Assembly: GCA_011375175.1 (NCBI GenBank)
Contig: DRME01000047.1
Span: 1 to 58,820 of the forward strand
Source of the DNA: Deltaproteobacteria bacterium
GTDB lineage: Bacteria > Desulfobacterota > GWC2-55-46 > DRME01
Length of the DNA: 58,820 nucleotides
Direction: 5' to 3'
The position numbers and the translations under genes were made by a program. The notes beneath the pieces are model-generated. The model was not told the origin of the DNA. It searched no databases and was given only the letters and a program-made list of their open reading frames with translations. Positions 1 through 58,820 of this stretch are shown one piece after another (the stretch's first letter is position 1; every line of letters starts with the position of its first letter).

Positions 1-43
1 ACAAAAAGGTCCCCTCAGTGCAGTAAATCAGAGTCTCCTTAGG
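1..43. repeat. Fragment of dispersed palindromic element (E1)
   Basis: The window opens inside an H2-type hairpin end (ACAAAAAGGT...CCTCAG) followed by the typical terminus AGTAAATCAGAGTCTCCTTA. It is the right-hand end of a copy whose remainder lies outside the window. It abuts the next copy directly. Confidence 0.8.
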
Positions 44-252
44 GAAGCTCTGATTTATTACACTGGGGGAAACTTTCTGTAGAAAGTTTCCCCCAGCCCC
101 CCTTCAAAGACTTTCAATACGACTTGGGTTCCCCCTGTTTTGCCAAGCAAAACAGGGGGAAACCAAGTCGCATTAAAAGTTTTTGGAGGGAGTCTGAGGG
201 AACCTTTTTACAAAAAGGTTCCCTCAGGGTAATTAATCAGAGTCTCCTTAGC
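44..252 (+). repeat. Dispersed palindromic element, full H1-C-H2 copy (E2)
   Basis: Module order is left terminus (GAAGCTCTGATTTATTAC), hairpin H1 (GGGGGAAACTTTC / GAAAGTTTCCCCC), the spacer CCCTTCAAAGACTTTC, central palindrome C (arms GACTTGG.../...CCAAGTC around TTTTGC-CAA-GCAAAA), the spacer AAAAGTTTTTGGAGGGAGTC, hairpin H2 (GAGGGAACC / GGTTCCCTC) and right terminus. No coding signal is credible here. The stretch from 253 to 387, between the element and the hypA stop, holds a G/C-run hairpin (CCCCCTGCCTGCGGGGG, 340-363 region) without a U tract, and otherwise nothing I recognise. Confidence 0.9.
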
Positions 253-387
253 AGGGAAACACCGCTTGGAGCCCTTTGTCAAGCAATAAGTGGGGAGCCG
301 CCCGGAACGGGACCGGGAGGGTTGAAGAGGGGGTATGTTTGTCATCCCCCTGCCTGCGGGGGGGAGGGGGGGAGGCGGGCCGTGCGC

Positions 388-732
388 CTATTCGACGTCG
401 ATGGATACGATCTCGAGCTCCGTACCCGAGAGCCTGAGGATATTCGCGCCGCCGCAGCGGGGACAGGGCTCGAGAAGGTAGCCCTCCATGACGAACTCCG
501 TTGCGCAGCCACGGCAGCGGCCCCTGACCGCCACCTCCTCGATCAAAAGGCGCGCGCCCTCGAGGGGAGTGCCCCTGGAGACCGCATCGAAGCAGAAGCT
601 CAGGGCCAGGGGCTCGAGGGCCGTGAGCTTTCCCACCCGCAGCCGCACCTCCTTGATCGTGCTCGCCCCCTCACGCTCCATGCGCTCCCTTACGGCCTCC
701 ACCACGCTTACCGTTATCCCCATCTCGTGCAT
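388..732 (-). CDS. hypA: Hydrogenase nickel-incorporation protein HypA
   Basis: A 114-residue HypA. It delivers Ni to the hydrogenase large subunit together with HypB. I chose the ATG at 732, not the one 9 bases upstream, because HypA must begin Met-His-Glu: His2 is the nickel ligand, and this start gives MHEMGI. The zinc site is visible as C73-x2-C76 and C90-x2-C93. Length matches the family (about 113-120 aa). It is the last gene of the minus-strand hydrogenase block and is separated from the maturation protease gene by a 400-base repeat cluster, so cotranscription is likely but not certain. hypB, hypC, hypD and hypE are not in this window. Confidence 0.95.
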   Translation of the reverse strand: MHEMGITVSVVEAVRERMEREGASTIKEVRLRVGKLTALEPLALSFCFDAVSRGTPLEGARLLIEEVAVRGRCRGCATEFVMEGYLLEPCPRCGGANILRLSGTELEIVSIDVE

Positions 733-766
733 GAGCGCCATACCTCCCGGAGAAGGCCCTGCTCGG

Positions 767-1161
767 CCGCCTGGGGGGACTTCCTGCAGAAGGGCTCTTC
801 GTTTGCGGCGGCGACCGGGAGGTCCGGGCGCGCCAGGCGGGATCTTTTACGCCTTTGCGCCCGGACCTCCCGGCCGCCGCCGCGCAAGCACATTGACAAG
901 GAAACTCTGATTTATTGCCCTGAGGGAACCTTTTTGTAAAAGGGTCACAGACCCACGGTTCCCCCAGATTGTCCGCGCCGGCTGCCTCTGGGGGCCGTAC
1001 CGGGGGTTCGGGCCGCAAAGGCGTAAAAATATCCCGCCTGGCGCGGGCCGAACCCCCGGTACGGCCGAAGACCCGAATAACATAGGGGCAGGGGGGAAAC
1101 GTGGGCCTGTGGCCCTTCTTCAGAAAGTTTCCCCCAGCGCAATCAATCAGGGCTTCCCTCA
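767..1161. repeat. Compound palindromic element with two K hairpins (E3)
   Basis: This fills the hypA-protease gap. It holds one K hairpin at about 812-889 (GCGCCAGGCGGG first) and a second, inverted K hairpin at about 985-1065 (GCCGCAAAGGCG first), separated by an H2-type remnant with a GGGTCACAGACCC insert. It ends in H1 with a GGGCCTGTGGCCC insert and the terminus CAATCAATCAGGGCTTCCC. That terminus contains the stop codon of the maturation protease gene. Confidence 0.85.
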
Positions 1162-1649
1162 AGCCTGCGCAGGTCGTAGCCGAACCTGGCGAGCTCGTCC
1201 TTTACGAGGGAGGCCACGTCGTCGAGTCTCTCCCTCACCGTCTCGCTCAGTTCGAGTCCCGGCGAGATGTCGGCCGGCTCGACGGCTATGACCACGAGCT
1301 CCTCGGGGTTCGCTCCCTCCAGTTGCGCCATTGCCAGAAGCTCCTTCAGGCCCACGTCGTGGCAGGCGGTCATAAGCGGCAGCGACCGATGGAGCCTTTC
1401 GCCGGGGATGCGGTAGACCGAGCCCGGCTCGCCTCCCGCCCTTGCGGCGTCGATTACGATCACCCGGCTGTGGGAGGCGAGGAGGCTCAGGAGCCTCAAG
1501 CCGCCGCAGCCGCCGTCCACGAGCTCCACGCCCTCGGGCGGAACGTAGCGCTCCCTCAGGTGCTCCACGGCCCTTACGCCGAGGCCCTCGTCTCTCAACA
1601 GGATGTTACCGACCCCCAGCACCAGGACGGCGCGGCCTTCGTCTCTCAT
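1143..1649 (-). CDS. Hydrogenase maturation endopeptidase (HyaD/HybD/HupD family)
   Basis: A 168-residue Ni-dependent protease. It removes the C-terminal peptide of the large subunit after the last metal-ligating His. The N-terminus carries the GVGN...DEGLG signature (D20, E21). D45 in VELVDGG and H97 in TACHDVG fit the Ni-ligand triad known from HybD (Glu, Asp, His). The ATG at 1649 was chosen because the family starts a few residues before the LGVGN strand; the open frame continues upstream but without similarity. It lies 74 bases after the cytochrome b gene. The last residues, GSPD-stop, come from the repeat terminus, so the native C-terminus may have been replaced. The substrate is inferred to be the adjacent Sec-containing large subunit. 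Confidence 0.93.
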   Translation of the reverse strand: MRDEGRAVLVLGVGNILLRDEGLGVRAVEHLRERYVPPEGVELVDGGCGGLRLLSLLASHSRVIVIDAARAGGEPGSVYRIPGERLHRSLPLMTACHDVGLKELLAMAQLEGANPEELVVIAVEPADISPGLELSETVRERLDDVASLVKDELARFGYDLRRLEGSPD

Positions 1650-1723
1650 GGCAAAAAAACGGGACGGGAAGCGCTCCGCCCCCCGCCGCCCTCGCCCCGG
1701 CACCGTCTCCGTCAGCAGCTCTT

Positions 1724-2311
1724 TCACCCGCCGGAGCGCCTGTAGTAGTATCCGTGGAACATGGCCCACAGGGCCCGTATGTCCTCGGTGAGTACGAGGT
1801 AGAGGTGGACTATGATGAAGGAGGCGAAGACGTACATGAGGAAGTCGTGGAGCATGCGCACGGCCATGAGTCCCCCCATGAGCTCGTTCACCGCCATGAG
1901 CCGAGCCGGCCAGTAGAGGCCGAAACCCGTGAGGGCCTGGACGAATATGAGCGCCCACAGCAGGTTGTAGGTGAGCTTCTGCAGGGGGTTGTACTTTACG
2001 AAAGCGGGCGGCTCGTCGGCGAGGAAGAGGTAGTAGGCCGCCGTGCGCGGCAGGTTCCGCAGGTCCGAGACGCCGAATATCTCGGTTCTCCGCTCGACGG
2101 CCAGCGTGTGGTAGACGTGGAAGAGCCACGAGAAGACGAGGGCGTACATGGAGATGAAGTGGAGCGACCTTGCGCCGTTCATGTCGCCTGCGGGTATGAG
2201 CCCGGGGTAGCGGATGTTGAGTCCGCTGCCCATGAGAAGCAGTACCGAGAGGGCCATCACCCAGTGGACGATGCGCTCGGCCAGGTCGTGGCGCAGATAC
2301 CTCTCCTCCAT
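1724..2311 (-). CDS. Ni/Fe-hydrogenase b-type cytochrome subunit
   Basis: A 195-residue integral membrane di-heme cytochrome b. It accepts electrons from the hydrogenase small subunit and passes them to the quinone pool. Four hydrophobic segments are visible: IVHWVMALSVLLLMGSGL, the SMYALVFSWLFHVYH region, the NLLWALIFVQALTGFGLYW region, and FLMYVFASFIIVHLYLVL. Histidines at the expected positions (H8/H16 near the first helix, FHVYH after the second, MLHDF and IVHLY around the last) are candidate heme ligands. Length is slightly shorter than HyaC/HupC (about 220-240). The ATG at 2311 has upstream purines (GGAGCAG). It follows the large subunit gene across a degenerate repeat, so it is probably in the same operon. 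Confidence 0.92.
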   Translation of the reverse strand: MEERYLRHDLAERIVHWVMALSVLLLMGSGLNIRYPGLIPAGDMNGARSLHFISMYALVFSWLFHVYHTLAVERRTEIFGVSDLRNLPRTAAYYLFLADEPPAFVKYNPLQKLTYNLLWALIFVQALTGFGLYWPARLMAVNELMGGLMAVRMLHDFLMYVFASFIIVHLYLVLTEDIRALWAMFHGYYYRRSGG

Positions 2312-2340
2312 GACCGCTGCTCCTTTCAGGTGTAGAGAAA

Positions 2341-2542
2341 AGTTCCGCCTGGGGGAGACTTCCCCGCGCGGGGGGACGGCCCGGCCTCACCCCGAGCTCC
2401 CCTCGGTGGCGGCCTCCCTGAGGTCCGGCCCGCGCCAGGCGGGATTGTTACGCCTTTGCGGCCCGGACCTCCGGGAGGCCGCTGCGCGGACACTCCTCCA
2501 TCCGGCGTGCAAGAAGGGGGAGCCTTTTTCGGAGAGCTTCCC
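2341..2542. repeat. Degenerate palindromic element with K hairpin (E4)
   Basis: This lies between the large-subunit and cytochrome genes. A K hairpin at about 2398-2494 has arms CCTCCCTGAGGTCCGG... and CCGGACCTCCGGGAGG around GCGCCAGGCGGG/TTACGCCTTTGCGG. Flanks are weakly recognisable H1/H2 remnants. Because it is inside an operon, the folded RNA would sit between two coding regions of one message. Confidence 0.75.
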
Positions 2543-4165
2543 TCAGCGGACCCTGAAACTCAGTATTTCGTTTGTTTCCGGCTCAATCACGTGAACCGCG
2601 CAGGCCATTCAGGGGTCGAAGGAGTGGACCACGCGCAGGATCTCGAGCGGGTTTCGCACGTCCTGCACGGGCACTCCTATGAGCGCCTCTTCGGCCGGCC
2701 CTCTTGTGCCGTTGTCGTCGCGGGGCGAGAAGTTCCAGTTCGACGCCGGCACGGCCTGCCACCTTTCGAGCCTGCCGCCCTTTATGGTGTTGTAGTCGGT
2801 TATGCAGCCGCGCGGGGCGTCCCAGCCCGCCACGCCGCTCGCCGAGTCCGGTATCTCGTAGGGGGTGTAGAAGTCCATGTCGCCGCGCTTGATGTTGCCC
2901 ACGAGCTCGTCTATCCAGCCCTGCACGGCGTCCACCGTCATCTTCAGCTTGAGCACCCTCGCAACGACGCGGCCCAGCGCGGAGAAGAGTATCTCGTGGC
3001 GGCCCGCCATACCCACGGCCTCGAGCGTGTCGTCCACGAGCCTTACGGCCTCTTCCCGTCCCGATGCGTAGGCCACGAGCATCTGCGCCAGCGGCCCTCC
3101 CTCCATGGGGCGTCCCTTGAGCCTTACCGCCTTGGTCCAGTCGTAGCGGCCCTCGTGGTCTATCTCCTTTATGCCCTCCGTGCCCGTGAAGTCGGGCTCC
3201 GTCTCGCCGACCGAGGGGTTCTTGCCGCCTCCGCAACGGTCGGTGTACCAGCTGTGGCCCACGTACTCCTCTATGTCGTCGAGAAGGTCGATGCGCTCAA
3301 CCTTCGAGAGATCCGCCGCCTCGATTGCGCCGCGGGGGAAGAGCCGCTCGTAGGGGTCCTGGCTCTCGGCGTCGAGCACGCCCATGGTGATGTAGTTTCT
3401 GTGGCCGCCGCCGTAGTCCTTGAGGTAGAGGTAGTAGGGCGCTATGGCCAGCAGGTCGGGCACGACCGTGTTGTCGACGAAGTCCTTGACCTTGGCCATC
3501 TTGTCCTCATAGTCGGCTATCTGGGTGAGCGTGGGGATGCAGGTCACGCCGCCGGGCGGCGAGGTGATGATGTAGGGGAACTTGCCGCCGAAGACGGCGC
3601 CCGCCTCGTTGGCCAGCGACTTCACCCTTATGCTCTCCAGGTAGTGGGCCACGATCTCGAGGTTGAGCTCCGGCGGGAGCCGGTACTCGGGGTGGCCCCA
3701 GTAGGCGTTTGCCAGGAAGCCGAGCTGGCCGCTGTCGACGAAGGTCTTTATGCGCTCCTGCACGCGCCGCAGCGACGGTGTGGCCGGCCTGGCCTCGAGG
3801 GCGCTCACGATGTCCACGTAGTCGAAGCCGTTGAGGATGTAGAACCAGAGTATGTGGTCGTAGGCTATCTGCGAGGCCTCCATGAGGTTTCTTATGAGCC
3901 TTGCGTTGTCGGGCGGCCTTACGCCGAAGGAGTCTTCGAGGCTCATGGCCGCCGTGTGGCCGTGGGGCGTGGGGCATATGCCGCAGATGCGGTGCGAGAA
4001 GTGCCATGCGTCGCGCGGGTCCCGGCCCTTGAGGATGATCTCGTAGCCGCGGAAGAGGGTCGTCGTGTTCCAGGCATTGACCACCTTGCCGCCCGCTATC
4101 TCGACCTCGATCCTCAGGTGTCCCTCTATGCGCGTTATGGGGTCTATCACTATCCTTTGAGCCAC
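2543..4165 (-). CDS. hysA: [NiFeSe] hydrogenase large subunit, selenocysteine-containing
   Basis: 540 residues when the in-frame TGA at 2611-2609 is read as selenocysteine. A conventional call stops there at 518 aa and loses the active-site ligands. The N-terminus has RIEGH and the L1 motif RICGICP (C61, C64). The C-terminus reads DP-U519-MACAVH525, exactly the L2 motif DPCxxCxxH with Sec for the first Cys, followed by a 15-residue tail ending at the TGA at 2543. Such a tail after the last His is what the maturation protease removes. The catalytic subunit oxidises H2 at a Ni-Fe site. The gene starts 3 bases after the small-subunit stop. A sequencing error (TGC to TGA) is the alternative, but the partner small subunit carries the Cys typical of NiFeSe enzymes. 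Sec machinery (selA, selB, selC, selD) is not in this window. Confidence 0.92.
2579..2611 (-). promoter_or_regulatory. Candidate bacterial SECIS hairpin downstream of the Sec UGA
   Basis: Immediately after the TGA the minus strand can form a 4-bp stem CGCG/CGTG (2600-2597 with 2591-2588, one G-U pair) with loop GUUCA, whose first bases are G-U. An outer GGC/GCC pairing joins 2606-2604 with 2582-2580. The loop lies about 12 bases after the UGA, closer than in E. coli fdhF (about 18), so this fold is tentative. Its position is where a bacterial SECIS must be. Confidence 0.35.
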
Positions 4166-4168
4166 GGC

Positions 4169-5290
4169 CTACTCACCCCCCTCCTCTTCTTCCCTGACCA
4201 CGCGGCTCTCTTTCCTGCCGAGCCTGCCCTTGGCCGCGCTTGCGGCCAGGTGTGCGCCCACGCCGGCGGCGGCCGCCGCGGCAAGGGCGATGCCCGCCCT
4301 GTCGGCCGTGGTCCTCACCCCCGCCACCTCCACCCCTGGCAGCGGCTCGTAGAAGTCGGCGAAGCGGTCCCAGAAGCGGGGCTCGAAGCACCCGATGCAG
4401 GGCGCGCCGGCGCCGATGCACCAGTTCTGGCGGTTGTTCCAGAGGACCTGGGGACAGTTGCTGAAGGTCTCGGGTCCCCGGCAGCCGACCTTGTAGAGAC
4501 AGTAGCCCCGGGCCTCCTCGACGGTGCCGAAGCGCTCGACGAACCGGCCCTCGTCGAAGTGGCCGCGCCGCGGGCAGTTGTCGTGGATGGTCCTGCCGTA
4601 GAGGTCGAGGGGACGGCCGTAGGCGTCGAGCTCCGGGAGAGCGCCGAGCAGCAGGTAGCGGAGGACCGTGGAGATGATGTTTTCGGGGTTTACGGGGCAG
4701 CCGGGGAGGTTTATGACCGGCGTGGCGATGGACCTGCTCTTGAGAAACTCCCCTACGCCCACGGCGCCCGTGGGGTTGGGGCTTGCGCCCTGGGTGCCGC
4801 CGTGGGTCGCGCACATGCCCACGGCCACCACGGCGTCGGCCCTGCGGCCCACGCGCTCCATGATCTCCATGGAGGTCAGACCGCCTATGGTCATGGCGCT
4901 CGGTATGCCCGTAGCCACCGCTCCCTCGACGACACAGAGAAAGCCTCCGGCGTCGACGGCCTTCCAGAGGTTTTCGTGGGCCTTTTCACCGGCGGCGGCG
5001 TTGACGGCCTCGTGGTATTCGAGGCTCAGTATTTCGAGGATTATCCTGTCGACCTCGGGGTAGGTGGCGTTTATGAAGGACTCGGTGCAGCCCAGGCACT
5101 CCATGAAGTCGAGCCACACCAGGGGCGGGCGCCTGCTCATCCGCTCCACGGCCTCGGCGATGCGGGGCACGGCGGCCTGGGAGAGCCCCAGAAGCGCCGC
5201 CGCCTGGGCGCAGAACTTGAGGAACGAACGCCTGGAAACCCCCTTCAGCTCCAGACCGTCGAGAAATTCCCTGCCGAGCTCGGGCTCCAT
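4169..5290 (-). CDS. hysB: [NiFeSe]-type hydrogenase small subunit, Tat-exported
   Basis: A 373-residue FeS electron-transfer subunit. A twin-arginine signal (SRRSFLKF, residues 19-26) precedes a hydrophobic stretch. The proximal cluster motif is ECLGC (C65, C68) with C160 and C198. The distal cluster uses H236, C239, C264 and C270. In the medial region, NWC291-IGAGAP-C298-IGC301 has Cys where standard [NiFe] enzymes have Pro (NWP). That change is known to give a third [4Fe-4S] cluster and is characteristic of [NiFeSe] hydrogenases. An Ala-rich hydrophobic segment at about 332-353 looks like a C-terminal membrane anchor, followed by a charged tail. It is the first gene of the operon. A GGGGGG-rich ribosome-binding region precedes the ATG at 5290. 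Confidence 0.95.
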   Translation of the reverse strand: MEPELGREFLDGLELKGVSRRSFLKFCAQAAALLGLSQAAVPRIAEAVERMSRRPPLVWLDFMECLGCTESFINATYPEVDRIILEILSLEYHEAVNAAAGEKAHENLWKAVDAGGFLCVVEGAVATGIPSAMTIGGLTSMEIMERVGRRADAVVAVGMCATHGGTQGASPNPTGAVGVGEFLKSRSIATPVINLPGCPVNPENIISTVLRYLLLGALPELDAYGRPLDLYGRTIHDNCPRRGHFDEGRFVERFGTVEEARGYCLYKVGCRGPETFSNCPQVLWNNRQNWCIGAGAPCIGCFEPRFWDRFADFYEPLPGVEVAGVRTTADRAGIALAAAAAAGVGAHLAASAAKGRLGRKESRVVREEEEGGE

Positions 5291-5376
5291 GAAGGACCAC
5301 CCCCCCTCGAAGTGCCTTTGCGTTGCGCCGCGCGCATCCGTCGGGAACGTGCCCGCGGGAAGGACGCACGATACTG

Positions 5377-5600
5377 AGGAAGCTCCGATTAATTACCCTG
5401 GGGGAAACTTTCTGTAGAAGGGCCATAGGCCCACGCTTCCCCCAAACCCCCTTCAAAGACTTCTGATGCCTTTCGTACTCCCCTGATTTTGCAAGCAAAA
5501 TCAGGGGAGTACGAAAGCATTGAAAGTTTTTGGAGGGAGTCTGAGGGAACCTTTTTACAAAAAGGTTCCCTCAGTGCAATAAATCAGAGTTTCCCTAAAG
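5377..5600 (+). repeat. Dispersed palindromic element, full copy with variant C arm (E5)
   Basis: Left terminus (AGGAAGCTCCGATTAATTACC), H1 with a GGGCCATAGGCCC insert, central palindrome with arms GCCTTTCGTACTCCCC... and its complement around TTTTGC-AA-GCAAAA, H2 (GAGGGAACC), and right terminus ending TTTCCCTAAAG. The C arm sequence is unrelated to that of E2, yet pairs as well. It lies upstream of the hydrogenase small subunit and downstream of the histidine kinase gene; 5601-5725 shows no feature. Confidence 0.9.
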
Positions 5601-5725
5601 GGCGAAGGGCGCACCCGGCGGCGTTGCGGACCGCAAGGTCTTGTTTTGTGCCGGTCTATACTCTGTCGCTTGCCTGTAATCAGAGCTTAGCACAAAAAAC
5701 CGGGCTGTCAAATCAGCCCCGGCGG

Positions 5726-7798
5726 TCAGGCGCCGCCTTCCCCTGTGAGCTCCGCCAGCAGCGCCAGAAGGCGCGGTACGTCGTAGGGCTTGCGGATGAA
5801 CCTGATGCCCTTGCGCCGGATCTTCGACTTGTCCATGTGGTTGTCCATGTACCCGCTGTTGAGTATGACCTTCACGGCCGGGTTCAGGCCCCTGAGCTCG
5901 TCGATGAGGCGCATGCCGTCCCTGTCGGGCAGCACGTAGTCGCTTATGACGACCTGGAACGCGCCGTTTCTCTCCTTGAAAAGGGCGAGCGCCTCTGCGG
6001 CCGTGGCGGCGCAGGCGACCTCGTAGCCTTCGTCCTCGAGGACCATGGCCGCCGTCTCGCGCACCATGTCGTCGTCCTCGACGACCAGTATCCTCTTGCC
6101 CGCGCCGCCGCCGGAGAGGGGCAGCGGGGCGTCGAGCTCGTCGGGGGGCTGCACGCTCGCCGCCGGCAAGTAGACCTCGAAGGCGCTGCCCTCGCCGGGC
6201 GCGCTCCTGACGTTTATCCAGCCGCCGTGATCGCGCACGATGCCGTAGACGACCGTCAGGCCCAGGCCCGAGCCGGTGCCGGACTTCTTGGTCGTGTAGA
6301 AGGGCTCGAATATGCGCTCCAGCTCGTCGTCGGAGATGCCCGCGCCCCGGTCCTCGACGGTGAGTTTCACGAAGCTGCCGGGACGCGAGCCGGCCATCTC
6401 GTTGCAGTCGCTGCGGCCGAGCACGACGTTCTCGGTTCTGATGGTTATAGTGCCGCCCTCGGGCATGGCGTCGCGGGCGTTGACGACGAGATTGGTGATG
6501 ACCTGCTCCATGTTGCCGCGGTCGGCGCTTACGGGCTTGAGGGCCGAGTCGTTCTCGACCTTGATGGCGTAGCTCTCGCCTATGAGGGGGGCGAGCATTC
6601 CGGTAAGGGCCGTTATGACCTTGTTCAGGCAAAGCGGGACGTGGGAGGCCGGTTCGCTGCGGCTGAAGAGCAGCAACTGGCGGGTGAGCTCCGTTGCCCG
6701 CTGCGACGCTTTGAGTATCTGGCCGAAGAGCTCGTGGCACTGCGCGCCCGGCTCGCTGCGTTTCATCCCCAGGTGGCTGAGCGTCTTTATGGCCGTCTGG
6801 ATGTTGTTGAAGTCGTGGGCTATGCCGCCGGCGAGCCGTCCAACGGCCTCCATCTTCTGGGAGTGGAGAAGCTGGGCGTAGAGCCTCTCGCGCTCCTTCT
6901 CCAGGCGGGTGCGCTCCGTGTCGTCCCGCACCGACCCTATGATCCTCGTCCTTGCGTCGATGGTGAACGTGCCGGCCTTCATCTCGCCGGGAAAGACGGT
7001 GCCGTCCTTGCGCTGGAAGGTGAGCGTAGCCGTGGAGCCCGGCCGGCGGCGGAAGAGCCTCTCCAGGGCGGCCCTCGATCTCTTCGCAGGACCGGCAAGC
7101 TTGAGGGACGTGAGCCCTATGAGCTCATCCTTCGTGTAGCCGAAGAGTTTCTGCGCCGCGTTGTTGGCGTCCTCGATCTTCAGCGTCCGGGCGTCGACGA
7201 TGATGACGGCCTCCGACTCGTTTTCGAAGAGGAGGCGGTAGCGGGCCTCGCTCTCCCTGAGCGCCTGTTCGGCCCTGTGCCTCTCTATGATGCCGGCGAG
7301 CGTATGGGCCGCCGCCGCGAGAAAGTCCCTTTCGCTTTGCTGCTCGCTGTGGCCCTCCCTCACATAGAGGGTCAGCACGCCGAGGGTCCTCTCGCCGCAC
7401 CTTACGGGAACGCAGTAGTGTCCGTGGGGCTGGATGCCTTCGTATCTGATGACGTGGGACTCGTCGACCCGGTCGACGAAGACGATCCTGCCCGTTGCGG
7501 CGGCCTCGCCGCAGAGGCATTTGCCGACGGGGACCGTCCGGCAGGCCCTTTCCATGTCCGGGGTAAGCCCCACCGACGTCCTGAGCACAAGTGTCTGCGG
7601 GTCCTCGTCGTCGGCGAGGAAGATCGCCCCCTTCCTGACGAGGGGCAGCCAGGGCAGCGAGAGGAGACGGTCGAGGATCCGCCCGAGCTGCTCGTCGAAG
7701 GGGATCCTGTCCATGGAGACGGTGAGTATCTCGTTGATGACGCGCTGCTGCTCGAGGGCGTCGCGAAGGCCGCTATGGGAACGTCTGGCGACGGTCAT
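5726..7798 (-). CDS. GAF-PAS hybrid sensor histidine kinase with receiver domain
   Basis: 690 residues, apparently soluble. Order: an N-terminal GAF domain (about 30-170), PAS (about 180-295), HisKA with phospho-accepting H328 in GGIAHDFNN, HATPase (N box [11 protein letters not shown] box GSGLGL), and a C-terminal receiver with phospho-acceptor Asp in [10 protein letters not shown]. The GAF domain is rich in Cys and His (C86, C94, C96, H115, H125, H127, C129, C134), which could bind metal or sense redox; that is inference. I chose the ATG at 7798 because AAGGAGGGAGAG precedes it and the GAF helix follows; upstream codons look non-coding. It sits between the hydrogenase operon and hypF on the same strand, so a role in hydrogenase or redox control is possible but unproven. 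The 220 bases upstream include an AT-rich patch (about 7970-8010) and no gene. Confidence 0.9.
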
Positions 7799-8018
7799 CT
7801 CTCCCTCCTTGGTCGCCGGTCCGGCGCTCGCGCGCGAGCCGGCGGCCCGCGGTCGCGGCCCGCCCCGCCAGGGCGATGACTGTTCGCAACGGAGCCGGAG
7901 CGCCGGCGAAGGGCTGTGGTTCCTCGATGAAGGGACTCGGTGAGTTTCCGAGATGTGGCTGGCCGCGGGAAATAGCAACAGATAGTTTATAAAAATATAT
8001 ACGATAAGGAACGGGCCG

Positions 8019-10319
8019 TCAAGACGGAGAGGGAGGGGAAGGCCGGCGGGGTCGGCGCCGCGCCGCCACGGCGGCCTGACCGAGGCAGAGCCCTCCGTCG
8101 TTGGGCGGCACGCGGCCGTGGGTGAAGACGCGCAAGCCCTTTCTCTCCAGGAGGGCCGCGGCGCGCTCCACGAGCAGGCCGTTCTGGAAGACGCCGCCGC
8201 TCAGACAGACCCTGTCGAGCCCCGTTTCACGGCGCCCCGACTCCGCCATCGCCGCCACCACGGCGGCCACGGTGTTGTGGAAGCGCGCCGAGACGAGCGG
8301 GACCGGCGCCGAGGCCCTGATATCGTTCACCATCTCGCGCCACATCCCGTCGAGGATCACCACCTTCAGCCCGTCCCGCGCCTCCATGTCGAAGCCGTAG
8401 CGACCCCTTTCATTGCGGTCGGCCAGGGCCTCGAACTCCATGGCCGCCTGACCCTCGTAGCGGACCTCGCGGCCCACGCCCGCAAGGGCCGCCGCCGCGT
8501 CGAAGAGCCTGCCGGCGCTCGATGTGAGCGGCGAGTTGACTCCGCCGCTTATCATGCGCACCGTGTTGCGCCAGCGCCGCCCGCCGACGTATTCGACGAG
8601 GTCGATCTCCAGTTCCTGCGCCTCTTCGCCCCAGACCTTGTGTAGCCAGGCAAGGGCCGTGCGCCATGGCTCGACGACCGCCCTGTCCCCGCCGGCAAGC
8701 GCCACGTGATCGAGCCTTGCAAGCCTCTCGAAGCCGTCGTAGGAGGCGACGAGCGCCTCGCCTCCCCAGACCGTGCCGTCGGGACCGTAGCCCGTGCCGT
8801 CGAAGGCGACGCCTATGACCTCGCCGTCGAGCATGTTGTCGGCCATGCAGGAGGCGATGTGGCCGTGGTGGTGCTGCACGCCCGCCTTCTCCACCCCATC
8901 GAGGGCGAGTGCGTATCGGGTCGACAGGTAGCGGGGGTGGAGGTCGAAGGCCGCGACCTCGGGCTCGATGCGGAAGAGCCGCCTGAAATGCTCGATCCCC
9001 TCCTCGAAGGAGCGCAGTGTGGCGAGGTCTTCGAGGTCGCCTATGTGGTGGCTCAAAAAGGCCAGCCCATCGCGGCCGAGACAAAAGGTGTTCTTCAGGT
9101 CGCCGCCGCAGGCGAGAACGGCTCGCTCGAAGCGCAGCGGCATCCGAAGCGGCATGGGCACGTAGCCCCGCGAGCGTCGAAGCGGCACCGTCTTCCCTCC
9201 CAGCCGGGCCGCAACCGAGTCGTCGGTCCTCGTCTCTATGCGCCTGTTGTGGACGAGTAGGAAGTCGACCATTGGGGCAAGCCGCTCCATGGCCTCGTCG
9301 TCGCGGTAGGCGATGGGCTCGCAGGCGCGGTTGGCGCTGGTCATGACAAGGGGCGCCGCCGCGTCGCGGAGCAGGAGGTGGTGCAGGGGCGTGTAGGGGA
9401 GCATGACGCCGTGGCGGCGCTGGCCCGGCGCCACGGCCGGCGCGAGGGGGCGGCGACCGGCGCGCTCGAGCAGCACGATGGGACGCAGCGGGCCCGTGAG
9501 AAGGCGCTCCTCTTCGGGGCCGACGGCGCAGAAGCCGCGCGCCTGCTCCACGCCGGCCGCCATGACGGCGAAGGGCTTTTCTTCGCGGTCCTTGAGCGAG
9601 CGGAGCCTTGAGACGGCCTCCTCGTCGAGGGCGTTGCAGCAGAGGTGGTAGCCGCCGAGGCCCTTGACGGCCGCTATCGCGCCGTCGCGCACAAGCCGCG
9701 CCGCCTCGGCCGCCGGGTCCTCCACGTCCCTCTCCCCTCCGCCGGGCTCCACGAGCCGGAGCCGCGGGCCGCAGCGCGGACAGGCGTTGGGCTGGGCGTG
9801 GAAGCGCCGGTCGAGGGGGTCCTCGTACTCGGCGCGGCAGAGCGGACACATCTCGAAGTCCGCCATGGTGGTCAGGGCCCTGTCGTAAGGCACGTCCACG
9901 ACGATGGTGAAGCGGGGGCCGCAGTCGGTGCAGTTTATGAAGGGGTAGCGGTAGCGCCTGTCCCGCGGGTCGAAGAGCTCGCGCAGGCACTCCTCGCAGG
10001 TGGCGAGCTCGGGCGGCACGGGCACGAAGGGGTCGGGGCCGCCACGGCTCTCCCTTATGGTGAAGTCCCCGTAGCCCGCCGGTTCAAGGAGCGTCACCTC
10101 CACCTCGAAGACCGCGGCCATGGGAGGCCCCTTCTCGACGGCCCGGCAAAAGGCCTCGACCTCCCCGGCCGCCCCCTCGACCTCGACGGTCACGCCCCTG
10201 CCGTCGTTGCGCACGAATCCGCCAAGGCCGTGCCTTGCGGCAAGACCGTAGACAAAGGGACGGAAACCGACCCCCTGAACGATGCCCTTTATGACGAGCC
10301 TTGCCCTGCGACGCTCCAC
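8019..10319 (-). CDS. hypF: Carbamoyltransferase HypF (hydrogenase CN-ligand synthesis)
   Basis: 766 residues. It makes the carbamoyl group that HypE converts to the cyanide ligands of the Ni-Fe site. Domains in order: acylphosphatase (IVQGVGFRPFVYGLA), two zinc-finger-like CxxC pairs (CEEC...CTDC, then CPLC...CPRC), a YrdC-like domain (GLGGYHLCC region), and a Kae1-like C-terminal domain (HHHGHIASC, VAFDGTGYGPDGTVWGGEAL). Length is normal for HypF. I prefer the GTG at 10319 to the TTG 27 bases upstream because GAGGGGCGGCA gives a ribosome site at the right spacing and the acylphosphatase strand follows at once. It lies alone, on the same strand as hypA and the hydrogenase genes. Confidence 0.96.
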   Translation of the reverse strand: MERRRARLVIKGIVQGVGFRPFVYGLAARHGLGGFVRNDGRGVTVEVEGAAGEVEAFCRAVEKGPPMAAVFEVEVTLLEPAGYGDFTIRESRGGPDPFVPVPPELATCEECLRELFDPRDRRYRYPFINCTDCGPRFTIVVDVPYDRALTTMADFEMCPLCRAEYEDPLDRRFHAQPNACPRCGPRLRLVEPGGGERDVEDPAAEAARLVRDGAIAAVKGLGGYHLCCNALDEEAVSRLRSLKDREEKPFAVMAAGVEQARGFCAVGPEEERLLTGPLRPIVLLERAGRRPLAPAVAPGQRRHGVMLPYTPLHHLLLRDAAAPLVMTSANRACEPIAYRDDEAMERLAPMVDFLLVHNRRIETRTDDSVAARLGGKTVPLRRSRGYVPMPLRMPLRFERAVLACGGDLKNTFCLGRDGLAFLSHHIGDLEDLATLRSFEEGIEHFRRLFRIEPEVAAFDLHPRYLSTRYALALDGVEKAGVQHHHGHIASCMADNMLDGEVIGVAFDGTGYGPDGTVWGGEALVASYDGFERLARLDHVALAGGDRAVVEPWRTALAWLHKVWGEEAQELEIDLVEYVGGRRWRNTVRMISGGVNSPLTSSAGRLFDAAAALAGVGREVRYEGQAAMEFEALADRNERGRYGFDMEARDGLKVVILDGMWREMVNDIRASAPVPLVSARFHNTVAAVVAAMAESGRRETGLDRVCLSGGVFQNGLLVERAAALLERKGLRVFTHGRVPPNDGGLCLGQAAVAARRRPRRPSPPSPS

Positions 10320-10365
10320 TGCCGCCCCTCGAAAAGGCCCCGGCAATCACCCCGTATGGCGGTCG

Positions 10366-10500
10366 CCTTGCATGGCGGCAACCGGCGCGCCGCGCCGGGC
10401 GGGTTTCTTTACGCCTTTACGGCCCGCCCCGCCGCTCGCCGCCGAGAAGGCGCGCCTGCAAGGAGACTCCCTCCAGGAGTCTTCAAGGCAACTCCGATCT
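10366..10500. repeat. Degenerate palindromic element with K hairpin (E6)
   Basis: The K core GCGCCGGGCGGGTTTCTTTACG..CCTTTACGG is recognisable, but its flanks are largely rewritten (GGCGCGCCGCGCC... and CCGCCGAGAAGGCGCGCC). A relic of the C/H2 spacers (GACTCCCTCCAGGAGTCTTC) follows. It separates hypF from the ABC ATPase gene. Confidence 0.6.
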
Positions 10501-10515
10501 TTTCCCCCCTGGCCT

Positions 10516-11361
10516 TCAGCCCCCCTCGTCATCGTGGTCGTGCTCGTGGTCGGCGTAGTGGCCGTGTTCGTGGCTGTGGGTGTAGCCGTCGTGGCTGTGC
10601 GGGTGCTCGTGTATGAGGTTCACCCGCTGCAGGAGTCTCCTGTCGGCCAGTATGGAGGCGGCCGGTCCCTCGGCCGCTATGCGGTGGTCTTCGCCGAGCA
10701 CTATGACGCGGTCGGCCGTGCGCCGGGCCATGTCGAGGTCGTGGGTGGCGGTGACGATGGTCCTGCCCTTCCGGTGCAGCTCTTCGATGAGGCCGATGAC
10801 CCAGGCCCTGGTGCGGGGGTCGAGTCCGCCGGTCGGCTCGTCGAGGAGAAGGACCGCGGGGTCGAGGGCCAGCACCGAGGCGATGGCGACCTTCTTCTTC
10901 TCGCCGCCGCTGAGCTCGTAGGGGGCCCTTTCTCCTATGGAGGCGAGGCCCATGGCGCGGAGCAGGTCCGCCACCCTCTCTTCCACCTCGCCCCCCGGAA
11001 GTCCGGCCTGGGCCGGACCGAAGGCTATCTCCTCCCTCACCGTCTGTGAGAAGAGCTGGACGTCGGGGTCCTGGAAGAGCAGGCCCACGCTCTTTCGGAA
11101 GAAGGCGTTGAACGCCTCGTCGGCCATGGCCCGCTCGTCGAGACGCCGGCCGAGGAAGCGCACCTCGCCGCCCTGGGCGAATACGAGGGCGTCGAGCAGG
11201 TGCAGAAGCGAGCTCTTTCCCGAGCCGTTCGCGCCGAGCAGCGCCACCTTCTCGTTCTCTCGCACCACGAGGTCCACGCCCCGGAGCGCCGGAAAGCGGC
11301 CCTGCACGCTGTAGTCGAGAGCCTCGGCCTCGAAGACGGGCACGGCCACCGGAACCCTCAC
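10516..11361 (-). CDS. ECF-type Ni/Co transporter ATPase (CbiO/NikO family) with His-rich tail
   Basis: 281 residues. A complete ABC ATPase: Walker A GANGSGKSS, Q-loop LLFQDPDVQLFSQ, signature LSGGEKKKV, Walker B AVLLLDEPTGGLD and switch His in TATHDLD. The QDPDVQLF segment is typical of energy-coupling-factor ATPases. The last 35 residues are packed with His (HEHPHSHDGYTHSHEH and more), suggesting Ni or Co binding, which fits the nearby nickel hydrogenase. The permease and substrate-binding partners (CbiM/NikM, CbiQ/NikQ) are absent from the neighbourhood. GTG start at 11361 overlaps the stop of the glycerate kinase gene (GTGA), implying translational coupling. Confidence 0.88.
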   Translation of the reverse strand: MRVPVAVPVFEAEALDYSVQGRFPALRGVDLVVRENEKVALLGANGSGKSSLLHLLDALVFAQGGEVRFLGRRLDERAMADEAFNAFFRKSVGLLFQDPDVQLFSQTVREEIAFGPAQAGLPGGEVEERVADLLRAMGLASIGERAPYELSGGEKKKVAIASVLALDPAVLLLDEPTGGLDPRTRAWVIGLIEELHRKGRTIVTATHDLDMARRTADRVIVLGEDHRIAAEGPAASILADRRLLQRVNLIHEHPHSHDGYTHSHEHGHYADHEHDHDDEGG

Positions 11362-12698
11362 CTCCCCACAACGGCCATCATCACGTCCATCACGTTCGTG
11401 CCCGTGGGGCCGGTCCTGAGAAGATCGCCGAGCGTATCGAAGAAGCGGTAGGAGTCGTTTCGGGCGAGATGGCCGGCGGCGTCGAGGCCCGCGGCCCGGG
11501 CGCGCACGAGGGTTGCGCCGTCGGCAAAGGCGCCGGCCGCGTCGGTGGGGCCGTCGGTGCCGTCGGTGCCGGCCGACAGCACCGTGACGCCGTCGATGCC
11601 GTCGAGCTCCAGGGCCGCCGTGAGGGCGAACTCCTGGTTCCTGCCGCCAAGGCCCCCGCCGGTTACGCGAAGGGTCGTCTCCCCTCCCATGAGGATGCAG
11701 GCCGGAGGCCTTGCGGGGTTGCCCGAAGAGAGCGCCTCGCGGGCCACGGCGACGAGAAAACGCGCCGCCTCGTGGGTCTCGCCCGTAATGGTCGAGGTGA
11801 GCACCACGGGCCGAAGCCCCAGGCTCCCGGCCCTGCGTGCCGCCGCCGCGAGGGCCGACCTGTTGGTCGCAACGAGCAGGGCCCGCACGCCGTCGAAGAT
11901 CGGGTCCCCGGGCTTGGGCGTCTCGAAGCGGCCCGAGCGCAGCCCATCGAGCACCGCCCGCGGCGCCCTCTCGGCGATGCCGTACCGCTCGAGCACCGCG
12001 AGACAGTCGGCGCAGGTCGTCTCGTCGGGCGAGACCGGCCCTGACGCTATGGTCGAGAGGTCGTCGCCCACCACGTCCGAGATGACGAGGGCGAGAGTGC
12101 GGGCCGGGGCGATGAGACGGGCAAGGCCGCCGCCCTTGATGACGGAGAGGTGCTTTCTCACCGCGTTTATCTCGTATATGTCGGCGCCGCTTCGCACGAG
12201 GAGCTCGGTCATCGCCTGCTTGTGGGCGAGCGTCACGCCCGGCAGCGGCGCCGGAGCGAGGGCCGAGGCCCCGCCGGAGACGAGGCAGATTACGAGGTCT
12301 CTTGCGCCGGCCTTGCGGGCGATCTCCATCATGCGCCGCGCACCGGCGAGACCGGCCTCGTCGGGGATGGGGTGGGCCGCCTCGACGACCTCTATGCGCC
12401 TTGTGGGGCGGCCGTGACCGTACTTGGTGACGACCAGGCCCCCGGCGACCCTCCGGCCGAGCACCCCTTCCACGGCGGCCGCCATGGCGGCCGCCGCCTT
12501 GCCCGCACCGATGCAGTATACCCCCTCAATCGAGTCGAGGTCGTAGCTGTAGCGGCCCGCCCTGAGGCGGGTCCGGCCCCGCGCCTTCACGAGCGAGAGG
12601 GCGGCCTTCACGGCCTTGACCGGATCGGCGGCCTTCAGGGCCTCCCTGAAGACGGCGCGGGCCGCCGCCCTTGGCGATATCTTCCTCCTACCCGCCAT
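11358..12698 (-). CDS. Glycerate 2-kinase (MOFRL/DUF4147 family, GckA/TtuD type)
   Basis: 446 residues. It phosphorylates glycerate to 2-phosphoglycerate, linking glyoxylate/serine metabolism to glycolysis. Conserved blocks: GAGKAAAAMA, VEAAHPIPDE, LVSGGASAL, the NAVRKHLSVIKGG segment, VISDVVGDD and, near the C-terminus, GGRNQEFAL and SAGTDGTDGPTDAAGA, which are the family hallmarks. Length is typical. The start overlaps the end of nadE by 11 bases, and its own stop overlaps the ABC ATPase start, so the three genes form one tight operon. Substrate specificity beyond glycerate is assumed from the family. Confidence 0.93.
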   Translation of the reverse strand: MAGRRKISPRAAARAVFREALKAADPVKAVKAALSLVKARGRTRLRAGRYSYDLDSIEGVYCIGAGKAAAAMAAAVEGVLGRRVAGGLVVTKYGHGRPTRRIEVVEAAHPIPDEAGLAGARRMMEIARKAGARDLVICLVSGGASALAPAPLPGVTLAHKQAMTELLVRSGADIYEINAVRKHLSVIKGGGLARLIAPARTLALVISDVVGDDLSTIASGPVSPDETTCADCLAVLERYGIAERAPRAVLDGLRSGRFETPKPGDPIFDGVRALLVATNRSALAAAARRAGSLGLRPVVLTSTITGETHEAARFLVAVAREALSSGNPARPPACILMGGETTLRVTGGGLGGRNQEFALTAALELDGIDGVTVLSAGTDGTDGPTDAAGAFADGATLVRARAAGLDAAGHLARNDSYRFFDTLGDLLRTGPTGTNVMDVMMAVVGR

Positions 12699-14418
12699 AT
12701 CCGTTGGTTATGGGCATGCGCCGGTCCTTGCCGAAGGCCTTGGGCGTTATCTTTATGCCCGGCGGCGCCTGCCTGCGCTTGTACTCGCTCCGGTCGACCA
12801 TCCGCACCACGGCCGAGGCCACCTCCCTGTCGAAGCCGAGCGCGAGGAGCTCGTCGAGGCTGCGGTCCTCCTCCACGTAGTGCCTGAGCAGGTCGTCGAG
12901 GACGTCGTAGGGAGGAAGCGTGTCCTGGTCGGTCTGGCCGGGGCGGAGCTCGGCCGACGGGGCCCTCGTCAGAATCTCCTCCGGGATGAGCTCGCGGCCC
13001 GCACGCTCGTTGTAGAAGCGGGCGAGCTCGTAGACCAGTCTCTTGGGCACGTCCTTTATGACGGCGAAGCCGCCGGCCATGTCGCCGTAGAGGGTGGCGT
13101 AGCCGACGCTCATCTCGCTCTTGTTGCCCGTGGTCAGCACGAGCCAGCCGAACTTGTTGCTCAGCGCCATGAGGATGTTGCCCCTTATACGGGCCTGGAT
13201 GTTCTCTTCCGTCACGTCTGGCGGCCGGTCCTCGAAGACCGGAGCGAGGGTCTTCAGGTAGGCGTCGAAGATGTCGTCCACCGCCACGGTTCGGTGGCTG
13301 GTGCCGAGGTTTGCGGCGAGCACGGAGGCGAGCTCCCCGCTGCGGGGCGAAGAGTAGCGCGACGGCATGTAGACCGTCGATACCCGCCCGGCCCCGAGCG
13401 CCGCCGAGGCGACGACGGCCACGAGCGCCGAGTCCACGCCGCCGCTCAGGCCCACGAGCACGCGGCCGAAGCCGTTCTTTTCCACGTAGTCGCGCGTTCC
13501 GAGCTCGAGGGCCCCGGCCACCTCCTCCAGGCGCCCGAGAGCCGGAGCGATGACCGGCGCCTGCCGCCTCTTCCTCTCCTCTCTCACCGCCCCGTGGAGG
13601 TCCACCACCTCGAGGCCGCCGTCGCGCACCAGCCCCGAGACCTTGGAGCGCCGTCTCGTATCGCGCAGCCTCTTCCTTGCGACGGCCTCGATATCGAGAT
13701 CGGCTATGACCAGGTCTTCCTCGAAGGCCGCGCCCCGGGCCAGCAGCCTCCCCTCCTCGTCGAGTATCATGCTGCGGCCGTCGAAGACCAGCTCGTCCTG
13801 ACCGCCCACGAGGTTGCAGTACACGACCACCGCCTCGTAGTCCATAGCCCGTGTTGCGAGCATCTCCTCGCGGGTCGCAAGCTTGCCCATGTGGTAAGGC
13901 GAGGCGTTGATGTTGACTATCACCTCGGCTCCGCCGAGGGCCTGGACCGCCGCCGGGCCCTCGGGATACCATATGTCCTCGCAGATGCTCACGCCCACGG
14001 TCGTGTCGCCGACGACGACGTTGAGCGCCGCGGCGCCGCGCTGGAAGTAGCGCTCCTCGTCGAAGACGCCGTAGTTGGGCAAAAACATCTTCCTGTAGAT
14101 GCCGGCCACCCGCCCCCCCTGGACCACGGCGGCGGCGTTGTAGATGTAGTCGCGGCGGTCGACGAAACCGATGACCGCCGTCACGGCCTCGATCTGGCAG
14201 GCCAGCGTGAAGACGGCCTCGATGTTGTCGCTTATGAACTTGGGCTTGAGCAGCAGGTCCTCGGGAGGATAGCCGGTGACGGCGAGCTCGGGAAAGACGA
14301 CCATGTCGGCCCCCACCCGGGCGGCCCTGGAGGCATAGTCGCGTATCCTGGCGGCGTTGCCCCTTATGTCGCCTACGCACGTGTTTATCTGGGCCATGGC
14401 GATCCTGAAGGTCCGCAT
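12688..14418 (-). CDS. nadE: Glutamine-dependent NAD+ synthetase
   Basis: 576 residues, the two-domain form. The N-terminal nitrilase-like glutaminase has the triad E44 (FPELAVTGY), K110 (GIYRKMFLP) and C146 (SICEDIWYP). The C-terminal N-type ATP pyrophosphatase domain has the P-loop GLSGGVDSAL and the TGNKSEMSVGY segment. It converts deamido-NAD to NAD using ammonia released from glutamine. ATG at 14418; it is the first gene of the nadE-glycerate kinase-ATPase operon. No convincing promoter was found between it and the repeat upstream. Confidence 0.96.
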   Translation of the reverse strand: MRTFRIAMAQINTCVGDIRGNAARIRDYASRAARVGADMVVFPELAVTGYPPEDLLLKPKFISDNIEAVFTLACQIEAVTAVIGFVDRRDYIYNAAAVVQGGRVAGIYRKMFLPNYGVFDEERYFQRGAAALNVVVGDTTVGVSICEDIWYPEGPAAVQALGGAEVIVNINASPYHMGKLATREEMLATRAMDYEAVVVYCNLVGGQDELVFDGRSMILDEEGRLLARGAAFEEDLVIADLDIEAVARKRLRDTRRRSKVSGLVRDGGLEVVDLHGAVREERKRRQAPVIAPALGRLEEVAGALELGTRDYVEKNGFGRVLVGLSGGVDSALVAVVASAALGAGRVSTVYMPSRYSSPRSGELASVLAANLGTSHRTVAVDDIFDAYLKTLAPVFEDRPPDVTEENIQARIRGNILMALSNKFGWLVLTTGNKSEMSVGYATLYGDMAGGFAVIKDVPKRLVYELARFYNERAGRELIPEEILTRAPSAELRPGQTDQDTLPPYDVLDDLLRHYVEEDRSLDELLALGFDREVASAVVRMVDRSEYKRRQAPPGIKITPKAFGKDRRMPITNGYGG

Positions 14419-14518
14419 GACAAAAGGTTAACAGAAGCGGCGGCGGCTGTAAAGCGCTTCCGCCGAAAAGCGCGGGCGTTGACACCAAGGCCTCGGGCGG
14501 CTATGATCAAAAGAAAAC

Positions 14519-14908
14519 CCTGACTCGTTACACCGGGGGAAACTTTCTGTAGCAGGGCCATAGGCCCGCGTTTCCCCCCTGCCCCATCGCATGTTATTCG
14601 GGTCTTCGGCTGTACCGGGGGTTCGGCCCGCGCCAGGCGGGATTGTTTTACGCCTTTGCGGCCCGAACCCCCGGCACAGCCCCCCGAGGCAGCCGGCGCG
14701 GGCAGTCTGGGGGAAACTTTCTGAAGAAAGTTTCCCCCAGACCCCCTTCAAAGACTTTTAATTCCCTGCGGTTCATCCCGATTTGGCTTGCCAAATCGGG
14801 ATGAACCGCAGGGCGTCAAAAGTTTTTGGAGGGAGTCTGAGGGAACCGTGGGTCTGTGACCCTTTTTCAAAAAGGTTCCCTCAGCGCAATAAATCAGAAC
14901 TTCCTTAA
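14519..14908 (+). repeat. Compound palindromic element K + H1-C-H2 (E7)
   Basis: This occupies most of the 505-base gap between nadE and the DUF547 gene. A K half (H1 with GGGCCATAGGCCC insert, K hairpin at about 14605-14690, then GGCAGCCGGCGCGGGCAG) is joined to a complete H1-C-H2 unit. The C palindrome has arms CCCTGCGGTTCATCCCG... and its complement around TTTGGC-TT-GCCAAA. H2 carries a GGGTCTGTGACCC insert. Bases 14419-14518 show nothing beyond the nadE leader. Confidence 0.9.
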
Positions 14909-14923
14909 AAGTTTGAGGTTGTC

Positions 14924-15676
14924 ATGGGATTGAGGTATCTGGTCTTCTTCATGCTTATCCTGTCGGCGTCGCCCGCAGGGGCCTTCGACTTTTCGCTCTG
15001 GGAGGGGCTGCTCGACGACCATCTCTCCCGCGGCGAGCGTGACGGGGTGAGGGCCGTGCTCGTCGATTACAAGGCGGTCTCGGCGGACAGCCGTTTCGGC
15101 GAGCTCCTTGCAAGGCTCGACGGCTTCGACCCGGCGGCCCTGTCGACGAGGGAGGCGAGGCTCGCCTTCTGGATAAACGTCTACAACATCATGGCCGTAA
15201 AGGTCGTGGTCGACAACTATCCCCTCAGGAGCATAAAGGACGCGGGCGGCATATTCTCTCCCGTGTGGAAGAAGGAGGCCGGACGGGTGGGCGGGAGGGC
15301 CTACTCGCTCGACGAGATCGAGCACTCCATACTGAGGAAGATGAACGAGCCGAGGATACACTTCGCCATCGTCTGCGCCTCGCTGAGCTGTCCCGACCTG
15401 CGCGACGAGCCCTACAGGGCCGACCGCCTCAACCGCCAGCTCAACGATGCGGCGCGGACCTTTCTCGCCGACCCCACCAAGGGGCTCCGCGCCGACAGGG
15501 GCCGCTCCACGCTCTACCTCTCGTCCATCTTCAAGTGGTTCGCCGCCGACTTCGACGCCCGCGGAGGCGTGCTCTTCTACATATCGCGCTTCGTCGACGC
15601 CGAGACAAGGGAGTTCATCGCAACCGGTCCGAGAGTGAGGTACATGGACTACAACTGGAAGCTCAACGGCCGGTGA
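14924..15676 (+). CDS. DUF547 domain protein, exported
   Basis: 250 residues. A hydrophobic signal peptide (LVFFMLILSASPAGA) is followed by the DUF547 core: AFWINVYNIMAVKVVVDNYP, GRAYSLDEIEH, NEPRIHFAIVCASLSCP and the YLSSIFKWFAADF end segment. DUF547 is structurally related to papain/transglutaminase-like folds; the Cys in CASLSCP and surrounding His are candidates for function, but no activity is established. GAGG precedes the ATG. The stop overlaps the GTG of the next gene (GTGA), so the two are translationally coupled. Confidence 0.85.
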   Translation: MGLRYLVFFMLILSASPAGAFDFSLWEGLLDDHLSRGERDGVRAVLVDYKAVSADSRFGELLARLDGFDPAALSTREARLAFWINVYNIMAVKVVVDNYPLRSIKDAGGIFSPVWKKEAGRVGGRAYSLDEIEHSILRKMNEPRIHFAIVCASLSCPDLRDEPYRADRLNRQLNDAARTFLADPTKGLRADRGRSTLYLSSIFKWFAADFDARGGVLFYISRFVDAETREFIATGPRVRYMDYNWKLNGR

Positions 15677-16275
15677 AAGACGGCGTCATAACAAGTCCCG
15701 ACACGCTGCGCGGCGGGGACCGCCTGCCGCCGGGCCAGCGCCTCGTGGCGGACTGGCCCGTGCTCCACCACGGCGAGCCGCCCGATATCGAGCTTCGCCG
15801 CTGGAGGCTCCGCATCCACGGCCTCTGCGCGCCGGAGAGAACGCTCGACTACGACGCCTTCCTCGCGCTGCCGCGAGTGCTGGTGCGCTCGGACATACAC
15901 TGCGTCACCGGCTGGTCAAGGTTCGACAACCTCTGGGAGGGCGTCTCCACGAGGACCCTGGGGGGACTCGTAGAGATCGACCCCACGGCCCGCCACGTCG
16001 TCGTCCACGGTCACGGCGGCTTCACGACCAACCTGCCCCTTGACGACTTCTTCGCCGTCGACTCCCTCATCGCCGTAAAACACGACGGCGAGCTCCTCGA
16101 CATAGAGCACGGCTACCCGGCAAGGCTCGTGGTGCCGCGCCTCTACTTCTGGAAGAGCGCCAAGTGGGTCACGGCCATCGAGTTCACGGCCGAAGACAGG
16201 CCCGGCTTCTGGGAGAAGAGGGGCTACCACAACCACGGCGACCCCTGGAAGGAGGAGCGCTACGGCGAGCCGTAG
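15673..16275 (+). CDS. Sulfite-oxidase-like molybdopterin-binding oxidoreductase
   Basis: 200 residues of the single-domain sulfite oxidase/YedY-type fold. C77 in DIHCVTGWSRFDN is the expected Mo-coordinating cysteine, and HGHGGFTTNLPL, GYPARLVVPRLYFWKSAKWV and the C-terminal WEKRGYHNHGDPW are family blocks. No signal peptide, heme or dimerisation domain is present, as usual for the short COG2041 proteins. The GTG start overlaps the DUF547 stop; the longer open frame upstream is out of phase with any similarity. Physiological substrate unknown. Confidence 0.88.
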   Translation: MKDGVITSPDTLRGGDRLPPGQRLVADWPVLHHGEPPDIELRRWRLRIHGLCAPERTLDYDAFLALPRVLVRSDIHCVTGWSRFDNLWEGVSTRTLGGLVEIDPTARHVVVHGHGGFTTNLPLDDFFAVDSLIAVKHDGELLDIEHGYPARLVVPRLYFWKSAKWVTAIEFTAEDRPGFWEKRGYHNHGDPWKEERYGEP

Positions 16276-16347
16276 CGCGGCCTTCGGAGCCGGCGCCTGC
16301 GCCTGAAGCGGACGAGCATGCCGGCGGCCGTCGCCGCCCGGATACGG

Positions 16348-16376
16348 TTGACTCTTCAGTGAAACGAGTGTAAATT
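16348..16376 (+). promoter_or_regulatory. Sigma-70-type promoter for the HD-GYP regulator
   Basis: TTGACT (16348-16353), 17-base spacer, TAAATT (16371-16376), followed by an AT-rich stretch. It gives a leader of about 145 bases before the ATG at 16530. The remaining 16276-16529 sequence holds no gene. Confidence 0.6.
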
Positions 16377-16529
16377 CAATATATATACCTGCAACGCAGG
16401 CGTCAACGTATTGTTGAAACCGCTTCCACCCGAAGGAGGAGACAGGTGCCGGCAAAGGGGCTTGAACGTCGCCGCCGCCGCATCACAGAGCCCGTTAAAG
16501 CCGCGCCTCCTTTAAGGCGATAGGGAGTC

Positions 16530-19091
16530 ATGAGCCGGACGGATCCCCCCGCCAAAAGAGGGCCGGTTTCGATGGACGCTGAAAAACGCATAGCAGAGCT
16601 CGAGGCCGAGGTGCGGCGCCTGAGCGCCGAGCTCGAGAGCGCCCGCGCCAGGGACCACGTCAGAGTCGGGGCGCTCAACGCCGTGGTAAGGGACCTGAGC
16701 CTCAACACCACCCTCATCGCCCAGGCCAAGGAGGAGTGGGAGGCCATCATAGACGCCATCCCCAACCCCCTCTTCACCCACGACGAGAACCTCAGGGTCC
16801 TGCGCTGCAACCGGGCCTTCAAGGAACTGGTGGGACAGGACTACAAGGAGATAATGGGCAGGCCCTACCACGAACTCTTCCGCGGCCTCGACGGTCCGTT
16901 CCCCTTCGGGAGCAGAGAGGCCGGCCAGAGGCACGAGCGGGCCTCCGACGAGATCGAGCTCCTCTGGCTCGACCGTGTCTTCAGGGTCAGGCGCTACCCG
17001 TCGATCTTCCCCTCGCAGGAAGGCTCGCCCGTCAAGAAGAGCACCCTCTGCATCATGGAGGAGATAACCGAGGAGAGGCGGGCCAAGCTTGCGCTCCTGG
17101 AGAGCGAGGAGCGCTTCAGGAACGTGAGCGCCACGGCGAGAGACGCCATCGTCATCATCGACGACAGGGGGACGATCACCTTCTGGAACGAGGCGTCTCG
17201 ACGGCTCTTCGGCTACACGGAGGAGGAGGCGGTGGGGCGGGAACTCCACCGGCTCATAGCGCCGGACAGACACCATACGGCCATCTACAAGGGGCTCGAG
17301 GCGTTCCGCCGCACGGGCGAAGGCCCCGTCATAGGCAGGACCCTGGAGACGACGGGCCTGCACAAGGACGGCGAGGAGGTGCCCGTAGAGCTCTCCATAT
17401 CGGCCGTCAAGCTCGGCGGAAAGTGGTGCGCCACCGGCATCCTGCGCGACATCACCGAGCGCAAGCGCACCGAGGAGGCCCTCAAGCTCGAGGCGGACAT
17501 AAACCGCCGCCTGCTCGAGATAGCCGAGAGCTCGAGCGACATGGAGCAGCTCCTGGCCAAGGTGGTCGTCACCGTCAGGGACATCCTCGGCGCCGACGCC
17601 TGCCTCGCCTACCTCTGGGACGACGAACGCAGCGTGTTCAGGCCGGCCCGCGAGTGCGGACTGCCCGCCGAGCTGGCCCCTTCCTTCAGGTTCAACCACC
17701 CGGACGCCGATATCCCCCTTGCACGACGGCTCATGGAGCTTTCAAGCTGCGTGGTGCTCGAGTCCCGCGACGAGGAGCTCCTCGCCTTTCCGCCCCTCAA
17801 GCCCCTGGAAGGGAAGTGCCGGGCCGCGGCCATACCCCTTCATGGCCGCGACAGGCTGCTCGGCTTTCTCCTGGGCGTCTATACGGGCGACTGCGACGCA
17901 AGGCCCATCACCGACCGGGAGCGCCGCCTCATGGACGGCGTGGCCCACCAGGTCTCCATCTCCCTCATGGAGGCCATGGAGTACAAGAGCGCGCTCGACA
18001 AGACGATGACGCTGTCGCGCAAGATAGAGACCATCCAGGTCATGCACGAGATCGACCGCTCCATACTCTCCACCCTCGACCCCCGCGAGATACTCGAGTC
18101 CGTTGCCGCCATGATGGCGCGGGTGGTGCCCTGCGACAGGGCCACCATCGCGCTCGTCGACAGGGAGCGCGGCGGCTTCGTCTACGAGGCGGGCTTCGGA
18201 CTGAAGGGGCTCAAAAAGGGCGACTTCGTGCCCTTTGCCGACACGAGCACCACCGATGTGGTCGAGACGGGCAGGCCCCAGTACACGGCCGACCTGCGCG
18301 AAGACGAGGATAACCTCGCGGCCCTTGAAAGGATGCTCCTCGACGAAGGGATGCTCTCCCACATAAGGACGCCCCTCATCATAAAGGAGGAGGTCGCCGG
18401 CGTGCTCACCGTCGGCTGCCGGCGGCCGGCGGCCTACACGCCCGAGGACCTCTCGACGGTGGAAAAACTCGCCTCCCAGGTGGGGCTGGCCCTCTCCAAC
18501 GCAAGGCTCGTAAAGGACCTCGAGGAGCTCTTCCTCGGAACCGTCAAGACCCTCTCCGAGGCCATAGACACCAAGAGTCCATGGACCAAGGGCCACTCCG
18601 ACAGGGTCACGAGGATGGCCATCGAGATAGGCCGCGTGCTGGGTCTCGACGACGACGAGCTCAGCGACCTCGAACTGGCCGGACTCCTACACGACATCGG
18701 CAAGCTGGCCACAAAGGAGTACATACTCGACAAGCCGGCCGGGCTCACCGAGGAGGAGCTCAACATGATAAGGCTCCACCCCGTCCAGGGCGCCCGCATA
18801 CTGGCCCCCATAAAACAGCTCACCCGCATAATACCGGCCATACGCCACCACCACGAGTTCTTCGACGGCAACGGCTACCCCGACGGCCTGAAAGACGGCG
18901 AGATACCGCTGCTCGCAAGGATACTCACCGTGGCCGACACGGTCGACGCCATGGGCGCCGACCGACCCTACCGCAAGGGCCGCCCCAGGGACGAGATAAT
19001 CCTCGAGCTCAAACGGTGCTCGGGCACGCAGTTCGACCCCGAGGTGGTGAGGGCCTTCCTCAGCATCTCGTCGACGGTCATGGACTTCTGA
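16530..19091 (+). CDS. PAS/GAF sensor with HD-GYP cyclic-di-GMP phosphodiesterase domain
   Basis: 853 residues. Order: a coiled-coil start (about 15-65), PAS (about 70-175), second PAS with PAC (about 190-310, SATARDAIVIIDDRG...), two GAF domains (about 325-480 and 510-660), and a C-terminal HD-GYP domain. The catalytic signatures are present: H721-D722 in LLHDIGKLA, then HHHEFFDGNGYP with GYP starting at residue 782. It is predicted to hydrolyse c-di-GMP under control of cytoplasmic signals; no membrane segment is seen. AGGGAG precedes the ATG. It converges with apbE, with only 8 bases between stops. Confidence 0.92.
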   Translation: MSRTDPPAKRGPVSMDAEKRIAELEAEVRRLSAELESARARDHVRVGALNAVVRDLSLNTTLIAQAKEEWEAIIDAIPNPLFTHDENLRVLRCNRAFKELVGQDYKEIMGRPYHELFRGLDGPFPFGSREAGQRHERASDEIELLWLDRVFRVRRYPSIFPSQEGSPVKKSTLCIMEEITEERRAKLALLESEERFRNVSATARDAIVIIDDRGTITFWNEASRRLFGYTEEEAVGRELHRLIAPDRHHTAIYKGLEAFRRTGEGPVIGRTLETTGLHKDGEEVPVELSISAVKLGGKWCATGILRDITERKRTEEALKLEADINRRLLEIAESSSDMEQLLAKVVVTVRDILGADACLAYLWDDERSVFRPARECGLPAELAPSFRFNHPDADIPLARRLMELSSCVVLESRDEELLAFPPLKPLEGKCRAAAIPLHGRDRLLGFLLGVYTGDCDARPITDRERRLMDGVAHQVSISLMEAMEYKSALDKTMTLSRKIETIQVMHEIDRSILSTLDPREILESVAAMMARVVPCDRATIALVDRERGGFVYEAGFGLKGLKKGDFVPFADTSTTDVVETGRPQYTADLREDEDNLAALERMLLDEGMLSHIRTPLIIKEEVAGVLTVGCRRPAAYTPEDLSTVEKLASQVGLALSNARLVKDLEELFLGTVKTLSEAIDTKSPWTKGHSDRVTRMAIEIGRVLGLDDDELSDLELAGLLHDIGKLATKEYILDKPAGLTEEELNMIRLHPVQGARILAPIKQLTRIIPAIRHHHEFFDGNGYPDGLKDGEIPLLARILTVADTVDAMGADRPYRKGRPRDEIILELKRCSGTQFDPEVVRAFLSISSTVMDF

Positions 19092-19099
19092 TTGACGAA

Positions 19100-20149
19100 T
19101 CAGGGCGTCTTCCGGGCGGCGAGGACGGCCATCTCTTCCATGCCCTTCGACATATGTATGCCGCCCTGCGCGTCGACGACGAGGCATTCCACGCCGTCGA
19201 GGCTGTCGGCCAGCGTCACGGCCCGGTCGGCCCCCATGACGAACATGGCCGTAGAGAGGGCGTCGGCCAGGGCGGGGTCTGCGGCGACGACCGTCGCGCT
19301 CTGCGAGGCGCGGGCCGGACGGCCGGTGGAGGGGTCGATTATGTGGTGGTAGCGCACGCCGTCCTTCATGAAGAAGCGCTCGTAGTCGCCGGAGGTGGCC
19401 ACCGCGCCGTCGGCGATGCGAAGCTCGCCGAGCAGCCGCCCCGGGGCGCGGGGATGGCGTATGCCGATTGTGAAGGGTCTTCCCGAGCCGCCGAAGACGG
19501 TCATGTCTCCTCCGGCCGTCACGATGCCGGCCGTAACGCCGTGACTTTTCAGCGCATCGACGGCCCTGCCGACGATAAAACCCTTGGCCACTCCGCCGAG
19601 CACCACGGCCATGCCGCCGCGGCGCAGCTCGACGGTCGATTCCCTTGCGTCGACGACGATCCCGCGGTAGTCCACAAGGGGAAGGAGCCGCTCGATCTCC
19701 CCGTCCGAGGGGACGGGGCGCTCACTGCCGTCGAAGCTCCAGAGGGCGCCGAGAACACCCACCGTGGGATCGAAGGCCCCGCCCGACAGGCGGGCGATGC
19801 GAAGGGCCGTCTCCACGACCTCCACGGTCTCGGCCGACACACGCACCGGACCCCGGCCCGCGCCAAGGCGCGCCACGTCGCTGTCGGGCCGGTAGGCGCT
19901 TAACAGGGCCTCCAGTCTCTCGATCTCGGCGAAGGCGGCCTCGGCGGCCTCGTCGAAGCGCGAGCGGTCACCGTCGTAAAGGGCTACCTCCACGAGCGTG
20001 CCCATCGCGATACGGGCGTAGGTCTCGACGGAGCGTTCAGGCTGGGGGGCGCGCAGAAAGGCCGCCGTAACGACGAGGGCAACAAAGGCCGTTACGGCGA
20101 TGTAGAGGGCCGCGGAGCGGCCCCGCTCTCCATGGAATATGCTGGCCAT
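19100..20149 (-). CDS. apbE: FAD:protein FMN transferase ApbE
   Basis: 349 residues. It attaches FMN covalently to Thr/Ser of target flavoproteins such as Nqr/Rnf subunits. An N-terminal membrane helix or uncleaved signal (ALYIAVTAFVALVVTAAFL) points to a periplasmic enzyme. Family motifs: AMGTLVEVALY, FDPTVGVLG, VVLGGVAKGFIVGRAVD, GIVTAGGDMTVFG, the YHHIIDPSTGRPA block and ADALSTAMFVMG near the C-terminus. Length is normal. No flavoprotein target is encoded nearby. Confidence 0.95.
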   Translation of the reverse strand: MASIFHGERGRSAALYIAVTAFVALVVTAAFLRAPQPERSVETYARIAMGTLVEVALYDGDRSRFDEAAEAAFAEIERLEALLSAYRPDSDVARLGAGRGPVRVSAETVEVVETALRIARLSGGAFDPTVGVLGALWSFDGSERPVPSDGEIERLLPLVDYRGIVVDARESTVELRRGGMAVVLGGVAKGFIVGRAVDALKSHGVTAGIVTAGGDMTVFGGSGRPFTIGIRHPRAPGRLLGELRIADGAVATSGDYERFFMKDGVRYHHIIDPSTGRPARASQSATVVAADPALADALSTAMFVMGADRAVTLADSLDGVECLVVDAQGGIHMSKGMEEMAVLAARKTP

Positions 20150-20230
20150 GACGGGGCTGGAGACCTCCAGCGGCCACTTCCCGGACGAGCCCGGGGCCTG
20201 CCTCGATAAAACGCCGCCCGCGAAAGCCCC

Positions 20231-20443
20231 CTTAAGGAAGCTCTGATTAATTACCCTGGGGGAAACTTTCTGTAGAAAGTTTCCCCCAGACCCCCTTCAA
20301 AGACTTTTAATTCCCTGCGGTTCATCCCGATTTTGCAAGCAAAATCGGGATGAACCGCAGGGCGTTAAAAGTTTTTGGAGGGAGTCTGAGGGAACCTTTT
20401 TACAAAAAGGTTCCCTCAGGGCAATAAATCGGAGTCTCTTTAA
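20231..20443 (+). repeat. Dispersed palindromic element, full H1-C-H2 copy (E8)
   Basis: A clean copy without inserts. TTAAGGAAGCTCTGATTAATTACC, perfect H1, C palindrome (CCCTGCGGTTCATCCCG type, TTTTGC-AA-GCAAAA apex), perfect H2, and terminus GCAATAAATCGGAGTCTC. Its right end touches the dksA-like stop codon (TAA at 20442-20440). It fills the apbE to dksA-like gap. Confidence 0.92.
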
Positions 20444-21039
20444 AACTCTTCTTCCTCGAGTTCGGAGCGCTCGATGATGCCCAGGCCGGTTTCTTCTTCG
20501 TGGCGGCCTCTGACGTGGCGGAGCCGTTCGTCCCGCGACTTGCACTCCACGCACAGTCGCGTAAAGGGCATGACCCGCAGTCTTCCCTCGGTGATGGGTT
20601 CGCCGCACTCTTCGCAGTCGCCGTAGGTGCCGTCGCGCAGTCTTTCCAGGGCGTCTTCGATCTCGGCGATCTTTTCGCGGTCGCGGTTGCCGAGCGTGAG
20701 CGCCAGCTCGCGCTCGCGCTCGCTGCTCGCGATGTCGTAGATATCGCCTATCTCGAACTTGTGGGTGTCGCTCTCGCTGCGCATCTTCTGGGCGACTTCC
20801 TGGAGTATCTGCTGTTTTTCGGCCTCGAGGCGGGCGATCATCTCCTCTGTGAAAGAGGGTTTGCCCTTGGTCCTGGCCTTGCGGGCGGACCGGGGCGCAG
20901 CGGCGCCCCTGGCGGCCTGCTTCCTGGCTCCGGTCCTGGAGGTCGCGGCGCCGGACGGCTTTTTGGCCGGCTTTTCGGCGGCCTTCGTCTTCTTTCCGGC
21001 CGTCGAGGTTGCTTTGGGTTTTTTGGTCTCAGCGGACAT
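20440..21039 (-). CDS. DksA/TraR-family zinc-finger RNA polymerase regulator
   Basis: 199 residues. The C-terminal half is DksA-like: a coiled coil (about 63-135) with acidic tip motif D99-xx-D102-x-A in GDIYDIAS, and a four-Cys zinc finger (C142, C145, C163, C166). Such proteins enter the RNA polymerase secondary channel and act with ppGpp. The first 60 residues are a disordered Lys/Ala-rich tail (KKPKATSTAGKK...), which may bind nucleic acid. The stop codon abuts a palindromic element. The promoter found lies so close to the ATG that the mRNA would be nearly leaderless. Confidence 0.9.
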   Translation of the reverse strand: MSAETKKPKATSTAGKKTKAAEKPAKKPSGAATSRTGARKQAARGAAAPRSARKARTKGKPSFTEEMIARLEAEKQQILQEVAQKMRSESDTHKFEIGDIYDIASSERERELALTLGNRDREKIAEIEDALERLRDGTYGDCEECGEPITEGRLRVMPFTRLCVECKSRDERLRHVRGRHEEETGLGIIERSELEEEEF

Positions 21040-21047
21040 GGCGAAAT

Positions 21048-21076
21048 ATGTTATATATGGAGCGGGAAAAAGTCAA
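21048..21076 (-). promoter_or_regulatory. Promoter of the dksA-like gene
   Basis: Minus strand: TTGACT (21076-21071), 17 bases, TAACAT (21053-21048). The overlapping TATAAC would give a 15-base spacer. The predicted start point is about 2-5 bases from the ATG at 21039. Confidence 0.55.
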
Positions 21077-21189
21077 TCGTTATTTTTTATCGGTACGGCG
21101 GGGCCGCGGCTTTAGCCCGGCGGCGCGGAGGACGGCCTGCCCGCCGGGCGCGAAGAGGCGGCGCAGCCCTGGGCGGGAGGCCTTTTCCC

Positions 21190-21218
21190 TTGACTTTCGA
21201 GGGGCGAGGGCCGATAAT
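21190..21218 (+). promoter_or_regulatory. Promoter of the small exported protein gene
   Basis: TTGACT (21190-21195), exactly 17 bases, GATAAT (21213-21218). The leader to the ATG at 21311 would be about 85 bases. It points away from the dksA-like gene. Confidence 0.6.
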
Positions 21219-21310
21219 TTCCGGTACGCAAGCAGCGGGCCGGCCTTCTCCGGCCGGCCCCACGGCGCGGGGGTTCCGCCCGCCCAATCCCTGCGTGCAA
21301 GAGGTCTTCG

Positions 21311-21724
21311 ATGGACAGGACGAAAGGGCCTTTAACCGTTCTCTTCGCCGCCCTCTGCTGGACGCTTCTCGTGGGCATGGGCCGGGTGCCCGGTCCGGAG
21401 GTGCCCCTGCCCGACGTCGATTTCAGGGCCACCATAATCGATTCACAGGATATCGCCACCGAGTGCAGAAACGTAAGCTGGGACGGGCAGACCTTCTTTT
21501 CCGGCCTGCGCGGCAAGGGCGCCGTCTCCATACCCTTCGAGAAGGTGAGGAAGGTCGAGTTCGTAGGCGAGGGCGGGGAGGGACTGGCCGACTTCCAGGT
21601 GACGCTCAAAAGCGGCGAGGTCATCGGCGTCTCCCTGGAGGCCCACAAAAAGCTCACGGGCACGACGAGCTTCGGCTCCTACAGGATCGACGCGATCCAC
21701 ATAAAGGAGATCGTCTTCAGGTAG
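21311..21724 (+). CDS. Small exported protein of unknown function
   Basis: 137 residues. A signal-peptide-like start (TVLFAALCWTLLVGMG) precedes a compact, probably beta-rich domain (FRATIIDSQDIATECRNVSWDG, VSIPFEKVRKVEFVG, FQVTLKSGEVIGVSLEA, YRIDAIHIKEIVFR). The alternating hydrophobic pattern and the GEVIGVSL/IHIKEI strands resemble small barrel-like domains that describe ligand- or protein-binding modules. I do not recognise a named family with certainty. It has its own promoter and GAGG site and is followed by a small palindrome. Confidence 0.75.
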   Translation: MDRTKGPLTVLFAALCWTLLVGMGRVPGPEVPLPDVDFRATIIDSQDIATECRNVSWDGQTFFSGLRGKGAVSIPFEKVRKVEFVGEGGEGLADFQVTLKSGEVIGVSLEAHKKLTGTTSFGSYRIDAIHIKEIVFR

Positions 21725-21729
21725 ATCCG

Positions 21730-21797
21730 CCGCACTCCGCCGGGGGAAACGTGGGCCTGTGGCCCTTCTACAGAAAGTTTCCCCCGGTGGAGTGCGG
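21730..21797. repeat. Short palindromic element, H1 only with extended arms (E9)
   Basis: H1 with a GGGCCTGTGGCCC insert. Here the inverted repeat continues outward into CCGCACTCC... and ...GGAGTGCGG, giving arms of about 20 bases. The C, H2 and standard termini are missing. It lies between the small exported protein gene and the radical SAM gene. Confidence 0.8.
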
Positions 21798-21835
21798 AAC
21801 CTTCCGGCTTCATCTCCGACAAGGAGGCGGGACAC

Positions 21836-23716
21836 ATGGCCTGTTTCAGGAACATCGTCCTGCTCAAGGCCCCCCAGGCAAGCGACGTCCCCCACCCCCA
21901 GGACGTATCGGACCTCACCGAGCTGTGCTATCTCGCCGCCGTGGTGAAGGACGAGGTCGAGAGCGTCTCCATACCCGTGGACTTCTACAAGGGCGAGGCG
22001 GCCTACCGGGAGTTCGACGAGCATCTCAGGAGCCGCCCCGTGGACCTCGTGGGCATCTCGTCCATGACCGGCGCCTTCAACAACGCCATGCGCCTTGCCG
22101 AGGCGGCCAAGCGGGCCGGCAAGTACGTCGTCATGGGCGGCTACCACCCCACGGCCCTCTACGAGGAGGTCCTGCGAAGCCCATGGGTCGACGCCGTCAT
22201 CCTCGGCGAGGGCGAGGGCGCCTTCAGGGACCTGGTTATAAAGGGCCCGTCGTCCGAGGTGGCGGGGCTTGCCTACATGGAGGACGGCCGGGTGAAGGTG
22301 AACCCCGGCCGCCCGGTCATAGGGGACCTCGACGCCCTCCCCTTTCCGCTGCGCTCGGCCCGGCCCCGCCGCTTCGGCGAGGAGGGCGGCGACTACACCA
22401 TCGACACGGTCTACACCTCGCGCGGCTGCCCCTGGCGCTGTACCTTCTGCGCCAACGACACCGTAAACAAGCGATGGCGGGCCCGCAGCCCCGAAAACGT
22501 CGTCGAAGAACTGGCGCTCCTCCACGACCCCCGCAGAAAAAAACTCATAAAGATATGGGACGCAAACTTCCTGACCAACATAAAGCGCGTGGACAGGCTC
22601 TGCGACCTCATGCTCGAGCGGGGGCTCACCAACTTCAAGCTCTGGACCGAGACGAGGGCCGAGGACATCGTGCGCGGCGAGGCCGTCATGGCCAAGCTCA
22701 GGCGCGTGGGCCTCTCCAACGTGAGCCTCGGCATCGAGAGCCCCAACGCCGAGACGCTGCGGCTCATGAAGAAGAAGAACAGCGACGACGCCTGCCGCCG
22801 GGCCGTGGAGATACTCACCCGTCACGGCATAAAGAGCCAGGGCTACTTCATCATAGGCCACTACAACGAGACCGTCGAGGAGACGGAGCGCTACCCCGAG
22901 TACGCCCGGGCCCTGGGGCTGAGGCAGGCGGTCTTCATGGTCATGACGCCCTATCCGGGCACGGCCGTATTCAGCGAGTTCGAGCGCGAAGGGAAGATAA
23001 GGAGCCGCGACTGGGACCTTTACAACAACTTCTGCACCGTCGTCGAGACCAGGGGCATGGACAGGGCCACGCTCAAGCGCATGTACGCCCGCGTGTGGGG
23101 GAGGTTCTACAACAGGCACTCCTTCCTGCGCAAGAAGAGGTTCTTCGACATGGCCCTGCCGCCGCTCTTCAGGCTCCTCGGGCTCTACGCCGTCTTCGCC
23201 GTCGACAGGAGCGCGTCGAGAGAGGAGATAAAGGAGTATCTCTTCGAGGCCATAGCCGCCGGCGCCGAGGGGCTCGAGCGCACCTTCGAGGCCGAGGCGC
23301 CGCTTCTTTTGCGGCTCTTCGGGGAGCTTACCATAAGGATACGCCACTCGCCGGGCAGGAACATAGACTTTTTCATCCGCCAGGAGGGCGTCAGGCGGTC
23401 CGTCCTGGCCCGCAGGACCGGTGACGACGGTTTTGTCCGGGGCGTGACGATCGATCTCGACAGCGTCATGGAGCTGGGCGAGCGCCTGGGCACGGAGCGG
23501 CTCTCGGCGCTCTCCTGCCGGGCCGAGATAGTGAAGGCCCTGGCCGGGGACCGCAGGCGCAGGCTCGCCTACGTCATGTCCCTGCTGCGCGAACGGGCCG
23601 TGGCGGCCCCTCTGCTCCACGCCGTCGCCTACGCGGCGCCCATACTCCTGAAAGGGGTCGCCGCCACGGCGGCTGGCGCGTTCTTTGCGGGGAGGGCGAG
23701 GGAGCAGAGGGCGTGA
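21836..23716 (+). CDS. B12-binding-type radical SAM protein
   Basis: 626 residues. The N-terminal half resembles a cobalamin-binding Rossmann domain (VDLVGISSMTGAFNNAMRLA, YVVMGGYHPTALYEE, DAVILGEGEGAF). The radical SAM core has C198-xxx-C202-xx-C205 in SRGCPWRCTFCAND and the IKIWDANFL and VSLGIESPN strands. The cobalamin-binding DxHxxG motif is not evident, so B12 may not be bound. The C-terminal 200 residues have hydrophobic patches near the end (APLLHAVAYAAPILLKGVAAT). Substrate unknown; such proteins often modify lipids, hopanoids or cofactors. AAGGAGG lies at good distance before the ATG. Confidence 0.88.
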   Translation: MACFRNIVLLKAPQASDVPHPQDVSDLTELCYLAAVVKDEVESVSIPVDFYKGEAAYREFDEHLRSRPVDLVGISSMTGAFNNAMRLAEAAKRAGKYVVMGGYHPTALYEEVLRSPWVDAVILGEGEGAFRDLVIKGPSSEVAGLAYMEDGRVKVNPGRPVIGDLDALPFPLRSARPRRFGEEGGDYTIDTVYTSRGCPWRCTFCANDTVNKRWRARSPENVVEELALLHDPRRKKLIKIWDANFLTNIKRVDRLCDLMLERGLTNFKLWTETRAEDIVRGEAVMAKLRRVGLSNVSLGIESPNAETLRLMKKKNSDDACRRAVEILTRHGIKSQGYFIIGHYNETVEETERYPEYARALGLRQAVFMVMTPYPGTAVFSEFEREGKIRSRDWDLYNNFCTVVETRGMDRATLKRMYARVWGRFYNRHSFLRKKRFFDMALPPLFRLLGLYAVFAVDRSASREEIKEYLFEAIAAGAEGLERTFEAEAPLLLRLFGELTIRIRHSPGRNIDFFIRQEGVRRSVLARRTGDDGFVRGVTIDLDSVMELGERLGTERLSALSCRAEIVKALAGDRRRRLAYVMSLLRERAVAAPLLHAVAYAAPILLKGVAATAAGAFFAGRAREQRA

Positions 23717-23732
23717 GGGACCGCGACGCCGG

Positions 23733-24019
23733 GAAGGAGAAGGAAACTTTCTTGAAAAAGGGGCATAGCCCCCTCATCTCGGGTTATGGAAACCCTGATT
23801 AATTGCCCTGGGGGAAACTTTCTGCAGAAGGGCCATAGGCCCGAGGGCCACAGGCCCACGTCCCCCCCTCGCCCAATCGTAAGTTATTCGGATCTTCGGC
23901 TGTACCGGGGAGTTCGGCCCGCGCCAGGCGGGGTTGTTACGCCTTTGCGGCCCGAACCCCCCGCTACACTCCCCCGAGGCAGCCGGCGCGGGCAGTGCAA
24001 TAAATCAGAGCTTCCCTTA
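23733..24019 (+). repeat. Palindromic element with K hairpin (E10)
   Basis: A degenerate H1 relic (GGAAACTTTCTTGAAAAAGG...) is followed by a copy from 23788. That copy has left terminus GGAAACCCTGATTAATTGCC, H1 with a doubled GGGCC/GGCCC insert, K hairpin at about 23893-23975, GGCAGCCGGCGCGGGCAG and right terminus GCAATAAATCAGAGCTTCCC. It cuts directly into the decayed IS3 gene to its right. Confidence 0.85.
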
Positions 24020-24297
24020 TGTTGTCTCGAAGTGCAAACTTTTTTGAGCCGGTCGAGCTCCACCTTAAGCTGGCCGATCTGCCGGTAAAGCTCGTCCGCC
24101 TCGGCCCGGGTCTCCTTCTCCTCCCTCTTGCGCCTGTCCGAGAAAAGCGACAGAAGCTCCTTAAAAAACGTTTTTTCACTGCCCTATCTGGTTCGGATGG
24201 ACCCCGTACTCGCTTGCGAGCTGGGCATCGTCTTTTCCCCCTTCATAGCCTCAAGCGCCACCTTCGCCTTGAATGCAGAGTCGTGGTTCTTTTTCAT
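24020..24297 (-). pseudogene. Decayed IS3-family transposase orfA
   Basis: Minus-strand reading gives MKKNHDSAFKAKVALEAMKGEKT, then, after a one-base shift, QLASEYGVHPNQIGQ, then, after more shifts, KELLSLFSDRRKR and ADELYRQIGQLKVELDRLKK. This is the IS3 OrfA helix-turn-helix and leucine-zipper sequence broken by at least two frameshifts and a stop. orfB is absent; the 3' side runs straight into a palindromic element at about 24020. It is a dead remnant inserted near the hsdS fragment. Confidence 0.85.
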
Positions 24298-24377
24298 CTC
24301 GCCTGCCTTCTTTACAGGTTTCAGCAACCTATCATACACCAAATACCTCTGTACAAATTTTGGGGAGTATTATAGAT

Positions 24378-24487
24378 TGAAGAAATCTGTGACCCTCGCC
24401 GCCATCCGCGATGCGCTTCTGCCCAAACTCATCTCCGGCGAGGTGAGGGTGAAGGATGCGGAGAAGCTTGTGGAGAGTGTGACATGA
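24378..24487 (+). pseudogene. hsdS: 3' remnant of type I restriction specificity gene hsdS
   Basis: The frame reads KKSVTLAAIRDALLPKLISG followed by EVRVKDAEKLVESVT-stop. The LAAxRDALLPKLISGE block with a trailing AEKLVE is the conserved C-terminus of HsdS proteins. Everything upstream, including both target-recognition domains, is gone, replaced by the IS3 relic. No hsdM or hsdR lies nearby. The stop (TGA 24485-24487) overlaps the ATG of the next gene (24484), so the next gene was translationally coupled to hsdS in the original operon. Confidence 0.85.
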
Positions 24488-26403
24488 GTAATGTTGCCAC
24501 TTTGACAAGTCTTGCAATGCTGAAGGTCAGCGTTGATCAGGGTAACGACTATCTCGAATATTTGCGCCCTTTTATACTGCAAGTACTTGTTGACCAGAAG
24601 CCCGATCCTGTGACTGACGTAGGGGTCAGCAATCATCTCCGTGAACAATTCGGCCTTAAGATTCCAGAACGCGTTGTTCAGATTCTTTTGAAGCGCATCG
24701 CACGGAGGCATTTACTCAAAAAAGATGCCGGAGTATATCACATAACGGGTACTTTACCGGACCCTGGAATTGCCATAAGGAAAAGCGAAGCAGACCGGCA
24801 CATCCAGGCAGTGGTTTTAGGTCTAATGGAATTCTCAAAAAGCACCGCCAAACCGATCTCAACTGAAGATGAGGCAGTGAAGGCAATGTGTGCATTCTTG
24901 GAAGAATTCAATATTACTTGTCTTCGTGCATATCTGAGAGGTACGGCTATTCCAACTGTCGTGGGAAAACATCATAGACACATTGTGCTGGTCAGTAAAT
25001 ATGTCCTACATCTGCAACGTAATAACCCAGAACGTTTTGAAAGTTTCCTCGTGGTGCTTCAGGGACATATGCTGGCAAACGCATTACTTTGCCCAGATCT
25101 CCAAAGTGCCCCCAAATCTTACAAGGGTGTCACTTTTTACTTAGACACCCCATTGTTGATACGACGGTTTGGACTTGAGGGTGAGCCAAAGCTGGTGGCA
25201 GTGAAAGAAATAATTCGACTTCTGAATAATCTTGGTGGGACAATTGCTACATTCTCACATTCCCGTGACGAACTGGAGCATGTCCTTAGGAGTGTAGCCA
25301 AGAGTATCGACTCAAGGGATGGCCGCGGGGCTATTGTTATGGAAGCAAAACGCAAAGGCACCACAAAATCCGATCTGCTAGTCTTGGCAGGACAGATCGA
25401 TGGGCAGCTCGCCGAGGCAGGAATTGAAGTTAAAGACACACCAGAATATATTGAAAAATTTCAAATCGATGAAAAAGCTTTTACCGAGGTGCTTAAGGAC
25501 GAGGTGTCATATTTTAATCCACGTGCCAAGGATTACGACATCAACTCTGTACGCAGTATCTATGTCCTCAGAAAGAATTCTTCGCCCTCGATTGTGGAAA
25601 AATGCCGCGCAATTCTCGTAACCAGTAACTCAGGATTCGCACGAGCAGCATATAAATATGGTAAGAGGCATGAAGAATCACGTGAGGTATCGCCTGTGAT
25701 TACCGATTTCAGTCTTGCAAACATGGCCTGGTTGAAAGCTCCGATGGATGCGCCGTCGTTACCGACCATCGAGATACTTGCATACTCTTATGCAGCACTT
25801 CAGCCTTCTAAGGAGTTGCTTGACAAGTTTCTATCTGAGGTTGAGAAGTTAGAACAACAGGGCAAAATCTCTAAACGCGACCATCAACTCCTCCGAAGCA
25901 ACACGCTTGCGCAAGAGGAGATGATGAGCCTGACGTTAGGGGAAGAAACAGCACTTACTGAAGAAACGGTCACTGAGACATTACGGCGTGTTTCAGAAGA
26001 AATCAAGAAGGAGGAGAGCGAAAAACTAACAGCCGAGCAAGCCGCCCATCGCAAGACTCGAGAAGAATTAGTTTCAGAGCGCCAAGAGAGGATGCAGATT
26101 CAGGAAAAGCTTTTCTTGCGATGTCGTCGAAAAGCAAAAATTCTTGCTGTGACTATAACTGTTTTGCTGATAGTTCTTATTGTCCTCGGTCTTATTAAAG
26201 GTGTTGGATTCACGTCAAAAAATCCTCTTTTAGGTTGGTCTTTAATTATGGGGTTGGCCGCAGTTACATTGCTGACACTCGTGAATCTTCTTGCAGGAAC
26301 CACAGTCAAAAATTTGCATCAAAAAATTGAAAACCGTTGTCTCACATGGTTTTTGAAGCGAGAAGCCAAGGCTATAGGCTTTGATCTACGGGACTTTCAG
26401 TGA
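24484..26403 (+). CDS. Uncharacterised PIN-like, membrane-anchored protein from a restriction-modification island
   Basis: 639 residues, family not recognised. Residues 41-88 look like a winged helix (DVGVSNHLREQFGLKIPER...HLLKKDAGVYHITG). Residues about 215-395 have a PIN-nuclease layout: D221 in FYLDTPLLI, E263 in SRDELEHVL, D352 in YDINSVRSIYVLR, and the ILVTSN strand with N382 where PIN domains usually have Asp. A long helical, partly coiled region (about 440-545) precedes two membrane helices (553-572 and 582-604) and a short cytoplasmic end. Base composition is clearly AT-richer than all neighbours, and it begins within the hsdS stop codon, so it arrived with a type I system. A nuclease-effector or sensor role in phage defence is inference. 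It has no obvious own promoter. Confidence 0.8.
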   Translation: MSNVATLTSLAMLKVSVDQGNDYLEYLRPFILQVLVDQKPDPVTDVGVSNHLREQFGLKIPERVVQILLKRIARRHLLKKDAGVYHITGTLPDPGIAIRKSEADRHIQAVVLGLMEFSKSTAKPISTEDEAVKAMCAFLEEFNITCLRAYLRGTAIPTVVGKHHRHIVLVSKYVLHLQRNNPERFESFLVVLQGHMLANALLCPDLQSAPKSYKGVTFYLDTPLLIRRFGLEGEPKLVAVKEIIRLLNNLGGTIATFSHSRDELEHVLRSVAKSIDSRDGRGAIVMEAKRKGTTKSDLLVLAGQIDGQLAEAGIEVKDTPEYIEKFQIDEKAFTEVLKDEVSYFNPRAKDYDINSVRSIYVLRKNSSPSIVEKCRAILVTSNSGFARAAYKYGKRHEESREVSPVITDFSLANMAWLKAPMDAPSLPTIEILAYSYAALQPSKELLDKFLSEVEKLEQQGKISKRDHQLLRSNTLAQEEMMSLTLGEETALTEETVTETLRRVSEEIKKEESEKLTAEQAAHRKTREELVSERQERMQIQEKLFLRCRRKAKILAVTITVLLIVLIVLGLIKGVGFTSKNPLLGWSLIMGLAAVTLLTLVNLLAGTTVKNLHQKIENRCLTWFLKREAKAIGFDLRDFQ

Positions 26404-26436
26404 CCTACATGATAAAGCATAAGCAGTACCGCCCCC

Positions 26437-26778
26437 TCACGCGTACACATCGAGAATAGTTCCCCTCCGCGCTTCCCGTCCTTCCCACAGGCCCCTGGAG
26501 TTGTACGTCGAATAGGCCCCGCCGGCCGCTCCCGCGGTGCGCTGCCTCGCGGGCCGCCTGTAAACGGACTCCTCGCCGCTTCGACCCACGGAGCTCCACA
26601 CCCTCCCATGCCTGGCGAGCTCTATGACGTCGCGCTGCGTCGATGGATCGCCACGCTCGCGCGCAGCGTCGCCGTCTACGGCGTAACCGGGCAGGGGGTC
26701 CCTCACCCCGGTGACGTCAATGGCCTCTTCGCCGCCGTAAAAGTTGTAGACGTTCAGGACTATGCCGCTTACGTTCAT
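26437..26778 (-). CDS. Hypothetical small protein
   Basis: 113 residues if started at the ATG at 26778; codons further upstream belong to the adjacent repeat. It starts MNVSGIVLNVYNFYGG and ends GTILDVYA. The middle is Arg/Gly-rich and probably disordered. A GGGAGG sequence lies about 11 bases before the ATG. GC content is that of the host genome, unlike the neighbour at 24484-26403. No family recognised; it could be spurious, but the ordered N- and C-terminal ends look protein-like. Confidence 0.45.
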   Translation of the reverse strand: MNVSGIVLNVYNFYGGEEAIDVTGVRDPLPGYAVDGDAARERGDPSTQRDVIELARHGRVWSSVGRSGEESVYRRPARQRTAGAAGGAYSTYNSRGLWEGREARRGTILDVYA

Positions 26779-26792
26779 CTTCCCGGCCGCCT

Positions 26793-27254
26793 CCCGGGGA
26801 AACCTTTCTGAAGAAAGGCTTCCCCGGACCCCTTCCAAAGACTTTCAATACGAGTTGGCTTCCCCCTGTTTTGCCTGGCAAAACAGGGGGGAAACCAACT
26901 CGCGTTAAAAGGTTCCCTCAGACTCCCTCCAAAAACTTTTTGTTTGCTCTTCGAGCCGCGTTGGTTCTCATGATCGCTGAGGAAACGAGGTCCTTAAGCC
27001 CAAGTTAAAAGTCTTTGAAGGGGGTCTGGGGGAAACTTTCTTCAGAAAGTTTCCCCCAGGTTGCCCGCGCCGGCTGCCACTGGGGCTGTACCGGGGAGTT
27101 CGGGCCGCAAAGGCGTAACAACCCCGCCTGGCGCGGCCCGAACTCCCCGGTACAGCCGAAGTTCCGAATAACATACGATGGGGCGAGGGGGGACGCGGGC
27201 CTGCGGCCCTTCTGCAGAAAGTTTCCCACAGGATAATTGGTCAGGGGTTCCTTA
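26793..27254. repeat. Compound palindromic element with rearranged modules (E11)
   Basis: H1-like hairpin (CGGGGAAACCTTTC...), C palindrome with arms GAGTTGGCTTCCCCC.../...AACCAACTC, then an inverted H2 spacer (GGTTCCCTCAGACTCCCTCC). About 60 unique bases follow (26940-27003), then an inverted C spacer, H1, an inverted K hairpin (about 27083-27160), and H1 with GGGCCTGCGGCCC insert and terminus. Together with flanks it explains the 524-base gap between the small ORF and the redoxin gene. Bases 27255-27302 hold only an A-run. Confidence 0.85.
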
Positions 27255-27302
27255 TATTATAGCAAAAAAAAAAGCGTGGGGGCACACCATCTTCCCCCTC
27301 CA

Positions 27303-27854
27303 TCATCTACCGCCGCCTCCTGCGGCCGACCCTTCGAGGGCCGCTTCCACGAGCGCCGTCGCCTCGGGGCCGGTCCACTGCCGCGCCCCCTCGATTATGC
27401 CGACGAGCACGCCGTCGCGGCCGATGACATAGGCCGCCGGCGCCTTCATCACCTGGAAGGCCTCGGCGACGAAGCCGTTCTCGTCGTAGATGACGCGAAA
27501 GCTCAACCGCCGCCGCTCCATCAGATCCCTGACCTCGTGGCGCGTGGCGCTGTGCACCGAGTCGGCGTCCACGCCCACCACCTCGAGGCCCCTGTCGCGG
27601 TAGCGGCGGTAGAGCTTCTCCAGCGACTCCAGTCCCTCCACGCACTCCTCGCACTTGTAACGCCAGAAGTAGAGCACGACCACGCGGCCCCTTTCGTTCG
27701 AGAGCCTGAAGACCTCGCCGTCCATGTCCTTTATCTGGAAGTCCGGGGCGGGATGCCCCGGCTTCACCACCGGCAGGTAGGTCGAACCGCCGTCGTCACA
27801 ACCGGCCGCAAGGACCGCAAAAGCCAGGCCCAGCGCCGTGAACAGTCGCCTCAT
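27303..27854 (-). CDS. TlpA/ResA-like thiol-disulfide redoxin lipoprotein
   Basis: 183 residues from the ATG at 27854 (a GTG one codon earlier is possible). A lipoprotein signal ends in LAAGC19, so it is likely tethered in the periplasm. The thioredoxin fold has its active site C68-EE-C71 in LYFWRYKCEECVE, AhpC/TSA-like strands and the cis-Pro segment KAPAAYVIGRDG. It is expected to reduce or oxidise periplasmic disulfides, for example in cytochrome maturation. The ATG overlaps the TGA of rfaE2, so the two are coupled. GEC-type charged residues inside the CxxC are typical of the ResA group. Confidence 0.88.
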   Translation of the reverse strand: MRRLFTALGLAFAVLAAGCDDGGSTYLPVVKPGHPAPDFQIKDMDGEVFRLSNERGRVVVLYFWRYKCEECVEGLESLEKLYRRYRDRGLEVVGVDADSVHSATRHEVRDLMERRRLSFRVIYDENGFVAEAFQVMKAPAAYVIGRDGVLVGIIEGARQWTGPEATALVEAALEGSAAGGGGR

Positions 27855-28366
27855 CACTCACACCCCTTTTTCCGCCCGCCCCTCCCCGCCGCGGCCCCGA
27901 GGGCAAGCACCTTCTCTATGATGTTCGTCGTCGAGCGCCCCTTGAGGAGCCTTACGCGCGCGACCCGTCCGCCGGCGGCCTTCACCACGGAGGCGCCCAC
28001 TATCTCCCCTTCCTTCCAGTCGGCGCCCTTGACGAGCACATCGGGCACGACGGCCCTTATCAGCTTCTCCGGCGTAGGCTCGCCGAAGATGACGACGTAG
28101 TCGACAGGGACGAGGGCCGCGAGGACCTCGGCCCTTTCGGCCTGGGGCACGACGGGCCTCGATGGACCCTTTACGGCGCGGACCGACGAATCGCTGTTGA
28201 GCCCCACTACGAGCACGTCGCCCAGGGAGCGGGCCTTCCTCAGGTAGCGCACGTGGCCTGCGTGGATGATGTCGAAACAGCCGTTGGTGAAGACCACGCG
28301 ACGGCCGGCGGCGCGAAGGGCAGCGAGCTCCTTTTTCAGGGCCCGAAGCGAAATCACCTTTCCCAC
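27854..28366 (-). CDS. rfaE2: D-glycero-beta-D-manno-heptose 1-phosphate adenylyltransferase
   Basis: 170 residues, the stand-alone C-terminal half of HldE. It adenylates heptose-1-phosphate to ADP-heptose for the LPS core. Nucleotidyltransferase signatures: FTNGCFDIIHAGHVRYL (HxGH), GLNSDSSVRAVKG and, at the end, LLKGRSTTNIIEKV. The kinase half (rfaE1) is a separate gene 14.5 kb away in the LPS cluster. GTG start with AGAGGA upstream. The small extension after the family end is basic (GRGGRKKG). Confidence 0.94.
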   Translation of the reverse strand: MGKVISLRALKKELAALRAAGRRVVFTNGCFDIIHAGHVRYLRKARSLGDVLVVGLNSDSSVRAVKGPSRPVVPQAERAEVLAALVPVDYVVIFGEPTPEKLIRAVVPDVLVKGADWKEGEIVGASVVKAAGGRVARVRLLKGRSTTNIIEKVLALGAAAGRGGRKKGCE

Positions 28367-28383
28367 AGGAGTCCTCTTTCAGT

Positions 28384-28565
28384 CTTTGGGAACAAGCTTC
28401 CCTGAGAAGGGGCAGAGAGCCGCGGCCGCCTCAGACTCCCTTCAAAGACCGGCTCCCTTCGGACTTCCCCTCTTTCGCGCAGCTAAACAGGGGAAATCCG
28501 AAGGCATCTAAAGTCTTTGGAAGGGGTTTGGGGAAACCCTTCTTCAGAAGGGTTTCCCCAAATTC
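28384..28565 (-). repeat. Degenerate palindromic element, inverted copy (E12)
   Basis: Spacers and palindromes are recognisable but eroded: CTCAGACTCCCTTCAAAGAC, C arms CCTTCGGACTTCCCC.../...GGGGAAATCCGAAGG, AAAGTCTTTGGAAGGGG, and a hairpin GGGGAAACCCTTC/GAAGGGTTTCCCC that differs from the standard H1 on both arms. It lies between comF and rfaE2. Confidence 0.7.
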
Positions 28566-28568
28566 ATA

Positions 28569-29351
28569 TCACTTAACCCCCGCCCTTGCAAGGGTGGCGA
28601 CAGAGACCTCGGCGCCGGCGCGGGCGAGAAGACGGGCGCACTCGGCGACGGTCGAGCCCGTTGTGAAGACGTCGTCCACGAGGAGCACCCGGCGGCCGCT
28701 GAAACCGCCGGGCGCCGCCAGGGCGAAGGCCCCTCTTACGTTGCGCACCCTTTCGCTCCGGACAAGGCCCACCTGGGGCCGCCCCGCGGCGACCCTCACG
28801 AGGCCGCGGCTGTCGACGCGGGCCCCCATGGAGGCGGCAACGGCCCTGGCCAGCAGCAGCGACTGGTTGAAGCCCCGTTCCCTGAGCCTGCTTCCGTGGA
28901 GCGGCACCGCCGCCACCACGTCGGCGCCGCCTCCCGCCGCTTCCCTGGCGGCCCCCGCCATGAGCGCCGCCAGGGGGGCGGCGAGCGAGACCCTGCCGCG
29001 GTACTTGAAGAGATGGAGGGCATCGAGGGCCGCCCCCTCGTAAAAAAGCGCGCTCCGCGCCCTCCGGTACGGCGGCGGGTCGACGGCGCACTCCGAGCAC
29101 GGCCGGTCGGGGCCGAGGGGCGAGGAAAAGGGACGGCCGCACAGCGAGCAGAGGGGACCTTCGATAAGAGGCATGGCGGCGAAGCAGCGGCCACAGAGAA
29201 CGGCGCCGCGGCGACCCGTCCCCTCCCGCCCCGACAGGGGACGGGCGCAGAGCGGACAGAGCCTCGGCAAGAGGATGTCGGCAAGCCCCTCGAACACTCC
29301 CTCCACGACCCTGCGCGGCAACGGCCCGACCTCCGGTTCTGACAGCGCCAC
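28569..29351 (-). CDS. comF: ComF-family phosphoribosyltransferase-like protein
   Basis: 260 residues from the GTG at 29351. An N-terminal zinc-ribbon region has CPLC, CGRC, CSLC and CSEC pairs. A type I PRTase domain follows with VPLHGSRLRERGFNQS and the PRPP loop VLLVDDVFTTGST. ComF proteins take part in DNA uptake or processing in competent bacteria; here no other competence genes are adjacent. The start was chosen from the promoter at 29382-29411, which leaves a 24-base leader and rules out the upstream ATG at 29411. Confidence 0.9.
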   Translation of the reverse strand: MALSEPEVGPLPRRVVEGVFEGLADILLPRLCPLCARPLSGREGTGRRGAVLCGRCFAAMPLIEGPLCSLCGRPFSSPLGPDRPCSECAVDPPPYRRARSALFYEGAALDALHLFKYRGRVSLAAPLAALMAGAAREAAGGGADVVAAVPLHGSRLRERGFNQSLLLARAVAASMGARVDSRGLVRVAAGRPQVGLVRSERVRNVRGAFALAAPGGFSGRRVLLVDDVFTTGSTVAECARLLARAGAEVSVATLARAGVK

Positions 29352-29381
29352 AGAGGACCCCCCCGCAGCTTCCGCCGACTG

Positions 29382-29411
29382 ATTATAGCGTTCCCCGGGG
29401 CAATCAATCAA
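29382..29411 (-). promoter_or_regulatory. comF promoter, with -35 from a repeat terminus
   Basis: Minus strand: TTGATT (29411-29406), 18 bases, TATAAT (29387-29382). The -35 is part of the repeat terminus CCTTGATTGATTGCCCC. Confidence 0.6.
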
Positions 29412-29420
29412 GGCCTCCCT
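29394..29420. repeat. Isolated terminus of the palindromic element (E13)
   Basis: Only the end sequence GGGGCAATCAATCAAGGCCTCCC remains; no hairpins are left. It sits between the divergent comF and waaF promoters. Confidence 0.7.
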
Positions 29421-29427
29421 ATAATAT

Positions 29428-29457
29428 TTGAAAGAACATGGACTTGTGTATTATAAT
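29428..29457 (+). promoter_or_regulatory. Promoter of the LPS core cluster
   Basis: TTGAAA (29428-29433), 18 bases, TATAAT (29452-29457). Predicted start near 29464, which places the in-frame ATGs at 29438 and 29456 upstream of the transcript and supports the ATG at 29537. Confidence 0.65.
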
Positions 29458-29536
29458 GATTTTTCGAGGGCCTGAGGAGCCGTTCTCTCCTCTCTTGACC
29501 GGCGGGACCGCGGGCGAGACGGGCCGTCCTTTGTCG

Positions 29537-30601
29537 ATGTTCGAAAGCTCCCGCATAGACAGCATACTCGTAAGGGCGCCCAACTGGATAGGCGACGCCG
29601 TAATGAGTCTCCCGGCAGTCGGCGCCATCGGCGGCCTTTTTCCGGGAGCCGCATTGGCGGTGCTCGCCAAGCCCTGGGTAAGGGACGTCTACGGCGGGGA
29701 CGACGCGGCCGCGACCGAGGTGCTGACCTATGAGGCCCCGGGCCGTCACGGCGGAGCCGGCGGTCTGGTGCGCCTGGCGGCCGAGCTTCGCGCAAGGCGC
29801 TTCGATCTCGCCGTGCTCCTGCAGAACGCCTTCGAGGCGGCCCTCATCGCCGCGGCGGCCGGCATACCGCAGCGCGTGGGCTTTGACGTCCAGCTCAGGG
29901 GGCCGCTGCTTACTACACCCGTAAGGCTCACGCGCGAGCTGCTCGACGGCCACCACGTCGATTACTACATGGCCGTGGCCGAGGCCCTCGGCGCGGCGCG
30001 TCCCGAGCGCCCGCGGCCGGTCATAAGGCTGGGAGCCGACGAGCTCGACAGGGCGGACCGCATCCTTTCGAGGGAGGGGATCGACGCCTCCGTCCCCTTT
30101 GTGGCCATGGCGCCGGGGGCGAGCTACGGGCCCGCCAAGCGGTGGCACCCCTTGCGCTTTGCCCGGGCGGCCACGGCCCTCGGCCGCAGCCTCGGCGCGC
30201 CGGTCGTCGTCTTCGGCGGTCCCGGCGACATGGATACGGCCCGCAAGGTCGAGGAAGGGACGGGAACGACGGTCTTCAACCTCGCGGGCCGCCTGCAGTT
30301 GCGCGAGTTCATGGCCGTTGCCGCAAGGAGCGCCCTCTTTCTGACCAACGACTCCGGCCCCATGCACATAGCGGCGGCGCTGGGCGTGCCGACGGTGGCC
30401 GTCTTCGGCTCGACGGACCCGAAACGGACCGGCCCGCTGGGAGCGCACACCGCGGTGGTCTCCTCTCCGCCGCCCTGCAGCCCCTGCTTTGAGAGGACCT
30501 GCCGTTACGGCCACTACGACTGCCTCGACGCCGTATCGACGGAGTCGGTCGTCGAGGCGGCCCTGGGGCTTGCGGAACGGGCCGCCGGGCGGCGAAGGTA
30601 A
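29537..30601 (+). CDS. waaF: Lipopolysaccharide heptosyltransferase II
   Basis: 354 residues, GT9 family. It adds the second heptose of the LPS inner core from ADP-heptose, on the cytoplasmic face. The opening ILVRAPNWIGDAVMSLPA is diagnostic for WaaF. The C-terminal domain has PGASYGPAKRWHP, the FLTNDSGPMHIAAALGVP donor-site segment and the FGSTDPKRTGP block. The ATG at 29537 is favoured because the promoter excludes earlier ones, although no strong ribosome site precedes it. It is the first gene of the plus-strand LPS cluster, 7 bases before gmhB. Confidence 0.93.
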   Translation: MFESSRIDSILVRAPNWIGDAVMSLPAVGAIGGLFPGAALAVLAKPWVRDVYGGDDAAATEVLTYEAPGRHGGAGGLVRLAAELRARRFDLAVLLQNAFEAALIAAAAGIPQRVGFDVQLRGPLLTTPVRLTRELLDGHHVDYYMAVAEALGAARPERPRPVIRLGADELDRADRILSREGIDASVPFVAMAPGASYGPAKRWHPLRFARAATALGRSLGAPVVVFGGPGDMDTARKVEEGTGTTVFNLAGRLQLREFMAVAARSALFLTNDSGPMHIAAALGVPTVAVFGSTDPKRTGPLGAHTAVVSSPPPCSPCFERTCRYGHYDCLDAVSTESVVEAALGLAERAAGRRR

Positions 30602-30608
30602 TTAGACC

Positions 30609-31190
30609 GTGAAGAAGGAATCGAAGCGGCGGGCCGCCGTCTTCCTCGACCGCGACGGCACCATAAACGTCGACGACGGCTACATAGGCGACCCCGACGA
30701 CATAGTGCTCATAGACGGCGCGGCCGAGGCGGTGCGGATGCTGGGCGAAGCCGGACTGCCGGTTGTGGTCGTGACCAACCAGTCGGGCATAGGCAGGGGC
30801 TACTACGACGAAGACGCACTGCGCAGGGTCAACGAGCGGGTGGCGCGGCTGCTGGAGGCCGGGGGCGGACGCGTCGAGGGCTTCTACCACTGTCCGCACC
30901 CGCCGGAAGCGGGCTGCCGGTGCCGAAAGCCCGCCACCGGCCTCGTAGAGCGGGCCGCGGCCGAACTCGCCATCGACCCGGCGGCGTCCTACGTGGTGGG
31001 CGACAAGGTCTCGGACATGGAGCTTGCCCGCCGGGTTTCGGCCAGGGCCGTGCTCGTGCTCACCGGTTTCGGCGCGAAGGCGCAGGAAGAGCTACGCTTC
31101 GAGCCCCACCACACGGCGGCCGACCTGCTGGAGGCGGCCCGCTGGATAACGGCCGACTTCAAAGGCGGGAGGGATCGGCCCTCTCACTGA
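30609..31190 (+). CDS. gmhB: D-glycero-beta-D-manno-heptose-1,7-bisphosphate 7-phosphatase
   Basis: 193 residues, HAD superfamily. Nucleophile motif FLDRDGTINVD, VVTNQSGIGRGYY, the zinc loop with CPHPPEAGCRCRKP (family Cys/His ligands) and VGDKVSDMELA. It dephosphorylates heptose bisphosphate between the RfaE1 and RfaE2 steps, so three steps of the ADP-heptose pathway are encoded in this window. GTG start; the stop overlaps the waaC start (TGATG). Confidence 0.95.
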   Translation: MKKESKRRAAVFLDRDGTINVDDGYIGDPDDIVLIDGAAEAVRMLGEAGLPVVVVTNQSGIGRGYYDEDALRRVNERVARLLEAGGGRVEGFYHCPHPPEAGCRCRKPATGLVERAAAELAIDPAASYVVGDKVSDMELARRVSARAVLVLTGFGAKAQEELRFEPHHTAADLLEAARWITADFKGGRDRPSH

Positions 31191-32281
31191 TGAAGGTACT
31201 GATTGTAAAGCTTTCGTCTCTCGGCGACGTGGTACACACGCTGCCCGCCCTGGGGCTTCTTCGCAGCCGCCTCGGACCGTCGGCGCGCATCGATTGGCTC
31301 GTCGAGGAAGGGGCGGCGGGGATCGTCGAGGGCCATCCCCTGGTGGACGAGGTCCTGGTGGTGAAAAACCGCGGCTGGCTGCGCGAGCCGGCGGCGACGC
31401 TGGCCGTTGCGGGGCGGCTGAGGGAGCGCCGCTACGACGTGGTCGTCGATTTCCAGGGGCTCGCCAAGAGCGCCGTCTGGGTCGCCCTCTCCGGAGCCAC
31501 ACGCCGCATAGGGTTCGCAAAGGCGAGGGAGCTGAGCCACCTCGCGCTCACCGAAAGGCTCGGCGGCCTCGACAGCGACATGCACGCCGTGGACCGCTAC
31601 CTGAGGCTCGCCGCCATGGTGAGTCCGGCCGACGGAGAGCTCCGGGCGCGTTTTCCGCTCGAGGTGGACAACGACGCCGCGGCGCGGGCGGCCGAGCTTC
31701 TCGAATCGTCGGGCCTTTCCGCGCAGACGCCGTTCATGGTCCTCATTCCAGGGGCGCGCTGGCCCACCAAGCTCTGGAGCGAGGAGCGCTTCGCCGAGGT
31801 GGCGAGGCGGGCGGCCGATGAGCTCGGCCTCGGCTCCGTAGTCGTCGGCGCGGCGGCCGACAGGCCGAAGGGGCGGGCCATCGTGGAAATGGCCGGCCGC
31901 AAGGGCGTTGCCGACCTGACGGGACGCACGACCCTCAAGGAGCTCGCCGCCCTCTGCGCCATGGCGCAGGCGGCGGTCTCCGTCGACTCGGGACCGATGC
32001 ACGTGGCCGCCGCCGCGGAAACGGCGGTGGTCGCCCTTTTCGGCCCCACCTCGGCGAAACGCACCGGCCCCTACGGCGGCGGCCACGTGGTGGTGCGAAG
32101 CGGCGCGCACTGCAGCCCCTGCTTCAAAAAACACTGCGCCGATCCCTTCTGCATGAGGCGCATCGACGCGGAAGGTGTGATGGAGGCCGTAAGGACGGTG
32201 CTTCGAGGAAGGACGCTCGATGCCGGAGGCCGCGATTCGGCGCCTCGTCCCGCAGGTCCGGGACGAGGGGGATTTGAATAG
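31190..32281 (+). CDS. waaC: Lipopolysaccharide heptosyltransferase I
   Basis: 363 residues, GT9. Begins MKVLIVKLSSLGDVVHTLPAL, the WaaC signature; it adds the first heptose to Kdo-lipid A. Donor-site blocks: IPGARWPTKLWSEERF, SVDSGPMHVAAAAETAVVALFGPTS... and a CSPCFKKHC cysteine cluster near the end. The ATG overlaps the gmhB stop. The final 20 residues (DAGGRDSAPRPAGPGRGG) are low-complexity. Confidence 0.94.
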   Translation: MKVLIVKLSSLGDVVHTLPALGLLRSRLGPSARIDWLVEEGAAGIVEGHPLVDEVLVVKNRGWLREPAATLAVAGRLRERRYDVVVDFQGLAKSAVWVALSGATRRIGFAKARELSHLALTERLGGLDSDMHAVDRYLRLAAMVSPADGELRARFPLEVDNDAAARAAELLESSGLSAQTPFMVLIPGARWPTKLWSEERFAEVARRAADELGLGSVVVGAAADRPKGRAIVEMAGRKGVADLTGRTTLKELAALCAMAQAAVSVDSGPMHVAAAAETAVVALFGPTSAKRTGPYGGGHVVVRSGAHCSPCFKKHCADPFCMRRIDAEGVMEAVRTVLRGRTLDAGGRDSAPRPAGPGRGGFE

Positions 32282-32322
32282 AAAGGCTCCCTGCCGGCGC
32301 AGGAGAGAGGCGAGCGAAAGGT

Positions 32323-33300
32323 ATGGGTGAGGAAGGCACAGAGGCGATGGGCGGGACCGGCGGCGTATCGGTCGTCATACCGGTCTACAACGAAGAGGAG
32401 AGCATACAGCCCCTCTACGAAGAGCTCACCGCCGTGCTTGCGACCCTGGGCAGGCCCTACGAGATCGTCTTCGTCGACGACGGCAGCCGCGATGCTTCGC
32501 TTGAGAGGCTCGAGGAGATACAGCGCCGCGACGGGCGCGTGGTGGTCGTCTCCCTGAGGCGCAACTTCGGGCAGACGGCGGCCATGGCCGCGGGCTTCGA
32601 GTACGCCAGGGGCGATATCATCGTCACCATGGACGCCGACCTCCAGAACGACCCGCGCGACATACCGGCGCTCCTTGAAAAGACGGACCGCTACGACGTG
32701 GTGAGCGGCTGGCGAAAACAGAGAAAGGACAGGTTCCTCACAAGGAGGCTGCCGTCTATTGCGGCCAACCGCCTCATATCCAAGGTGACGGGCGTAAAGC
32801 TCCACGACTACGGCTGCACGCTCAAGGCCTACCGAAGCGATGTGGTGAAGAACATCCGCCTCTACGGCGAGATGCACCGCTTCATCCCGGCCATCGCGAC
32901 CTGGTACGGCGCCACGGTGACCGAGGTGGAGACCAACCACCGGCCGCGGCGTTTCGGCTCGTCCAAGTACGGGCTGTCGAGGACCGTGCGCGTGCTGCTC
33001 GACCTGCTGACCGTAAAGTTCCTCCAGAGCTTTTCAACACGGCCCATCCACGCCTTCGGCCCCGCCGGGCTTGTCCTCGCCTCGGCCGGCACGGCCATAG
33101 GCGTATACCTGAGCTTTCTCAAGATATTCCGCCACGAGGACATCGGCACGCGGCCGCTTCTGCTGCTCGCCATACTGCTGCTCATCCTGGGGGTGCAGAT
33201 CATAGTGATGGGACTTCTCGGCGAAATGCTCGCCAGGACCTACCACGAGTCGCAGAATAAAAAGATATTCGTTGTGAGAAAGGTCCTGGGGAGAGGATGA
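32323..33300 (+). CDS. GT2 polyprenyl-phosphate glycosyltransferase (DPM1/ArnC-like)
   Basis: 325 residues. An N-terminal GT2 domain with VVIPVYNEEESI, the FVDDGSRD metal motif, DADLQNDP and RRFGSSKYG. Two C-terminal membrane helices follow (the AFGPAGLVLASAGTAIGVYLS and LLLLAILLLILGVQIIVMGLL regions). It probably loads a sugar onto undecaprenyl phosphate, the kind of donor used by the GT39-like protein encoded downstream. The start ATG at 32323 has AAAGGT before it. Its stop overlaps the next start (ATGA). Confidence 0.9.
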   Translation: MGEEGTEAMGGTGGVSVVIPVYNEEESIQPLYEELTAVLATLGRPYEIVFVDDGSRDASLERLEEIQRRDGRVVVVSLRRNFGQTAAMAAGFEYARGDIIVTMDADLQNDPRDIPALLEKTDRYDVVSGWRKQRKDRFLTRRLPSIAANRLISKVTGVKLHDYGCTLKAYRSDVVKNIRLYGEMHRFIPAIATWYGATVTEVETNHRPRRFGSSKYGLSRTVRVLLDLLTVKFLQSFSTRPIHAFGPAGLVLASAGTAIGVYLSFLKIFRHEDIGTRPLLLLAILLLILGVQIIVMGLLGEMLARTYHESQNKKIFVVRKVLGRG

Positions 33301-34253
33301 AGAAGGCGCTGACCACACTCGTCAAGGTGGCCGTGAGCGGCACCATCATGTTCTTTCTGCTGCGCTCCGTTGACACCGGGAAGTTCTGGGAGATGCTGCG
33401 GGCCACGAGCCCGGCGGCCATAGCCGCCTCGGCGCTCATATACACGGGACTCCAGTGCGTGACCACCTACAGGTGGTCCGTCATCCTCGGAAAAGACATG
33501 ACCGTACCGTACCCCAAACTCTTCTCCATATACTTCATCGGCATGTTCTTCAACAACTTCCTGCCCACGCTGGTGGGCGGCGACGTCATCAAGGGCTACT
33601 ACCTCTACAAGCTCACGGGCCGCGGCGGCCCGGCCCTGGCCTCCATATTCATGGACCGCTACTCGGGCTTCACGGCCCTCATGTTCATAACCTTTCTCGC
33701 CCTCTTTCCGGGCTATCCCCTCATCAAGGGGACCGGTCTCGCCCTCTTCTTCGCGCTCCTTCTCGGCGGCTACGTGCTCGTAAGCCTCGTGCTCTGGACA
33801 GACAGGCTCCACGGCCGGGCCATGTCCGTCCTCGCGCGCATCCGCTTCTACGGCATAAACGAGAAGATCGACAAGTTTTACAGGGTCCTCATGAGCTACA
33901 GGAGCGAACGCGCCATACTGGCCAAGGTCTTCGCCTTCTCGCTCATCGTGCAGGGCGGGGTGATCATCGGCTACTACGTGCTCGCAAGGGGCATGGGCAT
34001 GGAGGTGTCGCTGGCCCACTTCTTCCTCTACATACCGCTCACAACGGCGGCCTCCATGGTGCCCATATCGCTTGCGGGACTGGGCATAAGGGAAGGTGTC
34101 TTCGTCTTCCTCTTCACCAAGGCCGGGGCAAGCGTCGAGGAGGCCCTGGGACTCTCGCTTCTCTGGTTCGCCATCATGGTCGCCGTGAGCCTCATAGGCG
34201 GCATAGAGTATATTCGACTGGGCGCGGTAAAAGACGTAAAACTGGAAAACTGA
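33297..34253 (+). CDS. Flippase-like integral membrane protein (LPG synthase TM/UPF0104 family)
   Basis: 318 residues with about eight hydrophobic segments. Family features include NNFLPTLVGGDVIKGYYL, the SIFMDRYSGF block and the late segment VPISLAGLGIREGVFVFLF. Such proteins are found in glycolipid and lipid-transfer clusters and may flip polyprenyl-linked sugars; the exact role is unknown. Coupled to the GT2 gene by an ATGA overlap, suggesting that the two act together on one glycolipid. Confidence 0.88.
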   Translation: MKKALTTLVKVAVSGTIMFFLLRSVDTGKFWEMLRATSPAAIAASALIYTGLQCVTTYRWSVILGKDMTVPYPKLFSIYFIGMFFNNFLPTLVGGDVIKGYYLYKLTGRGGPALASIFMDRYSGFTALMFITFLALFPGYPLIKGTGLALFFALLLGGYVLVSLVLWTDRLHGRAMSVLARIRFYGINEKIDKFYRVLMSYRSERAILAKVFAFSLIVQGGVIIGYYVLARGMGMEVSLAHFFLYIPLTTAASMVPISLAGLGIREGVFVFLFTKAGASVEEALGLSLLWFAIMVAVSLIGGIEYIRLGAVKDVKLEN

Positions 34254-34261
34254 TCCCTCAC

Positions 34262-34437
34262 ATTGATTACCCTGGGGGAAACTTTCTGAAGAAAGTTTCC
34301 CCCAGACCCCCTTCAAAGACTTTCAATACGAGTTGGTTTCCCCCTGTTTTGCCTGGCGAAACAGGGGGAAACCAACTCGCATTAAAAGTTTTTGGAGGGA
34401 GTCTGAGGGAACCTTTTTTCAAAAAGGTTCCCTCATG
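34262..34437 (+). repeat. Dispersed palindromic element H1-C-H2 (E14)
   Basis: Perfect H1 (GGGGGAAACTTTC), C palindrome with arms GAGTTGGTTTCCCCC.../...AACCAACTC around TTTTGC-CTG-GCGAAA, perfect H2. The right terminus is missing: H2 runs directly into the leader of the Trm112-like gene. The left terminus is shortened to ATTGATTACC. It lies inside the LPS cluster. Confidence 0.9.
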
Positions 34438-34462
34438 GAAACGACGCAAGGAGGTGTTTTTG

Positions 34463-34639
34463 ATGGAGGTGAAGGAGGAGCTTCTGAAGATACTGGTCTG
34501 TCCCAGGTGCAAGGGCGAGGTGGTTTTGAGCGAAGGGGACGGCGGGCTCGTGTGTCGTGTCTGCTCGCTCGTCTATCCCGTTAAGGACGGCATACCGGTC
34601 ATGATCGAGGAGGAGGCGCGGCGTCTCGGCGGGGGCTGA
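34463..34639 (+). CDS. Trm112-family zinc-ribbon protein
   Basis: 58 residues. KILVCPRCKGEV, then VCRVCSLVYPVKDGIPVMI is the Trm112/YcaR signature; the two CxxC pairs may bind zinc. In bacteria these small proteins often lie in LPS or envelope clusters and may support partner methyltransferases or enzymes, but none is adjacent. A perfect AAGGAGG lies 8 bases before the ATG. Confidence 0.9.
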   Translation: MEVKEELLKILVCPRCKGEVVLSEGDGGLVCRVCSLVYPVKDGIPVMIEEEARRLGGG

Positions 34640-34682
34640 GGGGGTAGCGGCCGGGATGATTGCGCGGGGAGGGGACCGGGAG

Positions 34683-35441
34683 ATGGAGGGGCTTTCGGTT
34701 ACCATAATAACGCTCAACGAGGAGGAGGATATCGGCGCCTGTCTCGACAGCGTGGCCTGGGCCGACGAGGTGATAGTATCCGATTCGGGCAGCACGGACC
34801 GCACCGTCGAGATCTGCCGCGAGCGGGGCGCGCGCGTGTGGCGGGACCGCTGGCTCGGCTACGGCGCGCAGAAGAACCTCTGCCAGTCGAGGGCCTCCCA
34901 CCGCTGGATCCTCAACGTCGACGCCGACGAACGGGTGACCCCCGAGCTCAGGGAAGAGATAGCGGCCGTGCTCAGGGGCGACAGGGGCGGCTTCGACGGC
35001 TACTACATACCGCGCAGGAACTACTTCGGCCGCCGCTGGGTGCGCCGCTGCGGCTGGTATCCCGACCACACGCTGCGGCTCTACCGCAAGGACCGCGGCG
35101 CCTACGCCGAGGAGAACGCCCCCCACGAGTCGGTGGTCGTCGAGGGAAGGGCGGGATACCTCGACGGCGCCCTGGAGCACTACTCCTACAGCGACGTCTC
35201 CGACTACATCCGAAGGCTCGACCGCTACTCGACGGCCGCGGCCCGTGACCTCCACGGCCGCGGCAGAAGGGCGGGGCTTGTGGACCTCGCGCTCAGGCCG
35301 CCGCTCGCCTTCCTCAAGTCCTACGTGCTGCGCCTGGGCTTTCTCGAAGGGGCGCTGGGGCTCACGCTCGCAAGGCTCGCGGCCGCCTATACCCATGCCA
35401 AGTACGCAAAGCTGCTGGAGATGGAGAAGGGGGGGCTGTGA
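34683..35441 (+). CDS. GT2 LPS core glycosyltransferase (WaaE/KdtX-like)
   Basis: 252 residues from the ATG at 34683; an ATG at 34656 would add nine residues. VTIITLNEEEDIGACLDSV, the SDSGSTDRTVEI motif, NVDADERVT and HESVVVEG are typical of the WaaE/beta-1,4-glucosyltransferase group that decorates heptose I. The C-terminal third is hydrophobic and helical (PPLAFLKSYVLRLGFLEGALGL), probably membrane associated. The TGA overlaps the GTG of the next gene. Confidence 0.9.
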   Translation: MEGLSVTIITLNEEEDIGACLDSVAWADEVIVSDSGSTDRTVEICRERGARVWRDRWLGYGAQKNLCQSRASHRWILNVDADERVTPELREEIAAVLRGDRGGFDGYYIPRRNYFGRRWVRRCGWYPDHTLRLYRKDRGAYAEENAPHESVVVEGRAGYLDGALEHYSYSDVSDYIRRLDRYSTAAARDLHGRGRRAGLVDLALRPPLAFLKSYVLRLGFLEGALGLTLARLAAAYTHAKYAKLLEMEKGGL

Positions 35442-36652
35442 GGGAGAGGGAGGGCGCAAGGGGCGAGGCGGGCGGAAAGAGGCGGGCGCGGGAGGAGTTC
35501 GGCGGCGTAAGGGCCGTGCTGGTCATGAAGTTCCGCCACATAGGCGACGTGCTCCTCACGGTGCCCACGCTTCGGGCCCTGCGCGAGAACTTTCCCGGCG
35601 CCCGGATAAGCGTCCTCGTAAACGCCGGCACCGAGGCGGTGCTCGCTGGCAACCCCCTGATCGACGAGGTCCTGGTCTACGAGAGGTCCGTAAAGGAGAA
35701 GGGGCCCGTGGGGCGGCTGCGCGGCGAGCTGGGGCTGCTCGGCGAGCTTCGGCGCAGGCGCTTCGACATGGCCGTGGACCTCACCGGCGGTGATCGGCCG
35801 GCGCTTCTCGGCCTCCTCTGCGGCGCGCGCTACCGTCTCGGCGCCGACCCCCGGGGCGGAGGCTTCGCCGGAAAACGCTTCCTCTATACTCACCTGGCCC
35901 CCTACGCCGGAGCCATGACCCACACGGTGCTGCGCGACCTGTCGGTCGTGCGGAGCTTCGGCCTCTCCACGGCCGACCTCTCGGTCTCCATCCATCCCTC
36001 GAGGGCCGACGAAGAGGCCGTGGAGGGGCTTTTGAAGGAGGGGGGAGTGGCCCCGGACGAGCCCTTCGTCCACGTCCACCCCACGTCGCGCTGGTTCTTT
36101 AAGTGTTGGACAAACAAGGGGATGGCTGATATAATGGACAGACTTCAGCGCGCCGGAGTCAGGGCCGTCGTGACGGCGGCCCCTGACGCGACGGAACTCT
36201 CCATGGTGCGCTCCATAAAGGAGCAGATGGGGACGCGGCCCGTGGACCTCTCGGGCAGGCTCAGCCTCAGGCAGCTCGCCGGCTTAAGCAGGCGGGCCGT
36301 TGTTTTTTTCGGGGTCGACACGGCGCCCATGCACATGGCCGCGGCCGCGGGAACGCCGGTGGTGGCGCTCTTCGGTCCCAGCGGCGCTTTCGACTGGGGG
36401 CCCTGGGACGGCGGCAAGGCCTCGGAGCTCGCGGCTTCCCCGGGCGCGGCCTTTACCACGCCATACGGCTCAAGGAGCGGCAATCAAGGCTTCGGGCCCC
36501 ACAGGGTGGTGCAGAAGCCCTGGGAATGCGTGCCCTGCGGCCGGGAGGGCTGCGAGCGCAGCGGCCGAAGCGAGTGTCTCGAAGGACTGACCGCCGACGA
36601 GGTCTGGCCTGTGCTCGAAGAGAGGGTCGAGGCTGCGCTTAGACGGCTGTGA
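35438..36652 (+). CDS. GT9 heptosyltransferase (WaaQ-like, putative HepIII transferase)
   Basis: 404 residues. The N-terminus is extended by about 24 charged residues before VRAVLVMKFRHIGDVLLTVP, which is the WaaQ/HepIII style start. HVHPTSRWFFKCWTNKGMAD and FFGVDTAPMHMAAAAGTPVVALFGPSG... are donor-site blocks, and a late VPCGREGCERSGRSECL cluster is present. Translationally coupled (GTGA) to the GT2 gene. Acceptor is inferred from similarity only. Confidence 0.88.
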   Translation: MREREGARGEAGGKRRAREEFGGVRAVLVMKFRHIGDVLLTVPTLRALRENFPGARISVLVNAGTEAVLAGNPLIDEVLVYERSVKEKGPVGRLRGELGLLGELRRRRFDMAVDLTGGDRPALLGLLCGARYRLGADPRGGGFAGKRFLYTHLAPYAGAMTHTVLRDLSVVRSFGLSTADLSVSIHPSRADEEAVEGLLKEGGVAPDEPFVHVHPTSRWFFKCWTNKGMADIMDRLQRAGVRAVVTAAPDATELSMVRSIKEQMGTRPVDLSGRLSLRQLAGLSRRAVVFFGVDTAPMHMAAAAGTPVVALFGPSGAFDWGPWDGGKASELAASPGAAFTTPYGSRSGNQGFGPHRVVQKPWECVPCGREGCERSGRSECLEGLTADEVWPVLEERVEAALRRL

Positions 36653-36698
36653 GGGGAGGGCCGCCGCCGTACCGGCCGCGGCCCTTCGATATTCTCGG

Positions 36699-37838
36699 AT
36701 GGCCAAGCTGCACCACAGGCTCATAAGGCGCGTCTTCTCGGCCCTTGCGCGACGCGACGGACCGGCGCCGCCCTTCGACGCCAGGCGGGCAAGGCGGCTT
36801 CTCGTGGTGAACACCACGGCCGTCGGCGACACCCTCATCTCCACGCCGGCCCTGCGGGCCCTGAAAAAGGGTTTCGACGGCGCATCGCTCACGGTCCTTG
36901 CAAGCGCGGCGGCGGCGGCGGTGCTCGGCGCCAACCCCTACGTGGACTCCATCATAGTCCATCCGGGCCGGGTGAACCTCCGGTACCTGGCCGCTGTGCC
37001 GGGGCTCGTGCGCAGGCTCAGGCGCGGCCGCTTCGACCTCGTCGTCGTGCTCCACGGAAACGACCCCGACACCGGTCCCCTCGTCTATCTTACCGGCGCG
37101 CCATGGAGGCTGGGACCGGCGCAACAGGAGTTTTCCTTTCTCTACACCATGCACATGGGCGAAAAAGGAGCCCATGTGCACGAGGTGGACTGGCGGCTCG
37201 ACTCGCTGGGGGCCCTGGGTATCGCCCCGGACGGACGGGGCCTCGATCTCTTTCTCACGGCGGAGGACCGCGCAACGGCCCGCGCCTTCCTCGATGAGAG
37301 GGGCATCGCGCCGCGCCGCTTCGTGGCCGTCCACCCCTTCGGCACCAGGGCCAACAGGTGGTGGCCCGAAGAGCGGGTTGTGGAATTCTGTTCGCTCCTG
37401 GAGCCGGAGCTCGGCCTCGTTCCGGTCATAATAGGGGGCGAGGCCGAACGGTGCGCGGCGGAAAGGATGGCCGCCCGAAGCGGCGCGCACTGCGCGGCCG
37501 GACGGCTTCGGCTGAGGGCCTCGGCGGCGCTTCTCTCCGAGGCCGCGGCCCTCGTGACCACCGACAGCGGCCCCATGCACATGGCCCAGGCCGTGGGCAC
37601 CCCCACGGTGGCGCTCTTCGGCGCGGCCGGTGCGGAGCGCACGGGTCCCGTAAACCCGGACGACAGGATCGTGCGCCGCGACGAGCTGCCGTGCGTGCCC
37701 TGCCACCGCAAGGAATGCCGCATGGAGCGGCTGCTCTGCATGGAGGCCATCGGGGCCCGCGAGGTGATCGACACCCTGACGGCGCGGCTTCGGACCGCCT
37801 CCGGCGCCCGTGAAAGGGCCGGCAGGGGCGCGCCGTGA
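36699..37838 (+). CDS. GT9 heptosyltransferase-family protein
   Basis: 379 residues. RRLLVVNTTAVGDTLISTPAL near the N-terminus and TTDSGPMHMAQAVGTPTVALFG in the C-terminal domain define GT9. A conserved CVPCHRKECRMERLLCM segment follows. The first 30 residues are a basic, probably amphipathic extension. Specific acceptor unknown. Its stop overlaps the GTG of the GT4 gene downstream. Confidence 0.85.
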   Translation: MAKLHHRLIRRVFSALARRDGPAPPFDARRARRLLVVNTTAVGDTLISTPALRALKKGFDGASLTVLASAAAAAVLGANPYVDSIIVHPGRVNLRYLAAVPGLVRRLRRGRFDLVVVLHGNDPDTGPLVYLTGAPWRLGPAQQEFSFLYTMHMGEKGAHVHEVDWRLDSLGALGIAPDGRGLDLFLTAEDRATARAFLDERGIAPRRFVAVHPFGTRANRWWPEERVVEFCSLLEPELGLVPVIIGGEAERCAAERMAARSGAHCAAGRLRLRASAALLSEAAALVTTDSGPMHMAQAVGTPTVALFGAAGAERTGPVNPDDRIVRRDELPCVPCHRKECRMERLLCMEAIGAREVIDTLTARLRTASGARERAGRGAP

Positions 37839-39016
37839 GGATACTCGTGGCATCGAGCGACTTCCCGCTCCGTGACGGAGGAGTGGCCACCGTGGCCTTC
37901 GAGGTGGCCCGCGCCCTCGACGCACTGGGCCACGACGTGACCGTCCTCGCGCCGACACAGGAGCACGGCGACGGAGAGTTCGACGCCGCGCTGCCCTTCA
38001 GGGTGATAAGGACCCGCAACGTAAAGGACCACTACGCCAAGCTCCTCTACCAGCGCCTCGTCGTGAAGAGGCTCGCGGGCCGTGAACACTTCGACTGGGT
38101 GGCGGCCCAGACGTGGTACCCCTTCGGCGCGGCCGCCGCCGGGGTCATGGGGGGTATGGCGAAAAGACCGGTCCTCACGGTGACGGTCCACGGCAACGAG
38201 ATACTCAACCCCCGCTTCCGCAGCCCCTTCTGGCGCAGGCGGATGAAAAGGACCTTCGAGACCGCCGACGCCATCTTCTGCGTAAGCTCGGCCACGGCCC
38301 GAAAGCTCCATGAGGTCACAGATGGGCTCTGCCGCGTGGAGGAGAAGGTCCGCATCGTGGGCAACGGCGTGGATATCGAAACCTTCAAGCCTGCGCCGCC
38401 GAAAGAGGAACTCCTGCGCCGCTACGGCCTGGAAGGCAGGCCGGTGCTCCTCACCCTTGCAAGGCTCGTGGAGCGCAAGGGCCAGGACACGGTCATAAGG
38501 GCGCTGCCGGCGATCAAAAAGGCCGTTCCCGGCGTCAGGTACCTCATATGCGGCAAGGGCGACTACGAGGGGGAGCTCAAAAAACTCGCCGCCGAGACTG
38601 GGGTGGCCGGTGACGTCGTCTTTGCGGGCTTCGTTCCCAACGAGCAGCGTCCCGACCACTACAACCTCTGCGACGTCTACGTCATGGCGAGCCGCGAGAT
38701 CGAGCGCCGCGGCGACGTCGAGGGCTTCGGCATAACCTATCTCGAGGCCGGCGCCTGCGCAAAGCCGGTCGTGGCCGGCCGCTCGGGCGGCACGGCCGAC
38801 GCCGTCGTCGACGGCGAGACCGGACTGCTGGCGGACCCCGAGGACCCGGCAGACGTGGCCGACAAGTGCATAAGGCTGCTCGGGGACCGCGCGACCGCCC
38901 GGGCCATGGGCGGGAAGGCCAGGGAGACGGCGGCCGGGAGATACCGGTGGGCGGAGATATGTGAAACCATGGCCGCCGCGGCGGCGGAACACGCCGCCGG
39001 CCCGAGCAGACCGTGA
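37835..39016 (+). CDS. GT4 glycosyltransferase
   Basis: 393 residues of the GT-B fold. GGVATVAFEVARALDALGHDV at the N-terminus, the donor-site region VGNGVDIETFKP, LTLARLVERKGQDTVI, and the late E-x7-E segment in EGFGITYLEAGACAKPVVAG are typical GT4. It is likely to add an outer-core sugar; donor and acceptor cannot be read from the sequence. GTG start overlaps the upstream stop. Confidence 0.9.
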   Translation: MRILVASSDFPLRDGGVATVAFEVARALDALGHDVTVLAPTQEHGDGEFDAALPFRVIRTRNVKDHYAKLLYQRLVVKRLAGREHFDWVAAQTWYPFGAAAAGVMGGMAKRPVLTVTVHGNEILNPRFRSPFWRRRMKRTFETADAIFCVSSATARKLHEVTDGLCRVEEKVRIVGNGVDIETFKPAPPKEELLRRYGLEGRPVLLTLARLVERKGQDTVIRALPAIKKAVPGVRYLICGKGDYEGELKKLAAETGVAGDVVFAGFVPNEQRPDHYNLCDVYVMASREIERRGDVEGFGITYLEAGACAKPVVAGRSGGTADAVVDGETGLLADPEDPADVADKCIRLLGDRATARAMGGKARETAAGRYRWAEICETMAAAAAEHAAGPSRP

Positions 39017-39047
39017 TCTATTCGTCGCTCAAGCGATTCCTCAACGG

Positions 39048-40643
39048 ATGTCAAAAGACAAGATGGAAACCGGCATAGTCCGGCAGTGGCTGGACAGAAG
39101 CGGCCATGCCAGGATCATAGGCTTCATCCTCGCAGCCGCCGCCGTCATCAAGCTGCCCCTTCTCGCCCTCAACTGGGGACTGGTCGAAAAGGACGGGATC
39201 CATTACGTGGCCATAGCCAAGCGCTTTGCCGCAATGGATATCGTCGGCGCCCTCTCTCTGTCGGCCGAGTCGTACCTTCCCTTCTATCCTCTGCTCATCG
39301 CCCTCTTTCACGGACTGGGGGTGAGCTGGGCGACGTCGGCCATCATGGTCTCTTTCGTATGCGGCGTGCTCGCCGTCGTCCCCTTCTACTTTCTTGTAAA
39401 CAGGCTCTTCGATGTGAAGTTCGCAGCCGTCGCCTCCCTCTTCTTTGCCATGTCGCCGGAGATCAACTTCGTGTCAACGGCCATAGGGAGCGACAGCGCC
39501 TTCCTGCTGCTCTTTGTCCTGGCCGTCTGGGTCCTGTGGCTCGCCCACGAAAAGGGCAGCCTCTGGTATCTCGTGGGGTTCGCCGTCGCCGCGCTCCTTG
39601 CCGCCTCTACGAGAAACGCGGGCATCGTCCTCTTTCCCCTCTGCCTCTTCTGGGTGTACCGTTCGTACAGGCACGACAGGAAAAAACTCGTAACCTTCAT
39701 CGCCATAGCCGGGGGACTGGCGGCCGTTACGGTGGCGCTGCTTCAACTGTACAGCTCGTACACCGGACGCCTGCCGCTCAAGGTGCTCAACGTGCTCGAC
39801 GTGCTGGGCGACCTCTCCTTCGTAAAGGGAGGCGTGGTGGTCGAGGAGCTCAAGCTCGCCGAAGACAAGATATACGGCGGCAGGTATTACGACTTCTTCG
39901 AGATGGCCACCCACTACATACATGTCATATACCTCATCGGGACGCTGGAGATGCTCATCAAGGCGTGCGGATACGCCATATCCCCTTTCGTGGCCGCAGG
40001 GCTCTTTGCCGGGGAGCGGGCCGGCAAAGGCTGCGAGCGCTCCTACCTGCTCACCATAGCGGTGCTCTTCGTGCTCACCACCTATGTCTTCATGTTGAAG
40101 AACTACTTCGCCGAGACCCGCTATCTGCTGCCCGCGGCGCTGGCCCTCCTTCCCTTCGGCGGCCCCGGGTACCAGAGGGTCGAGGAGTACCTGAAAAAGA
40201 GGTTCTCTCTGAGCGAAGCCGCCATAGCCTCCATGGTGGCGCTCCTCGTGCTCGGCGCCGCGGTCTACAAAATCAACTCCAAGAGAAAGGACTACTCCAC
40301 ATACGGGAACCAGATCGAGGCGATAAGGTGGGTGAGGGAGAACGTCCAGGCCGCCGCGGCCATAGCCACAAACGCCCCGGCCATCCCCTTCAGCGCCGAA
40401 AGGTCCTATGTGAAGGTGGACTGTTCCGACCTCGATGAGTGCATGGAGGAGGCCGCCGGCAAAGGCACCCGCATCGACTACTTCATATACAAGACGCCTG
40501 AAGGTGAAAAGCTTGCGGCAACACCGTCCTATGCGGTAAGGAAGGTCTTTCTCCGGGGGCGCTCCGAGATATACGTCCTCGAGGTCGCCGCACAAGGGGC
40601 GACCTCGCGGCAGGGAAGCTCCGATCAAGGAAGCTCTGATTAA
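39048..40643 (+). CDS. GT39/PMT-like membrane glycosyltransferase
   Basis: 531 residues from the ATG at 39048. About ten hydrophobic segments and a first periplasmic loop containing KDGIHYVAIAKRF, followed by the SYLPFYPLLIALFHGLG motif, as in ArnT/PMT-type enzymes that use polyprenyl-phosphate sugars in the periplasm. A soluble C-terminal part follows (ALRWVREN-like segment EAIRWVRENVQ). The last residues, QGSSDQGSSD, are encoded by two tandem repeat termini, the first having lost its stop (GATTAA changed to GATCAA), so the true C-terminus has been extended. No clear ribosome site precedes the ATG. Confidence 0.85.
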   Translation: MSKDKMETGIVRQWLDRSGHARIIGFILAAAAVIKLPLLALNWGLVEKDGIHYVAIAKRFAAMDIVGALSLSAESYLPFYPLLIALFHGLGVSWATSAIMVSFVCGVLAVVPFYFLVNRLFDVKFAAVASLFFAMSPEINFVSTAIGSDSAFLLLFVLAVWVLWLAHEKGSLWYLVGFAVAALLAASTRNAGIVLFPLCLFWVYRSYRHDRKKLVTFIAIAGGLAAVTVALLQLYSSYTGRLPLKVLNVLDVLGDLSFVKGGVVVEELKLAEDKIYGGRYYDFFEMATHYIHVIYLIGTLEMLIKACGYAISPFVAAGLFAGERAGKGCERSYLLTIAVLFVLTTYVFMLKNYFAETRYLLPAALALLPFGGPGYQRVEEYLKKRFSLSEAAIASMVALLVLGAAVYKINSKRKDYSTYGNQIEAIRWVRENVQAAAAIATNAPAIPFSAERSYVKVDCSDLDECMEEAAGKGTRIDYFIYKTPEGEKLAATPSYAVRKVFLRGRSEIYVLEVAAQGATSRQGSSDQGSSD

Positions 40644-40715
40644 TCATCCTGGGGGAAACGCGGGCCTGTGGCCCTTCTTCAGAAAGTTTCCCCCAGGCGC
40701 AGTAAATCAGGGCTC
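40629..40715 (+). repeat. Minimal palindromic element, termini + H1 only (E15)
   Basis: 87 bases: GGAAGCTCTGATTAATCATCC, H1 with a GGGCCTGTGGCCC insert, GCGCAGTAAATCAGGGCTC. It shows that the two termini plus H1 form a self-contained unit. A second terminus (GGAAGCTCCGATCAA) lies just before it at 40617. It provides the stop of the GT39-like gene. Confidence 0.88.
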
Positions 40716-40736
40716 AGGCATTGTGGAAGGCGGCCA

Positions 40737-41789
40737 ATGGAAGGGTTGAATAAGATCCTGCTCGTCAGAAAGGACAACATAGGCGACCTCGTCTGCACCA
40801 CGCCGGCGCTGCGGGCCCTGCGGCGCCGTTATCCGCGGGCCCGCATCGGCCTTCTCACAAACTCCTACGCGGCCCCGGTGGTGGAGGGCAACCCCGACGT
40901 CGACGATCTCTACGTATACACCAAGGAGAAGCACTCCGGCCGCGGCAGGCTCGCAGCGCTCACGGCCAACGCCGCCGTCATGATGCGCATAAGGCGGGCC
41001 CGCTACGACGTGGCCCTGGGCTGCGGCTCCTGGTCGCCGAGCCTTGCCCGCTACGTGCTCCTCACGGGCGCGCCGGTGCGCATAGGCTACCGCCGGGGTG
41101 GAGGGGGGAGGCTCTGCTACACGACGAGGCTCGCCGAGCCGCAAGAGCCCCTCCACGAAGTCGAAAAGACCTTCCGCCTGCTCGCCCCCCTGGGCATCGA
41201 AGGCGAGCCCGGTCCCATGGTCCTCGCTGCCGACGAGGAAGAGCGCCGCCGCTGCGCATCGTTTCTAACGGCCCGCGGCAGGCGAGGGTCGAGGCCGCTT
41301 TTCGCCGTATCCATAAGCGCGCGCATCGACCGCAACAGGTGGCCCATAGAGAAGTTCGCCACCCTCATCGAAGAGATCGCCGAAAAGGGGCTTGCCGACG
41401 TGATGGTTCTCTGGGCGCCGGGCCGAAGCGACGACCCCCGCTTCCCGGGCGACGACGAGAAGGCGCAGCGGCTGGTCGCCCTCTGCGGCCCGCCGGTCTT
41501 CGCCCTCCCCACGCCGACGCTCAAGTCGCTCGCCGCGGCGCTCTCGCTCTCCGACCTCGTCGTAACCCTCGACACGGGCTCGCTCCACATGGCCGCGGCC
41601 CTCGGCAAACCGGTTGCGGCGCTCATGACGCGGGCCAAGTCGCTCGCCTGGCGGCCGTGGAAGACCAGGGCCGCCGTTGTCGCCGCCCCGGAGAGCGTGG
41701 AGACCATAACCGTCGAAGAGGTCATGGAGGCCGTCACCGGGCTCGCCGAAGAAGCCTTCGAGGGGTCCGCCGTGGAAACCGGGCCGTGA
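40737..41789 (+). CDS. GT9 heptosyltransferase-family protein
   Basis: 350 residues. KILLVRKDNIGDLVCTTPAL at the start and VTLDTGSLHMAAALGKPVAAL in the second domain. The usual DSGPMH motif is altered to DTGSLH, and the C-terminal Cys cluster of the other family members is missing, so it may use a different donor or acceptor. The ATG at 40737 follows GGAAGG; upstream in-frame codons are repeat sequence. The stop overlaps the next start (GTGA). Confidence 0.85.
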   Translation: MEGLNKILLVRKDNIGDLVCTTPALRALRRRYPRARIGLLTNSYAAPVVEGNPDVDDLYVYTKEKHSGRGRLAALTANAAVMMRIRRARYDVALGCGSWSPSLARYVLLTGAPVRIGYRRGGGGRLCYTTRLAEPQEPLHEVEKTFRLLAPLGIEGEPGPMVLAADEEERRRCASFLTARGRRGSRPLFAVSISARIDRNRWPIEKFATLIEEIAEKGLADVMVLWAPGRSDDPRFPGDDEKAQRLVALCGPPVFALPTPTLKSLAAALSLSDLVVTLDTGSLHMAAALGKPVAALMTRAKSLAWRPWKTRAAVVAAPESVETITVEEVMEAVTGLAEEAFEGSAVETGP

Positions 41790-42937
41790 AGATAGGGCTT
41801 GTGCGCAGGAGGTATACGCCCTACGGCGGTGCCGAGGTCTTTCTCGACAGGTTCATCGACGGGCTCATCGGCCGGGGCCACTCGGTGGCGCTCTTCGCCT
41901 CGCGGTGGGAGGAGCGCGAGGGCGTGGAGTTTCACGGGGTCCCGGAGTGGGGGCCTTCCTTCATGAGGCCCCTGGTCTTCGCCGTCAACGCATCGAGGGC
42001 CGCGGCGGCGGCGCGCTGCGACGTGGTGCTGGGCCTTGAGAGGACCTGGTGCCACCATGTCTACAGGGCGGGCGACGGATGCCACCGCGAGTGGCTCGAA
42101 CGGAGAAAGAGGTTCCTCGGCCCGGCAAGGCGCCTTCTCCTTGCGCTCAACCCGCTACACCGCGTGCTCCTCTACATCGAGAGACGGCTCTTCACGGCCC
42201 CCGACCTCAGGCTCGTCGTCGCCAACTCGCAGCGCGTAAGGCGGGAGATCGCGGCGCATTATGGTTTGCCGCCGGAGCGCATCCGTGTTATATATAACGG
42301 GATCGCGCCGCCGGAGCCGGGCGCGCACAGGCGCGCGCAGGCCCGAAGGGCCGTGCGCAGCGGGCTCGGCATCGCCGAAGACGACGTGGTCGTCCTCTTC
42401 GTGGGCTCCGGCTTCGAGCGCAAGGGCCTAGGCTTTCTCATCGAAGCCCTTGCGCTCCTTTGCGGGGACCGTGAGAACCCGGGAGCGCGGCACGTAAGGC
42501 TTGTGGTCGTGGGCAAGGGCGGGACCCGACGCTACCGCCGCCTCGCCCGCCGCCTCGGCGTGGAGGGGCGGATCCGCTTTGCGGGACCGCAGCGCGCAAC
42601 CCCCGACTACTACCTGGCCGCCGACGTATTCGCCCTCCCGACCATATACGAGCCCTTCAGCAACGCCTGCCTCGAGGCCATGGCGCTGGGGCTCCCGGTC
42701 GTGACCACCAGGGCAAACGGTGTCGCCGAGATAATGACCGACGGCGTGGAAGGCGCCATTGTCGACGACCCGGCCGACGCGGCCGCCCTGGCCTCGGCCC
42801 TCTCGCGCTTTCTCGACGAAGGCGCAAGGGCCGAGGCCGGACGGCGCGCCGCACATACCGCCTCGGCCTACACCATGGAGCGCACGGTCGACGAATTTCT
42901 CAAGGAGCTCGAAAGGGTCGCATGCGCAGATACCTGA
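41786..42937 (+). CDS. GT4 LPS core glycosyltransferase (WaaG-like)
   Basis: 383 residues. YTPYGGAEVFLDRFIDGL, CHHVYRAGDGCHREWL, NSQRVRREIAAHYGLPPERI, VIYNGI, FVGSGFERKGLGFLIEAL and the late YEPFSNACLEAMALGLPVV segment match the WaaG (LPS glucosyltransferase I) group closely. It would transfer glucose to heptose II. GTG start coupled to the preceding GT9 gene; the 3' end overlaps rfaE1 by 16 bases. Confidence 0.9.
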   Translation: MKIGLVRRRYTPYGGAEVFLDRFIDGLIGRGHSVALFASRWEEREGVEFHGVPEWGPSFMRPLVFAVNASRAAAAARCDVVLGLERTWCHHVYRAGDGCHREWLERRKRFLGPARRLLLALNPLHRVLLYIERRLFTAPDLRLVVANSQRVRREIAAHYGLPPERIRVIYNGIAPPEPGAHRRAQARRAVRSGLGIAEDDVVVLFVGSGFERKGLGFLIEALALLCGDRENPGARHVRLVVVGKGGTRRYRRLARRLGVEGRIRFAGPQRATPDYYLAADVFALPTIYEPFSNACLEAMALGLPVVTTRANGVAEIMTDGVEGAIVDDPADAAALASALSRFLDEGARAEAGRRAAHTASAYTMERTVDEFLKELERVACADT

Positions 42938-43929
42938 GCGTCAGGAAGGGACGCGCCCTCATCGACGGCTTTGCCGGAGCGCGGGTGCTCATCATAGGCG
43001 ACCTCATAATGGACCACTTCATATGGGGCACGGTGCGCCGCATCTCGCCCGAGGCGCCGGTGCCGGTCGTGGACGTCACCTCCGAGAGCATCCTGCTCGG
43101 CGGATGCGCCAACGTGGTCAACAACATCCACAGCCTCGGCGGACGCTGTCTCGTAACGGGCGTCATAGGCCGCGACGACGACGGAAAGAGGCTCGTAAAG
43201 GCCCTGCGCGAGCGCTCCATACCGACCGACGGCATCTTCGTCGACGCAGGACGCCCCACGACCATCAAGACCCGCGTCATAGCACACAACCAGCAGGTCG
43301 TGCGCTTCGACAGGGAGAACAAGAAAAAGATAAGCGAGGGCACCTGCCGGAAGGTCCTCGCCTACGTCAAAAAGACCATGAAAGAGGTGGACGTGGTCGT
43401 CATCTCCGACTACTCCAAGGGACTGGTAAGCGCCGGGCTCGTCGAGGAGGTGACGGCCCTCGCACGGGACGCCGGCAAGATCGTGGCCGTCGACCCCAAG
43501 GTGGAGCACTTCGACTACTACAGGGGCGTCACCCTCGTAACGCCCAACAACGACGAGGCCTCCAGGGCCTCGGCCGTCGAGATAGAGGACGAGGAGAGCC
43601 TGCTGCGGGCGGGGACGCGGCTGCGCGAGCGGCTCGGCTGCCGGGCCGTGCTCATAACGCGCGGCGAGCACGGCATGAGCCTCTTTGACGGCGATGACGT
43701 AACCCACATCCCCACCGTCGCCAAGGAGGTCTACGACGTGAGCGGCGCGGGCGACACGGTCATAGGCGTCATGGCCCTTGCCCTGGCCGCAGGGGCCGCC
43801 ATGAAGGAGGCGGCCGTGCTCGCCAACTTCGCGGCCGGTGTGGTGGTGGGAAAGGTCGGCACCGCCACGGTGAGCCCCGACGAGCTCGCGGCGGCGCTGG
43901 GGGCGGAGTTCCGCAGGAGACGGCGCTGA
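42922..43929 (+). CDS. rfaE1: D-glycero-beta-D-manno-heptose-7-phosphate kinase
   Basis: 335 residues, PfkB/ribokinase fold, the stand-alone N-terminal half of HldE. ISPEAPVPVVDV, GGCANVVNNIHSLGG, SDYSKGLV, VDPKVEHFDYY, TPNNDEA and the catalytic DVSGAGDTVIGVMALALA are all present. It makes heptose 1,7-bisphosphate, the substrate of GmhB. The start overlaps the WaaG-like gene, so the ADP-heptose enzymes are made with the transferases that use the product. Confidence 0.95.
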   Translation: MRRYLSVRKGRALIDGFAGARVLIIGDLIMDHFIWGTVRRISPEAPVPVVDVTSESILLGGCANVVNNIHSLGGRCLVTGVIGRDDDGKRLVKALRERSIPTDGIFVDAGRPTTIKTRVIAHNQQVVRFDRENKKKISEGTCRKVLAYVKKTMKEVDVVVISDYSKGLVSAGLVEEVTALARDAGKIVAVDPKVEHFDYYRGVTLVTPNNDEASRASAVEIEDEESLLRAGTRLRERLGCRAVLITRGEHGMSLFDGDDVTHIPTVAKEVYDVSGAGDTVIGVMALALAAGAAMKEAAVLANFAAGVVVGKVGTATVSPDELAAALGAEFRRRRR

Positions 43930-43946
43930 AGAGGAGGCATCAGGCC

Positions 43947-44477
43947 GTGCGTCCCGGCGAGCCCGAAGAGGTGAACCTCGTCATGAGTGTTATCACAGGC
44001 GAACGCCGCCTCTTCGCCGAGGTCTTCGCAGGCCTCGCAGGGCGCTTCGGACCCATCGAGATGATGAGCCCCCTCTTCTCCTTCGATCATACGGACTACT
44101 ACAGGGAGGAGTTCGGCGAAGGACTGCTGCGAAGGTTCATAAGCTTCGAGAGACCCGTCCCGCCCGACGAGCTGGCCGATCTCAAGCTCTTTACAAACGG
44201 CGTGGAAGAGACGTACAGACGGGACGACGGCAGGCGCAGGGTCAACATCGACCCCGGCTACCTCACCCTCGAACGCCTCGTGCTCGCCTCGTGCAAGAAT
44301 TTTACGCACAGGATATACCTGGGCCGCGGCGTCTACGCCGACCTGACCCTCGTTTACCGCGACGGCGAATTCAGGGCCCTCGAATGGACCTTCCCCGACT
44401 ATATCGACCAGAGGGCCTTCGGCTTCCTCCACGGCGTGAGAAGACGCTACGCAAGAAAGATAGGCCGAGGCCTGTAA
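43947..44477 (+). CDS. DUF4416 family protein
   Basis: 176 residues. Blocks FDHTDYYREEFGEGLLRRF, ADLKLFTNGVEE, RRVNIDPGYLTLERLVLASC, the HRIYLGRGVYADLTL strand and WTFPDYIDQ are diagnostic for DUF4416, a family common in delta-proteobacterial-type and Nitrospirota genomes and often found near LPS, yicC and gmk genes. Function unknown. A GGAGG lies at suitable spacing before the GTG. It is the last gene of the LPS cluster. Confidence 0.9.
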   Translation: MRPGEPEEVNLVMSVITGERRLFAEVFAGLAGRFGPIEMMSPLFSFDHTDYYREEFGEGLLRRFISFERPVPPDELADLKLFTNGVEETYRRDDGRRRVNIDPGYLTLERLVLASCKNFTHRIYLGRGVYADLTLVYRDGEFRALEWTFPDYIDQRAFGFLHGVRRRYARKIGRGL

Positions 44478-44478
44478 C

Positions 44479-44812
44479 CGGGGGAGACTTTATACTGCCC
44501 GCGCCGGCTGCCACTGGGGGCTGTACCGGGGAGTCCGGGCCGCAAAGGCGTAACAACCCCGCCTGGCGCGGGCCGGACTCCCCGCTACAGCCGAAGATAC
44601 GAATAACATACGATGGGGCGAGGGGGAGAAACGTGGGCCTGTGGCCCTCGGGCCTGTGGCCCTTCTACAGAAAGTTTCCCCCAGGGCAATTAATCAGAGT
44701 TTCCCTGCGGTCCGCGGAGGTTCGGACCGCAAAGGCGTAAAAAACCCCGCCTGGCGCGGTCCGAACCTCCGCGGACCGCCCCCAGCGGGCGGGGGGGACG
44801 TACGAACGGCAT
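44479..44812 (-). repeat. Compound palindromic element with two K hairpins (E16)
   Basis: Fills the gap between the DUF4416 gene and yicC. The first inverted K is at about 44518-44592 (arms CTGTACCGGGGAGTCCGG.../...CCGGACTCCCCGCTACAG). H1 with doubled GGGCCTGTGGCCC inserts and a terminus (GGGCAATTAATCAGAGTTTCCC) follow. A second inverted K is at about 44707-44781 (arms GCGGTCCGCGGAGGTTCGG.../...CCGAACCTCCGCGGACCGC). No gene here. Confidence 0.88.
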
Positions 44813-44894
44813 ACCATGCAAGCCCTGACTCCTTCGAAAAAGGGAGCCCTGTGAGGGCGCGGAAAAACTCGAAAGCTTCCCGCGGGGAGGAAAC

Positions 44895-45761
44895 ATGCTC
44901 AAGAGTATGACCGGATACGGCAGGGCCGGGTTCACCCTCGACGGCGAGGGTTACGTGGTGGAGGTGAAGACACTCAATCACCGCTACCTGGACCTGAAGG
45001 CGAGGCTGCCCGAGCGGTTTTTCCCGCTCGAAAGCCGGGTGCGCGAGGAGGTGAAGCGCCGCTTCTCGCGCGGTCACGTAACGATCCAGGTGCGGCCCTC
45101 CCAGGGCGCAGGCGCCGCCTTCTCGCTCAACATGCCCCTTGTGAGGGCCTACCTCGAGGCCGCCGACAGGCTGCGCGACGAGCTCGGCATCGACGGGGCC
45201 GTGGACGTGCCCTTTCTGCTCAGGATAAAGGAGGTGCTCGGCGCAGGCGAAGAGGGGGACAGCGAGCGCGACTGGCGGGTCTTCTCCGAGGGGCTGGGCC
45301 GCGCCCTCGACGAGGTCGACGCCTGGCGCAGGCGCGAGGGCGGCGACCTGGCCGTCCACATCGGCGCCGGCATCAAACGGCTCGACGCCCTCATGAAGGA
45401 GATCGAGAGGCTCGCCCCCGAGAGTTTCGAGGCCCACAGAAAACGCCTCTCCGACGAGCTCGCAAGGCTTGTGGGGGAAAACGTGGACGAGACGAGGCTC
45501 ATACAGGAGGCGGCGCTCCTTGCCCAGAAGGCGGCCGTGGACGAGGAGATCGCCCGCTACAGGAGCCACCTGAACCAGTTCTCGCGCTACATGGATAGCG
45601 ACGAGCCCGTGGGAAAACGCCTCGACTTCCTCTGCCAGGAGATATTGCGCGAGGCCAACACCATTGCCTCCAAGTCCCCGGACGTGAGGATCGTCCAGGC
45701 CGTGGTGGAGATAAAGAGCGAGCTCGAAAAACTGCGCGAACAGGTCCAGAATATCGAGTGA
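44895..45761 (+). CDS. yicC: YicC-family endoribonuclease
   Basis: 288 residues. MLKSMTGYGRA at the N-terminus, the VEVKTLNHRYLDLKARLPE block, a long helical middle, and the C-terminal DFLCQEILREANTIASKS followed by conserved VVEIKSELEKLREQVQNIE are the YicC/DUF1732 signatures; YicC is reported as an RNA endonuclease affecting small-RNA turnover. GGGGAGG precedes the ATG. Placement just before gmk and rpoZ is the classic arrangement, although the small gene often found between yicC and gmk (DUF370/RemA) is absent. Confidence 0.95.
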   Translation: MLKSMTGYGRAGFTLDGEGYVVEVKTLNHRYLDLKARLPERFFPLESRVREEVKRRFSRGHVTIQVRPSQGAGAAFSLNMPLVRAYLEAADRLRDELGIDGAVDVPFLLRIKEVLGAGEEGDSERDWRVFSEGLGRALDEVDAWRRREGGDLAVHIGAGIKRLDALMKEIERLAPESFEAHRKRLSDELARLVGENVDETRLIQEAALLAQKAAVDEEIARYRSHLNQFSRYMDSDEPVGKRLDFLCQEILREANTIASKSPDVRIVQAVVEIKSELEKLREQVQNIE

Positions 45762-45828
45762 GCCCCTTCAAGGGATCTTGCGGGTGACGTTTTTTCATTT
45801 GGCAAAGGGGCCGCTAAAATGTTACCTT

Positions 45829-45834
45829 TATAAT
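45829..45834 (+). promoter_or_regulatory. Possible -10 box ahead of gmk
   Basis: A perfect TATAAT in an AT-rich patch within the 200-base yicC-gmk gap. The best -35 match, TTGGCA at 45799-45804, is 24 bases away, too far for a standard promoter, so an activator or a different sigma factor would be needed. Confidence 0.3.
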
Positions 45835-45962
45835 CAAGGGAGCGGCAGGGCCGCAGGCGATACGGGGGGCCGGCGCCTCATGGGGCCGCCGGCCCTCCGC
45901 TTGTCGCCTGAGCCGCCGGGCGGCCCCAATGCGGTGGCGGTAGAGGGCCGCCGGGGAAGAGG

Positions 45963-46682
45963 TTGAAGAAGCGAGGCATACCCTTCATAGTGTCGGCGCC
46001 CTCGGGCACGGGCAAGACGACGCTGTGCCGCATGGCCGTGGAGCGTTTCGGCGACCTGCGCGAATCGATATCCTATACGACCAGGCCGCCGCGGGAAGGC
46101 GAGGTCGACGGCATCGACTACCGCTTCGTCGATGCCGCGGTCTTCGACGAAATGGTGCGCACCGATCGGTTCGTCGAGTACGCCGAAGTGCACGGCAACC
46201 GCTACGGCACCTCGGCCCGCGACCTCGCGGCCCTGCTCGACTCGGGCGAGGACGTCATACTCGATATCGACGTCCAGGGCGCCGAAAAGGTGCGGCGCTC
46301 CGTCGAGGGGGGCGTGTACATCTTCATCCTTCCGCCCTCGCTCGAAACCTGCGAGGCGAGGCTTCGCGCCCGAGGCAAGGACAGCGACGAAACCATACGC
46401 CGCCGCCTTCTTCAGGCGCGCCACGAGATCGGGTGCGCGGCCCTCTACGACTACATCATCATAAATGACAGGCTCGAAGAGGCCTTCACGAAGCTGAGCT
46501 CCATCATCGTCGCCGAGCGTTCGAGGGCGTCGAGGATGGCCGACCGGGTCCGCGCTCTCTTCGGTGAAGGGGACCCTCCGGGCCCTGAGGCCGCGGTCGC
46601 AACAGTGCCGTCCCGGGGCCTGCAGGGCGGAGAGCCCGGCGATAACGACAAAGGAGGTTCCACAAGCTCATGGCGAGAGTAA
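45963..46682 (+). CDS. gmk: Guanylate kinase
   Basis: 239 residues. P-loop [42 protein letters not shown] and [11 protein letters not shown] are complete GMP-kinase motifs. It converts GMP to GDP. TTG start with GGGGAAGAGG just upstream; the family opens a few residues before the P-loop, which fits. The C-terminus is about 35 residues longer than E. coli Gmk and low in complexity, and overlaps the rpoZ start by 13 bases. Confidence 0.95.
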
Positions 46683-46933
46683 CCATCGAAGACTGTCTCG
46701 ACAAGGTGCCCAGCCGCTTTGCGCTCGTCCACATGGCGGCACACAGGGCGCGTCAGCTCCTCAAGGGGGCCAGGCCCTTCGTCGACTCCGACAACAAGGC
46801 CGTCGTCACCTCCCTTCGTGAAATAGCCGCCGGTGCGGTGCTGGCCGCCATAGAGGGCGAGGAGACCGAGTCCCGGCCTTTGCCGCCCGAAGAAGCGGCC
46901 GAGACGAGCGGCGGCAGCGAAACCCCTTCCTGA
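46670..46933 (+). CDS. rpoZ: RNA polymerase omega subunit
   Basis: 87 residues. [20 protein letters not shown] and the [27 protein letters not shown] core match RpoZ. It aids RNA polymerase assembly and, with the beta' subunit, forms a ppGpp site; a DksA-like partner is encoded at 20440-21039. AAAGGAGG lies within the gmk end, about 13 bases before the ATG. Confidence 0.93.
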
Positions 46934-46938
46934 GGCAG

Positions 46939-47060
46939 GCAAAGAAAAACAGGTTGGTCCGGGCGGGCGCGGCAGGGGCGTCGGGATTGCGGCGGGGGTG
47001 TTCTGCCGCTGGGATGCGGCAAGTTTCCGAAGGTTAGCGAGGCGATTGTTTTTTCTTTGC
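46939..47060. repeat. Long-spaced inverted repeat after rpoZ
   Basis: GCAAAGAAAAACA (46939-46951) is matched by TGTTTTTTCTTTGC (47047-47060) on the other side of about 95 GC-rich bases. One extra T is the only mismatch. It is AT-rich, unlike the dispersed elements, and directly precedes element E17. Could be part of a bidirectional transcription end; no compact GC hairpin plus U tract is visible. Confidence 0.45.
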
Positions 47061-47061
47061 T

Positions 47062-47300
47062 TAGGAAGCTCTGATTTATTGCACTGAGGGAACCTTTTTG
47101 TAAAGGGTCATAGACCCACGGGTCACAGACCCCCGGTTCCCTCAGACTCCCTCCAAAAACTTTTAATGCGACCTGGTTTCCCCCTGTTTTGCCTGGCAAA
47201 ACAGGGGGAAACCAGGTCGTATTGAAAGTCTTTGAAGGGGGTCTGGGGGAAACTTTCTACAGAAAGTTTCCCCCAGGGTCATTAATCAGAGTTTCCCTTA
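47062..47300 (-). repeat. Dispersed palindromic element, inverted H2-C-H1 copy (E17)
   Basis: Order is reversed relative to E2: AGGAAGCTCTGATTTATTGC, H2 with a GGGTCATAGACCC-type insert, CAGACTCCCTCCAAAAAC, C palindrome with arms GACCTGGTTTCCCCC.../...AACCAGGTC, AAAGTCTTTGAAGGGGGTC, perfect H1, and terminus. The terminus gives the stop codon of the MBL gene on the minus strand. Confidence 0.92.
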
Positions 47301-48127
47301 CTTTCTTTTTTCAAAGCGGATCCGTCGCTGCGCAGGGTTATGTCGCCGCGCTCGGCGGTGATCAGCACGCGGGCCCCGGCCCTGCGCAGCCTCTCCACCA
47401 CCTCTTTCGACGGATAGCCGCGCCTGTTGCCGCTGTCTATGGAAATGACGGCGTAGCGGGGTGAGACGGCCTTGATAAAGGCCTCCGAGCTTGCGTCTGC
47501 CGCGCCGTGGTGGCCCACCTTGAGAAGCTGCGCCCGCAGATCGACCCCCTTTTCGATGAGGTACCGCTCGGTCTCGAGGCCGCCGTCCCCCATGAGCAGT
47601 ATGCGCACGCCGCCGTGACGCACCATGATGACCAGCGAGTTGGTGTTCCAGTCCCGCTTCTCTCCCCCGTAGCGCATGACGTGGAAGGTGACCTCGTCGA
47701 AGGAGATCTCCTCGCCGTCGGCCGGGACGCGGTAGCGGCCGGTCCTGAAGAGGTCGGCGAAGTAGCGGTACATGTCGCCCTCGCACCCCGGGGCCTTGAG
47801 CTCCACGCCGTTGTCAAAGCGCAGGGCCTCCTCGATGAAGGGCGCGAGGTGGAAGACGCCGCCCATGTGGTCCGGGTGGTGGTGGGTTATGAAGACGGCG
47901 TCGAGGCTGTCGATCGAGCGGCGGCGCAGGGCTTGGGCCACGGAGCGGCCCGTGACGAGGTTGCCCGTGTCGACGAGGACCTTTTTTCCGCCCGGCGTCT
48001 CGACGAGCACGGCCTCGCCCTCGCCCACGTCGAGAAAGGTTATGACCGCCTCTCCCGCAATGGCGCCGGCGGGCGAGAGGAGCGCAAGAAGGATGATCAG
48101 CGCCGAAAGAGCAGCAGTCCCGCCCAC
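47282..48127 (-). CDS. ComEC-like metallo-beta-lactamase-fold hydrolase, exported
   Basis: 281 residues. A hydrophobic signal (ALIILLALLSPAGAIAG) precedes an MBL domain: FLDVGEGEAVLVETPGG, the metal motif THHHPDHMGG, LLMGDGGLETE and VGHHGAADASSEAF. This is the stand-alone form of the ComEC C-terminal domain. The GTG at 48127 has GGAGG upstream and overlaps the VanZ-like gene by 31 bases. The last residues, KGNSD, come from the repeat terminus. Substrate unknown; a nucleic acid or phosphodiester is plausible. Confidence 0.88.
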   Translation of the reverse strand: MGGTAALSALIILLALLSPAGAIAGEAVITFLDVGEGEAVLVETPGGKKVLVDTGNLVTGRSVAQALRRRSIDSLDAVFITHHHPDHMGGVFHLAPFIEEALRFDNGVELKAPGCEGDMYRYFADLFRTGRYRVPADGEEISFDEVTFHVMRYGGEKRDWNTNSLVIMVRHGGVRILLMGDGGLETERYLIEKGVDLRAQLLKVGHHGAADASSEAFIKAVSPRYAVISIDSGNRRGYPSKEVVERLRRAGARVLITAERGDITLRSDGSALKKESKGNSD

Positions 48128-48591
48128 AGTCCCATTCCTCCGGCCACGGCATTTATGAAGACGTCGCGCAGGTCGCCCACACGCATGGGCAGCAGGTGTT
48201 GGATGAATTCGTCCGTCGCCCCCACGAACGTCACGAAGATGAAGGCAGCCACTGCGGCCCCAAGCCCCCTGCCCGCGGCCTTGAGCGCAAGCAGCCCCAG
48301 AAGGCCGTATTCTATGAAGTGGACCCGCTCCTGCGGCAGGTCGAGCGCGAACCACGCCGCGCCGAGGACCGCCGCCGCCGCGGCCGCAAAGGCGGCGGCC
48401 CTGAGGATCCCCGCGGTCCTTGCCACCGCAAGGGCCGCAAGGACCGCGCAGACCAGGAGCGCCGCGTCGACGCCGAGGGCCACTCCGTCCCTGCCCGCCA
48501 GGACCTCGGCTCGGCGCAGAAGCGGCTCCATGAGCGGCAGCGTCAGGTATATGACGACAACGTAGGTGGCGATGAAAAGGCGCAGCCCCAT
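48097..48591 (-). CDS. VanZ-like membrane protein
   Basis: 164 residues with four to five hydrophobic segments. HFIEYGLLGLLALKA, the FVTFVGATDEFIQHLLPMRVG segment and DVFINAVAGGMGLWAGLL match the VanZ-like family (E/D and DE-x-x-Q-x-x pattern). Function in most bacteria is unknown; VanZ itself lowers teicoplanin binding. It follows lspA by 5 bases, so it belongs to the ileS-lspA operon. Confidence 0.88.
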   Translation of the reverse strand: MGLRLFIATYVVVIYLTLPLMEPLLRRAEVLAGRDGVALGVDAALLVCAVLAALAVARTAGILRAAAFAAAAAAVLGAAWFALDLPQERVHFIEYGLLGLLALKAAGRGLGAAVAAFIFVTFVGATDEFIQHLLPMRVGDLRDVFINAVAGGMGLWAGLLLFRR

Positions 48592-48596
48592 GGTCC

Positions 48597-49085
48597 TTAT
48601 CCCCGCCGCTCTTCACCCGATTCGGCGCCCCCGAGGTAGTGGGCCGAGAGGGCGAGGACAACGCCCACGGTGATGGCCGAGTCCGCCACGTTGAAGGCCG
48701 GCCAGTGGTAGGGGCCCGCGTGGAAGTCGAGAAAGTCGACGACCTCGCCGAAACGGAGCCTGTCGATGAGGTTGCCCACGGCGCCGCCGGCGACGAGGGA
48801 GAGGGCCGCCACGGTGAGCCGGTCCGTGGCGCTTCGCAGAAGAAAGGCTATGACCACCAGGGCCGCCGCGGTGACGGCCACGAGAAAGACCGTGCGGACC
48901 ATGCCTCCGTCGCTCAAGATGCTGAAGGCGGCGCCGGGGTTGCGCACGTGGACGAGGTTGAAGAAGCCGGGAACGACCTCGACGACGTCGTGGAGCGCAA
49001 GCCGTGAGATGACGAGAAGCTTCACGAGCTGATCGACGACCACGACGGCGCAGGCCGTGACGGAGACGACGAGGCGCCTGTCCAT
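48597..49085 (-). CDS. lspA: Lipoprotein signal peptidase (SPase II)
   Basis: 162 residues with four membrane helices. The aspartyl protease dyad is visible in GNLIDRL and in FNVADSAITVG, with the conserved VRNPGAAFSIL. It cleaves diacylated prolipoproteins in the inner membrane, for example the redoxin lipoprotein in this window. ATG at 49085 gives the expected start MDRRLVV. It lies 17 bases after ileS, the usual bacterial order. Confidence 0.95.
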   Translation of the reverse strand: MDRRLVVSVTACAVVVVDQLVKLLVISRLALHDVVEVVPGFFNLVHVRNPGAAFSILSDGGMVRTVFLVAVTAAALVVIAFLLRSATDRLTVAALSLVAGGAVGNLIDRLRFGEVVDFLDFHAGPYHWPAFNVADSAITVGVVLALSAHYLGGAESGEERRG

Positions 49086-49102
49086 AACTTCCCGCCCGGG
49101 GC

Positions 49103-51907
49103 TCAGCGCAGCGCCGCGGCGCAGCGCCCGCATACGGACGGATGGTCGGCGTCGGAGCCGACGGTGGGACTGTAGTGCCAGCACCTCTCGCACTTTGCGC
49201 CCCCGGCCCTCGATACGCTCACGCGAAGCCCCTCGATCTCGGACGACTCGAAGAGCACCGCCCCCTCGGCCGGGGCGACCCGCCCGGCCTCCACGGCGGA
49301 GACGACGAGGATCTCCTTGAGCGCCGCCCTCTCGGCGGCCACGACTCCCCGAAGCCTCTCCGGCGCCTCGATGGTCACCGAAGCGTCGAGGGGGTGGCCG
49401 ATGAGCTTTTCGCGCCTGGCCGCCTCCAGGGCCCTGGCGGCCTCGGCCTTTATCTCCAGTATGGTCTTCCACTTCCGGCTCAGCCCTTCGTCGACCCACC
49501 GCTCGTTCACCTCGGGCAGGGAGGCGAGATGGACGCTTTCCACGTCGCGGCCCTTCATGTGCCGCCAGGCCTCGTCGGAGGTGAAGACCAGAACGGGCGC
49601 CACGAGACGCACCAGGTGGTCGAGCACGTGGTGGATCGTCGTCTGGGCCGCCCGGCGCCGCCGCGAGTCGCCGCGCTCGGTGTAGAGCCTGTCCTTTAGA
49701 GCGTCGAGGTAGAAGGCGCTCAGGTCGACGGCGCAGAAGTTGTGGACCGAGTGGTATATGGTGTGGAACTCGAAGCCCTCGTAGGCGGCGCGCACCCGGG
49801 CCGTAAGGCCCATGAGCCTGTGGAGCGTGAGCCTGTCGAGCTCCTCGAGCTCCCCGTACTCCACCGTGTGAGCGGCCGGGTCGAAGTCGTAGAGGTTTCC
49901 CAGTATGAACCTGAAGGTGTTTCGTATGCGCCTGTAGGCCTCGGACAGGCGCTTCAATATCTCCTCGGAGATGCGTATGTCCTCGCGGTAGTCCTCGCTC
50001 GCGGCCCACAGCCGCAGGACCTCGGCGCCGTAACGCTTTATCACCTCTCCGGGCGAGATGACGTTGCCCTGCGACTTGCTCATCTTCCTGCCCTGGCTGT
50101 CGACGACGAAGCCGTGGGTGAGAACGGCCCTGTAGGGCGGCGCGCCGCGGGTGGCGAGCGAGGCGAGAAGGGCCGAGTGGAACCAGCCGCGGTGCTGATC
50201 GCTTCCCTCCAGGTAGAGGTCCGCCGGGAATGCGAGCTCGTCGCGGCCCTCGAGCACGGCGGCGAAGCTCACGCCCGAGTCGAACCAGACGTCGAGGATG
50301 TCTTCTTCCTTGTCGAATTCCCGGCCCGAGCACCGGGGACACGTGACGGCGCCGCCTGTAATCTCGTCGAGCTCGCCCTCGAACCACAGGTCGGCGCCGT
50401 GGCGCTCGAAGAGGACGGCGAGCCGCTCGAGGAGCCCCTTGTCGAGGAAGGCGTGGCCGCAGCCGCGGCAGCGCAGCGCCGGTATGGGCACGCCCCAGGC
50501 CCTTTGGCGCGACAGGCACCAGTCGGGCCGGTTCTCTATCATCTTGTAGATGCGCTCCCTGCCCCACTCCGGTATCCAGCGCACCTTCTCCCTTACGGCC
50601 TCGAGGGCGAGCCGGCGCAGCGTGCGCCCGCCGGGAAGCGGCTCGTCCATGGAGGCGAACCACTGCTCGGTCGCGCGGAATATGATCGGGCTCTTGCAGC
50701 GCCAGCAGTGGGGGTAGGAGTGGCGGATCTCTTCGCTGAAGAGGAGCATGGAGCGCGAGCGCAGGAGTTCGATTATATCCCTGTTGGCGTCGAGGACGAA
50801 GCGGCCGCCGAGACCCTCGACATCGCCGGTGAAGCGCCCGCCGTTGTCCACCGGCGCGTAGATGTCGAGACCGTGACGAAGGCCGAGCTCGTAGTCGTCC
50901 TGGCCGTGGCCCGGCGCTATGTGGACGCAGCCCGTGCCCGCCTCGTTGGTCACGTGATCGCCGGTGACCACTACACAGGTGCGCTCTATCCACGGATGGC
51001 GGCACAGTATCCGACGGTCGAGCTCCGAGCCCTTCCAGGCGCCCAGCACCTCGTAGTCGTCGAATCCGAACTTCTCCATGCAGGAAGAGACGAGCTCGCG
51101 GTTTATCACCAGGTCTCCGGCCGGCGTGCGCACCAGGTTGTAGACGAGCTCGCCGTGGAGCGCGATGGCGAGGTTTGCCGGCAGGGTCCAGGGCGTGGTG
51201 GTCCAGATGACGAAGGACGTCTCCCTGTCGGGGCTCACCGGCAGCGCCCCCTTGGCGTCGACGACGGGGAACTTGACGAAGACGGCGGGCGAGCTCTTCT
51301 CGGCGTACTCGACCTCGGCCTCGGCCAGGGCCGTCCTGCAGGAGGCGCACCAGTGCACGGGCTTCTTGCCCTTGTATACTATGCCGGCCTCGACGAAACG
51401 GCCGAGCTCGCGCACGATGGCCGCCTGGTACGAGTAGTCCATGGTCAGGTAGGGCCGGTCCCACCAGCCGAAGACCCCGAGGCGTTTGAACTCGTCGCGC
51501 TGCACGGCCACGAACCGCTCGGCGTAGGCGCGGCAGCGCCTCCTTATCTCCACCTTCGATACCTTGTGCTTGTCGGCGCCCAGGGCCTTCTCCACCTGCA
51601 ACTCTATGGGCAGGCCGTGACAGTCCCAGCCCGGCACGTAGTCGGCCGCAAAGCCCGCCATGAAACGGCTCTTCACGACCATGTCCTTGAGTATCTTGTT
51701 GAGCGTGTGCCCCATGTGGATGTGGCCGTTCGCATAGGGAGGGCCGTCGTGGAGTATGTAGGCGGGCCGTCCCCTGCCCGCGGCGCTTATCTTGCCGTAG
51801 AGCCCCGCCTCGTCCCAGGCACCGAGCGTGCGCGGCTCGGTCTCCGGCAGCCGGGCCTTCATGGGAAAGTCGGTGCGGGGCAGATTGAGCGTATCCTTGT
51901 AGTCCAT
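49103..51907 (-). CDS. ileS: Isoleucyl-tRNA synthetase
   Basis: 934 residues, normal for bacterial IleRS. Class I motifs: [12 protein letters not shown] (HIGH) and [10 protein letters not shown] (KMSKS). An editing domain ([13 protein letters not shown], then [12 protein letters not shown]) lies between them, and a C-terminal zinc knuckle (CERCWHYSP...CGRC) completes the type found in most bacteria. I chose the ATG at 51907 ([10 protein letters not shown]) because the family starts there; the open frame extends upstream only into repeat sequence. GGAGAAGAG is the ribosome site. Confidence 0.97.
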
Positions 51908-51995
51908 GAGTCGGTTCTTCTCTTCTCCGGGAGTTTTTCTTGTTCGATTGTTAAGTGATAACATAAACCCCTTGAAATTTGAATCGTTTTTTGAC

Positions 51996-52190
51996 CGTCC
52001 CGCCCTGGGGGCGGTACGGGAGGAGGTTCGGGCCGCAAAGGCGTAAAAAGATCCCGCCTGGCGCGGGCCGAACCTCCCCCGTACCGCCGGGCATCCGCAA
52101 GACATATAGAGGGAGCCTAGGGGAAAGATGGGCCTGTGGCCCTTCTATAGAAGGTTTCCCCCAGTAAGTATTTAATCGGGGTTTCCTTAA
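51996..52190 (-). repeat. Palindromic element with inverted K hairpin (E18)
   Basis: K hairpin at about 52008-52088 with arms GGCGGTACGGGAGGAGG.../...CCTCCCCCGTACCGCC around the constant GCCGCAAAGGCGTAA core. The GAATAACATA-type junction is degenerate (AAGACATATAG). H1 with a GGGCCTGTGGCCC insert and the terminus TTTAATCGGGGTTTCC follow. It lies between the divergent ileS and crcB genes. Bases 52191-52314 carry the crcB leader, in which I looked for a fluoride riboswitch and saw none. Confidence 0.85.
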
Positions 52191-52314
52191 GGTTTGTATT
52201 GGAGGACCATAATTGTTATATAGAAGGGAAGCTCCGAAGCTATTGCGCTTGAGGGAGGCTTTTTGTAAAGTGGTTGCCGGGGTCGCATTCCGGCACGAGG
52301 GAGGTAATCAAGGG

Positions 52315-52695
52315 TTGAAGTTCATATTTATCGCCGTGGGAGGGGGGCTCGGCGCCCTGGCGCGCTACGGTCTCAGCGGCGTGGCATACCGCCTCTGGGG
52401 CGCCGGCTTTCCCTGGGGAACCCTGGCGGTCAACGCCGCCGGCGCCTTTGCGATAGGTTTTCTCTGGTCGCTATTCGAGGGCGCCCTCATCTCGACGCAG
52501 ATGCGCACCTTCGCGCTCATAGGCTTTCTCGGAAGCCTCACCACCTTCTCCACCTACACTCTCGAGACGATGACGCTCGTGCGCGACGGCGAGCTGCGGC
52601 TGGCCGTCGCCAATGTGGCGGTGAGCAACGCCCTCGGTCTCGCCCTCGTCGCGGCGGGCTACATCCTTGCGCGGGCCCTGACGGGCCAGCGCTGA
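52315..52695 (+). CDS. crcB: Fluoride exporter CrcB/Fluc
   Basis: 126 residues, four membrane helices. GGGLGALARYGLS, FPWGTLAVNAAGAFAIGFL and the GFLGSLTTFSTYTLE block (the Phe/Asn-rich pore and TFSTF-like motif) identify the dual-topology fluoride channel. TTG start at 52315, selected because GAGGGAGG lies upstream and the family begins there. It is followed by a DUF190 gene, a well-known pair. Confidence 0.93.
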   Translation: MKFIFIAVGGGLGALARYGLSGVAYRLWGAGFPWGTLAVNAAGAFAIGFLWSLFEGALISTQMRTFALIGFLGSLTTFSTYTLETMTLVRDGELRLAVANVAVSNALGLALVAAGYILARALTGQR

Positions 52696-52726
52696 AGCAC
52701 CGGCAATCGGTCGTCAAGGAGGCGCA

Positions 52727-53059
52727 ATGAAGGAATCGGGCGAAGGGATGCTGCTGAGGATATTCATAAGCGAATCGGCCCGCTACAGGAAGCGCCCGCT
52801 CTACGAGCAGATACTGCTGCGGGCCAAGGAGCTCGGCATAGCGGGAGGCACGGTGCTTCGCGGCATGATGGGCTACGGCATCCACGGCCGCCTCCACACG
52901 GCCAGGCTCCTGCGCCTCTCCGAGGACATGCCCATAATCATCGAGATAGCCGATACGCAGGCGCGGCTCGAAGCCTTCCTGCCCCATCTCGACGAGATGG
53001 TCGAGGAGGGCTTCATCACCATGGAGCGCATAAGGGTCATAAAGTACACGCCGTCGTGA
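52727..53059 (+). CDS. DUF190 family protein
   Basis: 110 residues. LLRIFISESARYRKRPLYE, then ELGIAGGTVLRGMMGYGIHG, then DMPIIIEIADTQ are DUF190 hallmarks; the fold resembles PII-like ferredoxin-type signalling proteins. Genes of this family usually follow crcB, as here, and probably regulate or support fluoride export. AAGGAGG is at ideal distance from the ATG. Confidence 0.93.
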   Translation: MKESGEGMLLRIFISESARYRKRPLYEQILLRAKELGIAGGTVLRGMMGYGIHGRLHTARLLRLSEDMPIIIEIADTQARLEAFLPHLDEMVEEGFITMERIRVIKYTPS

Positions 53060-53080
53060 GCCGGCGGCAACCTGCCCCCC

Positions 53081-54088
53081 CTACCTGCCCCGTTTGCGGA
53101 GTTTCTGGTACTTGTAGACGGCGCGGTTGTGTTCGGCGAGGCTCTTGGAGAAGTAGTGGGTGCCGTCGTTGCGGGAGACGAAGTAGAGGTATTTTTCGTC
53201 GGTGGGGTTGAGGGCCGCCTCTATGGAGGCGCGGCCGGGGTTTGCTATCGGTCCGGCCGGGAGTCCGTAGTTGACGTAGGTGTTGTAGGGCGTGGGCGTT
53301 CTCAGGTGCTTGCGTGTGAGGTTGCCGTCGAAGTCTTCTATGGCGTAGATGACGGTGGGATCGCTTTCGAGCCTTATGCCCCGGCGCAGCCTGTTGTGGA
53401 AGACGGCCGATATCCTGCGCCGCTCCTCGGGCACGGCCGTCTCTTTTTCTATTATGGAGGCCAGCGTGACGACCTCCTTGAGGGTCATGCCCCTTTCCTC
53501 CTGCAGCCTTTCGAACTCGCCCGAGTAGACCTCTCTGAAGCGGGCGACCATGGCGGCTATCATGTCGTCGACGCTCATGGCCCTGGTGAACTTGTAGGTG
53601 TCGGGGAAGAGGTATCCTTCGAGGCCGTCGGCGTCGATGCCGAGACTCCGGGCAAGCTCCCTGTCCGTGGCCCTCGCCATGAACTCTTCACGGTCGGCGA
53701 GGCCCTTGGCCTCGAGCAGGGCCGCCATCTGCCTTATGTTGTAGCCTTCGGGAAAGGTGACGGTGTACTGCTTGCTGAGCCCCCTGGTGAGGCTTTGGAG
53801 GACCTCCAGGGGCGTCATGGCGGTGGTGAGCTCGTACTCTCCGGCCCTTATGCGCTTGTGGGCGCCCATGAGACCGGCCACGAGGAGGAAGTCGTCGGCG
53901 TCTCGGACCACGCCGGCCTTTTCCAGGCTCGCGGCCACGAGCCTCGAGCTCGCGCCCTTGGGGATGACAACCGTCTTGGGCTCAGCGTGCCGCGAGGCCG
54001 GCGTAAAGAAGACGGCGTACAAATGCACCGCCGCCGCCACCGAGGCGGCAGCGGCGACCCAGAGGGCCTTCTCCAACCTTCTCTTCAT
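53081..54088 (-). CDS. mltG: Endolytic murein transglycosylase MltG
   Basis: 335 residues. An N-terminal membrane helix (ALWVAAAASVAAAVHLYAVFF) anchors a periplasmic YceG domain: a LysM-like part (VIPKGASSRLVAASL), the FPEGYNIRQMA block, GLEGYLFPDTYKF, the catalytic Glu in LASIIEKETAV and the final TPYNTYVNYGLPAGPIANPG. It cuts nascent glycan strands and sets their length. It lies 44 bases after ruvX, on the same strand, a common pairing. Confidence 0.95.
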   Translation of the reverse strand: MKRRLEKALWVAAAASVAAAVHLYAVFFTPASRHAEPKTVVIPKGASSRLVAASLEKAGVVRDADDFLLVAGLMGAHKRIRAGEYELTTAMTPLEVLQSLTRGLSKQYTVTFPEGYNIRQMAALLEAKGLADREEFMARATDRELARSLGIDADGLEGYLFPDTYKFTRAMSVDDMIAAMVARFREVYSGEFERLQEERGMTLKEVVTLASIIEKETAVPEERRRISAVFHNRLRRGIRLESDPTVIYAIEDFDGNLTRKHLRTPTPYNTYVNYGLPAGPIANPGRASIEAALNPTDEKYLYFVSRNDGTHYFSKSLAEHNRAVYKYQKLRKRGR

Positions 54089-54132
54089 TTTTTCAAATTT
54101 TTCAAGGAGTTACAGGTACAGCGGCGGGGCCG

Positions 54133-54579
54133 TCAGGGCTCGGCTCCCTCCGCCTCCCCCTTAACGCCCCGGCTGTCCATGAAGCCCTGGAGGATATAGC
54201 TCGCCGCCAGCTTGTCGACCACCTCTTTGCGCTTTCGGCGGCTCACGTTGCCCTCGATGAGGACCCGCTCCACCGCCGACGTGGAGAGGCGCTCGTCCCA
54301 GGTCTCCACGGGCAACGGTGTTGCGGCCCTGAGCTCGTCGACAAAGGCCATGACCATCTCGGCCTGGGGCCCCGCCGTGCCGTTCATGTTGACCGGCAGG
54401 CCCACCACGATGCCGGCCGCCTGCTCCCCTTCGGCCCGTCTGCACACCTCGGCCACGTCGGCGCCCGTGCCCCTGCGCTCTATCGTGCAGAGCGGATGGG
54501 CCGAAAAGCCGAGGGCGTCGCTCACGGCCACGCCTATGCGCCTGGTCCCCACGTCGAGGCCGATCCATTTCGGTTTCAT
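54133..54579 (-). CDS. ruvX: Putative Holliday junction resolvase / 16S rRNA processing nuclease
   Basis: 148 residues, RNase H-like fold of the YqgF family. GLDVGTRRIGVAVSD (first Asp), GIVVGLPVNMNGT and ETWDERLSTSAVE carry the expected catalytic acids, and DKLAASYILQGFMD ends the domain. In E. coli YqgF is essential and acts in 16S rRNA maturation. Upstream gene of the ruvX-mltG pair. ATG start at 54579; downstream of element E19. Confidence 0.94.
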   Translation of the reverse strand: MKPKWIGLDVGTRRIGVAVSDALGFSAHPLCTIERRGTGADVAEVCRRAEGEQAAGIVVGLPVNMNGTAGPQAEMVMAFVDELRAATPLPVETWDERLSTSAVERVLIEGNVSRRKRKEVVDKLAASYILQGFMDSRGVKGEAEGAEP

Positions 54580-54620
54580 CTGCGCTTTCTTCGCCGGGCG
54601 AAGACCCCTTCGTTACGTGC

Positions 54621-54875
54621 AAGGAAGCTCGGATTACCCTGGGGGAAACTTTCCGTAGAAGGGCCACAGGCCCGCGTTTCCCCCTGCCCCATCGCATGGT
54701 ATTCGGATATTCGGCTGTACCGGGGGTTCGGCCCGCGCCAGGCGGGATTTTTACGCCTTTGCGGCCCGAACCCCCCGGTACAGCCCCCAAGGCAGCCGGC
54801 GCGGGCAGCCTGGGGGAAACTTTCTGAAGAAAGTTTCCCCCAGACCCCCTTCAAAGACTTTTAATTCCCTGTTTC
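54621..54875 (+). repeat. Palindromic element K + H1, truncated in C (E19)
   Basis: AAGGAAGCTCGGATTACC, H1 with a GGGCCACAGGCCC insert, K hairpin at about 54710-54786, GGCAGCCGGCGCGGGCAG, perfect H1, C spacer, and then only the first bases of C (TTCCCTG) before ending in unique sequence. Bases 54876-55063 contain no gene. Confidence 0.88.
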
Positions 54876-55063
54876 CCAAAAAGTTCGAAGTCTCCCGCGG
54901 GCGCGCCTTCACGGCGGCGGCCCGGAGATGGGGCGCCGTCCAGCAAGGCCGAGATACAGCGAGAGCCGAGGGGAGCGCGGGTCCGCGACCACTTTGCGCC
55001 CCCCCTCTTTGAAAATATACCGCACAAAGCGGTCTTTTTCAACCCCTTCCGGTCCGGCGGGCG

Positions 55064-55093
55064 TTGACAGGCGGAAAGGTTGTAATATAAAAT
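55064..55093 (+). promoter_or_regulatory. mnmG promoter
   Basis: TTGACA (55064-55069), then TATAAA (55086-55091, spacer 16) or TAAAAT (55088-55093, spacer 18). Transcription would start inside the parS palindrome that begins at 55096. Confidence 0.65.
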
Positions 55094-55095
55094 AA

Positions 55096-55127
55096 CCTCT
55101 CCCTGTTCCACGTGGAACAGGGAGAGG
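55096..55127. promoter_or_regulatory. parS: parS site within a 32-bp perfect palindrome
   Basis: TGTTCCACGTGGAACA (55104-55119) is a perfect ParB-binding parS. Here it is extended on both sides (CCTCTCCC / GGGAGAGG) to a 32-base perfect palindrome. It sits between the mnmG promoter and start codon, so bound ParB could block transcription. Confidence 0.88.
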
Positions 55128-55155
55128 CGGCGAGCAAGGAACGGAGGCGAAGGGC

Positions 55156-57039
55156 GTGAGGCGGGAGTGTGACATAGTGGTCGTCGGCGGGGGCCATGCC
55201 GGGTGCGAGGCGGCGCTTGCGGCCTGGCGGCTGGGCCTTGAGACGACGGTCGTCACCATGAACGTCGACACCATAGGCCAGATGTCCTGCAACCCCGCCA
55301 TAGGAGGTGTTGCCAAGGGCCATCTCGTAAAGGAGATAGACGCCCTGGGCGGCGAGATGGCCCTGGCCATAGACGACGCGGCCATCCAGTACCGCACGCT
55401 CAACGCATCGAAAGGTCCGGCCGTGCGCGCAACCCGCGCCCAGGCCGACAGGACCCGCTACAGGCTCCGCATGCGCGCAGCCCTGGAGGCGAGAAAGGGC
55501 CTCGCCATACGCCAGGGCACGGTCGAGGGGCTGGTGATCGAAGGGGGCGGCGGGGCCGGCCCGGCGCCGGCGGTGCGGGGCGTGAGGCTCTCCACGGGCG
55601 AGACGATAGGCGCAAGGGCCGTGGTCGTCACGACCGGCACCTTCCTAAACGGCCTCATCCACATAGGGATGAGGCGCTTCCCGGGCGGCAGGGCCGGCGA
55701 CGAGGCGAGCACGGCCCTTGCGCGGGCGCTCCGGGCCCTGGGACTTCGCATGGGCAGGCTCAAGACCGGCACCTGTCCGCGCCTTGACGCAAGGACCATA
55801 GACTTCTCCAGGCTCGCGCCCCAGTACGGCGAGCAGACAAGCCCCTTCTCCTTCTCCAACAGCGTGGTGACGGGCGAGCAGATGCCCTGTCACATCACCT
55901 ACACCAACGGGCGGACCCACGAGCTGATACGGGCAAACCTCGACCGCTCGCCCCTTTTCAGCGGCGTCATCGAGGGCGTGGGCCCCCGCTACTGCCCCTC
56001 CATCGAGGACAAGGTGGTGCGCTTCCCCGACCGTGAGCGCCACCAGATATTCCTCGAACCCGAGGGCCCGGACACCTGCGAGGTCTACCCCAACGGCCTC
56101 TCCACGAGCCTGCCCGTGGAGGTGCAGGCCCGCATGGTGAGGACCGTCGAGGGACTCGAGGATGCGCGGATCGTGAGGCCCGGCTACGCCGTGGAGTACG
56201 ACTTCGTCGACCCCACGGAGCTATATCCGACGCTGGAGACGAAAAAAATCAGGGGCCTGTACCTGGCGGGCCAGATAAACGGCACCTCGGGCTACGAGGA
56301 GGCCGCGGCCCAGGGGCTCGTGGCCGGCGCCAACGCGGCCCTCAAGGTCCTGGGCAGGGCCCCGCTCGTGCTCGGCCGCCACGAGGCCTACATCGGCGTG
56401 CTCATCGACGACCTCGTAACCAGGGGCACGAGCGAGCCCTACAGGATGTTCACCTCCAGGGCCGAGTACAGGCTGCTGCTCAGGGAGGACAACGCCGAGT
56501 GGCGGCTGCGCGACAAGGCCCGCACTGCGGGGCTTGTCGACGACGAGGGTTACGAGGGTTACAGGAGGCGGCTCGAAGAGAGGCGGCGTGTGCTCGAGTG
56601 GCTGGAAGGGACGAAGGCGGCTCCCACGGAGCGGACCAACGCGAGGCTTTCGGAGCTCGGCATGGGCTCCATACGAAGGGTGCATACCTACAGGGAGCTT
56701 CTTCGCAGGCCCGAGGCGACGGTGAGAAAGCTCTTCGAGCTCGCCGGCGGGAGCGTGGCCGCCTCGCCCGCGGTGCTCGCCTCGGTGGAGACGGAGGTCA
56801 AGTACGAGGGCTACATAAGCCGCCAGATGGAGGAGGCGCAGCGCTTCAGGCGGGCCGAGGAGACGAGGATCCCCCCTGCGCTCGACTTCGGGGAGGTGGC
56901 GGGCCTCTCCGCCGAGGCGCGCGAAAAGCTCGCACGGGCGCGGCCGCTGTCGATAGGGCAGGCGGGCCGCATCCCCGGCGTAACGCCCGCCGCGCTCTCG
57001 CTCATAATGGTGCACCTGAGGAAGACGGGGGCGCTTTGA
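55156..57039 (+). CDS. mnmG: tRNA uridine-5-carboxymethylaminomethyl enzyme MnmG (GidA)
   Basis: 627 residues. FAD-binding [13 protein letters not shown] at the N-terminus, [21 protein letters not shown], the [12 protein letters not shown] block, [10 protein letters not shown] and the active-site Cys region [13 protein letters not shown], and the C-terminal [18 protein letters not shown] tRNA/MnmE-binding part. With MnmE it modifies the wobble uridine of several tRNAs. GTG start at 55156 as in many GidA. First gene of the mnmG-rsmG-parA group that normally flanks oriC. Confidence 0.97.
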
Positions 57040-57065
57040 CAGGGGCCGCGAGGAGGAGGGAGCTC

Positions 57066-57734
57066 ATGGAGAGGCTCGCCGCCGGGGCGCTCTCCCTGGG
57101 CGTAGCGCTCGACGAAAGGGCGCTTTGCCGCTTCGCCCTCTACCTCGAGGAGCTGGGGCGCTGGAACAGGCGCGTAAACCTCACGGCCGCAAGGAGCGAC
57201 GAAGAGGTCGTGGAGCGCCACTTCCTCGACTCGCTCACTCCCTTATCGCTCGTCGGACCGGCGGGCCGCCTGCTGGATGTGGGCTCGGGCGGCGGCTTTC
57301 CGGGGCTGCCCATGAAGATCGCGCGTCCGGGACTCGACGTAACGCTCGTGGACTCGAGGGAGAAGAAGGTCTTTTTCCTCCGTCACGTCATAAGGAGGCT
57401 CGGCCTCGACGGCGTGGAGGCCCTGGCCTGCCGTGTGGAGAGCGACGCCTTCCGGCGCCTCCACGGCCACCGCTACGACTGCGTCATATCGAGGGCCTTC
57501 TCGGCCCTCGACGACTTCTTCCGCCTCGCGGCGCCCCTTGCCGCGCCGGGCGGGCTGGTGGTCGCCATGAAAGGGCCTCTCGGTGCGGAGCTGGAGGCGG
57601 AGATCGAAGAGGTTTCAAGGCGCCGCGGGCTCGCAGCGGCCATTAGGGAGGTCGCGGCGCCCCTTGCCGCCCGCCGGACGACCCTGGTGGCCTGGAGGAT
57701 CCCACGGCAAAGCCTTTCCGGCAGGGGGCGCTGA
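57066..57734 (+). CDS. rsmG: 16S rRNA m7G527 methyltransferase RsmG (GidB)
   Basis: 222 residues. The SAM-binding motif LLDVGSGGGFPGLP, WNRRVNLTA upstream of it, HFLDSLTPL, SREKKVFFLRHV and SRAFSALDDF define GidB. It methylates G527 of 16S rRNA. The ATG at 57066 follows GAGGAGGAGGG; a TTG overlapping the mnmG stop is also possible and would add about nine residues. Confidence 0.95.
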   Translation: MERLAAGALSLGVALDERALCRFALYLEELGRWNRRVNLTAARSDEEVVERHFLDSLTPLSLVGPAGRLLDVGSGGGFPGLPMKIARPGLDVTLVDSREKKVFFLRHVIRRLGLDGVEALACRVESDAFRRLHGHRYDCVISRAFSALDDFFRLAAPLAAPGGLVVAMKGPLGAELEAEIEEVSRRRGLAAAIREVAAPLAARRTTLVAWRIPRQSLSGRGR

Positions 57735-57778
57735 CGGGCGTCCGCGGCCCCTGCGCTTCCGGTGTTCCACCGCTCCGG

Positions 57779-57794
57779 TGTTCCACGTGGAACA
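57779..57794. promoter_or_regulatory. parS: Second parS site
   Basis: TGTTCCACGTGGAACA, identical in its 16-base core to the site at 55104, but without the extended arms. A half site (GGTGTTCCAC) lies just upstream at about 57761-57770, forming a short direct repeat. Located between rsmG and parA. Confidence 0.88.
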
Positions 57795-57816
57795 TCGACG
57801 GCGGCCCTCAATTTTC

Positions 57817-57844
57817 TTGCAACGGCAACGCCATGTGATACACT
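57817..57844 (+). promoter_or_regulatory. Possible parA promoter
   Basis: TTGCAA (57817-57822), 16 bases, TACACT (57839-57844), followed by a leader of about 42 bases. It lies 22 bases downstream of the second parS, so ParB could influence it. Confidence 0.45.
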
Positions 57845-57892
57845 CTTGTAACTGTAGGGACGGAAAGGGCACGGGCCGGAAAAAGGGGCGTA

Positions 57893-58678
57893 ATGGGGCG
57901 CATAATCGCGGTGGCAAACCAGAAGGGAGGCGTCGGCAAGACCACCACGTCGGTCAACCTCGCGGCCTCCCTGGCCGTGGCGGAAAGACGGGTCCTGCTC
58001 GTCGACTTCGACCCCCAGGGCAACGCCACGAGCGGCGTGGGCGTGGACAGGGACGGCGCCGACGACGCAGGCGGCATCTACCACGCCCTCATCGAAGACA
58101 GGGGCCTTGAAGGCCTCGTGCGGGAGACGGCGCTCCCCTTTCTCAAGGTCGTGCCATCGAGCATCGACCTGAGCGGGGCCGAGGTGGAGCTGGTCGACGA
58201 CCCCGAGCGGGGACTGAAGCTCAGGGCCCTCGTCTCCGAAATAAAGGACGCGCACGACTACATCATCATCGACTGTCCGCCCTCGCTCAGCCTCCTCACG
58301 GTCAACGGCCTCGCCGCCTGCGACTCGGTGCTCATACCGATCCAGTGCGAATACTACGCGCTCGAGGGCATAAGCCTCATGATGGAGACCATCGAGCTCA
58401 TACGGAGGGACCTCAACCCGGAGCTCGAGATCGAAGGCGTGCTCCTCACCATGTACGACGGCCGCACCAACCTCTCCCGGCAGGTGGCCGAAGAGGTGAG
58501 AAGCCACTTCGGCGACAAGACCTTCAGGACGGTCATACCGAGGAACGTGAGACTCAGCGAGTCCCCGAGCTTCGGTAAACCCATCGTGCTCTACGACATC
58601 CAGTCCAGAGGCGCGATAAGCTACCTCGAACTGGCAAGAGAAATTATCGTAAAAAACGAACAACAGGACGCAGACTGA
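57893..58678 (+). CDS. parA: Chromosome-partitioning ATPase ParA (Soj)
   Basis: 261 residues. The deviant Walker A KGGVGKTT (residues 11-18), VLLVDFDPQGNAT, DYIIIDCPPSLSLLT and the IPIQCEYYALEGI block are typical of the short chromosomal ParA/Soj without an N-terminal HTH. It works with ParB on the parS sites to segregate origins. ParB is expected next, but the window ends in a repeat that follows this gene. Confidence 0.97.
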   Translation: MGRIIAVANQKGGVGKTTTSVNLAASLAVAERRVLLVDFDPQGNATSGVGVDRDGADDAGGIYHALIEDRGLEGLVRETALPFLKVVPSSIDLSGAEVELVDDPERGLKLRALVSEIKDAHDYIIIDCPPSLSLLTVNGLAACDSVLIPIQCEYYALEGISLMMETIELIRRDLNPELEIEGVLLTMYDGRTNLSRQVAEEVRSHFGDKTFRTVIPRNVRLSESPSFGKPIVLYDIQSRGAISYLELAREIIVKNEQQDAD

Positions 58679-58682
58679 GCCG

Positions 58683-58820
58683 CTACACTGAGGGAACCTT
58701 TTTGTAAAAAGGTTCCCTCAGACTCCCTCCAAAAACTTTTAATGCGAGTTGGTTTCCCCCTGTTTTGCCAGGCAAAACAGGGGGAAACCAACTCGTATTG
58801 AAAGTCTTTGAAGGGGGTCT
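58683..58820 (-). repeat. Dispersed palindromic element, inverted, cut by window end (E20)
   Basis: CACTGAGGGAACC... perfect H2, CAGACTCCCTCCAAAAAC, C palindrome with arms GAGTTGGTTTCCCCC.../...AACCAACTC around TTTTGC-CAG-GCAAAA, then AAAGTCTTTGAAGGGGGTCT. H1 and the far terminus lie beyond the window. Confidence 0.9.

Follow-up and report, generated by a model that had tools for sequence, protein, structure and literature searches.

Folded DNA sites that recur throughout a genome are known, to the best of our knowledge, mainly in association with HUH transposases, as in REP elements, or with integron integrases, as in attC. An attC site is a folded DNA hairpin that is read mainly by its structure and has a variable stem sequence; the constant part lies at the base of the hairpin, and the R'/R'' core sites follow the consensus GTTRRRY and its complement. 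REP elements are described as 20 to 40 bp long and mostly carrying a GTAG or CGTC tag (PMC3733652), and the bulge of the E. coli REP as a feature that a protein recognizes on folded single-stranded DNA (PMC8266576). A third source attributes to template switching between the arms of an inverted repeat both the homogenization of those arms and the inversion of the spacer (PMC8604942).

Here we describe K, a family of intergenic hairpins in a Deltaproteobacteria bacterium (GenBank assembly GCA_011375175.1), starting from the copy at 14608 to 14681 of the window, by which we mean the whole analyzed stretch of 58,820 nucleotides (contig DRME01000047.1). A literature search that covered few subscription papers found no recognized account of a K-like family.

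Copies of K in the window, the genome, and other genomes

The first-pass annotation had listed eleven K copies in the window, and all eleven are present (Table 1). The motif GCGCCAGGCGGG is exact in 10 of them, with a single change in the copy at 10392, and TTACGCCTTTGCGG is exact in 9, with one change in each of the other two. When up to two mismatches are allowed, TTACGCCTTTGCGG is matched 11 times in the window where 0.46 would be expected by chance, whereas GCGCCAGGCGGG alone has 42 matches against 33 expected and is not rarer than chance.

Table 1. Positions in the window of the K copies and of the constant core halves of the copy at 14608 to 14681
Feature	Coordinates	Strand
K copy, arms unlike the common type	808..880	+
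K copy, common (A) type, flanks conserved	993..1066	-
K copy, arms unlike the common type	2410..2481	+
K copy, degenerate: 2 of 26 core letters changed, stem partly unpaired	10370..10442	+
K hairpin named in the first-pass annotation: two 24-nt arms, core, apical loop	14608..14681	+
5' half of its constant core (CGC + GCC + AGGCG + GG)	14629..14641	+
3' half of its constant core (TTA + CGCCT + TT + GCG)	14648..14660	+
K copy, A type	23899..23970	+
K copy, A type	27085..27156	-
K copy, A type; stem relative to the copy at 27085 has a paired double change among other changes	44520..44591	-
K copy, fully paired, arms unlike the common type	44707..44779	-
K copy between the divergent genes IleRS and CrcB-like	52013..52086	-
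A-type K copy upstream of mnmG, in a gap between divergent genes	54713..54784	+

In the host assembly (2.49 Mb in 138 contigs, 98.6% complete), a loose pattern for the core has 202 matches, 98 forward and 104 reverse, against 0 for a reversed control, which amounts to about one copy per 12 kb; a strict pattern has 186. The comparisons among copies draw on 173 that were fetched by the core pattern or by a covariance model.

In the other genomes searched, the family is not seen above chance. Across 394 further genomes of the phylum, the loose pattern matched 13 times, in 12 genomes, and its reversed control 7 times, in 6, which puts these matches at chance level. A covariance-model search of 47 other genomes of the order, run with stricter filters and on at most 99 candidates per genome, gave no K match, nor did the exact pattern in 58 other genomes of the order and class, nor the strict pattern in viral contigs or in GTDB contigs, a set that may omit the host's own genome. 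A loose pattern matched 118 viral stretches, 80 of which were taken as loci; K arms were absent from all 84 outside matches checked (these 80 and four phylum loci), the best of which had 11 of 20 pairs. Judged by IleRS, the closest relatives with a name are uncultured Deltaproteobacteria with at most 68% identity, and a search of 30 of the 80 loci around IleRS relatives gave nothing above noise (best E 1.9).

The window holds other features beside K. A repeat family built around GGGGGAAACTTTCTG(T/A)AGAAGGGCC...GTTTCCCCC is often mosaic with K and with palindromes (copies at 42 to 252, 899 to 972, 5377 to 5450, 23787 to 23860, and others). Between two K copies lies an island of low GC content (24000 to 26450; 46 to 53% GC per kilobase, against 59 to 72% elsewhere) with an open reading frame of 639 amino acids (24484 to 26403), which matched no Pfam family and no NCBIfam at E 0.001 and had only a weak match to a PADLOC model (E 0.039).

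Architecture of the hairpin

K is a unit of about 73 bp. Its outer stem, some 24 bp long, leads to an internal loop in which GCC faces TT; beyond this come a 5-bp helix (AGGCG/CGCCT) and, between GGCG and CGCC, an apical loop that measures 8 to 12 nt in 167 copies. Its constant tip comprises the CGC/GCG stem, the GCC-versus-TT internal loop, the AGGCG/CGCCT helix, and the bases beside the apical loop. The first-pass annotation had proposed such a fold for the copy at 14608 to 14681, and the hairpin, the internal loop, and the apical loop all stand. It had also assigned the A of GCCA to the loop, and this part needs correction: across 194 copies with 0 to 3 core changes, the A and the first T of TTT form A-T in 177, G-C in 10, G.T in 6, and A.C in 1. 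The A is therefore a paired base, and the inner helix has 5 bp.

Pairing drops beyond position 24 in most copies, with 4 to 7 bp of extra pairing in 14 of 173. Within the stem, a C.C mismatch at position 5, counted from the internal loop, recurs in 103 of 166 copies. Folded as DNA, the stretch from 14606 to 14683 has z values of -6.2 and -9.2, one for each strand, and both strands fold stably in all four K copies that were tested.

Constraint on the core

Because the picking pattern fixed most core letters, core identity in the 173-copy set is biased, and we therefore drew a separate, unbiased sample by flank. A search of the genome with a 14-base flank motif that is silent on the core found 48 places. 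The core is exact at 44 of them, carries one change at another, and carries two at a further one; over the 46 cores of 26 letters, this is 3 changes in 1,196. Of the remaining two places, the first sits at the end of its contig, with K falling outside. At the second (L245, G000:C85:4200-4800) the K flanks are intact, but the tip is gone together with most of the stem, and the hairpin is reduced to a short palindrome that may have arisen by natural loss. A laxer search of 332 kb found 162 copies with no core change, 18 with one, 9 with two, and 5 with three, none with four or five, and then a chance tail of 46 at six to eight.

The flanks differ even between nearest relatives within the family. 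Copies with conserved flanks were matched into the 50 closest pairs, no copy being used twice. Within these pairs, differences number 385 in 3,534 flank sites (10.9%) and 148 in 2,049 arm sites; the apical loop has 36 in 271 and changes its length in 31 of the 50 pairs. The core differs at 3 of 1,250, a figure that is biased low by the collection of copies through the core pattern. The K core is under constraint.

These figures bear on the view that K is an ordinary, terminator-like family of palindromes that has no special reader and whose core is constant merely by youth. The window is indeed rich in palindromes: its 58.8 kb hold 17 long hairpins (7 of them K), whereas 640 kb of sequence around the IleRS genes of relatives, mostly coding, has 12. 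Within a given copy, however, the core has diverged far less than the flanks and the apical loop, the flanks changing about 40 times faster; nor is the placement of K, described below, that of a terminator. We consider this view very improbable.

Copying-over between K sites (gene conversion), which could homogenize them, is disfavored because the hypervariable apical loop splits the core into its two constant halves. A dimer on B-form DNA is also disfavored, the half-sites being 8 to 12 nt apart. With a variable loop between constant halves, the folded form is the natural object of reading. The first-pass annotation had suggested a protein-recognition site on the strength of a fixed internal loop within a drifting stem; the constraint on the core supports a recognition site, whereas the drifting paired stem is weaker evidence than supposed, because template switching also homogenizes arms.

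Paired variation, core flips, and probable template switching

The stem does vary between copies while staying paired, as had been proposed from the window. Counted over 92 of 96 K copies, standard pairs make up 93.2% of stem cells against 76.4% in shuffles, the covariation score is 0.400 against 0.111, and both members of the pair have changed in 365 stem cells, compared with 102 in shuffles; shifting the partner by 1 to 3 columns lowers pairing to 48.8% or less. Copies collected from the rest of the genome do not show the random loop changes and unpaired stem changes that the first-pass annotation had named as contrary evidence, although 90 of 166 copies have one to three mismatches at stem positions 1 to 21.

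The counts that follow use a gapped helix, since ungapped tables are blurred by single-base bulges, and cover 166 of the 173 copies; three copies with broken stems, among them the window copy at 10370, and four with too little flank were left out. Of 3,312 stem cells, 3,179 (96%) are Watson-Crick, 69 A.C, 16 G.T, and 48 other. No mismatch occurs in 76 copies, one in 55, and two or three in 35. In the close pairs, 30 stem changes are one-sided, 23 two-sided and paired, and 3 two-sided and unpaired; the 30 one-sided changes indicate that imperfect K stems persist, a point against the explanation favored below.

Caution is needed here, in that paired changes in palindromes can stem from template switching, and covariation alone is no proof of structural selection. 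Both marks of that process are present in K. Arm homogenization is seen in the 96% of Watson-Crick cells, although selection for pairing would look alike. Spacer inversion is seen at about 10 loci, where the core is inverted between conserved flanks: among the 173 copies, the flanks stand in the common order in 102, in inverted order only in 12, both ways in 2, and neither way in 57. Two of the 12 inverted cases were judged to be chance, and five flips are supported on both sides. The C.C mismatch tells a similar story in 84 A-type copies, having become G.C in 14 and C.G in 4 (18 in total), against 4 with TC or CA; selection for pairing would also favor the change from C.C to G.C. The inequality of A.C and G.T in the stem, in turn, is not predicted by template switching alone.

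A second family in the window, of long and near-perfect palindromes, has 23 to 33 paired bases and a loop of 1 to 9 nt, and its copies (116 to 174, 5470 to 5517, 14761 to 14816, 20303 to 20372, 34319 to 34389, 47159 to 47229, and 58735 to 58805) differ yet stay paired. We count such paired differences in other palindromes of the window in favor of template switching.

Template switching could thus account for the paired drift without selection on pairing, and paired drift alone is no proof that anything binds K. The tip is another matter. Template switching would tend to erase an unpaired internal loop, yet the loop persists, so that selection must be what keeps the tip; our case for selection on K accordingly comes from the invariance of the unpaired loop and tip, not from pairing. 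This selection acts either through a host site or through the capacity of the element to spread.

The former possibility can be put more fully: K sites might be structural or regulatory DNA owned by the host (for the nucleoid, for replication, or for insulation of transcription) and kept for the benefit of the cell rather than by spread. Dispersed copies sampled by flank keep an exact core in 44 of 46 cases while their flanks diverge, and K occurs in all intergenic types at about one per 12 kb. The core nevertheless stands in either orientation between the same flanks, the family is not above chance in the relatives searched, and K with its flanks also forms tandem arrays in steps of about 174 bp (five copies at G000:C134:1768-2541, L109, and three at G000:C80:11610-12038, L110), which resemble amplification and not planned sites. 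On balance, we regard host ownership as unlikely.

Placement and orientation: DNA or RNA

By codon-model gene calls, only 1 of 173 K copies overlaps a gene. In spaces between tandem genes, 49 copies have the orientation of the genes and 54 the opposite one; 25 lie between divergent genes, 12 between convergent genes, and 32 could not be placed between two genes in the sequence collected around them. As an intergenic baseline, the window gaps of at least 75 nt comprise 5 divergent, 2 convergent, and 15 tandem. A terminator reading was rejected on the divergent and convergent counts, and the even orientation together with the placement is a poor fit to a terminator or to an mRNA element of fixed strand. 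Neighboring copies within 6 kb have the same orientation in 41 cases and the opposite one in 22, an excess that sits in pairs less than 300 bp apart, that is, in tandem units (19 versus 6; beyond this distance, 22 versus 16).

The lack of orientation relative to genes favors action at the level of DNA over RNA. Were K a transcribed RNA hairpin, its internal loop might bind an RNA-binding protein or an RNase and so serve RNA stability, processing, or attenuation. The RNA fold is strong (z of -4.3 for the wider stretch 14590 to 14710), the covariation resembles that of RNA motifs, and there is a possible single-strand bias in the wobble pairs that the stem tolerates. Against this, K has no orientation relative to transcription (49 versus 54), and more copies lie between divergent than between convergent genes; G.T pairs, moreover, are rare on the K strand, at 16 of 3,312 cells. 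Rfam gave no match in the window at the gathering score. A known RNA family at 14560 to 14740 was likewise dismissed: the 33 relaxed Rfam matches there, including those to the copy at 14608 to 14681, all lie below gathering, are mostly to microRNA precursors, and were ignored. An RNA role appears to us quite unlikely.

Counted as distinct position-by-type events, stem mismatches on the K strand number 25 A.C against 10 G.T (P = 0.017), which is suggestive, as if the complementary strand folds. The core pair leans the opposite way, with 6 G.T and 1 A.C. Because the two biases are opposed, we do not use strand bias to name an active strand.

Candidate readers

K has the REP trait of a high-copy intergenic palindrome (202 matches, with 1 of 173 copies overlapping a gene). 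At about 73 bp, it falls outside the REP unit size of 20 to 40 bp, and the tags are no more frequent near its base than in a control stretch: of 167 copies, 2 have GTAG and 12 have CGTC, against 4 and 29 in the control. A search for RAYT (PF01797, Y1_Tnp) found none in the host assembly, from whose 138 contigs repeated genes may drop, and matched 5 of 14 control genomes. A REP mobilized by a RAYT was rejected because no PF01797 match was found in the assembly. The corresponding search for PF04986 (Y2_Tnp) is uninformative, since it found nothing in the host genome and nothing in the control genomes either.

Two tyrosine recombinases were found in the host, and both score best as XerC/XerD-type. 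Against the integron integrase model TIGR02249 they reach 135 to 137 bits, where the cut-off is 265. With no RAYT and only XerC/XerD-like tyrosine recombinases found in the genome, the reader of K is a protein that we infer.

The recombinases also bear on another reading, in which K belongs to an integron-like system for the capture of accessory genes and serves it as a folded, attC-like site of recombination. One of the two passes NF040815 (224.5 versus a cut-off of 220), a Xer model described as site-specific tyrosine recombinase/integron integrase. In addition, near the end of one contig (L073, G000:C63 101400-105250), a gene with a weak OLD-like TOPRIM match, followed by a MazE/PIN toxin-antitoxin pair, lies between direct K units that have about 40 nt of flank in common, the TOPRIM match scoring 22.4 bits, just under the Pfam cut-off of 23.2. 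The end of this contig resembles the start of a zinc-ribbon transposase. Against an attC-like role, GTTRRRY and its complement are found in 1 of 167 K copies on one strand and in none on both, both recombinases fall far below the TIGR02249 cut-off, and among the 20 genes scanned, those assigned to a family mostly have housekeeping or metabolic roles. An integron-like system is, in our judgment, the least probable of the explanations considered, to the point of being barely credible.

Proposed mode of action

We tentatively favor an explanation in which K is a REP-like DNA repeat dispersed through intergenic spaces, with a folded tip that a putative protein reads and a stem that template switching rewrites. 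The roughly 200 copies would work as folded DNA hairpins, with a putative trans-acting protein reading the constant tip, most likely on single-stranded or cruciform DNA. This reader would probably be either a transposase or nuclease that spread K or a protein of the host that came to use it. The role of the outer stem (about 24 bp) may be only to keep the tip folded, which would leave the stem sequence free to drift; template switching between the arms may be the main way in which stem pairing is restored, and it would also flip the core. As for spread, 57 of the 173 collected copies fit neither conserved flank motif; no empty K site was found, so that mobility, too, is something we infer.

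A broader proposal would make K a new class of structure-read DNA site, with about 200 hairpins in a single genome that have no fixed information besides a folded tip and its noncomplementary internal loop, with a hairpin-binding protein that is neither a RAYT nor an integron integrase, and with stems that are rewritten and flipped by the replication machinery. This is possible, if rather doubtful. If true, K would be a third case of genome-wide folded DNA sites beside REP and attC. In K, moreover, the constant tip is cleanly set apart from the free stem in a way that can be tested, and some 200 natural variants are available for testing the binding of a protein.

Comparison with known systems

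K resembles attC in being a hairpin with a variable stem. It differs in that its constant part is at the tip, in that it is without GTTRRRY sites, and in that the genome has no integrase above the TIGR02249 cut-off. Like REP, BIME, and REPIN elements, K is high-copy, intergenic, and palindromic, and it has a fixed internal loop in its stem, comparable to the REP bulge that is read by protein (PMC8266576). Measured against the REP size and tags given in PMC3733652, K is longer, at about 73 bp, and tagless, its arms are strongly variable, and no RAYT was found in the genome. With the quasipalindromes shaped by template switching, as PMC8604942 presents them, K has arm homogenization and spacer inversion in common. 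A constrained tip is not expected of a plain quasipalindrome, whereas K has a noncomplementary internal loop and a nearly exact core.
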